Of a stretch of 64,000 nucleotides of DNA, positions 1 to 64,000 are shown one piece after another (positions within the stretch are counted from its first letter, which is position 1; each line of letters begins with the position of its first letter). The notes under the pieces are model-generated. The model saw only the letters and a program-made list of their open reading frames with translations, had not been told where the DNA came from and made no database searches. A program made the translations under genes and the position numbers. Source of the DNA: Brachionus manjavacas (Eukaryota; Rotifera; Eurotatoria; Ploima; Brachionidae); NCBI GenBank assembly GCA_019054805.1, contig JAHQIY010000002.1, positions 248,001-312,000 on the forward strand, read 5' to 3'.

Positions 1-2775
1 CCAAAATCCAGAATCTAAATCGAAACTAAGCGTTCCATTAGTGTGCTCCTCGGTAATTCAAAATTTGCTTCATTCATTAAGCCAACAAGTTACCAAAGAC
101 TTGCCCTATACAATGATTGATGCCAATCTAATTCTCAAAGATCTTATTTTCAATGTAATCACTTTTGTCCTGGAAGTATACAACAATTTGTTAACTCTAA
201 GCCAAACAATTGAAAAAAAATGCATCAAAATAACTCAAAATCAATCACTTCAAATGTTGTTTGACATCAAATTTTTGCATAGTTTATTCGATTTAAAGCC
301 AAGTAACTATTTAAATTCGACAAATGAATCTACCGAAAGAATAGAAAAATTCAATAAGATACAACAAGACTTTAAGAACGTTTGTTCTAGACTGGAATCT
401 TTGATCGATCCATTCGACTTTGACATTTGTGTGCCCTTTCTTCAAAGCAACATATCCAAGGCCATCAGTAGATATGCGGTAATTAGAAAAAATTCCAATT
501 CAAAATTATTGATACTTTTCAACCTAATAAATATAATTTTGAATAACTGAAATTTAAAAAAATGAAAAAAAATTGAAAATTTTATTTTAATTAAACTTTT
601 TTTTTTGGTTTTATCAGATCTATGGTTCGCCAAAAAAAGGAATCTTAATAAGCTCCTAAATTAAGTGTAAATTGATGTTTATCTTTATTAATGAAAAAAC
701 TGCAGGCTGGATGCCGCAAACTATTGTTCATTTTTAAATTTAAAACTTTCGGTTAAAATTAACCTAAAAAGGCGGTATTTTTTACTAAATATCTTTATAT
801 GTAACTTTATGATAATGCTTAGTCATTTTTGCGCAGTTATAATCAAAAATATCTTCAAAAGTTGAGTTTTTTTTTCTAATTTTTTAAATAAATATTTAAT
901 TTTGTAAAAAAAGTGTTTTTTCCAATTTATTTTTTATTTTTTTGGAAAATTTTTCAAAAACAAAATTAAAACTATGATAATAAAAATTTTTAGGAAAAAT
1001 TTTTTTTTTAAAACTCTCTTTCAAATTTTTTTTTATTTTATCAAAGTCTTCAACCGTATAAAGTCGTCTTTTAAGGTAACAAGTTAAAATTGTTATTAAT
1101 TTATCTTAATAGAAAATCATTTTGACTGTCTAAATCTTTGAATTATTGATTCATTGAAAATAATTTTTACTTAATAACTCTTTTGTTGTGATCAATTTTA
1201 AAAAATAATTATTTTTATGTATGCATTTTGGTAAATTTTATTCAATTTTTTTACAATTAATGGAATCGGCTGCCACAGCTCTACACGGCCAATTGGCGGT
1301 GATGGGCTTAGACAATCTACATGTTAGGTGTCGCAGCAAGAACTACTACTACTACTAATTACATGAAATAAAATTTAGTAAAAAATACCCCCTTTTTCGA
1401 TTATAATAGCATGTAACTTAATGGTGATGTTTGGTTATAATTGTGATATATTGATATATTTCAGCTACTTTATTTTGCATTTTGGCGGTGCAGATCTATT
1501 CTTAAGAATGTTTTCAGGATTTTTTCTATCTGATAAACAAAAACAAAAATTTCATTAAATTGGCATTTTAAAATTAAAAAATCAAAAAATTTGAAATTAT
1601 TTTACATTGTATTTGTAGAGGCAGGAATTGAGGTGGGGATTTAAAAAATAAATACCTAGAAACTTTAAAGAGTCCGTAAAAAAAAGAAATGAATATTTTT
1701 TTAAATTATTGACTCGATATAGTTGCTTGACTGTTTTGTGACTTAATTTTGATTCAAAAAATCAAAAAAGTAAATATATTTGATTGTCACATTTCAATAA
1801 GTTTATTTTATGACTTTTTTCAAAATTAGTAACCATTTTAAAAAATATTTTTCACATTTCCAGCGTGAACCAAATTTTTTTCTGTATTTTAATCTCTCTT
1901 TATTTGGGATTAGATTGTACTTCTTATTTGTACCATCGTCATGATAAAATTTACAGAACCAATTTTGGACTCTTTAAAAAATTATTGGGTTTTTTTTATT
2001 TTTATCTGTTTCAAATTCTCAATGCCATTAAATTACAGTGAAAATGAGTAATTATATTTGAAGTTCAATTTTATTTTCTTTCTTAACAATTAGAGATCTT
2101 TCATATATTCAATGCGTATAAAAAATTAGAAAAAATTAAATTAAAAAATATTTGATTTAAAGTTCATTTATCAAAAATTAGCTATTTTTTTGTTTACCAT
2201 AAAAGTGCAAAATCTTTGATTAAAATATAAGATAATTTTTATTTTTTACTTTTTTATAAACAAAAACCCATTACTATATGTATCTTTTAATTAGTTCATC
2301 ACACAAAAAAATTATTATTTTTTATTTATTTATTTACACTGCCTAAAAGACTCTAATTGAATGGATTTTATACAAGTTTAATAATATTTCTGCTTATCAA
2401 AACTACGTTCCATTAAAAAAATTAAAAAAAAAATTCCAAAAAAATATAGAGAATCAATGGATTTTATTTGAGTGCTAAAAAATTTTTAAAAAAAAGTGTT
2501 TGTTTGGAATTTTGAACACAAATGATAGAAATTTGCGCACAATGTCCAATTTTCAATCAAAAGTTTCATCAAGTAATGAAAAGTACAATCTGATTGTTCT
2601 TAGCAGTAATCAGCACAGATTTGAACTTTTGCCCATAGCCAGTCAACAGGCGCAGCAAGCTCAAGCCAAGTCAAAGCCCATCTCCAAACTAAAAAATCAA
2701 CCTGGTGAATCAAAACCAACGATTGCAAAGCAAGAAAATGTCAGCAACAGCTTATTCGGAATCAAATGGTTCTAA
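1..2775 (+). CDS. COG1: COG complex subunit 1, C-terminal part (5' end outside window)
   Basis: COG1 is a lobe A subunit of the conserved oligomeric Golgi complex, which tethers retrograde vesicles at the Golgi. The frame is open from base 2. The first visible exon ends at 478 before a GT donor. A 2,018-bp intron follows, and the last exon runs from 2497 (after AG) to the stop at 2773-2775; both junctions are phase 0 and in frame. Diagnostic stretches are SRLESLIDPFDFDICVPFLQ (the family's SRLE-x-IDPFDLDVFTPHL region), then across the junction the equivalent of the family's VLFG, then LPIAS and a terminal SLFGIKW resembling the SLFKLGW end of vertebrate COG1. The N-terminal several hundred residues lie off the window. 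The intron is AT-rich and contains a LINE 3' tail near 1.3 kb. Identification rests on conserved C-terminal blocks and is fairly confident. Confidence 0.8.
1261..1363 (+). mobile_element. LINE 3' tail relic in COG1 intron
   Basis: This is an isolated GC-richer patch in an AT-rich intron. It starts with CTGCCACAGCTCTACACGG-like text and ends in a (CTA)n run at about 1347-1358. The layout (GC-rich end of a reverse-transcriptase ORF followed by a trinucleotide tail) matches the 3' ends of better-preserved LINE relics in this window at 25.4, 50.5 and 58.5 kb. Nothing else recognisable is in the 479-2496 intron. Confidence 0.4.
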
Positions 2776-2927
2776 AGACTTCAATTTTTAACTAATTTAA
2801 TAAAAAATTTTAATAAGAAAAAAATTTTTCTCAAATTTTTATTTAGAGTTTGTCAAAGGCCTAAAACCCTTTGGTTGTGAGTTAAAAAAAAAGAATCCTA
2901 AAATTAAAATTCAAGATTTAGCGAACC

Positions 2928-3743
2928 ATGAATGAGCGCAGACGATCGCCAAGACTAAACAAAATCGGCAACCTGAGTCCAAGCCCAACAGAAACTTCAT
3001 CCAACTCACCAACTTGTTCACAATCGATGAATCGACCAAAATCAAACAAAAGCAGCCGAGTTTCTGCACTCAAAAATATCAAAAAATTAGCACAAAAAAA
3101 ATCGAATAGTCAAGCGACTAGGTGTTTAAAAAATGGTGCCAAATTTCCGAATAATAGGAAATCAGCCAAGTCAAAAGAGAGCAGAAAGAAGGCGGCCAAG
3201 AAGCGCCGAAGACGAAGAGCACCGGTTAGCGCTCGAGCCCTGAGGCGTTCCCAGCGACTAATAGAACGCCGCGAGCACCACGCTCTCACAGACACATTGT
3301 CCACTGTCAACTCCTCTAGTCCCAACCAAAGTTCAGCCGACGAGTCCAGCACTCAGATCTCTTCGATAGTAAACTCGACGTCATTTCAAATCGCTACAAC
3401 ATCCGCAATCCTGAGCGAGTCGTGTGTGTCCTATCTGAAAAGCCAGCTTAGAAAAGCGACCATTAAATTCGACAAAGCGTGCCGCCAGCTGAGCATGCTT
3501 GACCAGCAAATGAACGACTTACAAAACTCGTACTCGAACTCGCTGGAAAACGAGCGCAAGACTTTCAAGATAATCTACCGAATGCAGTTGGCCACGTACG
3601 AAGGCGCCCACAATGCCTACATTCAATACATTGAGAGACAGGTAGAGAAGATAAAAAAGCTGAAAACACTTTTGTTCAATGACTCGAGCAGCGCGGTCTT
3701 CACCGAGTCGAACGAGTTCGCTCACAACTCCACGACTAATTAA
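2928..3743 (+). CDS. Basic coiled-coil protein of unknown function (paralogue of the gene at 5840)
   Basis: This is an intronless 271-residue ORF starting at the first ATG, only 152 bp after the COG1 stop. Residues 1-115 are rich in Ser, Lys and Arg with lysine/arginine clusters (for example KKAAKKRRRRR near 90-97) that look like nuclear localisation signals. Residues 116-165 are Ser/Thr-rich and low complexity. Residues 168-255 form a predicted helical or coiled-coil segment (LRKATIKFDKACRQLSMLDQ, then YIQYIERQVEKIKKLK). That segment aligns with the protein encoded at 5840-6361: both have L-x-KAT-x-KF-x-K-x-C-x-Q, then a roughly 40-residue spacer, then AY-x-x-Y-x-R-Q-x-x-x-I-x-KL. Base composition is clearly more GC-rich than the surroundings, as for its partner. 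I do not recognise the family. A nuclear role is suggested only by the basic N-terminus. Confidence 0.65.
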   Translation: MNERRRSPRLNKIGNLSPSPTETSSNSPTCSQSMNRPKSNKSSRVSALKNIKKLAQKKSNSQATRCLKNGAKFPNNRKSAKSKESRKKAAKKRRRRRAPVSARALRRSQRLIERREHHALTDTLSTVNSSSPNQSSADESSTQISSIVNSTSFQIATTSAILSESCVSYLKSQLRKATIKFDKACRQLSMLDQQMNDLQNSYSNSLENERKTFKIIYRMQLATYEGAHNAYIQYIERQVEKIKKLKTLLFNDSSSAVFTESNEFAHNSTTN

Positions 3744-5839
3744 TTTTAACTTTTTAAATTTTATTTATTAATAAAATCTTTTAAATTTTGTAAAAGAGAA
3801 GTTGAACTTTTTAAAAAAAAAAAAAAAATTTTTTCAAGTCCTTGACAAACACATTATTTGGTCTTCTTTCTTCTTTGCTTTTCTTTTTTCTTTTGCTTTT
3901 TTTTTCACTTTACAAAGTCTACTTTCCAAAATTTCAATTTTTGTTTTTTTGAAAATTTTTTTTGTTGCAGTTTAAATTTGAATCAAAGTGTCGAGTGTTG
4001 GACTCATAATTTGATTAACCAAAATTGAGTATACATTTGAGTGTCTCACTTTTGATTACAGCTGAGAACTTCGTCTAACCGCCAGCCAAATGCATACAAA
4101 GCAAGCTGATTTTTTAATTTAATTTTAGTTAAATTTCTCTCGTTCGTTCGCTTGCTCGTTCATCTCCTCTGCTTTCTCGTCTTTTTCAATCTAAAATATT
4201 GTCTAATTTCTTTCCCACATTCATAGTGTAACTTGTATAAAAAGCATAATAAATTTTTTTCAACTAACTCAATTTTGAATAGCAAAAATTGGTTATAAAT
4301 GACTTAAATGTCCGCACAAAGATGAAAGGAGTAAAGTCCTTGCATTTGCCAATCTCTTCTCAATCGTAAGTCGCCGTAATTTGAAAAATTGATCTAAAAT
4401 CTAAGAGTTGTTAAAATTTTTTTCAATTTTAAAATTTCAGGCTTAATGACTGCTTAATAGAAGCTTCAGCTCTTTCATTGAACAAGTCGCTTTGACTTTT
4501 TATGCAATAATTAAGCTACTACCTGAAATGTATTAAAAATTTGTGCAATTTATTCTTATCGACTTGCAGTGGAGCAAAGATGATTCTAGTTTTACATGAC
4601 TTGAATATCTTTATTTTTAGAAATTATTCAATAATTTTCATTTTTACAAAATTTTGTTCATTTTTTTCCATTTTTATTTTTGCTCTAAAAAAGCCACTTT
4701 TTAAGTTAAAAATTTTCAAAAATTTCTGATTTAATTAAGAAGGTTTGATCGAAAATCAGAACCTAAGAAAATTCAATTTTTTTCCATTTTTTTTCTCTAA
4801 AATAGTCACTTTTTAAGTCCAATTTAAAAATCAATAATTTTTCATAAAAAAAAATTTTTTAAATTTTTTATTTAAAGTTAAAGCGAATTTAGTAAATTCT
4901 CACCTTAGATTTTATTTATAATTTATATTGTATCTGTTTTTGTATGTTAAGTCAGAGCAACAAAAATTCTGAACAATTTATTCTTATCGACTTGCAGTGG
5001 AGCAAAGATGATTCAAGTTTTACATGACTTGAATATCTTTATTTTTAGAAATTATTCAATAATTTTCATTTTTACAAAATTTTTTTAATTTTTTTTTACT
5101 CATTTTTTTTCATTTTTTTTGTTTCTTAATAGCCACTTTTTGAGTTAAAAATTTTCAAAAATTTCTGATTTAATTAAGAAAGTTTGATCGAAAATCAGAA
5201 TCTAAGCAAATTCCATATTTTTACATTTCAATTTTTGCTCCAAAATAGCCACTTTTCGAGTTAAAAATTTTCAAAAATTTCCAAGAATATTTGATTAAAA
5301 TTTATTTTTATTTTCGTTCCAAAACAGCCACTTTCTAAGTTCCGATGAAAGATTAAAAAATTTAAAAAATTTTCTTATTTAATTAAGAAGATTTGATCGA
5401 AAATCAGAATCTAAGAAAATTCCATTTTTTTCCATTTTTTTTTCTCTAAAATAGTCACTTTTTAAGTCCTATTTAAAAATCAATAATTATTCAAAAAAAA
5501 ATTTTTTAAATTTTTTATTTAAAGTTAAAGCGAATTTAGTAAATTCTCACCTTAGATTTTATTTATAATTTATATTGTATCTGTTTTTGTATGTTAAGTC
5601 AGAGCAGCAAAAATTCTGAACAATTCAGCAAAAGTAAAATTAAGCTTGTAATCTTATCTTCTCTTTAAGCATTTCAATTGCGCTTTTTTAAATCCCTGCA
5701 TCTATAGATCCAAACCAATTATCAAAAATAATATTATTTTTTTTCGAAAAAAAGCTTTAGATTTTAATTGTAGAATTATTCGGTCTTGAAAAAACAAAAA
5801 CTCAAATTTTATTCAAAAAGAAATCAAAGAATATTTGAC
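3744..5839. other. Gene-free spacer between the two paralogues
   Basis: AT-rich sequence with long T and A runs. The only structure I can support is the tandem duplication at 4546-5625. Apparent ORFs here are short and unconvincing. Confidence 0.5.
4546..5625 (+). repeat. Tandem duplication upstream of the second coiled-coil gene
   Basis: Unit 1 (4546-4973) and unit 2 (4974-5625) begin with the same block (ATTTATTCTTATCGACTTGC, then GGAGCAAAGATGATTC) and end with the same block (TAAAGTTAAAGCGAATTTAG onward to AAAATTCTGAACAATT). They are almost identical at both ends. Unit 2 is about 220 bp longer because the inner motif CCACTTTT..GAGTTAAAAA followed by TTTTCAAAAATTTC has itself been repeated. 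The copies join without a spacer, so this is a direct tandem duplication, recent enough to stay near-identical despite the base composition. Confidence 0.75.
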
Positions 5840-6361
5840 ATGGACAGCGACGAGGACTCAAATGTTTGGGCAGACTTGCAAAAAGCGACCAAAAAGTTTA
5901 CCAAGTCGTGCGACCAAATCAAATTGCTCAAACAGCGCATTGCCGAGCTCATAAAAATGTTCTCGTTTACGGAAAATTTAGACGCCCTCTCGCTGACAAA
6001 CGAGCGCGCCAGTTTTAACAAAAACGTATTCAACGAAACCATCCGGCAGCAAATAGAGAACTTGCAGAGCATTAGAACGGCGTACATAATGTACGCGCGT
6101 CAAAAAGCCGACGAGATTACCAAGTTGCAGTGTGACCTGTACGGGGAGGATGCTGTGCAAGAGGCCTACGCCATGGTCAGGAACAGTGACGAGAGAAGCA
6201 GTCAGAGTATGCTGGGGGCCGAAAGTGAGCAGAGAGAGCGTTCCGACGGCGAACTGAGCGACTCGGACGACGAGCTCGGCTATGCCGTGCAAGCCGAGCC
6301 AGAAGACTCAGTCGGGCGCCGCTCTTCCGTCAACAATGACCATGACTATTTGATAGCTTAA
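5840..6361 (+). CDS. Acidic coiled-coil protein of unknown function (paralogue of the gene at 2928)
   Basis: This is an intronless ORF of 173 residues. I choose the ATG at 5840 (MDSDEDSN); the frame is open further upstream but only from a TTG. Residues 8-110 are helical and align with residues 168-255 of the 2928 gene: LQKATKKFTKSCDQIKLLKQ, then Y-x-x-Y-x-R-Q-K-x-x-x-I-x-KLQ and DLYGED. The C-terminal 60 residues are acidic and serine-rich (SDGELSDSDDELG), the opposite charge character to the basic N-terminus of its partner. GC content is much higher than the flanks, and there is no intron. Same strand and about 2.1 kb apart, the pair looks like a local gene duplication followed by loss or gain of different low-complexity tails. 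The family is not recognised. Confidence 0.65.
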   Translation: MDSDEDSNVWADLQKATKKFTKSCDQIKLLKQRIAELIKMFSFTENLDALSLTNERASFNKNVFNETIRQQIENLQSIRTAYIMYARQKADEITKLQCDLYGEDAVQEAYAMVRNSDERSSQSMLGAESEQRERSDGELSDSDDELGYAVQAEPEDSVGRRSSVNNDHDYLIA

Positions 6362-7133
6362 TATTTTTTTACGAATTTAAAAGTTTTTTTTCTTTTCTTC
6401 AATTTTAACTTTTTTGAAATTTAATTTGAACCATTTAGCTGAACTAGTTAGCTCAATTCTTAAATTAGGCAACAATTGTAACTAATTTAGTCCAAACAAC
6501 AATGAGAAAAAATGATAGAAAAAATTTTTGTTGTTTATAAATTGTAATTTTTTTTCCAATTTTTTGCCTTTTTTTTTTCTTTTTTCATTTCACCCAGAGA
6601 TCTCTTTTCTAGCAATTGTTAAATGTTAATATCCGGATTTTCTAGGCGAAAGCGCAAATCTATCCATAATTGTGTGCTCTTAATCGATCAATTGAAATTC
6701 TATGAGTAAATCCCAAGGGACAGAGAGTTTGTGGATTCTCTTTTTTTTTGTTAAAATTTTTTAAAAAAATACACACTTTTGAAATTAAGAAAACAAGCCT
6801 TGGAAATTTTGTACATAATCTTGGAAAATTAAGACCATATTGATGAAGCATCTATTTTTTGAAAGATTTAGAATTTTTAAACATTTTTTTTTAAATTTCA
6901 TAAAATTAAATAAACCTTTAAAAAAAAATTAAAATTTTCATTGTCACATTTCGGCTTTGAGGGCCGAAAAAACTTTTTTTGTGTGATGTACTTTGCTCAT
7001 TGATTCGATAATTAAATTTTTTTCTTATTTTCTCACCGGTGATTTTATAATTTAATAGTTTTTTTTGTTCTTTTTGTTTTCCTTTTTTTTTCAAAATAAA
7101 AATTGCAAATAAACGCATCTTTTATTTATTTAG
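6362..7133. other. Gene-free AT-rich spacer with one small hairpin
   Basis: I see no coding region. The one compact structure is a perfect 7-bp inverted repeat at 6949-6969 (TTTCGGC, 7-base loop, GCCGAAA). ORFs on the minus strand here are lysine/phenylalanine-rich translations of A/T runs. Confidence 0.4.
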
Positions 7134-7260
7134 TTCGATTCGATTAAATGCCGCGGATAAGGATCAGGAAATGCAAAGCGTCCACGCTATCTTAGCATCC
7201 GATTTTCGACCTCAAATTCGCAATCTACTTAAGCGGAAACCAAAAAAGACAATTTTTTAG
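7134..7260 (+). pseudogene. Possible orphan terminal exon
   Basis: A splice-acceptor-like pyrimidine stretch ending in TTTAG (to 7133) precedes a 126-bp open frame (7135-7260) that ends in TAG. The translation has balanced composition (NAADKDQEMQSVHAILASDF, then RPQIRNLLKRK), and the DNA is near 45% GC while the flanks are near 20%. It could be the last exon of a gene whose other exons I cannot find, or a stranded exon relic. No family recognised. Confidence 0.3.
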
Positions 7261-10200
7261 GGGAGGTCGAAAAAAAAAGTCTTTTCGCCTGTATGGGCTC
7301 AAAAGTTTCATTAATTTGCCAAAGTATTCTATGGTTAGATGTATATTTTTTCACCAAAAGTAAATAAAACATGTTAAAAACACTTATGAACTGAAAGACC
7401 GTAAAATTTTATACTAGAAAATGATATTTTTATCTTCCAAAAAAAATTTAATCTTAGAAATTTTGCTTACTATTTTATTTCCTCTTTTTAGTTGCATCAT
7501 TACTTTAAGTTTGTTGAACATGTGCAAAATCTGTGCAGAATGCAGAATCAGCTTCAGTCAAGTTTATCAAATTTCAAATTATGCAAAATTTTTAGAGATT
7601 TATCAGAATTTTTTAATAATGCAGCTAAGAATGGTACACGATGTTTAACTTAGAGAATTTGTTTTTGAGCATTAGAAACAAAATATAAGAATCTTTAAAA
7701 TTTTGTTCTGTTCTATTGTACTAAATTTCACAGAACCAAAAATCAAGAAATTTAACATTTTAATAATTAATCAAACTAGCCAAAAAATCATCACCAAAAT
7801 TACACAAATTGAAAAAATACATAAATTTTGAATTTCGAATTTAATCGTAGATTTTTTTTAACGAATTTTTAAAATTGAATCAAAAATTTAGTATCATTTA
7901 GTTTATTAATTAAAAAAAAAAAAACTTAAAAATTTATTTTAAAAAAAATTCAAGAGTTGTAATTTTAAAAAAATAAAAATTTTATTCTTCAAATTTTCGA
8001 TTAAAATATTTCCTGTTCTAAAATAAATAAATTTCTTGGTCTTCTCTGTGATGAAAGACAAGCATAACACATTATTAGGCTCATTTCTAGATTTTTATTA
8101 TAATTTTTAAATCAAGCTTGTTTTTAAGTCTGAAATTTAAGTCAAAGTCAGAGCTTGAGAGTGACTACGAAAATTTGCGTAGTCTAGTAAGAAACTCTAG
8201 TATGCAGTACTACTGCATAAAATCTTAGAAATTTTGTAACTGTTTATTGAATCAAGAAAACCATGTAAACTTTGGATACCTTTCTCTTTTTTATTTAGAA
8301 TAAAATTCTTCACATCCAACTATCTATATTTATCTTATATATTAGTTTTCAGAAATTTTGTCTGCACGAAACATCTTCAAAAAAAAATTATTGGTGATTA
8401 TGAATGATTCAAAATTAAGAAAATTATTCTTAAATGCCAAAATTATTTCAAACCCTCAAAAACAATGTTATTTGAACACTCAGTTTCAATTGGTATAAAT
8501 CTAAGCTCATTTTTGGCTTTAGTTTTAACTTTGTGTACGATCAAGTCTTGTGTCGAAACAAATTTGTTGCATATGAATACCACTATCTTACTTCTACATT
8601 TCGATTTCAAAACGTTTGAGTTTCTCATGAAATTTAACGTGTTTTTTTGCTATTGTTTAAGTTGTATCTAAATTTAATCTCCATTTTAAAAGTTAAAATG
8701 ACTTTTTTGTGAAAGATTTTTTCAAATTTAAACCAAAAGAACACATGTTTTGGTTTTATTTAAACCGTTACATACTGTACGTTTCCGCAATTTATCTGAG
8801 AATGTAAATCTATTTTTTCGTTTTAGCTTTTCAAACAAATTATGACAGTCATTGGATTGAATTCAAGCAGCAAAATTAATTAGTAATTAAGTGGAGCATT
8901 TTTACTGTTAAAATTTATTTTTATTTAGTGCTCTATTTAATTCAAACGATATTAAGCTTAAAAACATTTTTTTAAATAATAGGTTTTAAAGATTTGGAAA
9001 ACCGAAGTTGATTTTACAAAATTCATGTTCAAAAAATGGTTTAATTAATGTCCCAGCAATCAAGCAAGAATGATTGAGAAAAAAAAACACAAAGTTATTC
9101 AGATTCACCATACAAAGATATTTTGCGATACAAACTTATTAGTTATGAGAACAAAGCCTATGCCTAGTGAATCAAATTTTAAAAATAAAATTATTTTATC
9201 CAAGAATTTTTTTAAATATTTATTTTTCATTTTTTTTTACCAAAAATAATAGCATAAAACAAAGCAAATTTATATTTAACCTTTAGCCAAAGACCATCAT
9301 AGATCTAAGCTTTAAAAAATTCTCATTTTTATTTTTATTTTGTTTGCAAACGAGGCTGTTTAGTTTTCTTTCGAGGCCCAAATTCCTGTTCAGGAGTGGT
9401 TTCTTATTTTATATTGGTATCCTAATATTTATGGTTGTATAATGAATGACCGTTTGATTAAAGTCTTAGCGAGTCCGATTTTCTATTGAATAAGTATAAT
9501 TTTGCTCTTATTTTGATCTAATAGTCATTAGAACTTTACTAATTAAAAAGTAGATTAAAAAACTTAATGACACTTTCAAGTATCTAATTATTTATTTGGT
9601 CACAAATTAAAACTTGAATAAAAAAAAAATTTGAAAAACAATTTGAATTTAGAATAAAATCAAGAAAAAACTAAAAATAATTAAACTTAAATTAAATATT
9701 TGAAAGATTTATAATTTAAATATTTATTTAAAATTCAAGAAATTTTTGCTTTCAATTATTTATTTAATTATTTAGTATATTGTTTAAGGAAATAAATTCT
9801 AACGTTTTTCTTATTTGAACTATAATTTCAAGGTAAATCAAAAGGCTAGTCTCCATGTCTAAAAAGACTGATTAACGCTTCATTTATTTAAATTCATTAT
9901 AAAATATTGATAAAATATAAAAACTAGGCATTAAGAAATATTAAAATATTTTAAAAATATTTATTTTATATTAAAATATAAAAAATATTAAAATATTTAT
10001 TTTTTCTTATTTGAAAAAAATTAACAACAAGTTAAACAAGTAAAAAAAAATTCAAATTTCGAAACAAAGTCTAAAAAAATTAAGTTTATGTTATTGGAAA
10101 TCGAAAGTTTGAATGTAGAAAATTTTACAATTATTTAATTTAAATAGCTTGTTGTTAAATTTTTCCAAATGACTTTTAAATCAATAACTCTATTCAATTT

Positions 10201-11212
10201 TTAAATTTTTTATTTTTATATTTTTAATATATTTATTTTTTAATAATCAATTAAATAAATGAAGTGTTAATCAGTCTCATGAGGCATGGGCTGTTGATTA
10301 ACCTTGAATCTATAAAACTCAATTTATTTTTTGGATATTTTTAAATTCAAATTTTTTAACTAATTTTTTGGTAATCTTTTTTTTTCAAATACTGGATCCA
10401 ATATTCATTATATTCAGTTTTTGATTCAAAATTTATATTTTTTCAAATTTAAATTCTAATTTTATAAAGATTCAATTTTTTAATATAAAAAACAAATTTA
10501 TTAGAATAAAATGATATTTCAGTATACAAAAAATATATTTGTACCAATTTTCATTCGAAAGGTTACTTATTCAACTATCGGCTTGAATATGTATATTCGA
10601 TTTCATCACTAATGAAACCCTAAAATTATACCAAAACCTATTTGGGTATTAATAAAAAATTATGAAGTCCATGGTCAAAAAAAAACAACATTTCTAAAAA
10701 CTGGAAAATATTTTTCGATCAAAAATAATATTGTTAAACAGTTGACTCTTTTGCTAGATTAAAAAATAAAAATAAAATAAGATTGTATTTAAGACTTTGA
10801 CTACTATCTGATGCATTTTTATTGTTTTTTATTTCCATTTTTGTAAGACAAGGTAAATTATATTTAGGCAAAAAAAATAGCAATTTCTGCTCTTTTTTTA
10901 GTTTTTAATAAAATTCAAAAATTTTTTAAATTTTTTCTTTCAAAATCATACAATTTTTAACAATATATTTAAATTCTTGTAAACTTTGGTAATTTTTGGT
11001 AAAAATATAAGTAAAAGTAAAAGATTTTTAAGGTTTAACAATTTTAAATAAATGATTTTATTCAAAAATCATTTATTTATTTATTTTTTTTTAAATAATT
11101 TTTTAAATACTATTTCAAACTCAAAAGCTTTTCAAGATATTGTTGTAGTATCTTTTTGGTCAAGAGACCTGGGTCCAAAACCAGGATAATCATCAACTTA
11201 TCTTCACTTATG
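7261..11212. other. Long gene-free AT-rich region with repeats
   Basis: I find no supported gene. ORFs up to about 75 codons are hydrophobic translations of T-rich DNA. The interval contains an inverted-repeat element (9827-10308) and a repeat segment at 9598-9748 that recurs, diverged, at 14009-14272; both copies start near AAACTTGAATAAA and end near TATTTATTTAAAATTCAA. Confidence 0.45.
9827..10308. repeat. Inverted-repeat (foldback) element
   Basis: The left arm begins TTCAAGGTAAATCAA (9827) and contains AGACTGATTAACGCTTCATT followed by TATTTAA. The right arm, read in reverse complement from 10308, begins TTCAAGGTTAATCAA and contains AGACTGATTAACACTTCATT followed by TATTTAA. Arms are about 80-200 bp with mismatches around an AT-only centre. 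This fits a small non-autonomous foldback or MITE-like element. A clean target duplication could not be fixed. Confidence 0.6.
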
Positions 11213-11462
11213 AATTGCACCAGCTGGACTTAATTCCGAATTAAAGGGAAACTCTTTAACCGGCAGTGCTAGCTGTTTTTTTTTAATGTTTTTGTGGCAT
11301 TTAAAGAGCTTAATCACATCATATCTGTCCAATTTGTCTTCGACTCTTGCTATATTCAGTATTTTAAGTCCTTCGTCGTAAGTTTTTTTCTCTAATTCTG
11401 GGACACTTTTTGTAACTCTCTTTTGTTCTGTTTCTAATATTCTTGTGTTATGTTTTTTGTTA
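11213..11462 (-). mobile_element. LINE reverse-transcriptase C-terminal relic
   Basis: Reading the minus strand gives an open stretch with the signature of the post-thumb region of jockey/CR1-type LINE polymerases: E-x-x-QKRVTKSVPELEKKTYDE, GLKILNI, then a RYDVIKLFK block equivalent to the family's RGDLIQ-x-YK. It ends in a stop near 11213. There is no 5' part, so it is a 5'-truncated dead copy. It is about 0.5 kb upstream of EXOSC6 and antisense to it. Confidence 0.6.
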
Positions 11463-11972
11463 TATCTCCTGGCAATTTAAGTCTAATCTTGTGGTCAATT
11501 TAGACAATACATTTTTTCTGACCAGTTTTTTGTGAAAAAAGTCATTATTAAAAAATTGTATTAACAGGTATAAAATTGCGATTAAATAATTTTTTTTAAA
11601 TATTATATTGAACTGATGAATAGATTTATGAAAAACGAAATTTAAAAAAAAAAAATCAAAATATAAAATATGTAAAAGATCTTTTTCTATCTTCAATTTC
11701 GAAAGTTCGAATAAATTTTTATTTTTTATTACTTTTATTATTAAAAAATTGAGAGCTAAAATTAAACTATTATAAATTTATCCAAAAAAATTAAAGACAA
11801 AATTTTTATATTTATATTTTTGAAATTTATGATATGAAAATAAAAAAGCATTAAACATACACTTTGAAAAAATTCAAGTTATTAGTTAAAAAAAACTAAA
11901 ATTTGAATTTTTTTCAAATTCTAAAACTACCACAAAGATTCAACAAGATAATAAGTTAAATTTTAAATTGGA

Positions 11973-12779
11973 ATGAGTCGCGATTTGCCGGATGAAACTT
12001 GGGATCCACTGGTTTTCCTCGAACCAGACTGTTGTCAACAAATTTTACAGACTAGAAAAAATAATTTAGGAAAAATTGAAGAAAATACAGATTCCAGTCA
12101 AGGTATTTTTCTAAAAACTGACTGTGTTAATGAAGCTAGTGGTTCAAGTTACATTGAGATCGGAAATGCCAAAGTTTTATGCTCAGTGTATGGTCCGAGA
12201 GAGATCCCTCGCCGAGACGACTATGACTTTAAAGTCGCCAATCTGAATTGTGAGTTCAGGTTCGCTTCATTTTCGTGTTTTATGCAACGAAAAGGAACTT
12301 TAAGTCAGCGAGATCAAACACTAGATGAAAAAAATTTTTCTTCAATAATTGAGGAAGCTCTTAAGCCAAGTATTCTTTTGCACAAATATCCAAAATCTCA
12401 GATAGACATGTACATTTTATGCATCCAAAATGACATAGAATCAAGGAATATTATTTGTGCGAGTGTAATTGCGGCATCAATGGCTTTGGCAAATGCTTCG
12501 ATTGAACTGTACGATCTGGTCTCGTCCTATACATATTCACCGATAAATTTGACTGTTTCCTACATGCCTCAGCTGAATCAGGTGACAAGTATATTTTTTT
12601 CCAATGAATCAAACGGTGCCTTTCTATCAACAGATTTGTTCAAGTCACACATAAAAGAATCAATTGAAAATTGTAAAAAAGTTTACTCTTTTATGAGGCA
12701 TATATTGCTGAATTCAAATTTTTATGAAAATTTAAAAAATGGACTTGATCATGAAATGGAAAAGACCAATTTGAGTTAA
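11973..12779 (+). CDS. EXOSC6: Exosome complex component MTR3
   Basis: This is one of the six RNase PH-like ring subunits of the RNA exosome, which in animals are catalytically inactive and thread RNA to Rrp44 and Rrp6. A single exon encodes 268 residues, close to human EXOSC6 (272). Visible family blocks are GSSYIEIGNAKVLCSVYGPRE at about 54-74 (the start of the RNase PH fold), LNCEFRFASFS near 92 (the family's L-x-C-[DE]-FR-x-APF), EEALKPSILLHKYPKSQIDM near 125, ALANASIELYDLV near 165 and MPQLNQVT near 188. No phosphate-binding arginine cluster typical of active RNase PH is obvious, as expected. MTR3 fits better than RRP41 because of the N-terminal extension and the C-terminal ...CKKVYSFMRH region. 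The ATG at 11973 follows an AT-rich leader. Confidence 0.85.
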   Translation: MSRDLPDETWDPLVFLEPDCCQQILQTRKNNLGKIEENTDSSQGIFLKTDCVNEASGSSYIEIGNAKVLCSVYGPREIPRRDDYDFKVANLNCEFRFASFSCFMQRKGTLSQRDQTLDEKNFSSIIEEALKPSILLHKYPKSQIDMYILCIQNDIESRNIICASVIAASMALANASIELYDLVSSYTYSPINLTVSYMPQLNQVTSIFFSNESNGAFLSTDLFKSHIKESIENCKKVYSFMRHILLNSNFYENLKNGLDHEMEKTNLS

Positions 12780-14855
12780 AGCTTTAATTTTAATTTAACT
12801 AAAAATAAATATTTTTAAATCAATTTTGGTTTTATTCCTTAGTACGATCTTAGGTAAATAATTCTATTTAAACCAAATAAATCTAACCTTGGGACTAATA
12901 ATTGTGCTTAGCTATGGCAGATTAAATCCCTAATAATCAAAGACTCTGTACCATTTTGGCACCTTCATTTTACTTATTTTTGACAAATTTCCAATTTTTC
13001 CAAATAAATGAGTAAAATTTCTGCTAGTATTGCAAATTTCCGATATCAGGGCCAGAATCTGCTTTCAAATAAAACCTAAAAAAATTATTTTAATCGAAAG
13101 AATATTTTCAGAACATATGTTTCAAAATAAAATATCATACTAAAATTTGGTAAATAAATTCTCAAAATCATTTAAAAAATGCTCCTCTAATTGTAAAAAA
13201 AGACTAAAGAAATATGTTTTTGAAAATGAGATGAACCATTTTTTATTTTAAATCTAATTTCAGATGTGAAAACTAATAAAATTAAAAATTTGATTAAAAT
13301 TTTAGAATTTTGAACAAAAAAATTTATTTTATTTTATTTCAGGCTTTAGTTTTCAATTAAAAAAATTAAATTAAAAAATTTTTACATCTTTTTTTTTGAA
13401 AAATAAACAATAATAAAACTTTTTAAAAAGATTTTAATTCTTTTTTTTGTTTAATTAATTATTTAAATATTTAAATTTAGAGGAATAAATTTTATTTTTA
13501 TTAATTATTTCCGAAAATTACCACGATTATAAAAAAATACAATTCAATTTAATCGTAACTTTTTTTTTTAATTTTATCGTCAATTAAAACAATTTTTTAT
13601 TTTTAAATATTTTTGTGTTACTCTTGTCACATCTTTTTAAAATGACTAAAATTTGAGTATCGATATTTTTCTCAATATTAGCTCTCTTAAATAAAAAAGA
13701 TAATAGAAAGATTAAAGTACTTTAATCATTTTTATTCTCTTTTTTTGAGCTCAGCGAAGCTGTTTTGGCCAAATTTTAACAAGATAATATTGATGCTACT
13801 GTCAATTTGTAAAATGACTCGACAAATAATAAAATTTTCATTTTGACTTCGAGCAGACATTTTGAAAACTGAAAAAAAACTAATTTTTAATGTTAGACCA
13901 AAAGTTAATATGCAAAGTTTAGTCATTTTACAGTTATATTGACATATTTTTTACATTGGAATTTTTTATTCTATTTTTTTAGTGATGAAATCGAGTCATT
14001 TTTTTGGACATAAATTGAAACTTGAATAAATAAAAAATTTGAACAGACAATTGAATGTGCAATTTAGTCAAATAAAATTTTGAATTTTAATTTGATCAAT
14101 TTTTACTTTAGAAATTATATTCGAAAACTGTCTGTTTTTAAATTAAATTCGAACTAAATTTAAATTTGAAAAGCAATTTGAAATTAAAATAAAATCAACT
14201 AAAAAATTTAAAATATTTGAAAAATTTATAATTAAAATATTTATTTAAAATTCAAAAAAAAAATTTATTATATTTTCATTAGAAGTTGGCTTCTCTAATT
14301 TTTATACTATTTTAAATGACCACCTAAAGATAGATTTAAAAAAAAAAATGTATTCGTTTCATTTTTATATTTTATTTTATTCTCTTTTTTCTATAAATAT
14401 TATTCTGCTTAAATTAAATGGAATAAATAAATAAATTTGAGTTTTTTGTACTCCTTCACTTAATTTTATGCTTCGATTATTAGAGCCAGTAAGAAATTAT
14501 TTATTTAAAAAAGTGCTAATTTTGACATCAAACCATTGAAAATTTTATCTGATTAATGACTTTTAAAATTAATTTTTGACATTTTCGCTGAATTAGAAAT
14601 GTTTTATTATTTTTGTAAATGAAAAAGTAGTTTTTTACTGAAGTTGTGATATTTTGGAATAGATGTTGCATTTGAAATCAAATTAATGACAAGATATTAA
14701 TTTAATTTTTATTTTTGTTTTTTTTTTAAATAGAAAACTTAAGAAAAATTATAATCGAAGTTAAAAAAACACTTCACTTGTAAAATCTAAAAAAAATTAT
14801 TCTTTGTATTTTTTTATCTTTTTTGCTATTTTATTTAACTTGATCAAATTATCTT
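12780..14855. other. Gene-poor spacer; one doubtful 42-codon ORF
   Basis: Mostly AT-rich sequence without supported genes, and a second diverged copy (14009-14272) of the repeat at 9598-9748. One minus-strand ORF, 13732-13860, encodes 42 residues of balanced composition (MSARSQNENFIICRVILQID, then SSINIILLKFG) just downstream of a TTTTTTTTCAG acceptor-like site. It might be a small exon, but nothing confirms it. Confidence 0.4.
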
Positions 14856-14863
14856 GAAAATAG

Positions 14864-15627
14864 GGCATTGTGAAATTTCATACAAAAATTCCGAAACAAA
14901 ACTTAAATTCTTAATAAAAATTTGACTTTTGAACTACCGATTTTCTGTAATATTTAAAAGGTAAAACAAAAAATGTTTCATTTAACAGTCCAATTTAAGA
15001 AAAAATTTAAATAAATATTTCCAATAAACTGATTGTTTTTAATCAAATTTACGTTAATCTAGAATAAAAAATCACTTCCTAATTCAAAATTATTTGAGTA
15101 GCGATGACAGGATTTTAACATTTAAATAAAATAAATTCACAAAAAGCAAAAAAAATTCAAATTCTTATTTTTTTACAAATAATTTTGTAATTTCTAAAAA
15201 ATTTTTTATTATTATATTTTGCTTTTTTCTTTCTCTTTTTCTTTTGATATTAATTTGTAAAAAAAATAAAAAAATTTCGGTCATTTAGATCCTGAAGAAG
15301 CCTTAATCAAGGCGAAACGCGTCGATTTAATATAAAAATTTAAATTATTTAATATTTTTATTATATTTTTATTATTTTTTATAATAAAATAAAAATTTTT
15401 TTTAAAAAAATCAAATTTAATAAACTCCAAAATATTAGTATTTTTTTTCAATCATTAATATTTTTCTGTTAATAAAAATTAATCTTTTTTTTTCTAGTTA
15501 AACATATTTTGTTTCATGTTGTTTCATCGTCAAATTTTGAAAAGCTCAATTTTGTCAATTTAAATAAATGAAAACGAATTTTATTTTTGAAATTTTGGGA
15601 AAGTTTGTATGAAATTTCACAATGCCG
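14864..15627. mobile_element. Non-autonomous TIR element with 8-bp target duplication
   Basis: The ends are perfect 23-bp terminal inverted repeats (14864-14886 and 15604-15626, starting GGCATTGTGAAATTTCATAC). They are flanked by the same 8 bp, GAAAATAG, at 14856-14863 and 15628-15635. It is 764 bp long with no transposase. The 8-bp duplication points to hAT-type or similar integration, although the ends do not begin with the usual CAGGG. The interior is A/T-rich and holds the hammerhead-like motif at 15286-15329. It sits just beyond the 3' end of XPNPEP3. Confidence 0.75.
15286..15329 (+). ncRNA. Hammerhead ribozyme-like motif
   Basis: Stem I: TAGATC (15286-15291) pairs with GATTTA (15324-15329), 6 bp including one G-U. 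Core: CTGAAGA (15292-15298), matching the hammerhead CUGANGA. Stem II: GCCTT (15300-15304), loop AATC, AAGGC (15309-15313), 5 bp. Then GAAA (15314-15317), a short ACG/CGT stem III (15317-15322) and GTC (15321-15323) at the expected cleavage site. Very short stem III is known from hammerheads in Penelope-like elements and retrozymes, which may act as dimers. One departure from consensus is the extra A at 15299 between the core and stem II, which could weaken activity. The alternative is the 3' hairpin of a LINE, since similar CTGAAGA..GA(A)AAC ends occur at 23252 and 50967. Confidence 0.45.
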
Positions 15628-15666
15628 GAAAATAGAAAAAATTAAAAAAGATAAAATATTAAATTT

Positions 15667-17415
15667 TTATTGACTATTTAATAATTTTTCTAGTTCTTCA
15701 ATTTCTTTTGGGCAGTTTCGGCTCAGAATTTCACAGCCATTCTCTGTAATAACTATATCATCTTCGATTCTTATACCAATTCCTCTGTATCTAAAAGGAA
15801 CACTTTCATCATTTGGTTTGATGTAAATTCCGGGCTCTATGGTAATAACTGTATTCGGCTCTAGATCATTATGCTTGGAGACTTCTGGACAATCGTGCAC
15901 ATCAAGACCCAAATAATGGCCAACATCATGTGCACAAAAGTTTGCCAGTTTGCGCAAGTAAACAACCGGTACGGGGCTTGTCTCTGGTTCACTTGATTTA
16001 ACATAGCTTTCGTGTTCGTTCCTGTCAACCAAGCCTATTTGACTTAGCTCATCTCCCAGTTTGCGCATCATCATGTAGTAAAGCTTTTGTATTGAGATAC
16101 CTGGCGCACAATTTGCTATACAATGCTTCTGAACATTTAGACAAGCTTGGTAGAGCTCCTTTTGTTCCTTACTAAACTTTCCATTTACTGGCCACGTTCT
16201 TGTTATGTCACTTACATATTCATTAAATTGACACCCAGCATCCATGAGCACTAGTTCACCATTTTTAATAATTTGATTGTTCCTGATGTAATGTAGAGTT
16301 GTTGCTCTTGGGCCTCCTGCAATCACCGGTATGTAACCAAGATAGGAAGCACCTCTAATTCGACAATCAAAATCAAATTTGGAGTAAATCAAATGTTCAT
16401 TTATAAAAGGATGAGATATTTGAATGGAGTTTAGGAAAGCTTCTGACGAAATGTCACATGCCTTTTTCATCAATTCCAACTCAGACTTGGATTTATTCAC
16501 GCGACATAGCTGAACAAAATACCGCGATGTGTTGAAATACGAAGCACTAGCAGAGTTATCAAGGCTTTCGAGTGCGTCCATGTCTATGAGCCTATTGGAG
16601 TCACATTCATTGACAAAGCAATCCAAAGCGGACTCGACAGCCTCATTGAACACATTTGGACCAGACTCTTGCTTAACCACATGCTCAGTTGGATAGCGCC
16701 AAAGACTTATTTTTCTATTTGAACTACTCTCTTTAACTAGAGAAAAAAGGTATTGTTTAAAATCCTGAATTGGATAAGCATTTTCAATTCCGCAAAGTTT
16801 TCTAATGTTCTCAGGTCCAGTGCACGGACCGTCCCAAAGTTCTTTTTTTGGATTTTTTTCTTTCACAAAAATAGCTGTTTTGTATGAATTTCTATCATTG
16901 CCGGTTCTAGAAATGACCAAAGCAGACTCGGGCTCATTAAAACCAGACAAGTACATAAAATCACTGTTTTGCTTGAAAATGAGTGGAACATCGGGTGCCA
17001 TGTATGCAGTCATTGAACTTGGAATGACGGCAATGAAATTATGATCAATGGTTGATAAATCAAAGCCATTTTGTATCCATTGATTGAGAGGCATTTGACC
17101 AAATTTGAATTTTTCTGATGAGCTTAGCTTGGTCGAAAAGTAAAGCATTTGATAATTGGTCAAATTGGTAACATAATTGAACCGTCTTTGTTCAAACTCT
17201 TGTCTGGAGATGCCCGGAGTAACCTGCTTGTTGAAATCACTTGGATCCGGCGTATGAAATAGATGAGGATGAGTCCAGAAAGTAGGCTGACCAAGTTCTT
17301 GTACCAATTGATTATTAGAGCATGATTTCATGCTTTTGTCTTTGGTAAAAGATGAATATTTGATAAATGAAGAGATAAATGATTTTCTATGTTTGATGAT
17401 ATAATTATTCAGCAT
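15667..17415 (-). CDS. XPNPEP3: Xaa-Pro aminopeptidase 3 (mitochondrial)
   Basis: This is an M24B metallopeptidase that removes N-terminal residues preceding proline; the family member XPNPEP3/APP3 acts in mitochondria, trimming imported proteins. It is a single exon of 582 residues (human 507). N-terminal aminopeptidase-P domain: residues about 60-240, with GQPTFWTHPHLF near 42 and SDFMYLSGFNEPESAL near 150. Catalytic domain from about 310: the metal ligands are visible as LMDAG (first Asp), SDITRTWP (second Asp), AHDVGHYLGLDVHD (His), TIEPGIY (Glu) and RIEDDIVIT (Glu). The first 30 residues (MLNNYIIKHRKSFISSFIKY) lack acidic residues and are rich in Lys, Arg and Ser, as a mitochondrial presequence should be. 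Insertions between the domains explain the extra length. A 57-codon LYR ORF lies 93 bp upstream on the same strand. Confidence 0.9.
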   Translation of the reverse strand: MLNNYIIKHRKSFISSFIKYSSFTKDKSMKSCSNNQLVQELGQPTFWTHPHLFHTPDPSDFNKQVTPGISRQEFEQRRFNYVTNLTNYQMLYFSTKLSSSEKFKFGQMPLNQWIQNGFDLSTIDHNFIAVIPSSMTAYMAPDVPLIFKQNSDFMYLSGFNEPESALVISRTGNDRNSYKTAIFVKEKNPKKELWDGPCTGPENIRKLCGIENAYPIQDFKQYLFSLVKESSSNRKISLWRYPTEHVVKQESGPNVFNEAVESALDCFVNECDSNRLIDMDALESLDNSASASYFNTSRYFVQLCRVNKSKSELELMKKACDISSEAFLNSIQISHPFINEHLIYSKFDFDCRIRGASYLGYIPVIAGGPRATTLHYIRNNQIIKNGELVLMDAGCQFNEYVSDITRTWPVNGKFSKEQKELYQACLNVQKHCIANCAPGISIQKLYYMMMRKLGDELSQIGLVDRNEHESYVKSSEPETSPVPVVYLRKLANFCAHDVGHYLGLDVHDCPEVSKHNDLEPNTVITIEPGIYIKPNDESVPFRYRGIGIRIEDDIVITENGCEILSRNCPKEIEELEKLLNSQ

Positions 17416-17508
17416 TTTTAGATTTAAATTAATCGTTTTTTGATCAAAAATGCTTCACCTTTCTTCAATAAAATATAATTTTTATTTCAAAAAATTTAAA
17501 ATGATTTT

Positions 17509-17682
17509 TTAGAAATTTACTCGGTAAAGCCGTTCGATATTTAGTTTATCCAAAGGATCTGCGCTTTGAAATTGGTTTCTTATGTATGTTTGATAGAATG
17601 TCTGATCTGTAAATTTCAGTTGTTTACCATACCTGTAAAGATTCTTGTATAAATTTAAAATCAAACTTTTTGTAACAAGCAT
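17509..17682 (-). CDS. 57-residue LYR-motif small protein
   Basis: ATG at 17682 to TAA at 17509, no intron. The protein opens with hydrophobic residues, then has LYKNLYRYGKQLKFTDQTFY, TYIRNQF and LNIERLYR. The L-Y-(K/R)-x-L followed by GKQL-x-(F/Y)-TD-x-x-FY-x-x-x-IR-x-x-F is the hallmark of the LYR/Complex1 family, and it is closest to the short mitochondrial micropeptide encoded upstream of MIEF1 in mammals (LYR, GRQLRYTDRDFY, IRREF). LYR proteins bind mitochondrial acyl carrier protein and act in mitochondrial assembly, including the mitoribosome. It lies in the 5' flank of XPNPEP3, same strand and same frame, with stop codons between. An AATAAA on the minus strand (17481-17486) could end a separate transcript; otherwise this could be an upstream ORF of a shared messenger. 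It has fewer residues than most LYRM proteins, so a missing C-terminal exon is possible. Confidence 0.7.
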   Translation of the reverse strand: MLVTKSLILNLYKNLYRYGKQLKFTDQTFYQTYIRNQFQSADPLDKLNIERLYRVNF

Positions 17683-18659
17683 TTAAAAATTTCAAAAATA
17701 TTAATTTGAAATTTTGCATTCAAATTTTTCAGATATAAATATTTAAGTTTTTTTTTATAAAATAGTAAATTTAACCCAACATTATTTCAATATTAAATCT
17801 GACAGTTTTTCTTTTTCCTTTCAAAAAAAAAACTATCTTTTAATTTTAAAAGAAGACAAATTCAATTTTATTAGTGATTAAATCAAATTGTATTTTGAAT
17901 AATACAAAATTTGAATTCAAAAAATAAATTAAAGTAAGTTCAAACAATAAATTTGATTCCTTTTTACAGTTCAATTATGATTTTCAAATTTTTTAAAAAT
18001 TGAATTTATGTTCAAACTTTAAATTAATTTAGATATGTTTTGATTTTTTGTGTTTGAATTACAAAATGTATACAATGTTGAAATAATATTGAAAAAGTGC
18101 GTTCAGTTTTAAGAAAAAAAAAATTAAAAAATTTAAATTAGCTTCAATTAATTCTTTAATTTTAAATTAAATTTTTCATAAATTAAATGTTTGTTAAAAT
18201 GCATCAAAAAAAAAATTTTAAAATTGAAGTCAAAATTTAAAAAGAAAAAAACAAAGTTTTCAATTTAGAAAAAAGATAATGTAATATTAAAAAATAATAG
18301 AAAAAAAGTTACATAAAAAATTTAAATTCGGGCGTAGTAGATAAAATTTGCGAAATAGATGAATCTTTGTTGCCCAAAGTCAAACACTTAGTGAAAAATT
18401 AATTTTTAATTTTCTTTAAGATTTAAGTAAAGAGCGTATTTGGGTATTTGGGATTGTTGTAACACCAAGTCAGTCAGAATAGACAAAATTCTATTTATCT
18501 AAAGCTCCTTCAAATTAAAAAAAAAAACAAAAAAAAATTTTAACTAATTTTTGTACCATTTTCGAGAATAGGTATTCTATTAAAGGCAAAATGATATTTT
18601 GTCAATTAATTTATATAAATGTCATTTAAAAATAAATATTTGTCAACTAAAACTAGTTA
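17683..18659. other. AT-rich spacer upstream of the LYR ORF
   Basis: No ORF or repeat I can support. Presumably it holds the promoter of the LYR/XPNPEP3 unit, but no motif is distinguishable from the A/T background. Confidence 0.35.
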
Positions 18660-18663
18660 ATCT

Positions 18664-19240
18664 GTCAATTATCTTAGTGTCAATCTGAAAGAATAAATTT
18701 TTTTCGCACTTTGTTACAGCAATTCCAAAAGGATGGAATTTTTTCTCTCTATCGCATGTGCCAACTAGAAGAACCTTATAACCATTCCAAATCAATTTAT
18801 ACGTAGAATCGGTTGCTAACATTTCAACTTAGATTAAATTAAGATATTTAATTTTTTTTAGAGAATTTTAAAATTAAGTATAAATCTTGCCATCTTCTTC
18901 TACTTGAGATATCAGCTTGATTGTAGTCAGGAATATACTCAATACTGTTATTGTTCCACGGTCGCGATCGATTTGATGCATTGGACAAAACATTACATTT
19001 GGATCAGCTGGGGTTATCTCATTATCTCTACACCATACGAAAAGCTAGTCAAGTGAGGTTATATTCTGAACTGCCTCGCTTTTCAGTACTTTCAGGAATG
19101 TCTGAAAAATAGTGACTTTTTTGTCAAAAAGTAGTTTTTGAATGTAACCTGGAAGCGTAACTTTTTCGTAGAAATACAATTGGCATAAAACTTCTTTTGT
19201 TACAGTTGAAATTCCTGTTTTTGGTTATGGGTAGCCGGAT
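18664..19240 (-). mobile_element. MULE transposase fragment (degenerate)
   Basis: On the minus strand the order of blocks matches the middle of MULE (Mutator-like) transposases: a W-C-x-D-N-x-E-x-x-P region near 19040, ...FLTTIKLIS near 18910, then ATDSTYKLIWNGYKVLLVGT near 18800 with the first catalytic Asp, and KKFHPFGIAVT. The same order is seen in the better copy at 59.8-61.9 kb (WCEEYNEIPDEED, LLTTKRLL, SDATYKLIYGGFPV, FHPFGIAL), but sequence identity is moderate, so it is a different family. Stops and frameshifts interrupt it and both ends are missing. Confidence 0.6.
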
Positions 19241-19309
19241 CGTTCTCTGAAATAAATATTGGAACTCTCATTGAAGTCGGATTTGGATTAATTTTGATCT
19301 GAAACTTCC

Positions 19310-19420
19310 TCATTCTTCAAAACTACTGTAGGCGTCAAACAAGGGGGCCCATTATCACCAAAACTTTTCTCAATTTACGTAGAGGATCTAATAAATGAAA
19401 TCAAATACAAAAAATAAATA
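19310..19420 (+). mobile_element. LINE reverse-transcriptase fragment
   Basis: A short open stretch reads TVGVKQGGPLSPKLFSIYVE, the conserved G-V-x-Q-G-x-x-(L/M)-SPxLF block of non-LTR reverse transcriptases. It has no flanking RT domain, so it is a broken remnant adjoining the next LINE. Confidence 0.6.
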
Positions 19421-19429
19421 CAGCCTGTT

Positions 19430-20190
19430 TAAACGAGAATAATGAATTAATAATTAAGACAGACAACAAAAAAACACTTGAATCCTTGAAAATTTTGCCT
19501 GATAAAGCATTCAAAGTAGGTTTGGAGGAAATCAGAAAACAGTCAAAACACTATCTCGCGCTCGACAACGTAGACCCGAATTTTGACGTTTCGTCGCAAA
19601 AATTAAATGACTTAATTATGAAAGAATATGATATAGATGGGATGCTAAGAATTTAAAAAAAATCAACAAAGCAAACATTGACACTCGTTAAAGCAGTCAC
19701 GTATAATACCATTAATTTTAGTAAAATTATCAATGATGGATACATAAAAATTTGTCAAACTCGTGTCAAAGCAACAGCCTGGAAATTCGGCAATTCTCCG
19801 GACCAATCTTTCAAATGTCAAGAATTCGGGCACATAACGAAAAATTGTGAAAAAGAAAAGCAAGTGTGCTAAAGATGCATATCATCACTTCAGTAAGTGT
19901 AATGTTACTGACCCATCAAAATATAAGTGTGCTAACTGCAACGGAAACCACGCTGCATGTTCAAAAATTTGTCCAGTTTTGTAAAGAGCTTTACAAAACA
20001 AGATGAAAAAACAAGAAACAATTGCAAGTAAAATCTCGACCAGAATAGAATCAGCTGCTCCAACGATCTTTAACAATCACCAGAATCATAATGGGAACAA
20101 AAATACGATTGGATCAATCTTTAGATAGACATTTTCAGAAAGCTGAATAAGATTCAATCGACAATAAATGAAAATCCTAAGCCTTTCTTA
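19430..20190 (+). mobile_element. LINE ORF1 (gag-like, zinc-knuckle) relic
   Basis: The reading frame, broken by stops, encodes a gag-like protein ending in zinc knuckles: FKCQEFGHITKNC near 19815-19855, then C-x-x-C..KC near 19873-19895 and YKCANCNGNHAACSKIC near 19922-19975. Triple CCHC knuckles at the end of ORF1 are typical of jockey/CR1/I-type LINEs. Its ORF2 would be the relic at 20469-21720, now separated from it by a solo LTR. Confidence 0.55.
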
Positions 20191-20194
20191 AACC

Positions 20195-20468
20195 TGTTAC
20201 CCTGAATAATCACTTATTCATCAGCTTGTCAACTGATGCACAAAGATAAGTAAGAATTATACTTGTCACGTATCTCAGAAGTTAGACGCTTCGAAATGCT
20301 GACATAAACATTAAGCACTAAGCTCACATCTTGAGTTAATTATAAGCTCGTGTTCTTGACACGAGCATATAGGTATAAATAAGAATTCCATTCTTAGAAC
20401 TTCAGAACGTTCAATATCTTAAATAAAGCTTTTAAAGATTAAACATTGTTTATTATAAACCGGTTACA
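20195..20468 (+). mobile_element. Solo LTR inserted in a LINE relic
   Basis: This 274-bp block starts TGTTACCCTGAATAATC and ends AAACCGGTTACA (TG...CA ends). Inside it has a TATA box-like TATAAAT at 20374-20380 and AATAAA at 20422-20427, in the correct order for U3, R and U5. It is less AT-rich than its flanks and interrupts a LINE reading region. Flanking bases AACC and GACC resemble a decayed 4-bp target duplication. No gag or pol of the parent is nearby, so it is read as a solo LTR left by recombination. Orientation follows the TATA/AATAAA order. Confidence 0.55.
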
Positions 20469-21720
20469 GACCTTATTGGTAAACATTTAGGTCACAACAT
20501 TCACCATGAGTTCAGCAAACACCTTGCTTTGCCTAAAACTAGTGAGGAAGAAATGAACAACTCGTTTATTAAGAACGAAAATGATCAATTTTTAAGACTT
20601 TCAAATAAGCATTAGAAAATGAACTCACCTAAACAAAAGAAGCTTTTCAACATGATAGAAAAAAATCTAAGAAATAACCTGGCAAAATAAAAGCAGGAAA
20701 AATTCAGTCAAAAGTTCATTGAACTTCAACCAAAGTAACCCAAAACACTGGAAACTTTTAGATAATCTTGACCTGCAAAACAGCTTTAATCAAACAAAAT
20801 TCAAAATCGAAAAAAATTCCTACACCGAAGATGAAATTTAAATAGCCAGCCTTTTCCCAAACAATTTTGAAGAAATTTTTTCAAATCAAAAAAGTTTGCA
20901 AATACCACAATTTGTAAGCAGACAAACAACCTACTCCATTGACCCATTAATAACATTTAATGACTTAAGGGATTTGTTTATCACCAACTTTGTTTACTAG
21001 CTATTTAGTGATTTTATTAATCTAAACCGGTTGACGTAAAAGTTGGTCTTTTTGCTGATGATCTATTTTTCTGATAAGTAATTTAGTTTCTATTTATTTT
21101 TAATTATTAAAAATAAATTACAAGAGTGCATTTACAATTTTCAAAAATTCTGCGATTGTTACCAATTCACAATAAATCCGAAAAAAAACAACTTATAACG
21201 GGTTTACATCAGGTGGACAAAGACACAATTACCATGCTAAGTTCAATTTAGACTTTTGAATAAACCAAATGATAAAACCTTTAACAGCGGATCCTATTTT
21301 CCTTGAAATCAAACTTGACCCAAAGCTAAAATACGATCAACATTTAAACACGGTGATCCAGAAAATGATAATTAACCAAAGACAATTCAAAAATTAAAAA
21401 AATTAAACTTTAAAAACTCGATTAAACTAGAGATGATGTATTACAAAGCTAAAACAAGATCAACCATTGATTTCTGGCATATAATCGCAAGCAAAGACAG
21501 ATTTAATTTAAATAAGACACCGCAAGTCATACTAAACAAAGCTCTCAAACAGATTCAGCGATATAAATTTAAAAACTTCTTGAAATTAATGGAAAAAAAG
21601 ATGAATCAAGACCTATTTATCAAAAAAGAAATAAGCCAATCCAAAATAATCAAAACATACCTGTGCAACGCTGGCCAAAAAAATTGGTTCCAATTGAAAT
21701 TTTTATAGACAAAAAATACT
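20469..21720 (+). mobile_element. LINE ORF2 relic (endonuclease-RT linker to thumb)
   Basis: Fragments in order: ALPKTSEEEMNNSFIKNEND (linker), TEDEI..ASLFPNNFEEIF and a YSIDPLITFNDLRD block (start of RT), GLFADDLFF near 21042-21070 (the catalytic [FY]-x-DD motif), YQFTINPKKT, LEIKLDPKLKYDQHLNTVIQ near 21305-21360 (thumb start), and a basic C-terminal stretch to 21700. The expected RT palm segment before FADD is largely deleted. Stops and frameshifts throughout show it is long dead. Confidence 0.6.
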
Positions 21721-21949
21721 TTTTCTTATTGAATAATTTAATTTGTAATTTAATCATATATCTTCTTTTTTGGGGGGTATTTCTGTTTTATTTTTAAACT
21801 TTTTTTAAAATTACACAAAAACAATTTTATTATTCTATTTTTAAATCACATAAGGTCTAAAAAGAAGGCATAAAGCCATTCGGGAGAGTCCTAGTGGTAA
21901 GTCCCTCAAAAAATTTGTTTTAAAATAAAATAAAAAAATATCGATCGGA

Positions 21950-23290
21950 AATCAAGTTTAATCCTAAAAAAACCCAATCATTGAGAATCAATGGATCAAA
22001 TAGAGATGACAAACGACTAATCTTTTGTGGCGAAGATGTTGAATTGGTAGATAAATTTAAATATCTGAGTGTATGGGTAGATGGTAAATGTTTCAACAAG
22101 GAACAACTAAGGGAACGAAGACTCAGAACATGGATAGCATTCTACTTACTCAAAACAAACCTAGATATAAGTAGTAATCACATAAACCCACAACGAAAAG
22201 CTCACCTGTTTAAAACTTACGTAATGATAATGAATTATGGTTTAGAAAATTGTATCATTAGCCTAATGATCTCATTTTTACGGTAAAAATGAGAGAAAAA
22301 ATATTCAAAAGATGTATGGACTAATGATTAAACAGATGCTTTTGCTAAGCAAAAGATCAAGGACGACAAACCTATTATATGCACTCAATATAGAACCAGT
22401 GGACTCAAAAATAAGGAAAACAAAACTTGGCTCTACCAAAAGAATCCTTGAAAATGAATAACCTATAAAATACTAAAAAACAATGAAAACAAAGTTAACC
22501 GACTAAATAAATTCATTAAAGAATTACAAGACATATTAGGCCCATGCAAGACATTGAAAAAGGAAGAAATAAACGAAAAAATAAGAAAAATTAAACTTGA
22601 AGATATAAAATCAGCCAGAATGGGATTTGCGAATCAATTAAATTTTTTTTTGAAAACCTAAGAGAAAGAAACAATTAACTTAAATTACCGGTTAAAGTTC
22701 ACTTCAATTGAAAGGGACCTATGAAGTATTAAAAGATATTAAAAGATATTCCTTGGACCCAGTTAGTTTCGATCCACGTAACCTCCGGAAGAATTGTTTG
22801 TTTCATTGTAGAGGTGCTGGTAATGAATGCAGTGGACCTCTCTCCTAGGACGGTGATTGTTAAAAAAAGGAAAAAAAAATCATTTTATTATTTTATTTTT
22901 ATTTATTTTTTTATTTGTTAACATCACTAAATTTGGCGTAATTTTTTGAAATAAATAATAATAATAAATTGCTTGTTCACATAATTTGAAATTTGTTTAT
23001 AAAATCTGTGTGCCACATGTAACAATCTATTTCTTCTTAACTTTCAACCAAAAAACCTGAGAACAAGAATTTTTCGCATAAAAGGTGAACTATGATTCAC
23101 CTAACCGACTAGATCCAGTTTTTCAACGATTAAATTTAAATTTTAATCTAAATGAATTATTTATCTTTTTTCTTTCTTTTTTTTTGTTTTTATTAATTTT
23201 TTCTTTTATTTTATTAAACTTTATTTTTTCTTTTTTTCTTATATTTTTATTCTGAAGAAGCATTAGCTCTGTAGCGATAAACAAATAAAT
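21950..23290 (+). mobile_element. LINE 3' half with 3' UTR and terminal hairpin
   Basis: A thumb-region frame near 21960-22290 (KRLIFCGEDVELVDKFKYLS, then RAHLF/AHLFKTYVMIMNYGLEN) continues in pieces to about 22700. After a non-coding part comes a 3' end shared with the LINE at 50935-51056 on the minus strand: about 37 bp almost identical at 23010-23046, and the terminal CTGAAGAAGC (23252) followed by AAACAAATAAATAAA. The shared end defines one LINE family with two copies in the window. Confidence 0.6.
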
Positions 23291-24289
23291 AAAAAAAATT
23301 ATTTAAAAGTTAAAAAAGAATTTTTAATTTTTTAAATATCCAAATAAAAATTACGCATTCTATTTCACTAAAGAGTTTAATTTCAAAATGAAAACGCTTG
23401 CCATGTTAATTTAAAATTATTTTTTAATATTTGAAACATCGCACTTTATCGATAAACATTAGTCATGCTTAGTTTTAATTAAAAATTATGTTATCAGAAA
23501 TTGTATTGAATGGTTAAAATTTTTTAAGCTCAAAACAAAAGGATGGCTACAGAATCAATTTTGAGATATTCAAACAATATTCAAATAGATGTCAATTCGA
23601 ACAAATATCCATTTTTATTAATTATTAATTAGAAAAGAGTAAAGATTTTAAACACAAATTTATACCAATTTGAGGTACAAACTAAAAAAATACTAGTTTA
23701 ATTAGTTTTTCTTGATAAGTTTTCGAAAATTAAAATAAAAAAAATAACAGATTGTGTTATGAGTTTTAATCAGCTGATACAAGTTTTGGCAAAAAACTAT
23801 GATAAAAATGATATTATCTGATACCTGATATCATTTACTGTAGGCTGATAAAATCTTATATCATATGATATCAGCTGAGAGCTGTAACAAACCTAATGGC
23901 AGCACTATTCAAATTAAAAATTTTATTGAAAATTAATTTGTAAATTTAAATTTAGATAAATAATAAAAAATTGAATTTTTTTTCAAATTTAATTCTAGTA
24001 TACAATTGATTTCAAAGTTAATTTTATATAACAAATTGTTGGCGCATCATCATGACATAAACATTTTTTTCTGGAAAACAGACTATCTTGTCATAGCACA
24101 TAACAAAATTTTTTTTGGATAACTTTATTGATTGAAATGTCGATTTAATAAAACTTAAAAAGGATAATATTTTTGACTTTTTAAAAAATCTGATCAAAAA
24201 TAACAGTTTATTGGCAATAACTTTTGCACCAAATGTCATAATTTAGTGATATTTATATAATTGTAATTCTTGTTTAAATATCTTTTGGA
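23291..24289. other. AT-rich spacer with a TGATA/TATCA palindrome cluster
   Basis: No gene supported. At 23753-23890 several overlapping palindromes (TGATATCA, ATCATATGAT, CAGCTGATA) are bounded by imperfect inverted repeats (TCAGCTGATAC near 23771 and GATATCAGCTGA near 23866). This could be a very small MITE. Confidence 0.4.
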
Positions 24290-24820
24290 AAGTATATAAA
24301 TCTATAAAACTTAAAATTAAATCCCGTTAAGAAACAGGATCTATTTATTAAGGATCAAGGCAAAATGGTCTGAGATCTTAATGAGATGCCATTAAATGCT
24401 GGGTATTATACAGATGACAAAGAAAATACAAGTTTTATGAAAAGAAAAGTTCTGAGTGCGGAATGTCAAGGCCTTTTTCTGGCTTGTCCAAATCAGCTGC
24501 TATAAATTTAGAGATTTATATCAAAGAATTATTGGAAAAAAGACTTCTCCCATTCATTGAAAAGTATCACAGTGACCATAATTATTTGTTTTGGCCTGAA
24601 TGAGAAAGTGCTCATAGATCTGCTGATACAATTTCTTGTATGGATGAAATGTTTATTATGAACCAAAGAACATTAACCCTACAAATATTCCACATGCAAG
24701 ACCAATAGAGGACTTTTGGCACAAAATGTCTATGGGTTGGGAAGCAACAACAGAACAGAAATTGATTCATGAATTGAATTATGTTTAAAAAAAATTGATT
24801 TAAAATATTTTGGGACACTC
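24290..24820 (+). mobile_element. Tc1/mariner-type transposase relic
   Basis: Broken frames carry the C-terminal DDE-domain blocks of this superfamily: LEKRLLPFIEKYHSDHNYLF then WPE near 24535-24600 (the region of the second Asp), and ARPIEDFWHKMS then MGWEATTEQKLIHE near 24695-24770 (the terminal DDE block, R-P-I-E-D-x-W). Stops and at least one frameshift are present and the N-terminal half and TIRs are absent. It abuts a LINE tail at 24822. Confidence 0.6.
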
Positions 24821-24821
24821 A

Positions 24822-25445
24822 GGTAAAAAACGCAACGTCGAAAGCAAATCGTTTATTAGGAATGATAAGAATATCGTTTAAATTTCCTATGCTCGAGTTG
24901 ATTAGGTTACTATACTGTTCACTTGTCAGACCGCACTTAGAATATGCGATATGCTCTTGGTGTCCTTATTTTGAATAGATGTGAATGCGCTGGAAAAAGT
25001 ACAAAGAAGAGCGTCTAAACTAGTTCATGAACTGAGTCATTTAGACTATTCGGAACGACTATCAAAGTTAAAATTAATCGACTTGAAAACAAGAGAGTAC
25101 GTGGCGATTTGATTCAATTAGTTAATGGTATAGAGATTGTGAATTTTACCAACGGGATCAACTATAGTTTAAACACCAAGATGGAAAATCGAAGATATGA
25201 GTTGAGAAGACACGGACAGAACCTCACACGAGAGCAAGTTAGGAGTTGTTTTCCTAGATTTAACTTTTTTATAAACAGGGTTGTCAATGATTCGAATAAA
25301 CTACCGGAAGAAATTATCAACTCAAGGAATACAATCAGTTTCAAAGCAAAACTTGATGTTTGGATGGCGAAACGATTTGAAGCGACTGCTATAGCTCATT
25401 AGAGCTCTGCTTGGTTGACTCCAAGCTGCAGTTTATTTTTTTACA
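24822..25445 (+). mobile_element. LINE reverse-transcriptase C-terminal relic with 3' tail
   Basis: Blocks in order: KNATSKANRLLGMIRISFKF, LYCSLVRPHLEYA near 24905-24945, A-L-E-K-VQRRASKLVHEL near 24985-25030, DYSERLSKLKLIDL near 25040-25085, RGDLIQLVNGIE (25098 on), then RRHGQNLTREQVRS, SCFPRFNFFINRVV and a stop at about 25400. Two frameshifts interrupt it. The sequence after the stop (TTAGAGCTCTGC, then CTGCAGTTTA) is shared with the minus-strand LINE ending at 50530, so they belong to one family. Confidence 0.7.
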
Positions 25446-26634
25446 GATAATATAATAAAAATTAATTAAAAAAAAATCTTTTTGATTTGGCTTTTATCAT
25501 TGCTAAGTTATGAGGATTTGAATTTTGTGTAACTAATTATGAACCACCCGTTTGTTAAGTCCCAAAATCGCTTATGTACAAAATTTCAAATTTGTTGGAT
25601 CTAGATGAATAAGAGTCGATCTAACACAGTTCTTTAAGTTTTTCCATTGCTTAATTTCATCCTATCTCATCTTATCCGTCTAAAAATTATTCTGGTCCAA
25701 TAAATAAAAAACAAATTTTTTTAAATTTTCCTTAACCAATTTATTTCTAGTTTTTAATATTTTTAAATTTTGAGTGCTTGATTAAAACTAATTTTTAAAA
25801 AATTGATATTTAACCTTGAAAAATATAGTATGATAAATAACAATCTTAAACAAATTATTATAGGAATTTGCTCTTTAGTAACAAAAATTTTATTATTGTA
25901 TAATGAGCCTTTTTGAAAACCTTGCTTAAATTTTTATATTGCCTCTTGATGAGAAGAAACTCGTGTACTTTTTTTTTAACTTAATTGCTACTCTTTGTCA
26001 GAGATTCATAAAAACCATTTAAATAAGCTAAATAAAAATTACTTTTCTGCATTGGTATAAATTAATCACAATGCCTTGTTACTTAACTTTTCTATTCATT
26101 ATTAACATTTTAATTTTTTTATCAGCTATTGGAAAAAATAAATCAAATTATATTCCATATTTTTGGTCCATAACCTTTAAAAAAAAGAATAGAAATTTAG
26201 TGTAATAGTTAAAAAAATTTATTTCCACAAAATAAATATTAAATTTTAGATTTCTAAAACTTAAATGATCGTTTTAAGTTAAGAAAAAAGCCAAAAAAAT
26301 AGTTATCTAAAAATTAGTTGGTTTTTTTTCGATGATTAATCAAATATTTAAATTGTTGAAATTGTGTGCATTTTTAATAAATATGAAAAGACTCGTTCAG
26401 CCGTTCACCTTTGCGCATATCTGATTAAAAATGTAATTAAATTTAAATTATTTTTTATTTAAATTTTAAAAATAAATAATCGAAGTCTGTATGAAAAATA
26501 AAAATGGATTTTTTTTTGTATAAAATTATTAATTAGTTTTTTAACAAAATAAATTGGTTCTACAATTATTGGGAATGAATTAGTTTGGGATTTGTCCAGC
26601 AAGACTAGCTTTTAAAATTTTAAATCATTCAAAT
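25446..26634. other. AT-rich spacer, nothing recognised
   Basis: Between a LINE tail and the 3' end of the V-ATPase subunit G gene. No ORF with convincing composition and no clear repeat. Confidence 0.4.
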
Positions 26635-27096
26635 TCATCTAATGATGAGATTTTCGTGTTTATTTGGTTCGACATTGCACACTGAACTTAAAATGTCACT
26701 CAAAACTGTGTCCCTGTTTTGTTGGAAAAGATTTCCCATTTCCACAATTGCTTGATCAGTTTTTATCTTAATGGAATCCTCATTAACTGATCTTGAACCG
26801 ACGGTCTTTGAGAAACAAAAATAGATTAAGATTACAAACTCAAGTCTTCAAGATTACCTGTTGCTCTAAGGCTTTGTAGGCTTTTTCTTTTTCTAATTTG
26901 AAGGCTTCTACCTCATGCACTGCCTCTTCTTTAGCTTTTTTCAATAGCTGGGTTCTTCCTTTTAAAAAATTTGCTAAAATCAGACCAGAAAAAATAGAGG
27001 TTTAATTTATGCACTTTTTCTAGCTTCGGACACGGTCTCTGCCGCTTTTTTCTCAGCCTGCAAAAGTTGTTGAATTCCAGCGCTTTGGGTTGCCAT
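26635..27096 (-). CDS. ATP6V1G: V-type proton ATPase subunit G
   Basis: Subunit G forms, with E, the peripheral stator stalks of the vacuolar proton pump. There are three exons: 27096-27015, 26973-26858 and 26805-26635, with introns of 41 and 52 bp; phases 1 and 0 join in frame and give about 122 residues, matching the family's roughly 118. The N-terminus MATQSAGIQQLLQAEKKAA with TVSEARK is the strongly conserved IQQLL-x-AE-x-x-A start of eukaryotic subunit G. The middle LLKKAKEEAVHEVEAFKLEK is the conserved helical KAKEEA-x-x-E segment. Exon 3 has NLFQQNRDTVLSDILSSVCN, equivalent to the family's Y-F-x-x-NR-x-x-V-x-x-x-L-L-x-x-V. It is easily overlooked because every exon is shorter than 60 codons. 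The last residues (NVEPNKHENLIIR) correspond to the family's I-x-P-x-x-H-x-N. Confidence 0.9.
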
Positions 27097-28610
27097 TTTA
27101 GGAAAAAAATAAATTCTAAAAAATTTAAAAATTTATCTCGAGAGTCAGCCGACTTGGAAAAAACACAATTAATAAAAATTTAATGCTTTTAAGAAATTGT
27201 CGAGAGTATATGAATTATTCAATATTATAATGACTATGTGTTTAGATGAAGATTTTATATTTGCAATTATGAATCAGTTTAAAATTTAATAATTTAGATT
27301 TATCATAATTTGAGAAACAAAAAAAGATTCATTCCCAAATATCTTGTGCAGTGTGTTTAGTTTGATAATTTTCCGCTTTGTTAATTCACCACTTAAATTG
27401 AAGTTTTTTTTCCTATTTAGAAAAAAATTATAATTTAATAATTTGGCGGCATAAAATTAAAAAAATTTCCGATTTTTATTTTATGCATTTTTCTTCCATT
27501 TTGACAAAGTGTTTTATGCTAAAAAGTGATATTTTTCAAAAGCCCCATACTCTCTCTCTCTTTCTAATTTAAATAACTTTATATCGAATAGCAGAGATAA
27601 GAACTTTTTTAAATTAATGATAAAGATCACACCAATGCTAAGTCCAACATGGTTTTTTGGGGGGGGTTATTAGTAAGTTTAAATAGGTTGCCCCGAGAGC
27701 TTTTTTAATTATTTTTTTTTCACTGAGTTAAATAAACTATTTGAAGCATTTATTAAAAAGATAAAATTGGCTTTATTAAAAGGCGCAAGCATAATTAAAT
27801 AATTTTGATAGGGAATTCTTCTACAAACAAAATTTGGGTGTATGTAGCTGTTTGATTATTTGTATAGAAAAAATGTCAGTATTTGTAAACGAAAATCTTT
27901 TCGAATCCTCTAAATCAAAGTTTGGAGAAATCAAAATATGTTATCTGTCGAGTTGAGTTTTTCTGTCAAATAGGTCATTTATTTAACCTGTTCAAAGCCC
28001 AAATTTGTCTTTTTTAAAACAGTTTTTAGGTTAAAATTCTAAATTTAAATATCAATTAATGACAATAAAATATTAAACTATTTTTTCATTTATTTTTCAA
28101 ATCCGGATTTTAAGAATTACATAATCAATGGAAACAAACAAATGGTGTGCACTTAAGATAAAATGAAGTATTTTTTTTAAATCTTAGAAATTAAAAGTAT
28201 TTTATTCTCTAATAATAGATAAAGATGCAGTTTTATTTTTTAGGGCAACCAAAATTTCATCATATGTTCATCCAAGTAGTTTATTTTAAGATTAGCAGCT
28301 AAAATAAAGTTTAGAAAGCTCACGATTGTGTGATAAACAAATAGATAGCATTTTTTTTTGAATTTTATTAAGAAAATTGAAAAAAATTGAAAAAAATTCC
28401 ACCACACCGACCACATTTTTGTCTCATTGCCAATTGAGTAGTCTGATTCTAAAAGTCAATCATAAATTATGCAAGAATAAAATTGAGTTTAAGAAGAATA
28501 TTCAAAAAAAATGAAATTACGAAAATTTCGTATTAAATAAAAAAAAAAAGGTAAACATTTTTCACCAATTTAGATGATCTAATCAAAGGTGATGCTACTG
28601 GTGAATCGCC
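27097..28610. other. Intergenic region between divergent ATP6V1G and the LMBR1-family gene
   Basis: AT-rich with a G-run (GGGGGGGG at about 27659-27666) and a TCTC microsatellite near 27551. It must contain both promoters, but no element stands out. No gene supported. Confidence 0.35.
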
Positions 28611-31600
28611 ATGAAATACAAAGACGAAGAACTAATCAACATTCTTTCGTTATTAAAAGGTCCAAGTGACAACGACACCGCGATAAACCAAACAGCCACA
28701 GACCTAAGAGAGCAACAATTTCACAACTTCATCCGTGAAATTCTAGTGTGCCTGTTTATCTATGGGTTCTTGTACATGATCGCTTTTGTTACTATCAAAG
28801 TACTGAGAAAAGCCAAAGAAACAGACGAGTATGTGATTGACTATGAGGACGCAGTGGCCGACCGGGTCCGCATATGGATATGCACATTTGCCTTAGCCAC
28901 CTGCTTTGGAGCAGTACTCCTTTTACCCATGTCAATTATTGCATCCGAAGTAATCAAAATAACACCTCAAAGCATCTACTGGAAGTGGCTCAATTCTTCA
29001 CTGCTTCACGGTAATGAAATTAAAGAGGAAATTTTTTTTTTGTAATTTTTTTTTTTTAAAGGACTTTGGAATTTGATTTTTTTGTTCTCAAATTTGTCTC
29101 TATTCATCTTTCTACCCTTTGCTCATCTTTTTGTCGAGTCAATTGGGCTACCTGGGTCAAAAAAAGGCATCAAATCGCGATTCATTGAAACTTTGATCAT
29201 AATATTTTTCATTGTGGTCATTTTGGTCGGATTTTCTTATGTCATTTCAGCCATTCTCGACACCGACAATGCCAAACTTCACTCACTACTAAGTAACTTC
29301 GAAATTTTAACTCTAATGATAAAATTTAATTTATCTCTAATCTAGATATAAGTGATTATTATCTACCGTTTTTGTATTCATGTATTTCATTCATCGGCGT
29401 GCTATTTCTACTAGGTAAATGAAAATTATTCACTTTTAAACTTTAAATTTCAATTAAATAAAAAAAATAAAATATCCAAGGGCTTTCCATTTGAATAATT
29501 TGAATGACTTTTTTTTATTTTTAGACAGATTACACTCATTTGCAATTAAAACTATTCTTTTGATAATTAACATTCAAAAAAAGAACAAAAAGAGACATGG
29601 ACAATGAACATATAAAAAAAAGTGCTTTTTAAAAACTTTTTAAAGTTTTAAAAGTGCTTTTTGAAGATTAATTTAATTTTTAAAAATTAAATAAATCTTC
29701 ATGGTTCTTCTAGGTTGTTTTGATATTATGACTCTAATAAAACTTAGTATTTTTGTTTTTTTGTTTACTAAAATTAAATCGTCCTTTTTAAATTTTGACC
29801 CTGCTACCCTACTAAATTTTTTTTCCTTATTCACTCCTTATGGAGCATAGGGTCATTACTTTTGATTTCCACTCAAGTCGATTTTTTGCCCTTACCCTTG
29901 CTTCTGTCCATGTCATTCCCATTTTGATGAGCTCTTTCGTGATTGTTGACCTCCATGTTACTGCTGGTCTTCCTACCTTACGTCGCCCTTGGGGTGTCCA
30001 ATGAAGGACTCTTTTTGGTATTCCAGAATCACGCTACACTCGAATTTTTCGTAGAAGAGTTTTATCAAGTTAACTATCTTCTGTGCAGGCCATAAGATCT
30101 TAATATGGCTTACACGGTTTCTCTGTGTATGCTATCAAAGGCTTTCTTGAAGTCTATGAAGTTAGGATACAGGGGGCTATTCCAGACTTTGTTCTTTGAT
30201 GTTCCTTAGTGCTCTTTGATGTTTCTTTGATGTTCCTGACTTTGTTCTTTGACTTATCTAAATATCTGGTCTATGCATCCTCTACCTCATCTAAATCCTG
30301 CCTGTTCTTCTCTAAGTATAACATCCAAGGAGTTCCTAATTTTTTCCCGAATTGCTGCAGAACGCCTTGCAGTGTTATTCCTCGCCAATTTCATAAATCA
30401 TTTTCTAATGAAGCTTGACTATTAGGCCTTTTGACCATTCCTCTGGTTTGATTTCCTGCGGCTATTTCTTGCTGAAGAGGTCTTACAATATCCCTATTGT
30501 GATCCTACCGTCAGTTTTCAGCATTTCTACTGTGACACCGTCAATACCCGGTACTTTTCTGTTCTTCAGGGCCGTTATCGCAGCTTCTTTTTCTTTCAGA
30601 CTAGGCACTTCAATGTCAAGATAAAGGTCAGTGCTGGCTGGTTCAGGTTTTAAAGACTCTTTAGGTTCTGGTCTATTTAGAACTTTTCTAAAGTGCTCAA
30701 CAATTATTGATCTCTTTCAATTGTTAGGATATGACCTTCTTTGTCTTTCACTAATGTTGTTCTTTTCTTTGAAGAGTCAGTTACCTAATTAGTGATCTTG
30801 AGTAGCTTATGTTGGTCTCTATTTGAGCTATCTTCTTTTGCTTCGCTAGCGCACTGGTTTATATAGTTCCTCTTATCACGCCTTGCTCCTTTCTTCACAA
30901 GCCTGTTCTTTATTCCATATGATGCTTCTAATTTCTCGCGGATTCGATCAGATTTTGCTTAGAGCATTTACGCTTTGATTTCAACTCTTTCAGCTTTCAT
31001 TGGCCATGTCTCATTTATGAGGCTTTTTTTAACCTTTATGCTGTATTCCGTTTTGCGTTTGAGATCAGCTAGACGTCCAATATCGTATTTCTTTGCTGCA
31101 TTTCTCTCAATTTCAACTTTATACACGCTTCTACCAGATAGTGATCACTATATGTTTCGGCTCCTCTAAAGACTTTGGTGTCATTAAAGGAAGATCTCCA
31201 TCTCTTATTGATCATTATGTGATCAATTTGATTTAATGTTTTCTTATCTGGAGATCGCCATGTCAGTTTGTGTATATTTTTGTGCTGAAACATTGTTCCA
31301 CTTATACAGAGGTTGTTAGTCATTCACAGATCTACTAGTCTTTCACCATTGTTATTTCTTTCTCCGCAACCGTAAGTTCCCGTGCATTTTTCAAATCCAT
31401 AGTAATAACGCACAATTTTTGTATTCATGTCACCAATGACTAACATGAGGTCGTGTCGAGGCACTTAATCTAAAGTTTCTTGTAGCTCTTCGTAGAATAT
31501 AGATTTTTCTTCTTCGCTTGCTTCGTTAATTCGATTCGATTTTTCCTTTCTGGGGCTCAGCCTCATACCCCTAAATGAACCTTAAAGGATCCAGAAGGGA

Positions 31601-33236
31601 AGAACCTTAAAATCAAAAAAAGAATCATAATTATTTTATTATAAAAAAAAACTCTTTCATTTTCGAGTTTTCAAATATGAGGTACTATTTTCGAAAAGCT
31701 TTGTTAAAGTTTGGCTTGAAATTCCATGATTTTTCAATGAAAAATATTGTGATTATTTGAATTTCTAAATAACCTTTTTTTTCTAATTTTTTTGGGAAAA
31801 AACTTGGTTTTTGGTAAACCATTAAAAATTTGGTTATTTTGATTTTTTTGAGTTTTTTAAATGCCTGGTCAAAGAATTGAGGAGTGATTATATAATTTAA
31901 CATAGACAGATTTTAGATATTTGGTCACAACCCTTGACTTCACAATTTTTCAATTTTTCACTGGCTTTGCTAATGATAAAAAAAAATTATTAAAAAAATC
32001 TTAATAATAAAAATAATTAAAAATTTTGATAAAAAAGAAATATAATTAAAAAAAAGTTGTATAATTCTAACAAATAGCTTTTTCAATAACTAGAAAAATA
32101 GATAAATTTTAAAATTTTAAAAACAATTTTTTTAAGTATGTACGCCTATTGGGTTTGCTCGTTTGTTCACAATTGTTTCTAACTTAATAATGAAAACAAC
32201 AGTAGGAAAAAAAATAATTTTTTTAAAATTAATTTTAGAATTTTTTAAAAATTTAAGTTTCGAAATGACTTAAACGAAGATATTGATGTTGCTGAACAAG
32301 AAATCAACAATATTCAGCGTTCCATTCAGCACATCCATTTGACCCAACAATTCAAAAATCCAAATTCAGATGAAATAAACAAGCAACTTGCCAATTTGAA
32401 GCAGCAATTCGATGCCAAAGACAGACTTATTAAAAAACTAAGTAGTCAAATTTAAATGTCATCTTTGGTCAAAATTTTTTATTTTTTTTTTACAGAAAAT
32501 CAATCAAAGAGATTTATTGTCTACAAAAACTTATGCTATCCGATTATAATGTTTTTTCTGCTAGTTCTAAATGTAAGAGATAAATAGAGTAAAAATTTTA
32601 ATTTAAAAATAATTTATTTTTATTAAGTTGTTTGGTATTTTGATGGTGGCAAAGAACACTTTTTACGTGATTTTCGGCCAGTTGCCCACGACTAAACTGC
32701 CGGCTAAAATGATAGACATTCAGCACAACTCAACCATTAGCTCTGCCTACACACTTGGAATAGTTCAAACTTCTTTTGAAATAGCTTTAATAGTCTACTT
32801 TATAATCGCTTCACTCATCGGATTCTACACAACGCCTGTGTTCAAAAAAATTTTGCCCAAATACAAATCAACGCCCATGGACAAAATAATTCTCAACTGC
32901 ATATTCTTTTTGACGTTCAGCTCGGCCCTGCCGGTGTCGTCAAAAATTCTTGGACTCACTAGGTTTGATCTTCTGGGACACTTTGGTGATCTTCACTGGT
33001 TGTCCAATGTGCACATTATTCTTGTGTACAATTTCAGCTTTACAATAGCAACTGTTATTTGTCTGATTACAAAATTTACTGCTACTGTACGCTCCGAGCT
33101 GCTCAGTAGAGTACAAATACTGCTTCATCATGCTTTTTTGAATTCATCAAGCAATTCGGCAGTGTATTTGAAGTCACCTGTTTCTTCGTTCAAAACAACC
33201 AGTGGCAATCAAATCAATCACATGAAAATAAACTAA
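28611..33236 (+). CDS. LMBR1: LMBR1-family (LIMR) multipass membrane protein
   Basis: LIMR-type proteins are polytopic plasma-membrane proteins related to the lipocalin-1 interacting receptor (LMBR1L) and limb-region-1 protein (LMBR1). I reconstruct seven exons with every junction in frame: 28611-29010, 29062-29292, 29346-29414, 32137-32201, 32258-32441, 32496-32572 and 32628-33236, encoding about 544 residues (human paralogues about 490). Landmarks: N-terminal membrane helix then EYVIDYEDAVADRVRIWICT; SLLHGLWNLIFLFSNLSLFI; GLPGSKKGIKSRFIETL; DYYLPFLYSCISFIGVLF; CTPIGFARLFTI; a coiled-coil loop (exon 5); NLCYPIIMFFLLVLN; and near the end SALPVSSKILGLTRFDLLGH. Whether it is closer to LMBR1 or LMBR1L cannot be judged by eye. 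Introns are 41-56 bp except the third (2.7 kb), which holds an antisense LINE. Confidence 0.85.
29820..31570 (-). mobile_element. LINE with endonuclease and RT remnants, antisense in an LMBR1-family intron
   Basis: Going down the minus strand: ASEEEKSIFYEELQETLD and HDLMLVIGDMNTKI (endonuclease fold), LTWRSPDKKTLNQIDHIMIN with SDHYLVEA (endonuclease C-terminal part, D-H dyad region), later NWRGITL-like text, REEQAGFR..GRGCIDQIF and FIDFKKAFDSIHRETV (RT blocks near 30130-30330), then the C-terminal LHWTPQGRRKVGRPAVTWR near 29950-30020. That end resembles elements often annotated as 'craniofacial development protein 2-like' RT proteins. Stops and frameshifts abound. The 5' end is truncated at about 31570. 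Confidence 0.75.
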
Positions 33237-34370
33237 ATTTTCTCGTTTTTCTTTAAAACAACAGTATTCTCAGTTTGAAATTGAATCTGCTTAAAAACTG
33301 ATTGTTGCCAAGTCTTGTGGATGTTGTACAAATTTTTTTAGTTCTAGTCTTGCTTTAATTTAGGAGATTTAAAGTTTAATGGTTATTTGTTGTAAACTAC
33401 TGTGTAAAAGAATGCTCAAAAATAAGAAATATTTCTGGATATGGATAGTAATCGAAGTTCAGTTGAGAAAATTTTTCGTTTAAATCTTCACTTTTTTTTA
33501 AAAACTTTATCCATATCTTAAACCAAATTAAAAAAAAATTTGTTATTAATAACTTTTTTTAAAACAGACCTAATAAATATTAATGACTTTGATTTTTTTT
33601 AACTTTTAATCGATTTTTTTTTTAAATTGAATAAATTTTTATTACATTTCCAAATTTTTTTTTTAATAACTTTCATATAATCTTAGTACTTTTTTATATA
33701 GTTATTACAGCAGATAAAAATAGGACTATAACCATGAATTGGCACATGTTTTTTTTGTGTTTTAAAGCTCAATGCAGAATTAAAATGAGTTGTATAGTTA
33801 GACATAAAAATAAAAATTCACTTTGGTCAACAAAAGAGAGAAAGTCATAAAGTCATAAAAAAGCTCTTTTTCTTTAAAAATCAAATTAAAATTGATCTAA
33901 AATTTTTGTTTTCAAATCTGTTTTAGCAATGCCATTTCTGTTAGTACAGGTATCCTTAGACTTCATGCAGAAGAGCTTTAGAGAAATCGAAATAAAAAAA
34001 GTAATTTAGTAATTTTTAATTTTCTTTTTCATTTGTTTTTGTTTTACTTTTTAAACTATTGAACACATTCTACCATGCTGCACCAAATGTACTTTTGGAA
34101 GGTATTATTAATTTAAGAGAACTTAGGTTTTTTGGACTGGTCAATTTTGTGACCATTGGTCATAATATTTCCATGACTAGTTTTTGAAGGTTAGTCTCAT
34201 GATCAAAAAACACTTTCTTTAATTATTATCTCGATCTGTAATCAATTTTTTGATCATGAAATTTATCCTTAAACATAGTATTGTTTTTAATAGTAGTAAG
34301 GAGTAAAAAAAACCGCGGCATGAAATTGATCATGCGGAGCAAAATAATAGAAAAATGTTCTTATACAGTG
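33237..34370. other. AT-rich spacer downstream of the LMBR1-family gene
   Basis: No coding sequence or clear repeat seen up to the foldback element at 34371. Confidence 0.4.
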
Positions 34371-35502
34371 CTGCTACGATACCTTGAATTCACAATATTT
34401 TACGTAAATTATGGTAAATTCACGATATTCTACCATATTTACCGTAAAATATGGTAATCTAAAAAAGGGTATTTTTCGTAAAATAACGATAATTATCGTA
34501 AAATACCGAATAATTACTGTAAAATTCAGTGAAAAAAAAAATTTCCAAAATTTCTCGAAAAAAACCGATTTTTTGACAAAAATTGACGTAAATTTCGGTA
34601 AATTCTTGTAAAAAAAAGTAAAAAATGGTAAAAATTCAACAGAAAAAGAAAAATGGATTTTTTATTACTTCTTTCAATTTTTTTTCTAAACAAATTAAAA
34701 TATTTAAACATTATTTACAAAATAAATTTTATTTTCTAGCTTTTTTTGCTTTTAAGCTGTTAGCTGTCTTGTCCCAAGCTTCTTTGAATGTTGATCCTTT
34801 TGGAATAAATTTTACAAGCCCAGCTTTTTAAAAAAATTTATGTCTAACTTTTGATTTCATTTAAAGCATATTATTTTACTTTTGATATTAAGCATTACAA
34901 AAAACTTTGACAGTTGAAAAATGTAAGAAATATATAAATCATCTTAAATATGTAAAAAATATTAAAAAATTTTATTATTTTAATTTTTTAATAAAACATT
35001 TCTAGGTTGTTGAGATTGTAAGTGAAAGAAATGGTGACTGGTCAGATCATTAAATTCTGATTGTATATCTTTTTTTTATAGAGCTCTTTATAAATGATTT
35101 TAATTAAATATCAAATAAGTATTAATTTTCATAATTTGTTTAGAAAAAAAAATTGAAAGAAGTAATAAAAAATCAATTTTTCCTTTTCTGTTGAATTTTT
35201 ACCATTTTTTACAAGAATTTACCGAAATTTACGTCAATTTTTGTCTAAAAATTTTTTTTTGTTTTCCTTTTTCAAAAATTCAAAAAAAAAATTTTTTTCA
35301 TGAAAATCGGTTTTTTTCGAGAAATTTTGTAAATTTTTTTTTTCACTGATTTTACAGTAATTACCGGTATTTTACGATAATTATCGTTATTTTACGAAAA
35401 ATACCCTTTTTTAGATTACCATATTTTACGGTAAATATGGTAAAATATCGTGAATTTACCATAATTTATGTAAAATATGGTGAATTTAAGGAATCGTAGC
35501 AG
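34371..35502. mobile_element. Long foldback element with arms of about 330 bp
   Basis: The left end reads CTGCTACGATACCTTGAATT from 34371. The right end in reverse complement (from 35502) reads CTGCTACGATTCCTTAAATT. The arms (about 34371-34700 and 35130-35502) remain alignable throughout, sharing blocks such as AATTTCGGTAAATTCTTGTA, AAAATGGTAAAAATTCAACA and ATTACTTCTTTCAATTTTTT. The outer arm is itself full of short palindromes (ACGATAATTATCGT, TTTACCGTAAAATATGGTAA). The single-stranded centre contains a minus-strand open stretch at 34827-34729 with balanced composition (FIPKGSTFKEAWDKTANSLK). No target duplication could be fixed, so the superfamily is undetermined. Confidence 0.75.
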
Positions 35503-35714
35503 GTCAGGTTAAAATGAGGGTGAAATAAGGAATTATGTATTTAAAAAAAGTTAAAATGCTTAAAGTTTTATGCCTAATAATTCAAGGATAGATTGAAATT
35601 GTTTTCGTTTTTTTTTAATTCAAATAAAATTATTTAAAAAAAAATTTTTAAATTAAATCTTGTTGGATTTTTTGCTGTCTACTACTATTAAATTTTCTGA
35701 CCAAATTATTATAG

Positions 35715-35960
35715 TGAGATGGCCTAACGGGGTGACCTATTTTTAAAATAATTTAAATTTAAGCAAACTAAGGTGAGAAAATTCGAAATTTGGTCACTTA
35801 ATTTGCCCCAAGATATTAACTCACCCATTTAGATTAATCGGTTGAGTGAGGGGCAATTGGGTTTATAGGGTTAACCTAATTGCCCCATTTTTTAGTAAGA
35901 TTGCCCCGTATACTAACCCGGTTAGCCTGATTTTCACCCAATTACCCCGAAAATTTAAGT
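35715..35960. repeat. Cluster of GGGGCAATT hairpins
   Basis: Variants of GGGGCAATTGGGTT occur in both orientations within 250 bp: GGGGCAATTGGGTT at 35852, its reverse complement AACCTAATTGCCCC immediately after at 35873, and further forms ACCCAATTACCCCG at 35938, TTTGCCCC at 35807 and ATTGCCCCG at 35901. The first two form a near-perfect hairpin with a short loop. This is GC-rich compared with the flanks and is probably another small foldback repeat. Confidence 0.5.
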
Positions 35961-36246
35961 TTTTTATAGTAATTACTCTTTTTAAATTCAAAAGGAAAAA
36001 AAATATTAAATTTTTTGTTGCTGATCTTTAGAAAGGATGTTGGAGTGCTGATACATCCCTGGCCTGTTACTTGAGCATCGTCTATTCTCTGCCCCTGTCA
36101 TATTTTAGATTTTTAATTTAGATCAACCTGAAAATGCTAAAAATAAAATGCTTTAGTTTGATTTTTTTAACTTGATAAATACAAAGTTTCGAAATTTCCA
36201 TTTGCTCTCAAAATTAATTAATAAATAAGTTTTTCTAATTACCAAC

Positions 36247-37323
36247 TAGGGATGTGCATTAAGTATTAAGTACTTAAAAAAATTTAAAATTAAGTAAATA
36301 CTTAAGTATAAATACTTAAGTAAAAAATTCGATTTTTTTTAAAGTGTTTAAGTAAGACCGAATTTACTTAAGTATTTAAAAATACTTAACTTTTTGACTA
36401 ACATTCATGATTTCAGATTTTTTTTTATTTCATTTGTTTATGATTGCAAATAAAAAAAATAATTTCACACACCAAATAAACATAATTTTTTTATGCAGTA
36501 TTACTTTTAGACTTAAAGAATATGGCTAATGAACTTGACCGGTCTTTGAAATCGAGATTCAGCTTTGTCGAAACAAATCCAATTTACGTCGTCGCCACCC
36601 TACTAAACCCATCGTTTAGTTTCTTATTTAACGACCCAGATGAATAATTGTTTTATGAGCGGGTGTTAAAAGAACAATTTTTAAATTACATAAGACCCCA
36701 AAGTAACATTAATACTGAACCGTCCAATAAATCTAGCACCCCGACAAAGTCTTATTTGTTTATTGAAAAGCCATTAGTAAATCAAAGTGCCTTGAATCTA
36801 ATAGAAGTTAATAATTTTATCAACTACATGAAGACCTTTGTTTATGAGGAAAACTTTCAATTGAATGGGTTTTGGAAAGCGATGGAATCTTCCAATCCTA
36901 AATTAGCCAAGTTTGCTAAAAAAATATTCACGACCCCTGATACTTCAGATTCAGTTGAAAGAACTTTTAGCATAGGGGGAAACATCCTTAGGCCAAAATG
37001 AGCTAGGCTAACAGATAAAAATTTTTCTTCCTTAATTTTTTTAAAATGTAACTATATGTTTCATTAATTATTAGGTAATTAGAAAGATTTTATATTAAAT
37101 TGTATTAAGCCCAAATTTTTGCAATTAAATTTTGATAAAAAATAGCTTTTTTTTTTGGATATTTTATTGAAAAAAATTTAATTACTTAAGTATCATGATA
37201 AATACTTAAGTATTTACTTTAAAAAAATTGAAAAATGGACTTAAGTTTAAGTATTTACTTAAAAATGTGGTCCATTTACTTAAGTATTGAAAATACGATT
37301 TAAGTACTTAATGCAGATCCCTG
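36247..37323 (+). mobile_element. hAT transposon, internally deleted, with perfect 8-bp target duplication
   Basis: Terminal inverted repeats are TAGGGATGTGCATTAAGTA at the left and, read inward from the right, CAGGGATCTGCATTAAGTAC. The identical 8-bp TTACCAAC flanks both sides (36239-36246 and 37324-37331), the signature duplication length of hAT elements. Subterminal AAGTACTTAA/AAGTATTTA motifs are dense at both ends, as expected for transposase-binding repeats. The 1,077-bp body retains only the end of a transposase gene. Confidence 0.85.
36520..37060 (+). pseudogene. hAT transposase C-terminal fragment
   Basis: An in-frame TAA near 36643 splits the reading frame. Upstream: LDRSLKSRFSFVETNPIYVV then ATLLNPSF. 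Downstream: FWKAMESSNPKLAKFAKKIF, then TTPDTSDSVERTFSIGGNIL, the diagnostic hAT C-terminal dimerisation motif (W..A..P.L...A...L..P.[ST]S...ER.FS..G). The DDE catalytic core and zinc finger are absent, so this copy cannot make active transposase and would depend on another element. Confidence 0.8.
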
Positions 37324-37489
37324 TTACCAACCTTAGTTTATCATTTAGAAATAAAAGTGAGAATAGTTAATTGTTTTAGAACTGACTGATTTAACTTAAA
37401 AATAAGAGTCAACAAAAACCTTTAATGTATTTTTTAAAACAATGAAGATGAAAATTAAAATAAGCTTTAGATATCGATATTTAAATTTT

Positions 37490-37640
37490 TAGACACTTGT
37501 GTAGTTAAGCTACTGTATACCTCATTGGTAAGACCTTTAATTGAATATGGAGTTGGTATTTGGAATCCGTATTTGAAAGAAGATAAGAAGAAATTAGAAA
37601 AAAAAACAGCGAAGAGCTACGAGTTTCTCTGATATTTTGT
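37490..37640 (+). mobile_element. LINE thumb fragment
   Basis: A short open stretch reads LLYTSLVRPLIEYGVGIWNP then YLKEDKKKLEKK..AKSYEF, the same SLVRPLIEYG-x-x-(I/V)-W-x-P block as in the larger LINE relics. It is isolated and too short to classify. Confidence 0.5.
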
Positions 37641-38874
37641 TTGGCTTTCCCAGAAAAAGAGAATTGGCGATATTTTTTACTGTAAAAACACAATTTAATG
37701 TAATTTAATAAATTATAAAGTTTATTTTTTCAATTCAGAAAAATTATTTGTATTTAAAATTACATTTCTGTATTTATTTTTTGAAAATTCTAAAGGCTGT
37801 TCAAGTCAGACATTATTTTTTCACCAATTTTTTTTTCAAAAACTAAAACACATTCTTCAAACAGGTTTAATTAAAAAAAGAGATTTTTTATGTAATTAGA
37901 GTAATTTTAAATGAAAAACCATTTTTATTTTGAGGCAAAAATTTGAGAAAGAAATTTTTTTAAGTAATGATATAAAAAAATAATTTTATTAATGAACCGA
38001 ATTCATTTTTGTTTTATAGTTTCAAAATCTGTAAAAATTGTTTTTCAAACTTCGATTTTTTAAAAACTAAAATTAAAGATTGTATTTTCTAGTTTTAAAC
38101 ACGATTCTTTATAAAAAGTTATTTCTTGAGGATGTTTTTTTCTTAAAAAAAATTCTACAAAAATCTTACACAATACTAGATTTATCATTCAATAATAGTT
38201 TTAAATTTCCGATTTGACCTGATCTACAGTATAAAGGATTGTTGTTTTAACATACCGACAAAACTTTTAAGCATACCCAACATACATCCCACTATAATTG
38301 CATTATTAACATACCAAATACCTTAATAACATACTAAAATCTGATTGAAATACTATTTTTCAAGAATTCTTCCTGAATTTTCACTTAAATGACCTCCGGG
38401 TAGCAAGTGCAAACAATTCGCCAAAAAGCATTCGAAATGGAAATTTTTTGAACAAGATAAAAGTTTCCTTCCTTTTTAATTTAAATTAGGATAAAAATTC
38501 TTATTTTAATTTAAAATGTGTGGTGGCAATTTGTTGATAATAAGATAATTACAAGAGTCTAATAATTTTGTAAACAAACTCAAGCTTGGTGGACTGAAAA
38601 AATGAGAGAGATCATTGATAAAAAATCTAAATCAATTTTTTTTTCACTTAAATTGATTTAAATTTAAAATATTTTTAATGTAAAATTTTTTTAATTTATT
38701 TCAAAAATTTAGTACTTAACAGTGTTTTGATTGTTTTAAAAAGGCAGGTATCTTTTTCAGCAAAAATTTTGCAAATAAGAAAAGAATGCTGAGATAAAAA
38801 ATGGGTATGCTGAAAAGTTTCACTAGTATGTTAAAAAGTTTTTAATAGTTAGTTGGTCAAGTAGACCCTACAGT
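37641..38874. other. AT-rich spacer
   Basis: No coding region or repeat I can support. A few less AT-rich words near 38390-38420 do not form a frame. Confidence 0.35.
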
Positions 38875-39215
38875 ATAATAACATTGAGGCTATCGCTAGA
38901 AAACAGGCAAGCAGGTCTATCCCAGTTAAATCTTGTAAGTTATTTAGGCAAACACTACCCAGAGACATTATTGATATAATTAGACAAAGAAGAATGCTAT
39001 AAGTATGCTACTATACCCAACTAATGACGCTCAGAATATTGATACACGAATTTTAAAAGAGCCTTCAAGAGAAAAAAAGAGGTAAGGCCATCGTTTATGA
39101 TTTACACTCGATGACTTTTGATGACTTAAATGAAATCAAACAAAAAGTGGAAGACGGAATGGTTAAAGGTGGATCAATGGTGTTCAAAAAAAAGTTAATT
39201 TTATTTAATCAGTTG
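38875..39215 (+). mobile_element. LINE endonuclease-RT linker fragment
   Basis: The frame reads IEAIARKQASRSIPVKSCKL then FRQTLPRDIIDIIRQRRML near 38890-39000, resembling the region between endonuclease and RT of jockey-like LINEs, where LP-x-x-I-x-x-(L/I)-I-(K/R)-x-(K/R)R-x is common. A basic stretch (YDLHSMTFDDLNEIKQKVED) follows after a frame change. Degenerate. Confidence 0.4.
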
Positions 39216-39677
39216 TAATTGATACTCATTTGTTATAATAAAAAAAAAGTTATGTTTTTTTCAAAAAAGGTATGTTTGTGTTTTTTTTATTTAGATTTTT
39301 ATCTTTGTTTTATAATAAGAAAAACATTATTTTTTTGATATAATTTTTTTAATTTTTGGCGATTTTTACTAAATTAGTGGATAAAAAATACTTGGGCTCC
39401 TGAAAATTTATCCAGCATCTGTTTCCAAGAACGATAAATAGACTTTTTCTAATTTTAAAAAGTAAGCTTAATTAATTGCTAAATTAATTGACTATGAAAA
39501 AATTAAAATTTTCAAATTTTATTTCTAATCAAATGAACGACTAGAAAAAAAAGTTTTAAATAGGGACACAAATTAAATAGAATTTTGTTATTGATAAATT
39601 GTGTTGAGAGTTCGATTTTAAACAAATTCATGAAAAAGATACAAATAATAATGGCTGTCGAAAAAAGTAGTCGATTT
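39216..39677. other. AT-rich spacer at the 3' side of PSMA2
   Basis: Contains the 3' flank of PSMA2 (minus strand). Nothing else recognised. Confidence 0.35.
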
Positions 39678-40486
39678 TTAAATAGTAGCCAAATAATCTT
39701 TAACTTCAGACGGAGTCAACTTTCTGAATCCACTTTTGTTGCACACGCCGATTTCAATATTTTCCTCGGTCATTTGGCCTTCAAAAGACTCTTTCAAGGT
39801 CAATATGGCCGTATGAATGGCATCTTCCATTTCCAATTTTTCCGAATATCTTTTTTCCAAAAAAGTCTTGCCATTTATGTGATTTTTACCAATAGCAGTC
39901 GCTTTCCAAGCAAAATAAGCACCCTAGACAATATTTATACAAAAAGAATCTCAAAAAAAATACAAATTTTTACAGATGGATCACACTGATACAGATAAGG
40001 CACATCTTCATCAACATCCCAGCCAGCGATCAAAAGAGAAACCCCAAATGGTCTTACACCTCTTAAAAAAATCTCATTGATAATTTTTATCATCGAGTGC
40101 TAGAATTTTTGTTACCCTGATTGAGTGTACTCCTGCATGACATCCGCCACCCGTCGGACCAACTGAACAGTCGGTATTGAGTCGTCATACATTTGGATGT
40201 ATTGCTGGCCTAATTTCCGGGCATATTTTACCAAAAGACGATAGTCGGGCCCCATTCCGCTGTACACCATGCCGACATTTGAAGTAATCGGCTCAATTTT
40301 GCTTATACTCCTGTCATCGTTTAGTGTAGACTTTTGTTTTTTTTCTGTGGCCAAAACGACACCATTTGTGGCCTTGATTCCAACAGATGGAGCGCCGGCA
40401 GCTACGGCGTTCAATGCATACTCAATTTGAACCAGCTTTCCCGAAGGACTGAAGGTGGTCAGCGAAAATCCGTATCTCTCAGACAT
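39678..40486 (-). CDS. PSMA2: Proteasome subunit alpha type-2
   Basis: An alpha-ring subunit of the 20S proteasome; non-catalytic, it helps form the gate. Exons are 40486-40116, 40061-39974 and 39923-39678 with 54- and 50-bp introns; all junctions are in frame and total 234 residues, the same length as human PSMA2. The start [20 protein letters not shown], followed by [17 protein letters not shown], is the alpha-type N-terminal signature. Other family text: [27 protein letters not shown] joined to [35 protein letters not shown], and ending in [11 protein letters not shown]. An in-frame ATG further upstream exists (at 40639) but would add residues unlike any alpha subunit, so the ATG at 40486 is preferred. 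Divergent from DNAAF5. Confidence 0.95.
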
Positions 40487-40812
40487 TTTTTCTATTGATC
40501 TTAAAAAAATTAAAAATTTTTTCTTAGCATTCAATGACACAGAGAAAATTGAAAGAGATTTTTCCAAAATTTTAAAACTAAACACTCGTATTTTCTGATG
40601 GGGTGTCGAGTGCTTGGATGAAATTTTGCTCACAAGCATTCGTAAGTTAAAAAAATTTCAATCCAACAAAAAAAAATTCAAAATTTCAAAATTTTTTCAA
40701 ACTCAAAAAACTAGTCAGCATCAAAAGATTTCTATAGAAACAACTAGGGTTTCTAAATTTGAACTTTTTTTTTTCATTTTGAATTTTGAACATTTTCTAG
40801 AAATAATCGACA
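40487..40812. promoter_or_regulatory. Shared 5' region of divergent PSMA2 and DNAAF5
   Basis: Only 326 bp separate the two start codons, so both promoters must lie here or overlap into the genes. The sequence is A/T-rich with long A and T runs. A GC-richer patch at about 40595-40640 (TGATGGGGTGTCGAGTGCTTGG) is the only distinctive segment. No TATA box or initiator can be told from background. Confidence 0.35.
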
Positions 40813-43800
40813 ATGAAAGACGAACAAACTGAAAAAATGGCTGGCCAGCCCGCTCTAGAGCCGTCCTCGGCACTCAATCAGTGCCTAAATAAATTCAATC
40901 AAAGCATAAAAGATGAGAGTAAAATCCAGCGTAAAAACGCATTGGAATCAATTAAGAAACAATTAATTGAATTTTTTAGGAATGCCAGCGCCCCGATTCA
41001 ATTCACAGCGGAATCGCTGGAGCATATTCTCAATCAAGTATTGAATTTGTTCACCGATCCGATGGAAAGATGCCGTGAAATTTCGTGCGAGATTACCAAG
41101 CTGCTCATGGAAAAGAATCAACACTGGGATGTGAACATGACTGGAATGGTGATAATGTCCGTGTTCCAGCGCCTAGGCGCCAAGGACATAAAAGAAACAA
41201 GCGAAGAAATTCGTCTCCAATTGTACACCTTAATCCATGAGCTTATTTTGGCAAAATCCAGCTCCCAAAAGAATACATTTGAAATTCATTTGCAAGAATT
41301 TATTGCCATTTTGGCGAATTCTTTCGCGGACAGCTTTCCAGAAGTTAAAAAAATGGGCTGTGCTTGTGCCAGGCTGCTGGCTAACCGGCTGGCCAAGTCC
41401 AATTTTCACATGCAATCAGAAAGTTTGGTAAAGCCAATGCTGAGCAATATGACGCACCAGCACTCGAGAGTGCGCAAAGATGTGATCGAGTGTTTGTGTG
41501 ATGTTGTCATGTATGGCAATAACAAGTCGGTGTCTGATGTTGTGCCACATTTGGCTCAGAGATTGTTCGACCAAGCGAACATAGTTCGCATGGCGGTCAT
41601 AAAACTTGTCGGCACTTGGCTCCTTGACCTGCCAGATCGCTATTCGTTCCATTACAAACTAATACCGCTGCTGCTCACTGGTTTCATTGATGAGTCGCCC
41701 GATATTAAGGAGCTGACCGAGTCTTTATGGTGGGATGTGGGAATTAAGTACGAAAAAGAAAATGAGACAGAACTAAAAGATAAGCTTGATTTTATGGAAG
41801 TTCAAATAGCCAATTATCCGGATGAATGTAATTTATTTTAAATTTTAGAATTTAAGATTTTGTTTAATTCAGTAAGATGCCAATTTATTTTATTTTATGA
41901 AATTTTTTTTGATAAGACTTGAGAATGATTTTTTCCAAGGAGTTGAATAAATTTTCCATTTTTTTTCTCACCATTTTCACGTTCAGCTTTTTAATTAAAT
42001 TTTCAAATTATTGTATTTAAGAAATTTGTTCAAAAATTTTGCACAAAAAAGTTGAGAAATTCGTTCAAATAAATTATCTAATAATTCTTAGGAAAAGTTT
42101 TTTTTTTTTTATTTTAAAAATATGGAACAGTTGGTCTTAAAATATTAAAAAATACATCGTAACTAAATCTTGACTTGACTTAAATTTTTACAATTTTAAC
42201 TAACCATGCGTCCCAATATTTTAATAATTCTAATTTTGGTCTGAAACATAAAACAATTAGATAGCTGAACTAAGAAATGGTGGAAAAATTTAGAAAATTT
42301 ATCATCAGGGTGCTCAACTAGTATGTTAGACATTAACTGAGATCGAAAATTTTATGCTGGTAACGAACAAAAGGGATCATTGTATCAAAGCCATCTTGGT
42401 TTTATTTAAGATATCCAAATTATCCAAGATGTCGATAAGTATTCAATTGTTAAAATTTTGTCAAATTTGTATCTAAAAATTGTTTACATGGCTTCCATGT
42501 TCTATGCCGACTTTGATTTTGCACCTATAACTGCGTCATCAAAATCTTCAAAGATTGATAATCTTGGCATAAGGTAATTGTTAACGCAATTTTCAATTTG
42601 GAATAAGTTAATTGAGACTAATATTTAAACCACTTTTGTTTAGAGTTAATAAATTAGATATTTAAATTTTTTGAGCTTTTTTTTAGGTAAAAAATACGCA
42701 AAAACACAAAAAAAAATTAAAAATTAACTTCTATTTTTTTTGTGCATTTTTTAAATAAAAAAATCAAAATTTTTCCAATTCATTCTTTTTATTTTAAAAT
42801 GAAAAGTCTTTAAAAAAAGCCAAAATTTTACGATGAGAGTTTCAGTTTTAATATTAAATTAATTAATTTATTTGGTTTAAAAATTTTATTTTTTTAAAGC
42901 ATAATTTTAAGAAAAAATATTTTAGAAGACCTTTCTTAAAAATTAATTAAAAAAATTATAAATAATTACTAATTTAAAGTTAAAATACAATTCCTATCAA
43001 AAATTAATAAATTTTAAATTTTATCATTTATTTTTAAACAACCAGGAATATCAATCAATCAAATATAATGATATAACAAAAGAAAAGCTTTAAGCTTGTT
43101 ATTTCTTTATTTGAACAATTATTGCCTTTTCAGGAAAAATCTTGACAGACTAAAAAAGAATCTAGGTTTTACTGAATTTTATAAAAAATTTTCAACTTAA
43201 AATTTTATTTTTAATAATTTTTTTTTATTTAAGTTAAAAACCAACGACCTAACGTAGGTTGTCGGGAGCTGATCCGTTTAAATGCTAGTAAAATTCTACC
43301 GGGAATCTTAAATGATATAAGCGATTGGGTCGAGGCTACTCGGATTAAATCAATTCAATTACTTTATCTAATGATTTGGCAAGCGGAAAAAAATACCACT
43401 CAGCATTTAGAAACAGTTTTGCAGACTTTGTTCAAGGCATCAAATGAGACTGTTCATGTAATTCAGGATTATATATTTAGTTGTTCCAGATTGATCGGTG
43501 TGTTCACAGACGCTGATTTGTGTCTTCCCTTAGCCTTTAAGACTATCAAAAAAATGAATTCAGCCAATTCAGGAGCCATTAATTTACTCAATGGTCTCCT
43601 TAATGGTTGCAGTATTGAGAAAATTACATCAAATCTTGGTCTAGAATGTCTGGAACTGCTTGAAGATACTTGCAAAACATATGATGTAAGTTTAAATTTA
43701 GTTAGATACTTTTCATTAAAATTTACAAATTACAAATTACAAACAAATTACAAATGAAGCATTATAATACTTAAAACTTTTAAAAAGGTAAAAAAAGATG

Positions 43801-46607
43801 TTTCTTTCTTTCAGTGAAACTCATTTCATTTACAGTGTTGATTTGAAAATTAAAATTAGTGTTGGGATCCGTAGACAAGAGGACGCTTAACCGGCCAAAA
43901 TTTTCACAAACCGTGACCGTGTCCGCATTAGCCGGACAGCCTTTAAGCGGGCGGTCATTTGGCCGGTCAGCTAGGCGGTCAAATTTTTGGATCGCCAAAA
44001 TGAACGGTCTAAAATATACGGGCAGCCATAAAACCGGCCAACTTTTTGGCGGGCGGTCAATAAAAAAAAAATCTAAAAAAACTTTTTAGAATTAATAGAG
44101 AAAATTTTTTTAAATTTTTTTATCATTTTAATTAGATTTTATTTTTAAATTAAAAACATTATTTCGAAAAAATTTCAATTTAAGTGGCTAACCGCCAAAA
44201 ATTTGGCCGTATTGCTGACCGTCCGTATTTTTTAGGCCGGTTTTTTGGCCACCCGTTTATTTTGGCGGTCCAAAAAATAGACCGCCTAGCTGACCGGCCA
44301 AATGACCGCAAAAAATCGTCCGTGTATTGGATCGGTTTGTCTTGACCGTATCCAGCACTAATAAAAATCAAACATAATTTTAGTATAAAAAGACAAATAT
44401 TCGATAAAGAAAATCAATCAGATTCAAATCATAGAAAACAAAGTCAAAATGTTAGGTTATCCCTAAAACACGGACCCGGACTCCGGAAAACGGACTCACG
44501 GACCCGGACTCGAAAAAAAATTCTACTAAAACCCGGACCTGGACCTTTGAAAAATTTGCTAAAACACGGACCCGGACTTTCAGATTCTAGTATCCGGACT
44601 CCGGACAAAATTTATTAAAAATGAATGATTTAAAAATGACACTAAATTTTATTATAGAATTTAGTGTTTATCACAAAATACGAAAATTTAACGGCAATTC
44701 ATTATATAAAAATAAATTTTAAAATTTAGACAAATTTTTCTTTTCTCTCTTTGGACCTATTGATTGTTTTTTTAGCATTTAAAAATTAAAATTCTAAATT
44801 CTATTTTTAAATTTGTCTTTTGCATGCAGTTTTTTAAATACTTTTTTTGTTTAAAATTATTACTAGGATTCCGGAGTCCGTGTTTTAGTCTTTAAAATAA
44901 TCCGGAGTCCGTATTTTAGTAAAACAGTTTTTTCCCACGTCCGGGTCCGTGCTTTAGGCTCGAAAAGTCCGGGTCCGTGTTTTAGGGATAATCAAAACAT
45001 TAACACCTGAGAATAGTAAAATCATTAAAAAATGCTTTTTTGAAAATGAAATTGTAGTTACAAAAAATGGCAGATGGTCAAACTAAAATTATTGAAGTTT
45101 TATTAAGGGAATATTATTTCAGCACAATCAATTTCTGATTAGCACAATGAGGAAATCAGCACTGTAAGATTAAATTTTTTTATTATTTCTTATTAGAAAT
45201 GAATACAATTAATTAAATAAGAAAAAAAAATTCTAGTTATTCTTTTTATTATTAATTAAGTAAAAAAAATATTGAATTATTCAGTTTTAATCATTATTTT
45301 TAATTTATTTAAATTCATTTATTCTGAAAAATTATAGAAAATTTTGATACAAAATTCGGTAAGGAATTAAAAAAATTTAATATAATATTCATCTAGATTT
45401 CGATTCTTTTTTTAATTTAAAATTTTAAAAGTTTCTCATAATTATTAATTTAAGAATGACCTGAATCTTAAAGTTCTCAATTGTTGTGCTACAATTGCAC
45501 CACTAATACAGAAGGAAGATTCTGAAATAGATACCGAAATGAAGAATAAACTTGAATATATTTTGTTCAAAGTATTGTCCACCATTTCGGCTTTAGTAGA
45601 AGAGGAAGAATTAAAAGCGAGAGCAAAAGAAGTTGTTAAAAAAATTGACGAAACAAAAGTACAGAGTCATACTGCAAAATTTTTAAATGAGCTCAAATGT
45701 AACTGCGAATCTTGGACTGACAATGCTTTTGAGCCAAATATTTTTTGCTTTTTGGTAAGAGAACAAGAAGTTTCGGAAAAAATTTTGGAAGATGTAATGA
45801 CAATTTTGAAAAAATGTCTCAATCCATCCAAAGATGTTAAAATGAGAACGAAGTTTTTACTCATGATTCCAGAAGTGTTTTCATCCATTTGTAAATCAAG
45901 TGATAAGACAATTTTAGAAAAGTGTTTGGAGGATATATTAAATGAAATGATACTTCCAAATATTGCTTGGAAAGCTGGCAGATCAGCTAGCGCACTAAGA
46001 ATGACCGCCTGCGCTAGTTTAGTTCTTCTAATTAGAGATGAAGCAGTAAAACAAATTGATCTCAGAGATGAGAGTATTGATAAATTGTTAAAAATGATGC
46101 TTAGCTCATTAGATGATGACAACAAATCTACTCGATTGTATGTGAGTCGAGTGTTTATAATAATGCTGAAAAATTATGGTAAAAGCTTGGAAAAAGACCA
46201 GTTGCACAAGTTATACCCGGAATTCATCAAGCGATTAGATGACCAAAGCGAAGAAATTCGAGTGGAAATTTTGAAAATTTTTAATCTTTATTTTAGTTGT
46301 TTAAGTCAAAATTATGACAAAATTTTGTATCAAGCACATCTACAAGTGATTTTTGAAAATCTTCTACTTTATTTAGATGATTCAAATGAAGATTTTCAAA
46401 TAAAAATACTAGGTATAAAATATTTTTAAAAATTAATTAATTAAATTAACGTTTTATCAACTTTAAGACATACTAAAACAAGGGTCTATTTTGAACCCTG
46501 AATTGTTAATTCAAGAAATAAAAAAGGTAAAAGAAAAGCATAGAAACCAAAATTTATGTGAAGATTTGGAAATGTGTTGCCAAAAAAATATTGAAGCCAA
46601 TTTTTAA
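40813..46607 (+). CDS. DNAAF5: Dynein axonemal assembly factor 5 (HEATR2)
   Basis: A cytoplasmic HEAT-repeat protein needed to preassemble axonemal dynein arms; loss in humans causes primary ciliary dyskinesia. Four exons, 40813-41827, 43234-43685, 45455-46412 and 46468-46607, join in frame (phases 1, 0, 1) to 854 residues, against 855 in human. Helical HEAT pairs run throughout. Matching blocks include GCRELIRLNASKILPGILND then ISDWVEATRIKSIQLL in exon 2 (human [20 protein letters not shown]) and QHLETVLQTLFKA (human QHLEVVLRTLFQA). The last exon ends ...CCQKNIEANF. Introns 1 and 2 are 1.4 and 1.8 kb; the second carries two inverted-repeat transposons. An internal ATG at 40837 is an alternative start, removing 8 residues. 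The gene implies an organism with motile cilia. Confidence 0.92.
41828..43233 (+). other. DNAAF5 intron 1, AT-rich
   Basis: Mostly A/T runs. A patch near 42486-42580 (MASMFYADFDFAPITASSKS) faintly resembles a reverse-transcriptase YADD region, but it lacks supporting blocks. Confidence 0.3.
43857..44360. mobile_element. GC-rich foldback/TIR element in DNAAF5 intron 2
   Basis: Ends: left TTAGTGTTGGGATCCGTAGAC, right (reverse complement) TTAGTGCTGGATACGGTCAAG. Arms of about 180 bp, 43857-44060 and 44185-44360, share blocks such as GGCGGTC, CATTTGGCCGGTCAGCTAGG and AAAATGAACGG, around a plain AT centre. TA dinucleotides at both boundaries fit a TA target, as for Tc1/mariner-type MITEs, but this is weak in AT-rich DNA. 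No transposase. Short ORFs across it are artefacts of the palindromic arms. Confidence 0.75.
44457..44991. mobile_element. CGGACCCGGACT inverted-repeat element in DNAAF5 intron 2
   Basis: Perfect 26-bp terminal inverted repeats at 44457-44482 and 44966-44991 (starting TTATCCCTAAAACACGGACC). Inside each end are several further copies of (A/C)CGGACCCGGACT and CCGGACTCCGG, giving arms of roughly 140 bp; the 250-bp centre is AT-rich. 535 bp, no ORF. The two copies of the host sequence it interrupts (see 47803-47910) allow the empty site to be inferred. Confidence 0.8.
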
Positions 46608-48577
46608 TGTTATTAAATAACCTTTTTTACTAAAAAACAAAATTATTTTTAATTACTTGAAATAAAACATTACGCCAAAAAATAAAGATTAATGAGACAG
46701 AGAAAACTAAGCTTATAAAAAGATAAAAAACATAAATTCAAAATACCAACTTTTGAAAATTTTTAAATTGAATAATAGAAAAAACATAAATTTAAATTAA
46801 TAAAAAAAGCAAAATACGATAAAAAGCAAAAATTGATTTGTTCCAGCCACTTGGTAAAGATTGTCAAAAATTAAACTAACATTACCATTATCATCTGAAT
46901 CAGTTCCAGATTCAGTAATTTTAATAATGTGCAAATTGACGAATAAATTTTTTCAAATAAATTTAAAGGCATTCTATCAGAAATTTTAAAAAAATAAAAT
47001 TTTAAAAAAATTACTAATAAATTTAAAATCAACACCAAAAAAAAGCAACTTAACTTTTTCACTTAGTACAAAGGGCATATCAGACACGTGATCAGCTCTT
47101 GCTTGCAAGCGTCCTTGTCCCGGCCGCTAAGCACCTGCATCTTCACCGTCCCAGCTCTTTACTTATACGGATTTGGGAAAGGCCGAAGGCAGAGTAAGCA
47201 GTGTTTAATTTTTATTTTGGAAGACTATTTACTTTTATTTATAATTAATTTTTGAAAATAAAATTGATTTAAAATAATTTATCCTTTACATCGAAATTTT
47301 CAAGTTCAGCTTTCTTACAAACTGAAGACTTGAGTCAAAACTCATTTTAACTCTTTAAACCCTTAAAAATTTGAAGATAATTCCAAAATTATCAGATATA
47401 ATTGGAAAAGTATGTTTAGCATTATCATAAGAAATTTTTTTTTAAATAATATGTTTTTATTTTTTAAAATATAAATTAAAAATTTGCTTAAAGATTGAAA
47501 TAAAATTCTGTTTTAATAATGAATTAATATTTATTAATTTTTTCATAAAATATTTCTGGTATTCTTTTGTCCTTCTAAGCCTAATTTTAAGCAGTTAAAC
47601 TATTGTTCATCATTAACGAAAAAGGAATAGCGTCCAAGTTATATTTTTTTAATTTTGTTCCCTCACAGAACTTTTTTTCAAAAAAGTATTCTTTTATCAA
47701 TTTTTTGTATATTTTTTAAAATTTATAAAAAATAATTAATTTTTTTTTTAGAAAAAATTTTTTAAATTAGTTGTTAATATGTGATGATGTCGAGGATGAT
47801 GAAGTTCAAAATGTCAAAATATTATCACCTGAAAATAGTAAAATCATTGAAAAATGCTTTTTTGAAAATGAAATTGTATTGATGGTCAAACTAAAATTAT
47901 GGAAGTTTTATTTATTTTTTAAAATTTTTTTTCTAATTTCAGAAATCAAATAATTTTTATATTAGCCCGGATTGATTAAAAATTTTTAGTAATTTAAATA
48001 AAACTTATTCAACAATAATTGCCTCTTCCATTTTACACCATAACCCTTTAATAAAGTATGCAAGTATTTACCAATTTGAACATTAACATTTTATTTTCTT
48101 TAATTTCATTTTAAAAATAAAAAATATATTTTTTTCATTACAAAAATTAGAGTTTATTTCATGTTAAGTTGATTGTTTGTTTTTATTTTTGATTCTTTTA
48201 AAGCATATATTTTATGCACGTGATTAAATAGAAAATCATCTTTTTCTTCGAAAATATTAATTTTTATTTTACTGATATGGTCGCATACTGTTAAACTTCA
48301 CTTCAATGTGACTTGACTATTTTATTTCAAATTTTTAAATAATTTATTAGATTTTTATTGCTTTGTCATTTATAAAATATAATTTAGATAATTTAGAGCA
48401 TTTATGGACCAACCACTTATACAGAACGAAGAATTAGGTAAGCATTTTCAACCGATAAAATATCTGATAATTGCTTAGAGATTTATCTACAGAATATTTA
48501 CAATACTCTTTTTTTAGTTTATAATGGTTAAGATTTAATATTTTTTAAAAAAGTTAATTTAAAAAAAAAACTAAATA
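46608..48577. other. Spacer between DNAAF5 and the sugar transporter, with a GC-rich island
   Basis: AT-rich except for the duplicate at 47803-47910 and a sharp GC island at about 47070-47205 (over 50% GC against roughly 20% around it). The island has open frames on both strands, for example minus-strand 47140-47063 (MQVLSGRDKDACKQELITCL, then ICPLY), and a palindrome GCTTGCAAGC at 47101. I could not match it to an snRNA, 5S RNA, tRNA or protein. At 48404-48437 a short ATG segment ends in a good donor (TTAG/GTAAGC) but does not join the transporter in frame. Confidence 0.4.
47803..47910 (+). repeat. Diverged duplicate of the sequence flanking the 44457 element
   Basis: This stretch (TTCAAAATG, TCAAAATATTATCACCTGAA, then AATAGTAAAATCATTGAAAA, then TGCTTTTTTGAAAATGAAAT) matches 44443-44450 plus 44992-45097 in the same orientation, about 3 kb away. 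Copy 2 is open for about 40 codons (SPENSKIIEKCFFENEIV) and copy 1 reads TPENSKIIKKCFFENEIV before stops. It may be a duplicated exon or ORF fragment of an unknown gene. Copy 1 lies in DNAAF5 intron 2, copy 2 about 1.2 kb past the DNAAF5 stop. Confidence 0.65.
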
Positions 48578-51500
48578 ATGAGCCACAAATTGGACCTTTT
48601 AAATTCTGATAAAATTAAACAATTTGAATTAGAAAGAATTGAAACTTTGCCCAGCGGATATGAGCGTCAGTCCAAAAAAGGGGTAATCATTTTTTTCAAA
48701 CTGTGCCATTTGGATAATTGATACACCAAGGTACTGACCAAATATTTGATGCTCTCCCTTCTGGTTGCAGCATTCGGCTCTGCCTTCCAATTTGGTTTTA
48801 GCATCGCGATCTTCAACACACCATCAGATGTAAGTAATAAAAATTTTAAACCAAATTTAAATATTTTTCTAAGGTTATTCAATCATTCTATAGAGATGTT
48901 TACAGTGAGCGCAATGGCGAGTCAATGCCTGATTCAACACTCAATACTTACTGGTCGATCACAAATGGTTTAGTCCCGTTTGGTGGAATGATCGGTGGCA
49001 TGTTTTCAGGATTTACCGGAGACTTATTTGGAAGGTAATTTTGAAACCTAGAGAACTTCAATTTAAATCAAATCAAATTTTTTTAGAAAAAATGGCTTGT
49101 TATCAGTAAATGCTATTGTCCTGATAAGTACAATATTGAATGTGATATCAAAATTTATCCGATCTTATGAAACCATATTGGTTTCACGTTTTTTAACAGG
49201 CTTATATTGTGGTCTATTTTCTGGCTTGTTGCCTCTTTACTTGTCTGAATGCCCTCCTAAAAATTTAAGAGGGTCTGTTGGAACTTTGAACCAACTTTCG
49301 ATTGTGACCGGTATCTTGGTTGTGAACATCTTAGGTCTGCCAGAATTGCTCGGCAAAGCAGATAGATGGCCTATTTTAGTCGGCCTAAGTCTTGTTCCTG
49401 CTTTAGTTCACATATTGCTGGTAATTTTTCCAGAATCTCCTAAATTTCTTTACATGAAAAAAAATGATGTGTCAGGAGCTGAAAAATCGCTCGTTAAATT
49501 CCGCAATGATGACAGAGTTCTGATCGATGAGGAGATGGAAGAACTTAAAGAAGAAAAAGCAAAAACAGCTGACAATGCGCACGCGGCTTGGGGAGATTTT
49601 TGGACCAAGGAAAGTTTGAGAAAACCTCTTTTTGTGGCTTTAATGATTCAAATTTCGCAGCAATTTTCTGGAATCAATGCAGTTATTTTTTATTCAACAG
49701 CAATATTCAAAAATGCTGGTTTAGAAGGAGAATGGCCAATTTATGGAACCATTATACTTGGCGCTGTGCAAATAGCAATGACATTTGTCTGCATGGTTAT
49801 TGTTGATAGAACGGGTAGAAGAATTCTTTTACTCACTGGAATGATTGGAATGTGCTTATTCTCTTTTATGCTGGCTTTATCTAGGATATTTAGTGTAATA
49901 TTTGGCATTAAGAGTTTGTTTGGAAAAATTTAATTAAAATTTTAGGACAAAGTTGAATGGCTCAATTACATGACAGTGGTGGCTGCAGTTTTTTACATCA
50001 TATTTTTTTCAATCGGACCAGGTAGTTAAAATTTTATTGAAACTAAAATTAAGAAATTATTTTCATAAAATCGTGAAAATCATTTTAAAAAAAATTTGTT
50101 TTATGTGTAATCTTAAAAGTAACACATAAAATGAAAAAAATATTTTATGTAATCCTATTTTGAAAATACTGAGGATTTTAGTAAAAATTAATATTAAAAG
50201 TTAAACATGAGAAAAAAGCATTAGTTTATCTCATAACTGAGATCAACTTTAAAATACATCTAGAATTCTGGTCAAAATAGGAAGTAAAATAGAAGCATTT
50301 TATTTTTTGTTCAATTTTAAAGAAAAAGATTAATAAAAAAATTTTTAAACACATTTTAAATTAAAATTAACAACTAAAAACAATAAAAAAATTATCCAAA
50401 TTTTTTTCCGAGAAGTTTTTAAAATCTTTTTCTTTTTTCATATAACTTTGATAATAACAAACCAGCAAAAATTTTTTTCAGGAATTTTTTTCAATCATTA
50501 AATTTTTTTCAGGAAATTTTATGAAATTTTATAATTATTAAGTAGTAGTAGTTTAAACTGCATCTTAGACGCTATCTAAGCATAGCTCTAAAGAGCTGTA
50601 GTATTTTCTTTTTTAAGTTTCACCATCCAACCATTTAGACATTTAGATAAACTATTTAGATTCTTTGCATTTACGGGCAATGTGAAATATTAGTACAAAA
50701 ATTACAGTATAAAAAGTAAAAACGCTATAAATTTTTTTCTAATTGTGAAAAACTCTGCATTTTACAGAAAAATGCAGTGTTTTTGCAAAGCTTGGTATTC
50801 GTTTGCAAAAAATTTGTACAATATTGTATTGTTTACAAAATTTTTACAGTAGTTTATTCGATCACATGTTAGACAATAGCTATTTCTCTTCAATTCATAT
50901 CATCGGCTATCAGGTTTGTTTTAATTATTATTTTATTTATTTGTTTTCTGTACCGAGCTAGGGCTCCTTCAGGATAAATTAAAAAAAAATCAAAATAAAG
51001 TAAATAAGCTAAAAAAAAATGAAAGTTAAGAAGACATAGATTGTTACATGTGGCACATGTTTACATAGTTAAGGTTTTAGGAAAAAAGGAGGAAATAGTA
51101 AGGTAGCAATTACAGAATGGAGTTGGGTATTCAATAAATCTTGATTCGAAATCTTCTTTGCATTCTTTCACCAGTCTTACGACCAATGGAATAGAATGAC
51201 TAAGTCCTGTCCCAACATATCTCTCACTCAACTCAAAAAGACGATTTGAGACTGTTAGTAATTTAAGTTTATTAAAAGCTTCATGATGCACGATGTCGGA
51301 GGGAGTATCATATTTTAGGATAGATCTTACTACTGTATTCTGAATTGCTTGTAGTTTTTTGATATAATTTTCTGAAAATGAATTCAAGCAAGGAAAAGAA
51401 TAGTCTAAAATTGATCCGTCTAAAGATTTACATAATTTTTCTAGTGTGTTTTGAGTAAGACCCCATTTTTTATTTGACAATATCTTAATAATATTTAGCC

Positions 51501-53776
51501 TTTTATTGTAGCGTTCTTTAATTTCGTCAACTAATATTTTAAAATTTAACTTAGAATCAAATTTTATACCAAGAAACTTGATTTATTTTTGGCTCATTAT
51601 TCTGTTTCCATAAATTTTTAAGTTTAGATTATCAATCTCTTTTTTTTACTTAGAGAAGACTACTCAACAAGTCGGGTTCAGTATTAAGACTGTAATTGAA
51701 TCTTTTATTAAATTCAATTTGTTCATAATTATTTACCAATTTGTGCATCTGAATTAGATCACCTCTTAATCTTCTTGTACTCAAATTAGTTAAATCTAGC
51801 TTTAATAAACGTTGTTGATAGTCCAAATCACAAACTTCTGGAATCAATTTAGTTGCATTTCGTTGAACCTTCTGAAGCTCATTTATGTAAGGGCCACCAA
51901 GCACTGACAGCATATTCCAGGTGTGGTCTAACCATGTAACAATACAATAATTTTATAGTCTCGCTACAAGGATACTTAAATGCTTTCTTAATTAAGCCCA
52001 ATATTCTATTTGCTTTATCTGTAGCATTTTTGATTAGGGTTGTCCATTTTAAATCACTTTGAATGTAAATACATTTATCCCATTCAACATTTGACTTCCA
52101 AAGTTTTTGAACGAATCTTATTGTCAAACTCTGGATTTTAATTGCCAGTATGAACAACTTTGCATTTATTTACATTTAACTGACTCTTTTGACCATTTAC
52201 ACTTTTATCAGTATCTGATTGTAAGTTAGAAACCGAGTTAAAATTATCAATTGTTGATAAGATCTTCGTGTCGTCAGTATAAGCTTCACAATGACTTTGG
52301 ACAATATTCAACATATCGTTTATGTAAATAATAAAGAAGAGAGGACCTAGCACTGAACCTTGTGGAACTCCACTTTTAACTTCTACCCAACTTGAGTTGG
52401 TATTCCGTAATACAATCTTTGAGAACGATCTAAAAGCAACGCCTTTATCCAATTTATCAGGCCTTCACCAAACCCAAAAAATTTGAGTTCTTACAGAAGT
52501 TTTCTATGAGAGACTTTATCGAAAGCTTTTGCAAAATCTGTGTAAATGATGCCAACCGGTAAGCCATTCGATGTCGCTTCAGCAGTAAAATCTAAAATTT
52601 CCATCAAATTGGTCAGACATGACTTTTTTGTAAGAAAGCTTGCTGTGATGTGGAAATTAATTTGTTTTAAAATTGTTTTAAAATGCTCTAAATTGGTTCT
52701 TTATTTATAGACGATAGGAATTTACAATAAAAGTTAAAGATACTGGGCGATAATTCTGGGGAGAGAGTCTAAATTAAATCATTAAAAACATTTTTTTAAC
52801 CATAATTTTCTGATTTTAATTAATTATTAAAAGAGATAAAATTCACAAAAAATTGATTTATACATTTTTTATAAATTAAAAAAATATAATTAAAAAATAT
52901 TTTTTTAATTTATAAAAAATTGGGATATTCGATTAAAATTTCTGCTTACATATTCGTTTAATTCAATTGATTTGCATTAAATTAATCTTAAAATAATTAA
53001 AATTCAGTATTAACACTGTATATAATTTTGATCAAAATTTTATTCAAAGTTTTAAAAAAGCAGATTCTTATATTTAAATGATTCTTAAGCAATTATTTAA
53101 AAAATTACAAAATTTACTTTGAAAATTAATTGCTTATTTTAAAGCGTAATAAAAACTTCTGGAAATTGTTTTAAAAATTTTTGTTTGTCCGTATTCATTC
53201 AACTTATTTTGTTAAATAAATTTTAAAAAGTCTTATCTTATCAAAGTTTTCTTCTTATAAGATTAACATTTAAGTTGATATAAGAAAAAATGAGCTTTTA
53301 AATGTAAAATTTTTATTAAAAAAATGATTTTACTTAAGATTGTTGTGTAAAAACTCAAAATATAAATAGTGATCGAATCTTATCAAAATAATCTAAAAAA
53401 TCTATTGATCCAAATTTTTTTAAAAATACTAATTAAGGTGCTATCCCATGGTTAATAACGGGTGAATTATTTGGTTCAGATTCAAGAGGAAAAGCCACTT
53501 CAATTTCAGTGTTCGTCAACTGGCTTTCTAATTTTATTGTCACAGTAAGTTTTGTATCAATGAATAGGTACTTTTTAAAATTCTAAATTATAAAAGGTTA
53601 CGTTTCCGTTTATTGAATCAGCTATAGGAAGTTATAGTTTTATTGTATTTGGAGTTTTATTGATATTCTTTTCCCTTTTTATGCTTTTTTTTGTTCCTGA
53701 AACAAAACATAAGCCAATCGAAGAAATCAATGATATGTTCAAGAGAAAAACAATATTTTTTCCTTCATCGAATTAA
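48578..53776 (+). CDS. SLC2A: Facilitative sugar transporter (GLUT/SLC2A family)
   Basis: A 12-helix major facilitator, probably for glucose or related hexoses at the plasma membrane. Seven exons, 48578-48682, 48731-48829, 48874-49034, 49087-49894, 49946-50021, 53438-53544 and 53597-53776, join in frame to about 511 residues. An in-frame TAA at 48572 fixes the start. Landmarks: AAFGSAFQFGFSIAIFN (helix 1), FGGMIGGMFSGFTGDLFGRKNG (GRR/K loop 2-3), LYLSECPPKNLRGSVGTLNQ, PESPKFLY (the PESPR position before the long loop), QISQQFSGINAVIFYST (helix 7 QQxSGxN), DRTGRRILLL, SIGPG joined to AIPWLITGELF, and VPETKHKPIEEI at the end. These fit class I/II GLUTs. Exon 5 ends at GPG, and the 3.4-kb intron after it is full of nested LINEs; the other introns are 44-52 bp. 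Confidence 0.93.
50530..52760 (-). mobile_element. LINE relic in transporter intron 5, interrupted by a second LINE
   Basis: Reading down the minus strand: VKSGVPQGSVLGPLFFIIYI then NDMLNI (RT block), YTDDTKILS (the catalytic YADD, with the Ala changed), LKWTTLIKNATDKANRILGL, LLYCYMVRPHLEYAVSAWW, LQKVQRNATKLIPEVCDLDY and RLRGDLIQMHKLVNN down to about 51655. After the inserted LINE (51645-50935) the family's tail appears at 50640-50530, sharing TTTAGAGCTATGC and CTGCAGTTTA-like text with the copy at 25.4 kb, then a (CTA)n tail. Frameshifts make it dead. It is antisense to the transporter. Confidence 0.75.
50935..51645 (-). mobile_element. Nested 5'-truncated LINE of a second family
   Basis: Minus-strand text FLGIKFDSKLNFKILVDEIK, KERYNKRLNIIKILSNKKWG and TLEKLCKSLDGSILDYSFPC then LNSFSENYIKKLQAIQNTVV is the thumb-to-C-terminus of another LINE clade. 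The 139-codon end (51480-51061) is intact. The 3' UTR (51056-51020) and terminal CTGAAGGAGC...AAACAAATAAATAAA (50972-50935) match those of the LINE at 21950-23290. It splits the older LINE of 50530-52760, which gives their relative age. Confidence 0.75.
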
Positions 53777-53832
53777 TTTATTAATATTAGATAAATAAAT
53801 TTTTATGAATAAAATTTATAAAATTTTCTATT

Positions 53833-54475
53833 TCAATTTAATTTAATGCATTTATTTCCACATCTTCGTGGACAGCATTTGTGCTCTGGTTCGCACTCTC
53901 TATCGCTATTACAAGTATTGTTTCGGAGAGGACAAAAACCGCGGCTTTTATCAATTGGACAAACCGTGACTGGGTCCATACAGACCGCTCCACAACCATT
54001 TGAACACTAATTAAGTAAGAATAGAAAATATACATTTTAAAAATTAAATTACGCATTTTTGCTTCGGATTTTTGCAGTCTTCGTCTGATTCACAGCCGTT
54101 GACACATCCGCCGGGGACACTGGGTACCGGGCATTGCCCTGGTCGAACCACAGGCTTCAATGGTTCCAAACAGAATTTATGACCACATGAATAAGGGCAC
54201 TTAAAAAAATTATTTTCTTCTTTTAAAATAAATTCATAGATTTACGCATTTCATTTCTCCAGTACAAGATTTATCGTTCCAGCAGTTTCCAAATATAAAG
54301 TTAAAAATTGAGGTTTTGATGTAGTTTGTAAGAGAGCAGCTCTCAACTCTTGGACATCCTTCCAATTTCCGAATCGATTCGGCTAAATAGAATAGTTATT
54401 TAAATAATAAAAAAAAATTGACTTACAATTGCAGACCATAAGACAGATAATAATAGCGGTTAAAATTTTGATCAT
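53833..54475 (-). CDS. Secreted protein with WAP four-disulfide core domains
   Basis: Four exons, 54475-54427, 54382-54246, 54199-54053 and 54006-53833, join in frame to about 168 residues. Exon 1 encodes a signal peptide (MIKILTAIIICLMVCN). Exon 2 is a cysteine-containing linker. Exons 3-4 carry a complete eight-cysteine WAP domain: GQCPVPSVPGGCVNGC, DEDCKNPKQKC then CSNGCGAVC, with the intron exactly between the paired cysteines. A second WAP-like unit follows: GFCPLRNNTCNSDRECEPEH, KCCPRRCGNKC, with one cysteine short. WAP proteins are typically secreted protease inhibitors or antimicrobial factors; the inhibitory target cannot be read here. It is the downstream partner of the similar gene at 54674-55200, both on the minus strand. 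Confidence 0.8.
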
Positions 54476-54673
54476 TTTTTTAAATTCTCATGAAATTTAA
54501 AAAAAAAGATGAGCTTTTTATACACCAAAATGTTTGATTAAACATTTAAAAAAAAAATTAAAATTAAGTATTTATTAAAACGCTATATTAGTAAATATTT
54601 GAAAAAAGATTAGTTTAGAGTAATTTAAAATTTTGTTAGTTTTTTTTTTTAATTTTTAAATTAGATTTTTTAT

Positions 54674-55200
54674 CTAAATATTATTCGTTTTTGAACAAGA
54701 GTGCCCACAACCATTTGAGATCTTTTGAAAAAAAATTAGGAAAATTTATTTAATTTATTTAAGCTTACGCATTTTTCTTGGTTTGAACAGTCAAAATCTG
54801 AGAAGCATAGTTCTGCACAAACACCAACATCTTTATTTTCATCTAAGGTGTTCTTCATCGCTCGTTGTTTTGAAACAGGATAAGAGCAAATTTTTTCCAC
54901 CACAAAAAAATCGCACTGGACACAAAAAAAAATGAGTGTTTTAAAAGAAGAATAAAACTAAAAGTATCTTACACATATTTGGCCATTTTGACAATCTGAA
55001 TTTGTCGTGCACTTTTTTACCAAGAGATTTTTGAAAAATTTTAACACATTTGAAAATGTGAATTTACTTTTCGGACATTCTGAATGATAATTAACACTTA
55101 TTAAAGATGAAAGTATAAAAAAATGTTAAAATTAAATCGTACCACTTGGTGATGCAAAAGTAGTGCTCAAAATAAAAATTAAAAAAATTATAGCCTTCAT
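54674..55200 (-). CDS. Secreted WAP-like protein, paralogue with degenerate core
   Basis: Four exons, 55200-55143, 55079-54973, 54915-54769 and 54721-54674, in frame, about 119 residues. Signal peptide MKAIIFLIFILSTTFASPS. The exon plan is the same as in the neighbour, including identical phases and an identical 147-bp third exon, so the pair arose by tandem duplication. The WAP-like end reads VGVCAELCFSDFDCSNQEKC then ISNGCGHSC; relative to a full WAP domain it has lost two of the eight cysteines, including the second of the central pair (Cys to Ile), and has no second WAP unit. It starts 199 bp upstream of the neighbour's ATG. Function unknown; the loss suggests changed folding or a pseudogene in progress, though the frame is intact. 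Confidence 0.7.
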
Positions 55201-57929
55201 TTTTTATTTAGAAATGATAAAGTTTGTTGATTTAAATACTTAGAAACGTCACGCAGAGATACTGGTTAATCACTGTGTAGATTGTTTTACTCTATTTTGG
55301 AACCTGATTTTCTTCTACCTTTCTAAGAAAATGCATATTTATCAATTCAAGCGAACAAAAAGCAAATAAGACAAGTAAAAGGTTGCTGGATGTCAATTTG
55401 AGGCCGTAGGCGGCTGCTGAAATTAATTTAATTGATTTAATTTGGTTTATTAAATTAAATTTATTAAATAAATAAACAAGATTTATAGTTTAAATGTTAT
55501 TAATTATCAATTTATTTTCACTTAATCTTATGAGTCAAACTACATTTAAAATTACTAATGAAAGAGTAAAGTTAACAACATTTGAGAGGAGATTTTTTTA
55601 ATTTGTACTGAAGGTGCTTTTAAAACAGTTTTTCTTATCTAAAAAATTGGTTTTATAATATTTTTGAAATTTTTCAGCAATTAAAAAATATTTTTGGCTT
55701 GAAAAAAATCGCAAAATTTCACCATTAGCATTATTATTATTAATAATTTTATAATTCATAATTTCAAGGTTTATGTAGTTTATTTTAGACCGATTTGAAC
55801 TTCATTTATTTGAATTAAGTATAAGAGTAAACATTTAAAATTTAAAATTTAAAAATATTGCCTTTTTTCGACCTTTATTTTAATTATTACTCGAACAAAA
55901 TTATTATTTTTACTGACAAAACATTTAAAAATATACTGGCAATTTATTTTTTAATTAAAAGTCGAAAAGAAATCGTCTAAAGTAAATTTTTAAGATAATT
56001 TGAAAGAATTTTATAGAATTTTTATTTTTGTTTTAATTAAGAGATCTTCATAATTTTAATTGTAATTTATCTGAGCTTATTTTGTTGTCTTTTTATAAGA
56101 AATTCCTTCCAAACAAATCGCCAATACCACATCCGTTTGACGTTCTTAAGAATTCACTTGATCTGAAACTTGAGGCATACTACTAAAGAGATTAATTCAT
56201 ACTGAAAAAAAAATCACCAAGTATTAACTTTTTGCTTATTTTTTATTTATAAACACATTGATCCTTCTTTTGCGTTAAATACTTGACAAAACTTCGTTGA
56301 TTAATTTTGTGCTAAATCATGATCTAGTTTAAAGTAAATTATTTTAAATTTAATTCAATTTTTTTCAATTTTAAAATTTTAAGATCAAGTTTTCTCTAAA
56401 TAATTGAAGTCTGTTAAGATACAATTTATTTGTAGTCCTAAAGAAATTGTATCTTTAACCGTATCTAAAAATGTATTAATTTCTATTAACTCTAATTTCT
56501 GATTTTGTCACTTATACTTTACTTTACTGATTCTGCAAAACTCTGCAATACATCAGCAAAATTCAGAATTTTGTGAATTGTAGTACAAAAACAGAAATAA
56601 TATATAAATTACACCAGAGATTTGATTTGGACAAACGAAAAAGTATTCTGTATATTGTAGCATCTGGTGCATCCTCTGTACCACTACTTAATGTATAGTC
56701 CCAGATTCAAAATCTTGCAAAGCATTTAAACCACATTTAAATTCACACTAAGCAACCCAAAAGTATAGAATTTTTAACTTTTGTTATGTTCTAAATGTGT
56801 CTTGAAAAATTTTTTTTTATTAATTTAAAAAAAAACTATTCAGCGAAGAAAAAGTGTCTCTAATTGAAGTCAAATCGATGATCAAAGACCTCACTTTTTG
56901 TATTTTGGTATATTCATAAAATAAAAACAAAAAGTAAGCTAAAAATTTCATAAAATGAAAAAATTAATTTTTTTTAGCAGGTTCAATTAATTGGATCACC
57001 CAAATAACCCCTGCAAAAATTTCTAAAAAATCCGAACACATTTATGTATGCTTAAATTACTCTGCAGAATAGTTGCATCTTCTTAAGTTGTCTTTGCGCT
57101 GAAATTAAGTTCTCTAATATACAGAATACTTTTTCGTTCAAGCTCCTCTGAGTCGCCCAAAATTCACAATGCCATTAAATAATATTAATTAACACCAAAA
57201 TTTCAGATCCAGATCGATTTTCTTAATTAAAAATATCTTCAAAAAAAAGAGGCTAATTGCATTGAATTACAAGCGATGATTTTTCACCGAAATCAGTAAA
57301 GAGTGAAATTTAAATTTGATTTTATTAATTGTTTAAAAAAACAGAAATTTAGAAAAAAAAGAACAAATTGACAAAATAAATCTCCTGGCTAAATTCTTTC
57401 AAAAAATTAAATTGAAAAATATTAAAAAAAATTATTTCTGTCGAGCTTTTTTCTATAATGAATTATTTTTATTTTTGTATTTATTCCAGAGTTGCTTAAA
57501 AGTCACAAGTCTCAAGTCAAGTCCAAGTCCCGACTTTTTTTTTAATTTTCTTTCAAAAGTCCAAGTTCAGGCTTTAAAATTTTGAATATTGTGAAGACAT
57601 TTATGCTAAAATTGCAAGAAAATTCTGATATTAAGCAAATCTATTAGTTTATAATATTTTTTGATATGAAGCCTGATCTAGCAAATTTAAAGCCCGGACT
57701 TGGACTTTTTTTTGTGACTTTTAAACAACTCTGATTTATTCTTTAATTTGTGAATTATTTTAATATCGTATTCTTCACTTCTTCTCTTGTACCAAAAAAA
57801 TGGGAAAATATTAAGCCGTCATATCAATTATTAAATCGTCGGGAGTAGACCAAAATAGCATCAACCAAAATAGCTAAATTAAATTAGCTAAAAATAAAAA
57901 TAGAACTATTCTATTCAGAACATCTAAAT
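55201..57929. other. Gene-free AT-rich region with an inverted repeat
   Basis: No supported gene. A perfect 23-bp inverted repeat (AACGAAAAAGTATTCTGTAT at 56634 and its complement at 57117-57139) bounds 506 bp and may mark a small DNA transposon. Beyond its right arm, AAGCTCCTCTGAGTCGCCCA (57141) recurs at 58165. The stretch near 56095-56190 (FLPNKSPIPHPFDVLKNSLD) is open but too short to call. Confidence 0.4.
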
Positions 57930-57930
57930 T

Positions 57931-58430
57931 TAATTATTATTATTATTATTATTATTATTGACGACTGTGATAATTAGCAAGCTCTATTCCCGCGTTCCAT
58001 TAGAAACGCATTCGTTTCACTGATGATCAGCTGCCACCCTTTTCTGTTCTGGGCTAGCTTCTCCAACTTGCGAAGATCGTTTGTTTCGTTGACTTGGCTA
58101 GTAAAGATTCCATGGTGATTTTCTTTCTGTCTCATTTCTTCAATGCTTTCTTTCTCGTCTCATAGCAAGCTCCTCTGAGTCGCCCAGGACTAAGCCTAAC
58201 TTTTATGTGTTGCGCCAATTTTCTTTGTTATCGTCAGCTGATTGATTGAGTGACGTTCGTTCTGTCTTTGAACTGTTCACATTTAGACTCCACATGGCTA
58301 AGGTGTTGCTGGCTTCCTTTTCTATGTTATCAAGGAATTCTTTTGATGCACTAATGAAGTCTTGATCATCAGCGTATACAATTTCTTGGGGCAAGTTTAT
58401 ATCAGTTACCGGTCTATAGGAATAAATTTA
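57931..58430 (-). mobile_element. LINE 3' relic with (ATT)n tail
   Basis: On the minus strand 58394-58203 reads VYADDQDFISASKEFLDNIE (the catalytic YADD block), and 58140-57965 reads NHHGIFTSQVNETNDLRKLE then KLAQNRKGWQLIISETNA, the C-terminal end of the 'D-x-x-x-WR' type LINE also seen at 29.8 kb. The palm-to-thumb section between is deleted. A (ATT)n microsatellite of about nine units at 57932-57959 is the complement of the element's (AAT)n tail. Confidence 0.6.
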
Positions 58431-58479
58431 ATTAATTATTAATTTTTCTTATATTCATTTTCCTTTATATAATCCAATT

Positions 58480-58780
58480 TAAAGTATTTAAATCAAAAGC
58501 ATGCAGTAGCAGTAGTACTAGTAGTAATGTTAATTGCTACGCTAGTGCGTGAAGTCTGAGTCGCTTCAGACTACAAGCAATAATATTATTTTATAATCTT
58601 TTGTCAATACAAGCTTTAAAGACATTAACGTTTTTGGATTAAATAATTTCATCGGTTAATTGATTCCATTGATTCCATGTGATTTTAAAATAATCCCTAT
58701 TAAATAAAGCAAACTTATGGACACATAAACGGTGCTTTTAGATTTTTATTTTTTCATTTTTTTGATTTTATTTCCAACAA
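58480..58780 (-). mobile_element. LINE C-terminal relic with trinucleotide tail
   Basis: Minus-strand text FNRDYFKITWNQWNQLTDEI, then VNVFKACIDKRL, matches the last block of jockey/CR1-like RT proteins (F-x-x-R-x-x-x-x-W-N-x-L-x-x-E-V, then FK-x-x-LD). GC-richer sequence and a (TAC)n run (58505-58530) follow, as at the other LINE ends here. Confidence 0.55.
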
Positions 58781-58799
58781 CCAAGAGGTGTTTTTTGAA

Positions 58800-59490
58800 A
58801 TAAGTTTATTTATTTATTTAATTAAAGTTTAACTCCCATGGACAATTGAAATGAAAATTAATATACAGTTAAATATCCATTTTACAATTAAGTAAAAAAT
58901 TCAGTTTGTTATATACAAAAAAATGATTAAGATTATTCAACATACAATATTTGATTAAATAAAATAGTATTTTATCGAGTCGGTTAGTCCAGATTTGCTA
59001 ATTTCAAGGCACCATTTAATCAAAAAACACTGAATGATAAATCGTATTCATTCCATTTTAAATGAGTCAGATCTTCTACTTTTGATAGCAGTTTAATAAA
59101 AGAAGTATTCTCTCTATTAAATATCTTTTAATTTTTACTTCACTATTCAAATACTTTTTTACATACTTATTGAAAATATTGAAAATTATTGAAAATTTGT
59201 TTGCTTATTGAAAATTCGTTTAACAAAAAATATTTAATGCTTATAATAAATTTGTCTAAATGACTTCAATTTTAGTGCTCTGTTAAAAGGTTTTGTTTTT
59301 GTAAATTTACTGAGTCCAACAAATCGTTTTATCAAAATATTTTGCCGTATTTCAAATTTATTTAAACTCTTTTCATTAATAAAGATATTATCTAAATGAT
59401 ATCTAAAGATTGATTGAGAGAACTGTTTGTATAAGAAAGCTATACCTTCTGGCTTAATTATTTTTGGTTTGCATCCAACATTTCAACTTT
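58800..59490 (-). mobile_element. Degenerate LINE fragment
   Basis: Minus-strand frames with stops include KPEGIAFLYKQFSQSIFRYH, IKRFVGLSKFTKTKPFNRAL and NREYFFY..AIKSRRSDSFK, consistent with the thumb and C-terminus of another LINE. Classification is uncertain and boundaries approximate. Confidence 0.35.
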
Positions 59491-59504
59491 TTTCATCTGA
59501 AATA

Positions 59505-62150
59505 AATAAAGGACGTTAGTAAACTATAACCATAAAAATAGTAAAACATACCACAAATTTAATAATACAACCACTAATTTAGAAATAAATTCACACATTT
59601 TAATTTTTTTCCATTAATTTAATAAAAATACTACAATTATCTTGATCAAACAATATTTTTAATAAAAATGCCCTTATATTCGATTAAAACTCCACTAATT
59701 AAGTAAAAAAAATTCAATCAACTTGATAAGCGACAGTTAACTCTTATACTATTTGAACCAGTAAAATGAAAGTTTTTTTCATTCAAAAATGTCTGAAACA
59801 CAGTCAAAAGAAAGCATTTTAGAAGATCCATTAGACCAAACTTATGATGACACTGATCAAGATTGGGACGACGTGTTAAAACCACAAAATCAAAAAAAAC
59901 GTGGCAAAGCAATTACTTACGAGCTTTATCAACCATTCCAAGAATACGACCAAATTGTAAAACAAATAAAAGAAGGTAACATCAATGGTAACAATTGGAT
60001 ATTCAAGAACAAAGATGGAGATAAATATCGTTATTATTGTAAGTTTCACAAACAAGGCTGTCGCGCAGCTCTTTACTTACAATTAACAAGTGGCTCTTGT
60101 GGAAATTGTTTCATTTCTGATGAAGAGCATTCAAATCATGAAACAAACACAGAAACTCCAAGAGAAGAAATAGATGATGCAATGTATCAAAAAATTTTAG
60201 AGCTTGAAAATTTGGGTATCAAACCAGAAGGTATTTTAAAAAATCTACTCAAAAATCGATTTCAACCACCTCAAAAAACAAAACTAAACAATATTTTAAA
60301 AACGATTCGAAAAGCAAAAAAAGTCACTAATCAACCAACAATGAACGATCTGAAAAGGTGGTGTGAAGAATACAATGAAATTCCTGACGAAGAGGATAAA
60401 GTTTTTGTCGGTGAATACGAATTACAAGCATTTCCAGATTAAAAATTTAGAGTCTTACTAACAACTAAACGATTGTTAAAACTATCAATTGATTCAAAGT
60501 ATATATTATCGGATGCAACGTATAAATTAATCTACGGTGGATTCCCAGTGATAACAGGTGGAACAACGGACAAAAATAAAAATTTTCATCCATTCGGCAT
60601 TGCGTTATGTTCTTCTGAAAACAATTTCGACTTCGCTTTTTTTTTTAGAGCTATCAAATCAGCATGTTTCAGAGTATACGGTCATTCAATCAGTCCATCA
60701 ATCTTAGTCGCTGATAGCGCTGATGCCATAACGCTCGGATTTAAAAAAGTTTTCAATTTAACAAAAAGAGTAAATTGTTGGGCGCACGTAATAAGACGAA
60801 TAGATAAACGATTGTTAGTTTTTGTTGAACCAGTACGAAAAGAGCTGAGAGAAGACATAGTAAATATTCAAAAAATTTTTCGCAACGATTTGTTTTATCT
60901 CGCAACGGATTTATTCAAAAAAAAATGGCTCGCGAAAAAAAACAAATCAATTGATGATTTTGTCGAATATATTTTCGTAACTTGGATCGAAAAGGACAAC
61001 GGATGGTATGAAGGATATATTAAAGATATATGTTTTCCGTCAACGAGCAACGGTCTTGAATCTAGTCACGATAAGATCAAGCAAGCTCTTCAAAATAAAA
61101 GATTAGGAATCATCGAATTTTTGAATGAGTGTCGTTCGAATTTAGTCGAATATTGGTCCCAACAACGATCGTAAACAATTTCAACAATCAACAAGTTACC
61201 AACATTTCAAACGAGTTCGAAAATTTAAATCACAAAAAATTTCACACAGAGCCAATTATAGATAAAAATGATCTATTAGAAGCTTACAAATGGAACGTCA
61301 AAAAAAAAACAATACAACATCTTGGCGAATTTTACATGGTTAAAAGTGGTAAAGACAAAAATTCAAAAAATTTGTCACGTGACGACTGCAAACAATTTTT
61401 ACAACGCTTAGATGAAAAACCTTGGGACAATTTCAACCAAATGATCAATGATGTTTTTAGTATTCGTTTGATTAAATTAAATCAACAAAATTGGAAAAAC
61501 ACAACTTGTACATGTGTTGATTGGTTAAAAAACTACAAATGCTATCAATTGCAATTGCGTATCGTCTCAAATTGGTCAATTTCAATAGCATTTTTATGGA
61601 TCAACCTATATGCAACAAAAGAAAGAGAGGGGCTGCAAAAAAAACTTTAAAAAGCCTACAATACCAACCTTCAGATTTAGTTAGTGATGAAGAAGAAACT
61701 AATGATGAAGAAAATGGTATCGAAGAAGAAATTACACAACCGAATAAAAGGATTCGTAATAATATACCAACAACAAGCTCAGATGTACCAACAACAAGCT
61801 CAAATAAATCAACTTCTAATCTCTCAAACTCTGAAAATATTTGCAAAAAATGTGATATGCCTATGAAAAAAAAGAAATATTTCTACTGTATTAATAAATG
61901 CAAACAGTAATTTTTTTGGTGGAATTTTGAAACAAACAATAATTATTTTTGTGTAACTTTAATGAATTTTTTGGTAAATCTATTAATAAAATGGTAAAAA
62001 AACTAAATTTGTATTATTTTTAATTATTTTGAGGATAAATAATTAAAATTAAGATAAAAATACTGAAAATATGATAATTTTATTAAATTTGTGGTATGTT
62101 TTACTATTTTTGTGGTAATTTTTAACTAATTTTGAGGTATTAAAATATTA
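59505..62150 (+). mobile_element. MULE (Mutator-like) DNA transposon, nearly complete
   Basis: Terminal inverted repeats include a perfect 32-bp match at 59534-59565 and 62080-62111 (AAAAATAGTAAAACATACCA then CAAATTTAATAA), extending outward with mismatches (TTAGTAAACTATAACC at 59516, TTAGTTAAAAATTACC from 62134 on the opposite strand). The element is about 2.6 kb and encloses one transposase gene. The exact ends and the 9-11 bp duplication usual for MULEs could not be fixed because the flanks are low complexity. Confidence 0.8.
59789..61910 (+). pseudogene. MULE transposase, disabled by one stop and two frameshifts
   Basis: N-terminal FLYWCH-type zinc finger: NNWIFKNKDGDKYRYYCKFH, KQGCRAALY and HSNHE at residues 65-130. 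DDE core: SDATYKLIYGGFPVITGGTT (first Asp), PSILVADSADAITLGFKKVF (second Asp), NCWAHVIRR, and STSNGLESSHDKIKQ (Glu). C-terminal SWIM zinc finger: CTCVDWLKNYKC, whose following histidine region is lost by frameshift. A glutamate-rich tail and a final C-x-x-C..C-x-x-x-C knuckle end at 61910. Lesions: TAA at 60440-60442, a frame change near 61150-61170, and another near 61530-61560. Otherwise well preserved, so inactivation is recent. The MULE fragment at 18.7-19.2 kb is from a different family. Confidence 0.85.
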
Positions 62151-62151
62151 T

Positions 62152-63276
62152 CGATCATAATTAAATAAATAAATAAAAAATTAGCTAAAACAAAAATACT
62201 AATTGATTAATTAAAAAAACTAAATCAGAAAAGCTAAATTTTATTTACAACTTCGAAATTGCTAATTGATTACAAAATAATAAAAAAAATCTTGTTGTGT
62301 CATTCAAAAAATGTTCGTTCAATATCTCAAAACCAAACTTTGATTGCGAACAGTATTTTCTAAATTATCTTTACCAAATTGGCCAAAAATACACTTGACT
62401 ATGTCATCCAAAAGAATTATGTCTCCGGCAATTTATTCAAAACAAGAAAAACAAAAATTGTTTTATAAAATTTCAAATATTTTTATTTATTTTTCACTTT
62501 TCTCTCTAAAATCCGGCTTTTTTTGGCCGTTAGCGTTTTCGGCCAAACTAACTTAAACTGGTGTAATCTTACGTAAACCTACGTATAATGTAAGCTTACA
62601 TTTTCTTACAAACAAGTAATGATGTAATATTATGTTGGCTTACATTTTTTTATACAGTTTAACTTTAAACACTGTAATTTAGTAAAAAAATTTTTGCTAA
62701 ATTTTAAGCCATCTTCCATTTTATTTAATTTCATATGACAATCTAATTGTTGATGTGACGGGGTAAAATGCATCCTTAATAAATCTTATCTAGGGTCTTG
62801 TAAGCTCCTGGTTTTTTTTACCAAAGTGTCTTGCTCATAAGTCTGCAAGCCTACTTCTTGTAGTCTTTCTTCTTCGTATTATTTTTTGAAAAAAAATTTT
62901 ATTCTCAAAGAATTTATTATATTTAAACGAATTAATAAATCGTATTTTTATAAATATTTTATTTAAAAAAAAAACTTATAAAATATTTTACACAAATTTT
63001 TTGATCTGAAGTTTCTAATAAGAGCTCAAAATGTGCTGCCTCTTTAAAAAAGCATTCCATTCCAGAGACCAAAAGTAGGTATTTACAAAAACCCTGTCAT
63101 TTTAATTAGCCAATATCATCTTAGATATTTACATCAATTATAAGTTACAAAAATGGATAATAAGTGACATGGATAAATGACTTAATAATTCCATTTGAAT
63201 GAGAAAAATGTCTAGCCAACTCATAGCGTTCGATAAAAATAAACATTTCATAACAATAAATAAAGTTAAACAACTA
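62152..63276. other. AT-rich spacer 3' of RNF11
   Basis: Includes a cluster of GTAAGCTTACAT-type palindromes and TTACGTAA words at about 62560-62650, and an unexplained, less AT-rich patch at 62755-62880. No gene supported. Confidence 0.35.
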
Positions 63277-63945
63277 TCATTCGAAAGCTGACAATAGTCC
63301 AGCGTCTACGGGCTCCATACAACATGGACACATTAGTGATCTGATCAACCAGGCGTCAATGCAAGACTCGTGAAACGTGTGCATACACGGCAAGTACTTA
63401 ATCCGATCTTTTATCTCAAAATCAATCATGCAAATGGCACATCTTCAATTAATTCAAAAATTTTTTTTAATTTTTTAAATAATAAATTTTTGAACTGCCT
63501 ACTCTTTGTGTTTTTTATTTTCATCATAGTCACCACAAGGCAGTTGTTCAATTAAAGCCTTTCTTTTCAACAGTTTGATTTGTTCTTCTTCGGTCAATTG
63601 GTCAGCAGTGCGCTGAATGTGAGGAGATAGGTAATACACTTGTTGAGATGAGGCTAAGTTGAATGATTGATTTGGCAAAGAGGATGAAAGCGCAGGTTCT
63701 TCGGTTGATTGGGATGCACCAACGCCACTAAAAGAGTTGAAACTTCGCTCCCTACGCGCCATAAACATTCGACTCGAGTTCATTAAGCTCGGGCTGAACG
63801 AGTGGCTTGAATCGACCAGTTGAACATAGCGATTTGAACCAGTTCCACGAGTCCTGCGTCTTTGTCTGTGTGGTCTAGATTCGGCCAAAGTTTCCTCCGA
63901 GTCTTCTGAGGACGAGCTCATGGATCGATCCAAGCAGTTTCCCAT
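63277..63945 (-). CDS. RNF11: RING finger protein 11 (E3 ubiquitin ligase adaptor)
   Basis: RNF11 is a membrane-anchored RING-H2 protein that modulates HECT ligases and the A20 complex. Two exons, 63945-63503 and 63442-63277, phase 2, 60-bp intron, 222 residues (human 154). MGNC at the N-terminus gives the N-myristoylation glycine and a likely palmitoylated cysteine, as in vertebrates. The conserved pre-RING helix is TADQLTEEEQIKLLKRKALI then EQLPCGDYD. Exon 2 holds the RING: CAICMIDFEIKDRIKYLPCM, HTFHESCIDAWLIRSLMC, PCCMEPVDAGLLSAF. The roughly 90 residues after the anchor are a longer Ser/Arg-rich linker, and the PPxY motif by which RNF11 binds WW-domain ligases is missing, which is unusual. 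The RING exon is short and easily missed. Confidence 0.93.
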
Positions 63946-64000
63946 TGTACCAATTCTCTAAACAAACTAGGGAAACAGACTTAAATTTTGAAACGAAAAT

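Follow-up and report, generated by a model that had tools for sequence, protein, structure and literature searches.

A candidate MIEF1 microprotein gene immediately upstream of XPNPEP3, probably on a shared messenger

Analysis of a 64,000-nucleotide stretch of DNA (the window, C2:248001-312000, part of a compact 114-Mb genome comprising 61 contigs) led us to a model, which we regard as likely overall, in which an ortholog of the vertebrate MIEF1 microprotein (MIEF1-MP) is encoded by a frame completed through removal of an intron, is dicistronic with XPNPEP3, leaves the second cistron to be reached by leaky scanning or re-initiation, and has a role with MALSU1. The observed part of this model comprises the frame, its homology, the fit of the splice sites and of the protein tail with the 8-nt spacing implied by these, and a MALSU1 relative in the genome. 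The features of the locus are as follows:

17521..17682, minus strand: first exon (54 codons, beginning with the ATG) of the MIEF1-microprotein-like gene (ORF; PDB match to the MIEF1 upstream-ORF protein, E 4.4e-6, residues 5-46)
17463..17520, minus strand: probable 58-nt intron, GTAAAT...TTGAAG (splice-site model score 14.4 bits from 36 introns, 14.6 from the strict set)
17509-17511 and 17481-17486, minus strand: stop codon and AATAAA of the initial annotation, inside the probable intron (by position)
17424..17462, minus strand: predicted exon 2, KGEAFLIKKRLI plus stop, the stop at 17424-17426 (translation; longer match to human MIEF1-MP)
17416..17423, minus strand: predicted spacer between the cistrons, 8 nt (follows from the predicted splicing)
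15667..17415, minus strand: XPNPEP3, mitochondrial Xaa-Pro aminopeptidase, 582 codons, one exon (ORF, Pfam, PDB)
starting at 15671, minus strand: a second AATAAA, overlapping the XPNPEP3 stop (pattern position)
15580..15585, minus strand: AATAAA beyond the end of the XPNPEP3 frame, a candidate poly(A) signal that both cistrons could share (pattern position only)

The small frame and its probable intron

The ORF listing of the window contains a 57-codon frame on the minus strand that runs from an ATG at 17682 to 17509 and ends 93 nt before the start, at 17415, of a 582-codon frame on the same strand. The initial annotation had described it as a clean ORF, and its existence is upheld by the ORF listing and by homology, but its boundaries are not, given that the stop codon and the AATAAA beyond it are probably intronic. 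In the predicted splicing, the donor GTAAAT comes directly after CGA, at 17520, and TTGAAG on the acceptor side has its last base at 17463; joining the two sides yields a tail of KGEAFLIKKRLI plus a stop and a product of 66 aa. The human protein runs on with EKGLVFL past the point where the 57-aa frame stops; the tail of the spliced product, KGEAFL, matches the human KGLVFL, and this conserved KG..FL tail is present only after the predicted splicing and is missing from the unspliced frame. Splicing also raised the best PDB match from 29.9 to 33.9 bits and extended it from human residue 47 to residue 63. When tails were translated randomly from the window, an equal score was reached in 0.14% of 40,000 trials against the human protein and in 0.245% against the mouse protein, or in 0.27% and 0.48%, respectively, when only tails 12 or more residues long (16,685 of them) were counted.

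To score the splice sites, an intron model was derived from exon pairs that were adjacent in Ras (141 matches) and proteasome (27 matches) profile searches. Thirty-eight junctions were hand-picked, 36 of them in 30 fetched stretches and the other two in the window, and splice sites were fitted by iteration; 36 of the 38 junctions gave a candidate and the two without one were dropped. These homology-anchored introns are mostly 41-64 nt long (32 of 36); in 16 of the 36, the position directly preceding the terminal AG carries A. The candidate 58-nt intron, at 14.4 bits, scored above 34 of the 36 leave-one-out sums, and with the strict set of 26 introns (14.6 bits) it scored above 25 of the 26. 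It also ranked first among the 22 candidate introns (35-130 nt) whose donor falls in this frame, ahead of a runner-up at 12.2 bits. Among the sequences used in the model was a proteasome alpha-like gene of the window (39744-40399, minus strand) with two short introns of 54 and 50 nt. A model built on paired long ORFs that were not anchored by homology, in which the candidate scored -0.5, was replaced; many of its 23 junctions were implausible (overlapping or antisense frames, lengths of 41-130).

GT-AG pairs of 41-64 nt as strong as the candidate were no more frequent in the actual sequence than in its reverse, either in the window (14 real versus 25 reversed, both strands) or in 20 other loci (49 versus 54, both strands), and because of this the score alone proves nothing. 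Such strong pairs occurred at ~0.11-0.12 per kb of strand, corresponding to ~0.02 expected in 174 nt. The case for the intron therefore rests on score, length, reading frame and tail conservation all coming together at a single site, on the strength of which we consider it highly probable that the 58 nt from 17520 to 17463 are removed from the transcript. The stop codon and AATAAA to which the initial annotation had pointed would most likely be inside this intron. A practical consequence is that a plain ORF scan would miss exon 2, and hence the dicistron.

Identity of the small protein

A search of the PDB with the 57-aa unspliced protein (E up to 10) matched six distinct sequences, and the four significant ones were all MIEF1 upstream-ORF microproteins: two chains named MIEF1 upstream open reading frame protein (the best, 4.4e-6 each) and two named Predicted gene 55359 (1.3e-5 each), which we take to be the mouse counterpart. 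The remaining two were a NUDIX protein (E 0.24) and a Complex1-LYR-like chain (E 1.3). With the spliced 66-aa protein the best E value was 2.5e-7, and a trypanosomatid chain named L0R8F8 (6yxy) was matched weakly (E 0.77). Alignment scores for the spliced protein were 100 and 98 with the human and mouse MIEF1-MP segments, so that the likeness to the MIEF1 upstream-ORF micropeptide is stronger than the initial annotation had claimed. The LYK at residues 11-13 and F38 align with the LYR and the F of human MIEF1-MP; the motif had been quoted as LYR, which is not how it reads.

A second family to be considered is LYRM5/ETFRF1, which the small protein resembles in the LYK variant and in overall similarity, and it is conceivable that the small protein is this or another LYR protein rather than the MIEF1 microprotein. 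A survey of LYR proteins gives the R-to-K change as typical of LYRM5, and the motif counts against MIEF1-MP identity for this reason (PMC11293456). Set against this, a LYRM5-like gene exists elsewhere in the genome (C5:2142434, two exons joined for the comparison), with whose product the spliced protein scored 77, lower than with human and mouse MIEF1-MP; that LYRM5-like protein itself scored 60 with human MIEF1-MP. Scores with the partial exons of four other LYR genes of the genome were 22, 21, 31 and 20. In pairwise scores and in the PDB search, the small protein is thus closer to MIEF1-MP/L0R8F8 than to the genome's other LYR proteins, a comparison set of five sequences, all from this genome and four of them partial. 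We consider an identity as another LYR protein to be highly improbable, and the small protein, present in one copy in its own genome, to be very probably a MIEF1-MP ortholog, as judged from its sequence. As a separate observation, the gene at C5:2140934-2144065, which we label LYRM5/ETFRF1-like, has a 104-nt intron directly after its NLYKN codons.

The profile search against the LYR family that had been proposed as a check was run, and LYR similarity was seen but at sub-threshold levels. For Complex1_LYR_2 (PF13233) the scores were 17.5 bits for the unspliced and 17.9 bits for the spliced protein against a cut-off of 22.3, and for PF05347 the score was 13.9 bits against 24.8. No Pfam LYR gathering cut-off was passed by either form, and as a result this test would be ambiguous. 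When the entire genome was searched with PF05347, five matches were obtained, none of them the window gene; by eye we take the five to be LYRM2-, LYRM5-, LYRM4-, NDUFB9- and NDUFA6-like. Structure prediction from the single unspliced sequence of 57 aa gave three helices with a mean pLDDT of 63.9, which is a poor model, and a PDB fold search with this low-confidence model found no LYR protein, the one match being a designed binder (E 9.3).

As for the usual host of the microprotein, the MID51-like_C family had no matches in the genome, in a search that was without a positive control in any genome searched, and the Mab-21 family had one match, which we read as a MAB21L-type protein. These results suggest that MIEF1 is missing from the genome. 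Among the genes of the window itself are two that, by eye, we presume to be DNAAF5-like and MAB21L-like and that point to an animal as the source of the DNA.

A probable messenger shared with XPNPEP3

The 582-codon frame has Peptidase_M24 and AMP_N domains (Pfam), and its best PDB match is Xaa-Pro aminopeptidase 3 (5x49, E 1.9e-105), in agreement with the initial annotation of the neighbor as the mitochondrial peptidase XPNPEP3. A genome search with 472 of its 582 residues found two places, namely the gene's own locus and, on the same contig, a fragment of 35% identity that contains stops. The 93 bp that had been given as the distance between the two genes holds for the unspliced frame only; after the predicted splicing the small frame ends at 17424, which leaves 8 nt to the XPNPEP3 ATG. 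With the spliced frame stopping so close to XPNPEP3, an mRNA that carries the full microprotein frame could hardly be anything but dicistronic. The AATAAA at 17486 would be intronic, and any transcript with the whole microprotein frame plus a 3' UTR would extend into XPNPEP3. Past 17486, the next AATAAA words on the minus strand are at 16497, within the XPNPEP3 frame, at 15671, where that frame stops, and at 15585, farther downstream. From this arrangement we conclude that the microprotein and XPNPEP3 are probably carried on one dicistronic mRNA.

Three other readings of the locus were weighed against a dicistronic mRNA. XPNPEP3 could be driven by a separate promoter located within the microprotein gene, perhaps in its AT-rich intron, in which case that gene and intron would stand as predicted and the two proteins would be made from overlapping RNAs with separate starts. 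There is TATA-like AT-rich DNA in the intron (by eye), and leaders of Brachionus plicatilis are short, with a reported mean of 52 bases (PMC1925144), so that an XPNPEP3 start near 17450-17470 is conceivable if leaders here are similarly short; TATA-like matches are, however, to be expected in DNA that is ~72% AT (mean of the composition computed along the window), and a full-length microprotein RNA would run into XPNPEP3 regardless. We consider such a promoter unlikely, although it is the most plausible of the three. The initial annotation had offered two very tight genes with an AATAAA between them as one possibility, in which case the 57-aa frame would be complete at 17509, cleavage would occur after the AATAAA at 17486 and XPNPEP3 would start within the 93 nt. 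The frame and the AATAAA do both exist, and intronic polyadenylation could yield the 57-aa form as a minor product, but this reading is disfavored, and in our view very unlikely, given that the protein would be without the tail that is conserved in the microproteins of human and mouse, that the predicted intron strongly matches the introns of the genome, that only 8 nt are left once stop and AATAAA are placed in it, and that AATAAA is a frequent word in such AT-rich DNA. The least probable of all, to which we give scarcely any weight, is an operon resolved by spliced-leader trans-splicing, with XPNPEP3 receiving its leader at an acceptor such as 17463. The tight same-strand spacing would suit this, and the same report has more than half of bdelloid rotifer transcripts trans-spliced, but it also states that ESTs of B. 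plicatilis showed no leader (PMC1925144), and in our genome one bdelloid leader, searched with up to two mismatches, had no matches.

Under the dicistronic model, a nuclear two-exon gene would specify a mitochondrial LYR protein of 66 residues, the ortholog of the MIEF1 microprotein of vertebrates (AltMiD51, AltMIEF1, L0R8F8), and would be co-transcribed with XPNPEP3 into a single mRNA, from which the 58-nt intron would be spliced out. Ribosomes initiating at the first AUG, which is weak with T at -3, would produce the microprotein, and those bypassing it, or re-initiating, would begin at the XPNPEP3 AUG, with A at -3, 8 nt past the stop. This order of start contexts suits leaky scanning, which as the main route to XPNPEP3 we put at about an even chance. 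The spliced first cistron plus spacer contains two AUGs (its own start and one that is out of frame and meets a stop after four codons) versus 3.5 expected from base composition, a deficit that is not striking. Ahead of the microprotein start are two more out-of-frame AUGs, at distances of 37 and 100 nt, which would interfere if they were in the leader. The nearer one is at 17717-17719 on the minus strand and, by eye, its frame overruns the microprotein start.

Function, parallels and possible origin

According to two papers, the human MALSU1-L0R8F8-mt-ACP module occupies assembling large mitoribosomal subunits (PMC8208988) and possibly prevents premature subunit joining (PMC11293456). On the basis of its orthology with the MIEF1 microprotein, we assign the small protein a putative role in assembly of the mitoribosomal large subunit, where, together with mitochondrial acyl-carrier protein, it would keep MALSU1 on the maturing particle. 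This known partner has a relative in the genome: of three RsfS-domain matches, an exon on C7 resembles MALSU1 most strongly (E 4.1e-25 and 1.6e-22, versus 2.9e-11 or weaker for bacterial RsfS). The other two RsfS loci have 46.5% and 32.0% GC, compared with 25.9% at the MALSU1-like locus, and the former (C43:58706-61990) is possibly on a bacterial contig within the assembly. The MALSU1-like exon (C7:1753867-1757163) is followed ~140 nt on by a same-strand frame that looks like UFC1.

The arrangement resembles the bicistronic MIEF1 mRNA of vertebrates in that a homologous LYR microprotein is the upstream cistron before a mitochondrial protein, XPNPEP3 here and MIEF1/MiD51 there. The human frame is in MIEF1 exon 2 (PMC5703645), ends 98 nt before MiD51 and specifies the more abundant product (PMC6283296); the frame here is probably split by an intron, the predicted spacing is 8 nt, the protein has 66 rather than 70 residues, and the motif is LYK rather than LYR. 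In Drosophila sloth1/sloth2, a 5-nt gap and weak then strong starts accompany leaky scanning that is supported by reporter mutations (PMC9681215). The likeness lies in the mitochondrial small protein being first, the short gap and the weak-then-strong start contexts, but both sloth products are small related complex III assembly peptides, whereas the second product here would be a 582-aa peptidase. Green-algal bicistronic genes, although from a different kingdom, share the short first frame, short spacer and weak first start, with the leaky scanning described there being what we propose here, and LYR-motif proteins are mentioned among the conserved ones (PMC11291117).

Among the literature matches listed, no title or abstract opening paired the MIEF1 microprotein with XPNPEP3, and an earlier description is possible. 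Our results suggest a known microprotein on a different host messenger, and that it can travel between host messengers. MIEF1-MP has been said to have evolved during vertebrate evolution (PMC10032668), whereas a survey of LYRM proteins classifies it among subfamilies across eukaryotes (PMC11293456). A clear relative in a compact, AT-rich genome such as this one, with another host messenger, would favor an older origin if the organism is an invertebrate, as it seems to be, our guess being a monogonont rotifer. It also raises the question of why a mitoribosome factor should be made from the mRNA of another gene in two different settings. A speculative reading, which we think rather doubtful, is that this is an ancient gene, habitually a first cistron, that changed hosts, with the XPNPEP3 pairing ancestral and the MIEF1 pairing arising later via rearrangement within one chromosome block. 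We take human MIEF1 to be at 22q13.1, roughly 1.4 Mb from XPNPEP3. The human XPNPEP3 gene is given at 22q13 in a published table (PMC8623546). If the pairing is ancestral, a shared messenger would couple mitoribosome assembly to mitochondrial peptide processing via the leakiness of the start site.

An Rfam scan of the window gave no matches at gathering thresholds. Pieces resembling mobile elements were seen by eye at window positions 19750-20000, 21376-22286, 25031-25402, 36648-37001, 51061-51582 and 59765-61910, the types among them being zinc-knuckle, reverse-transcriptase, hAT-like and MULE-like.
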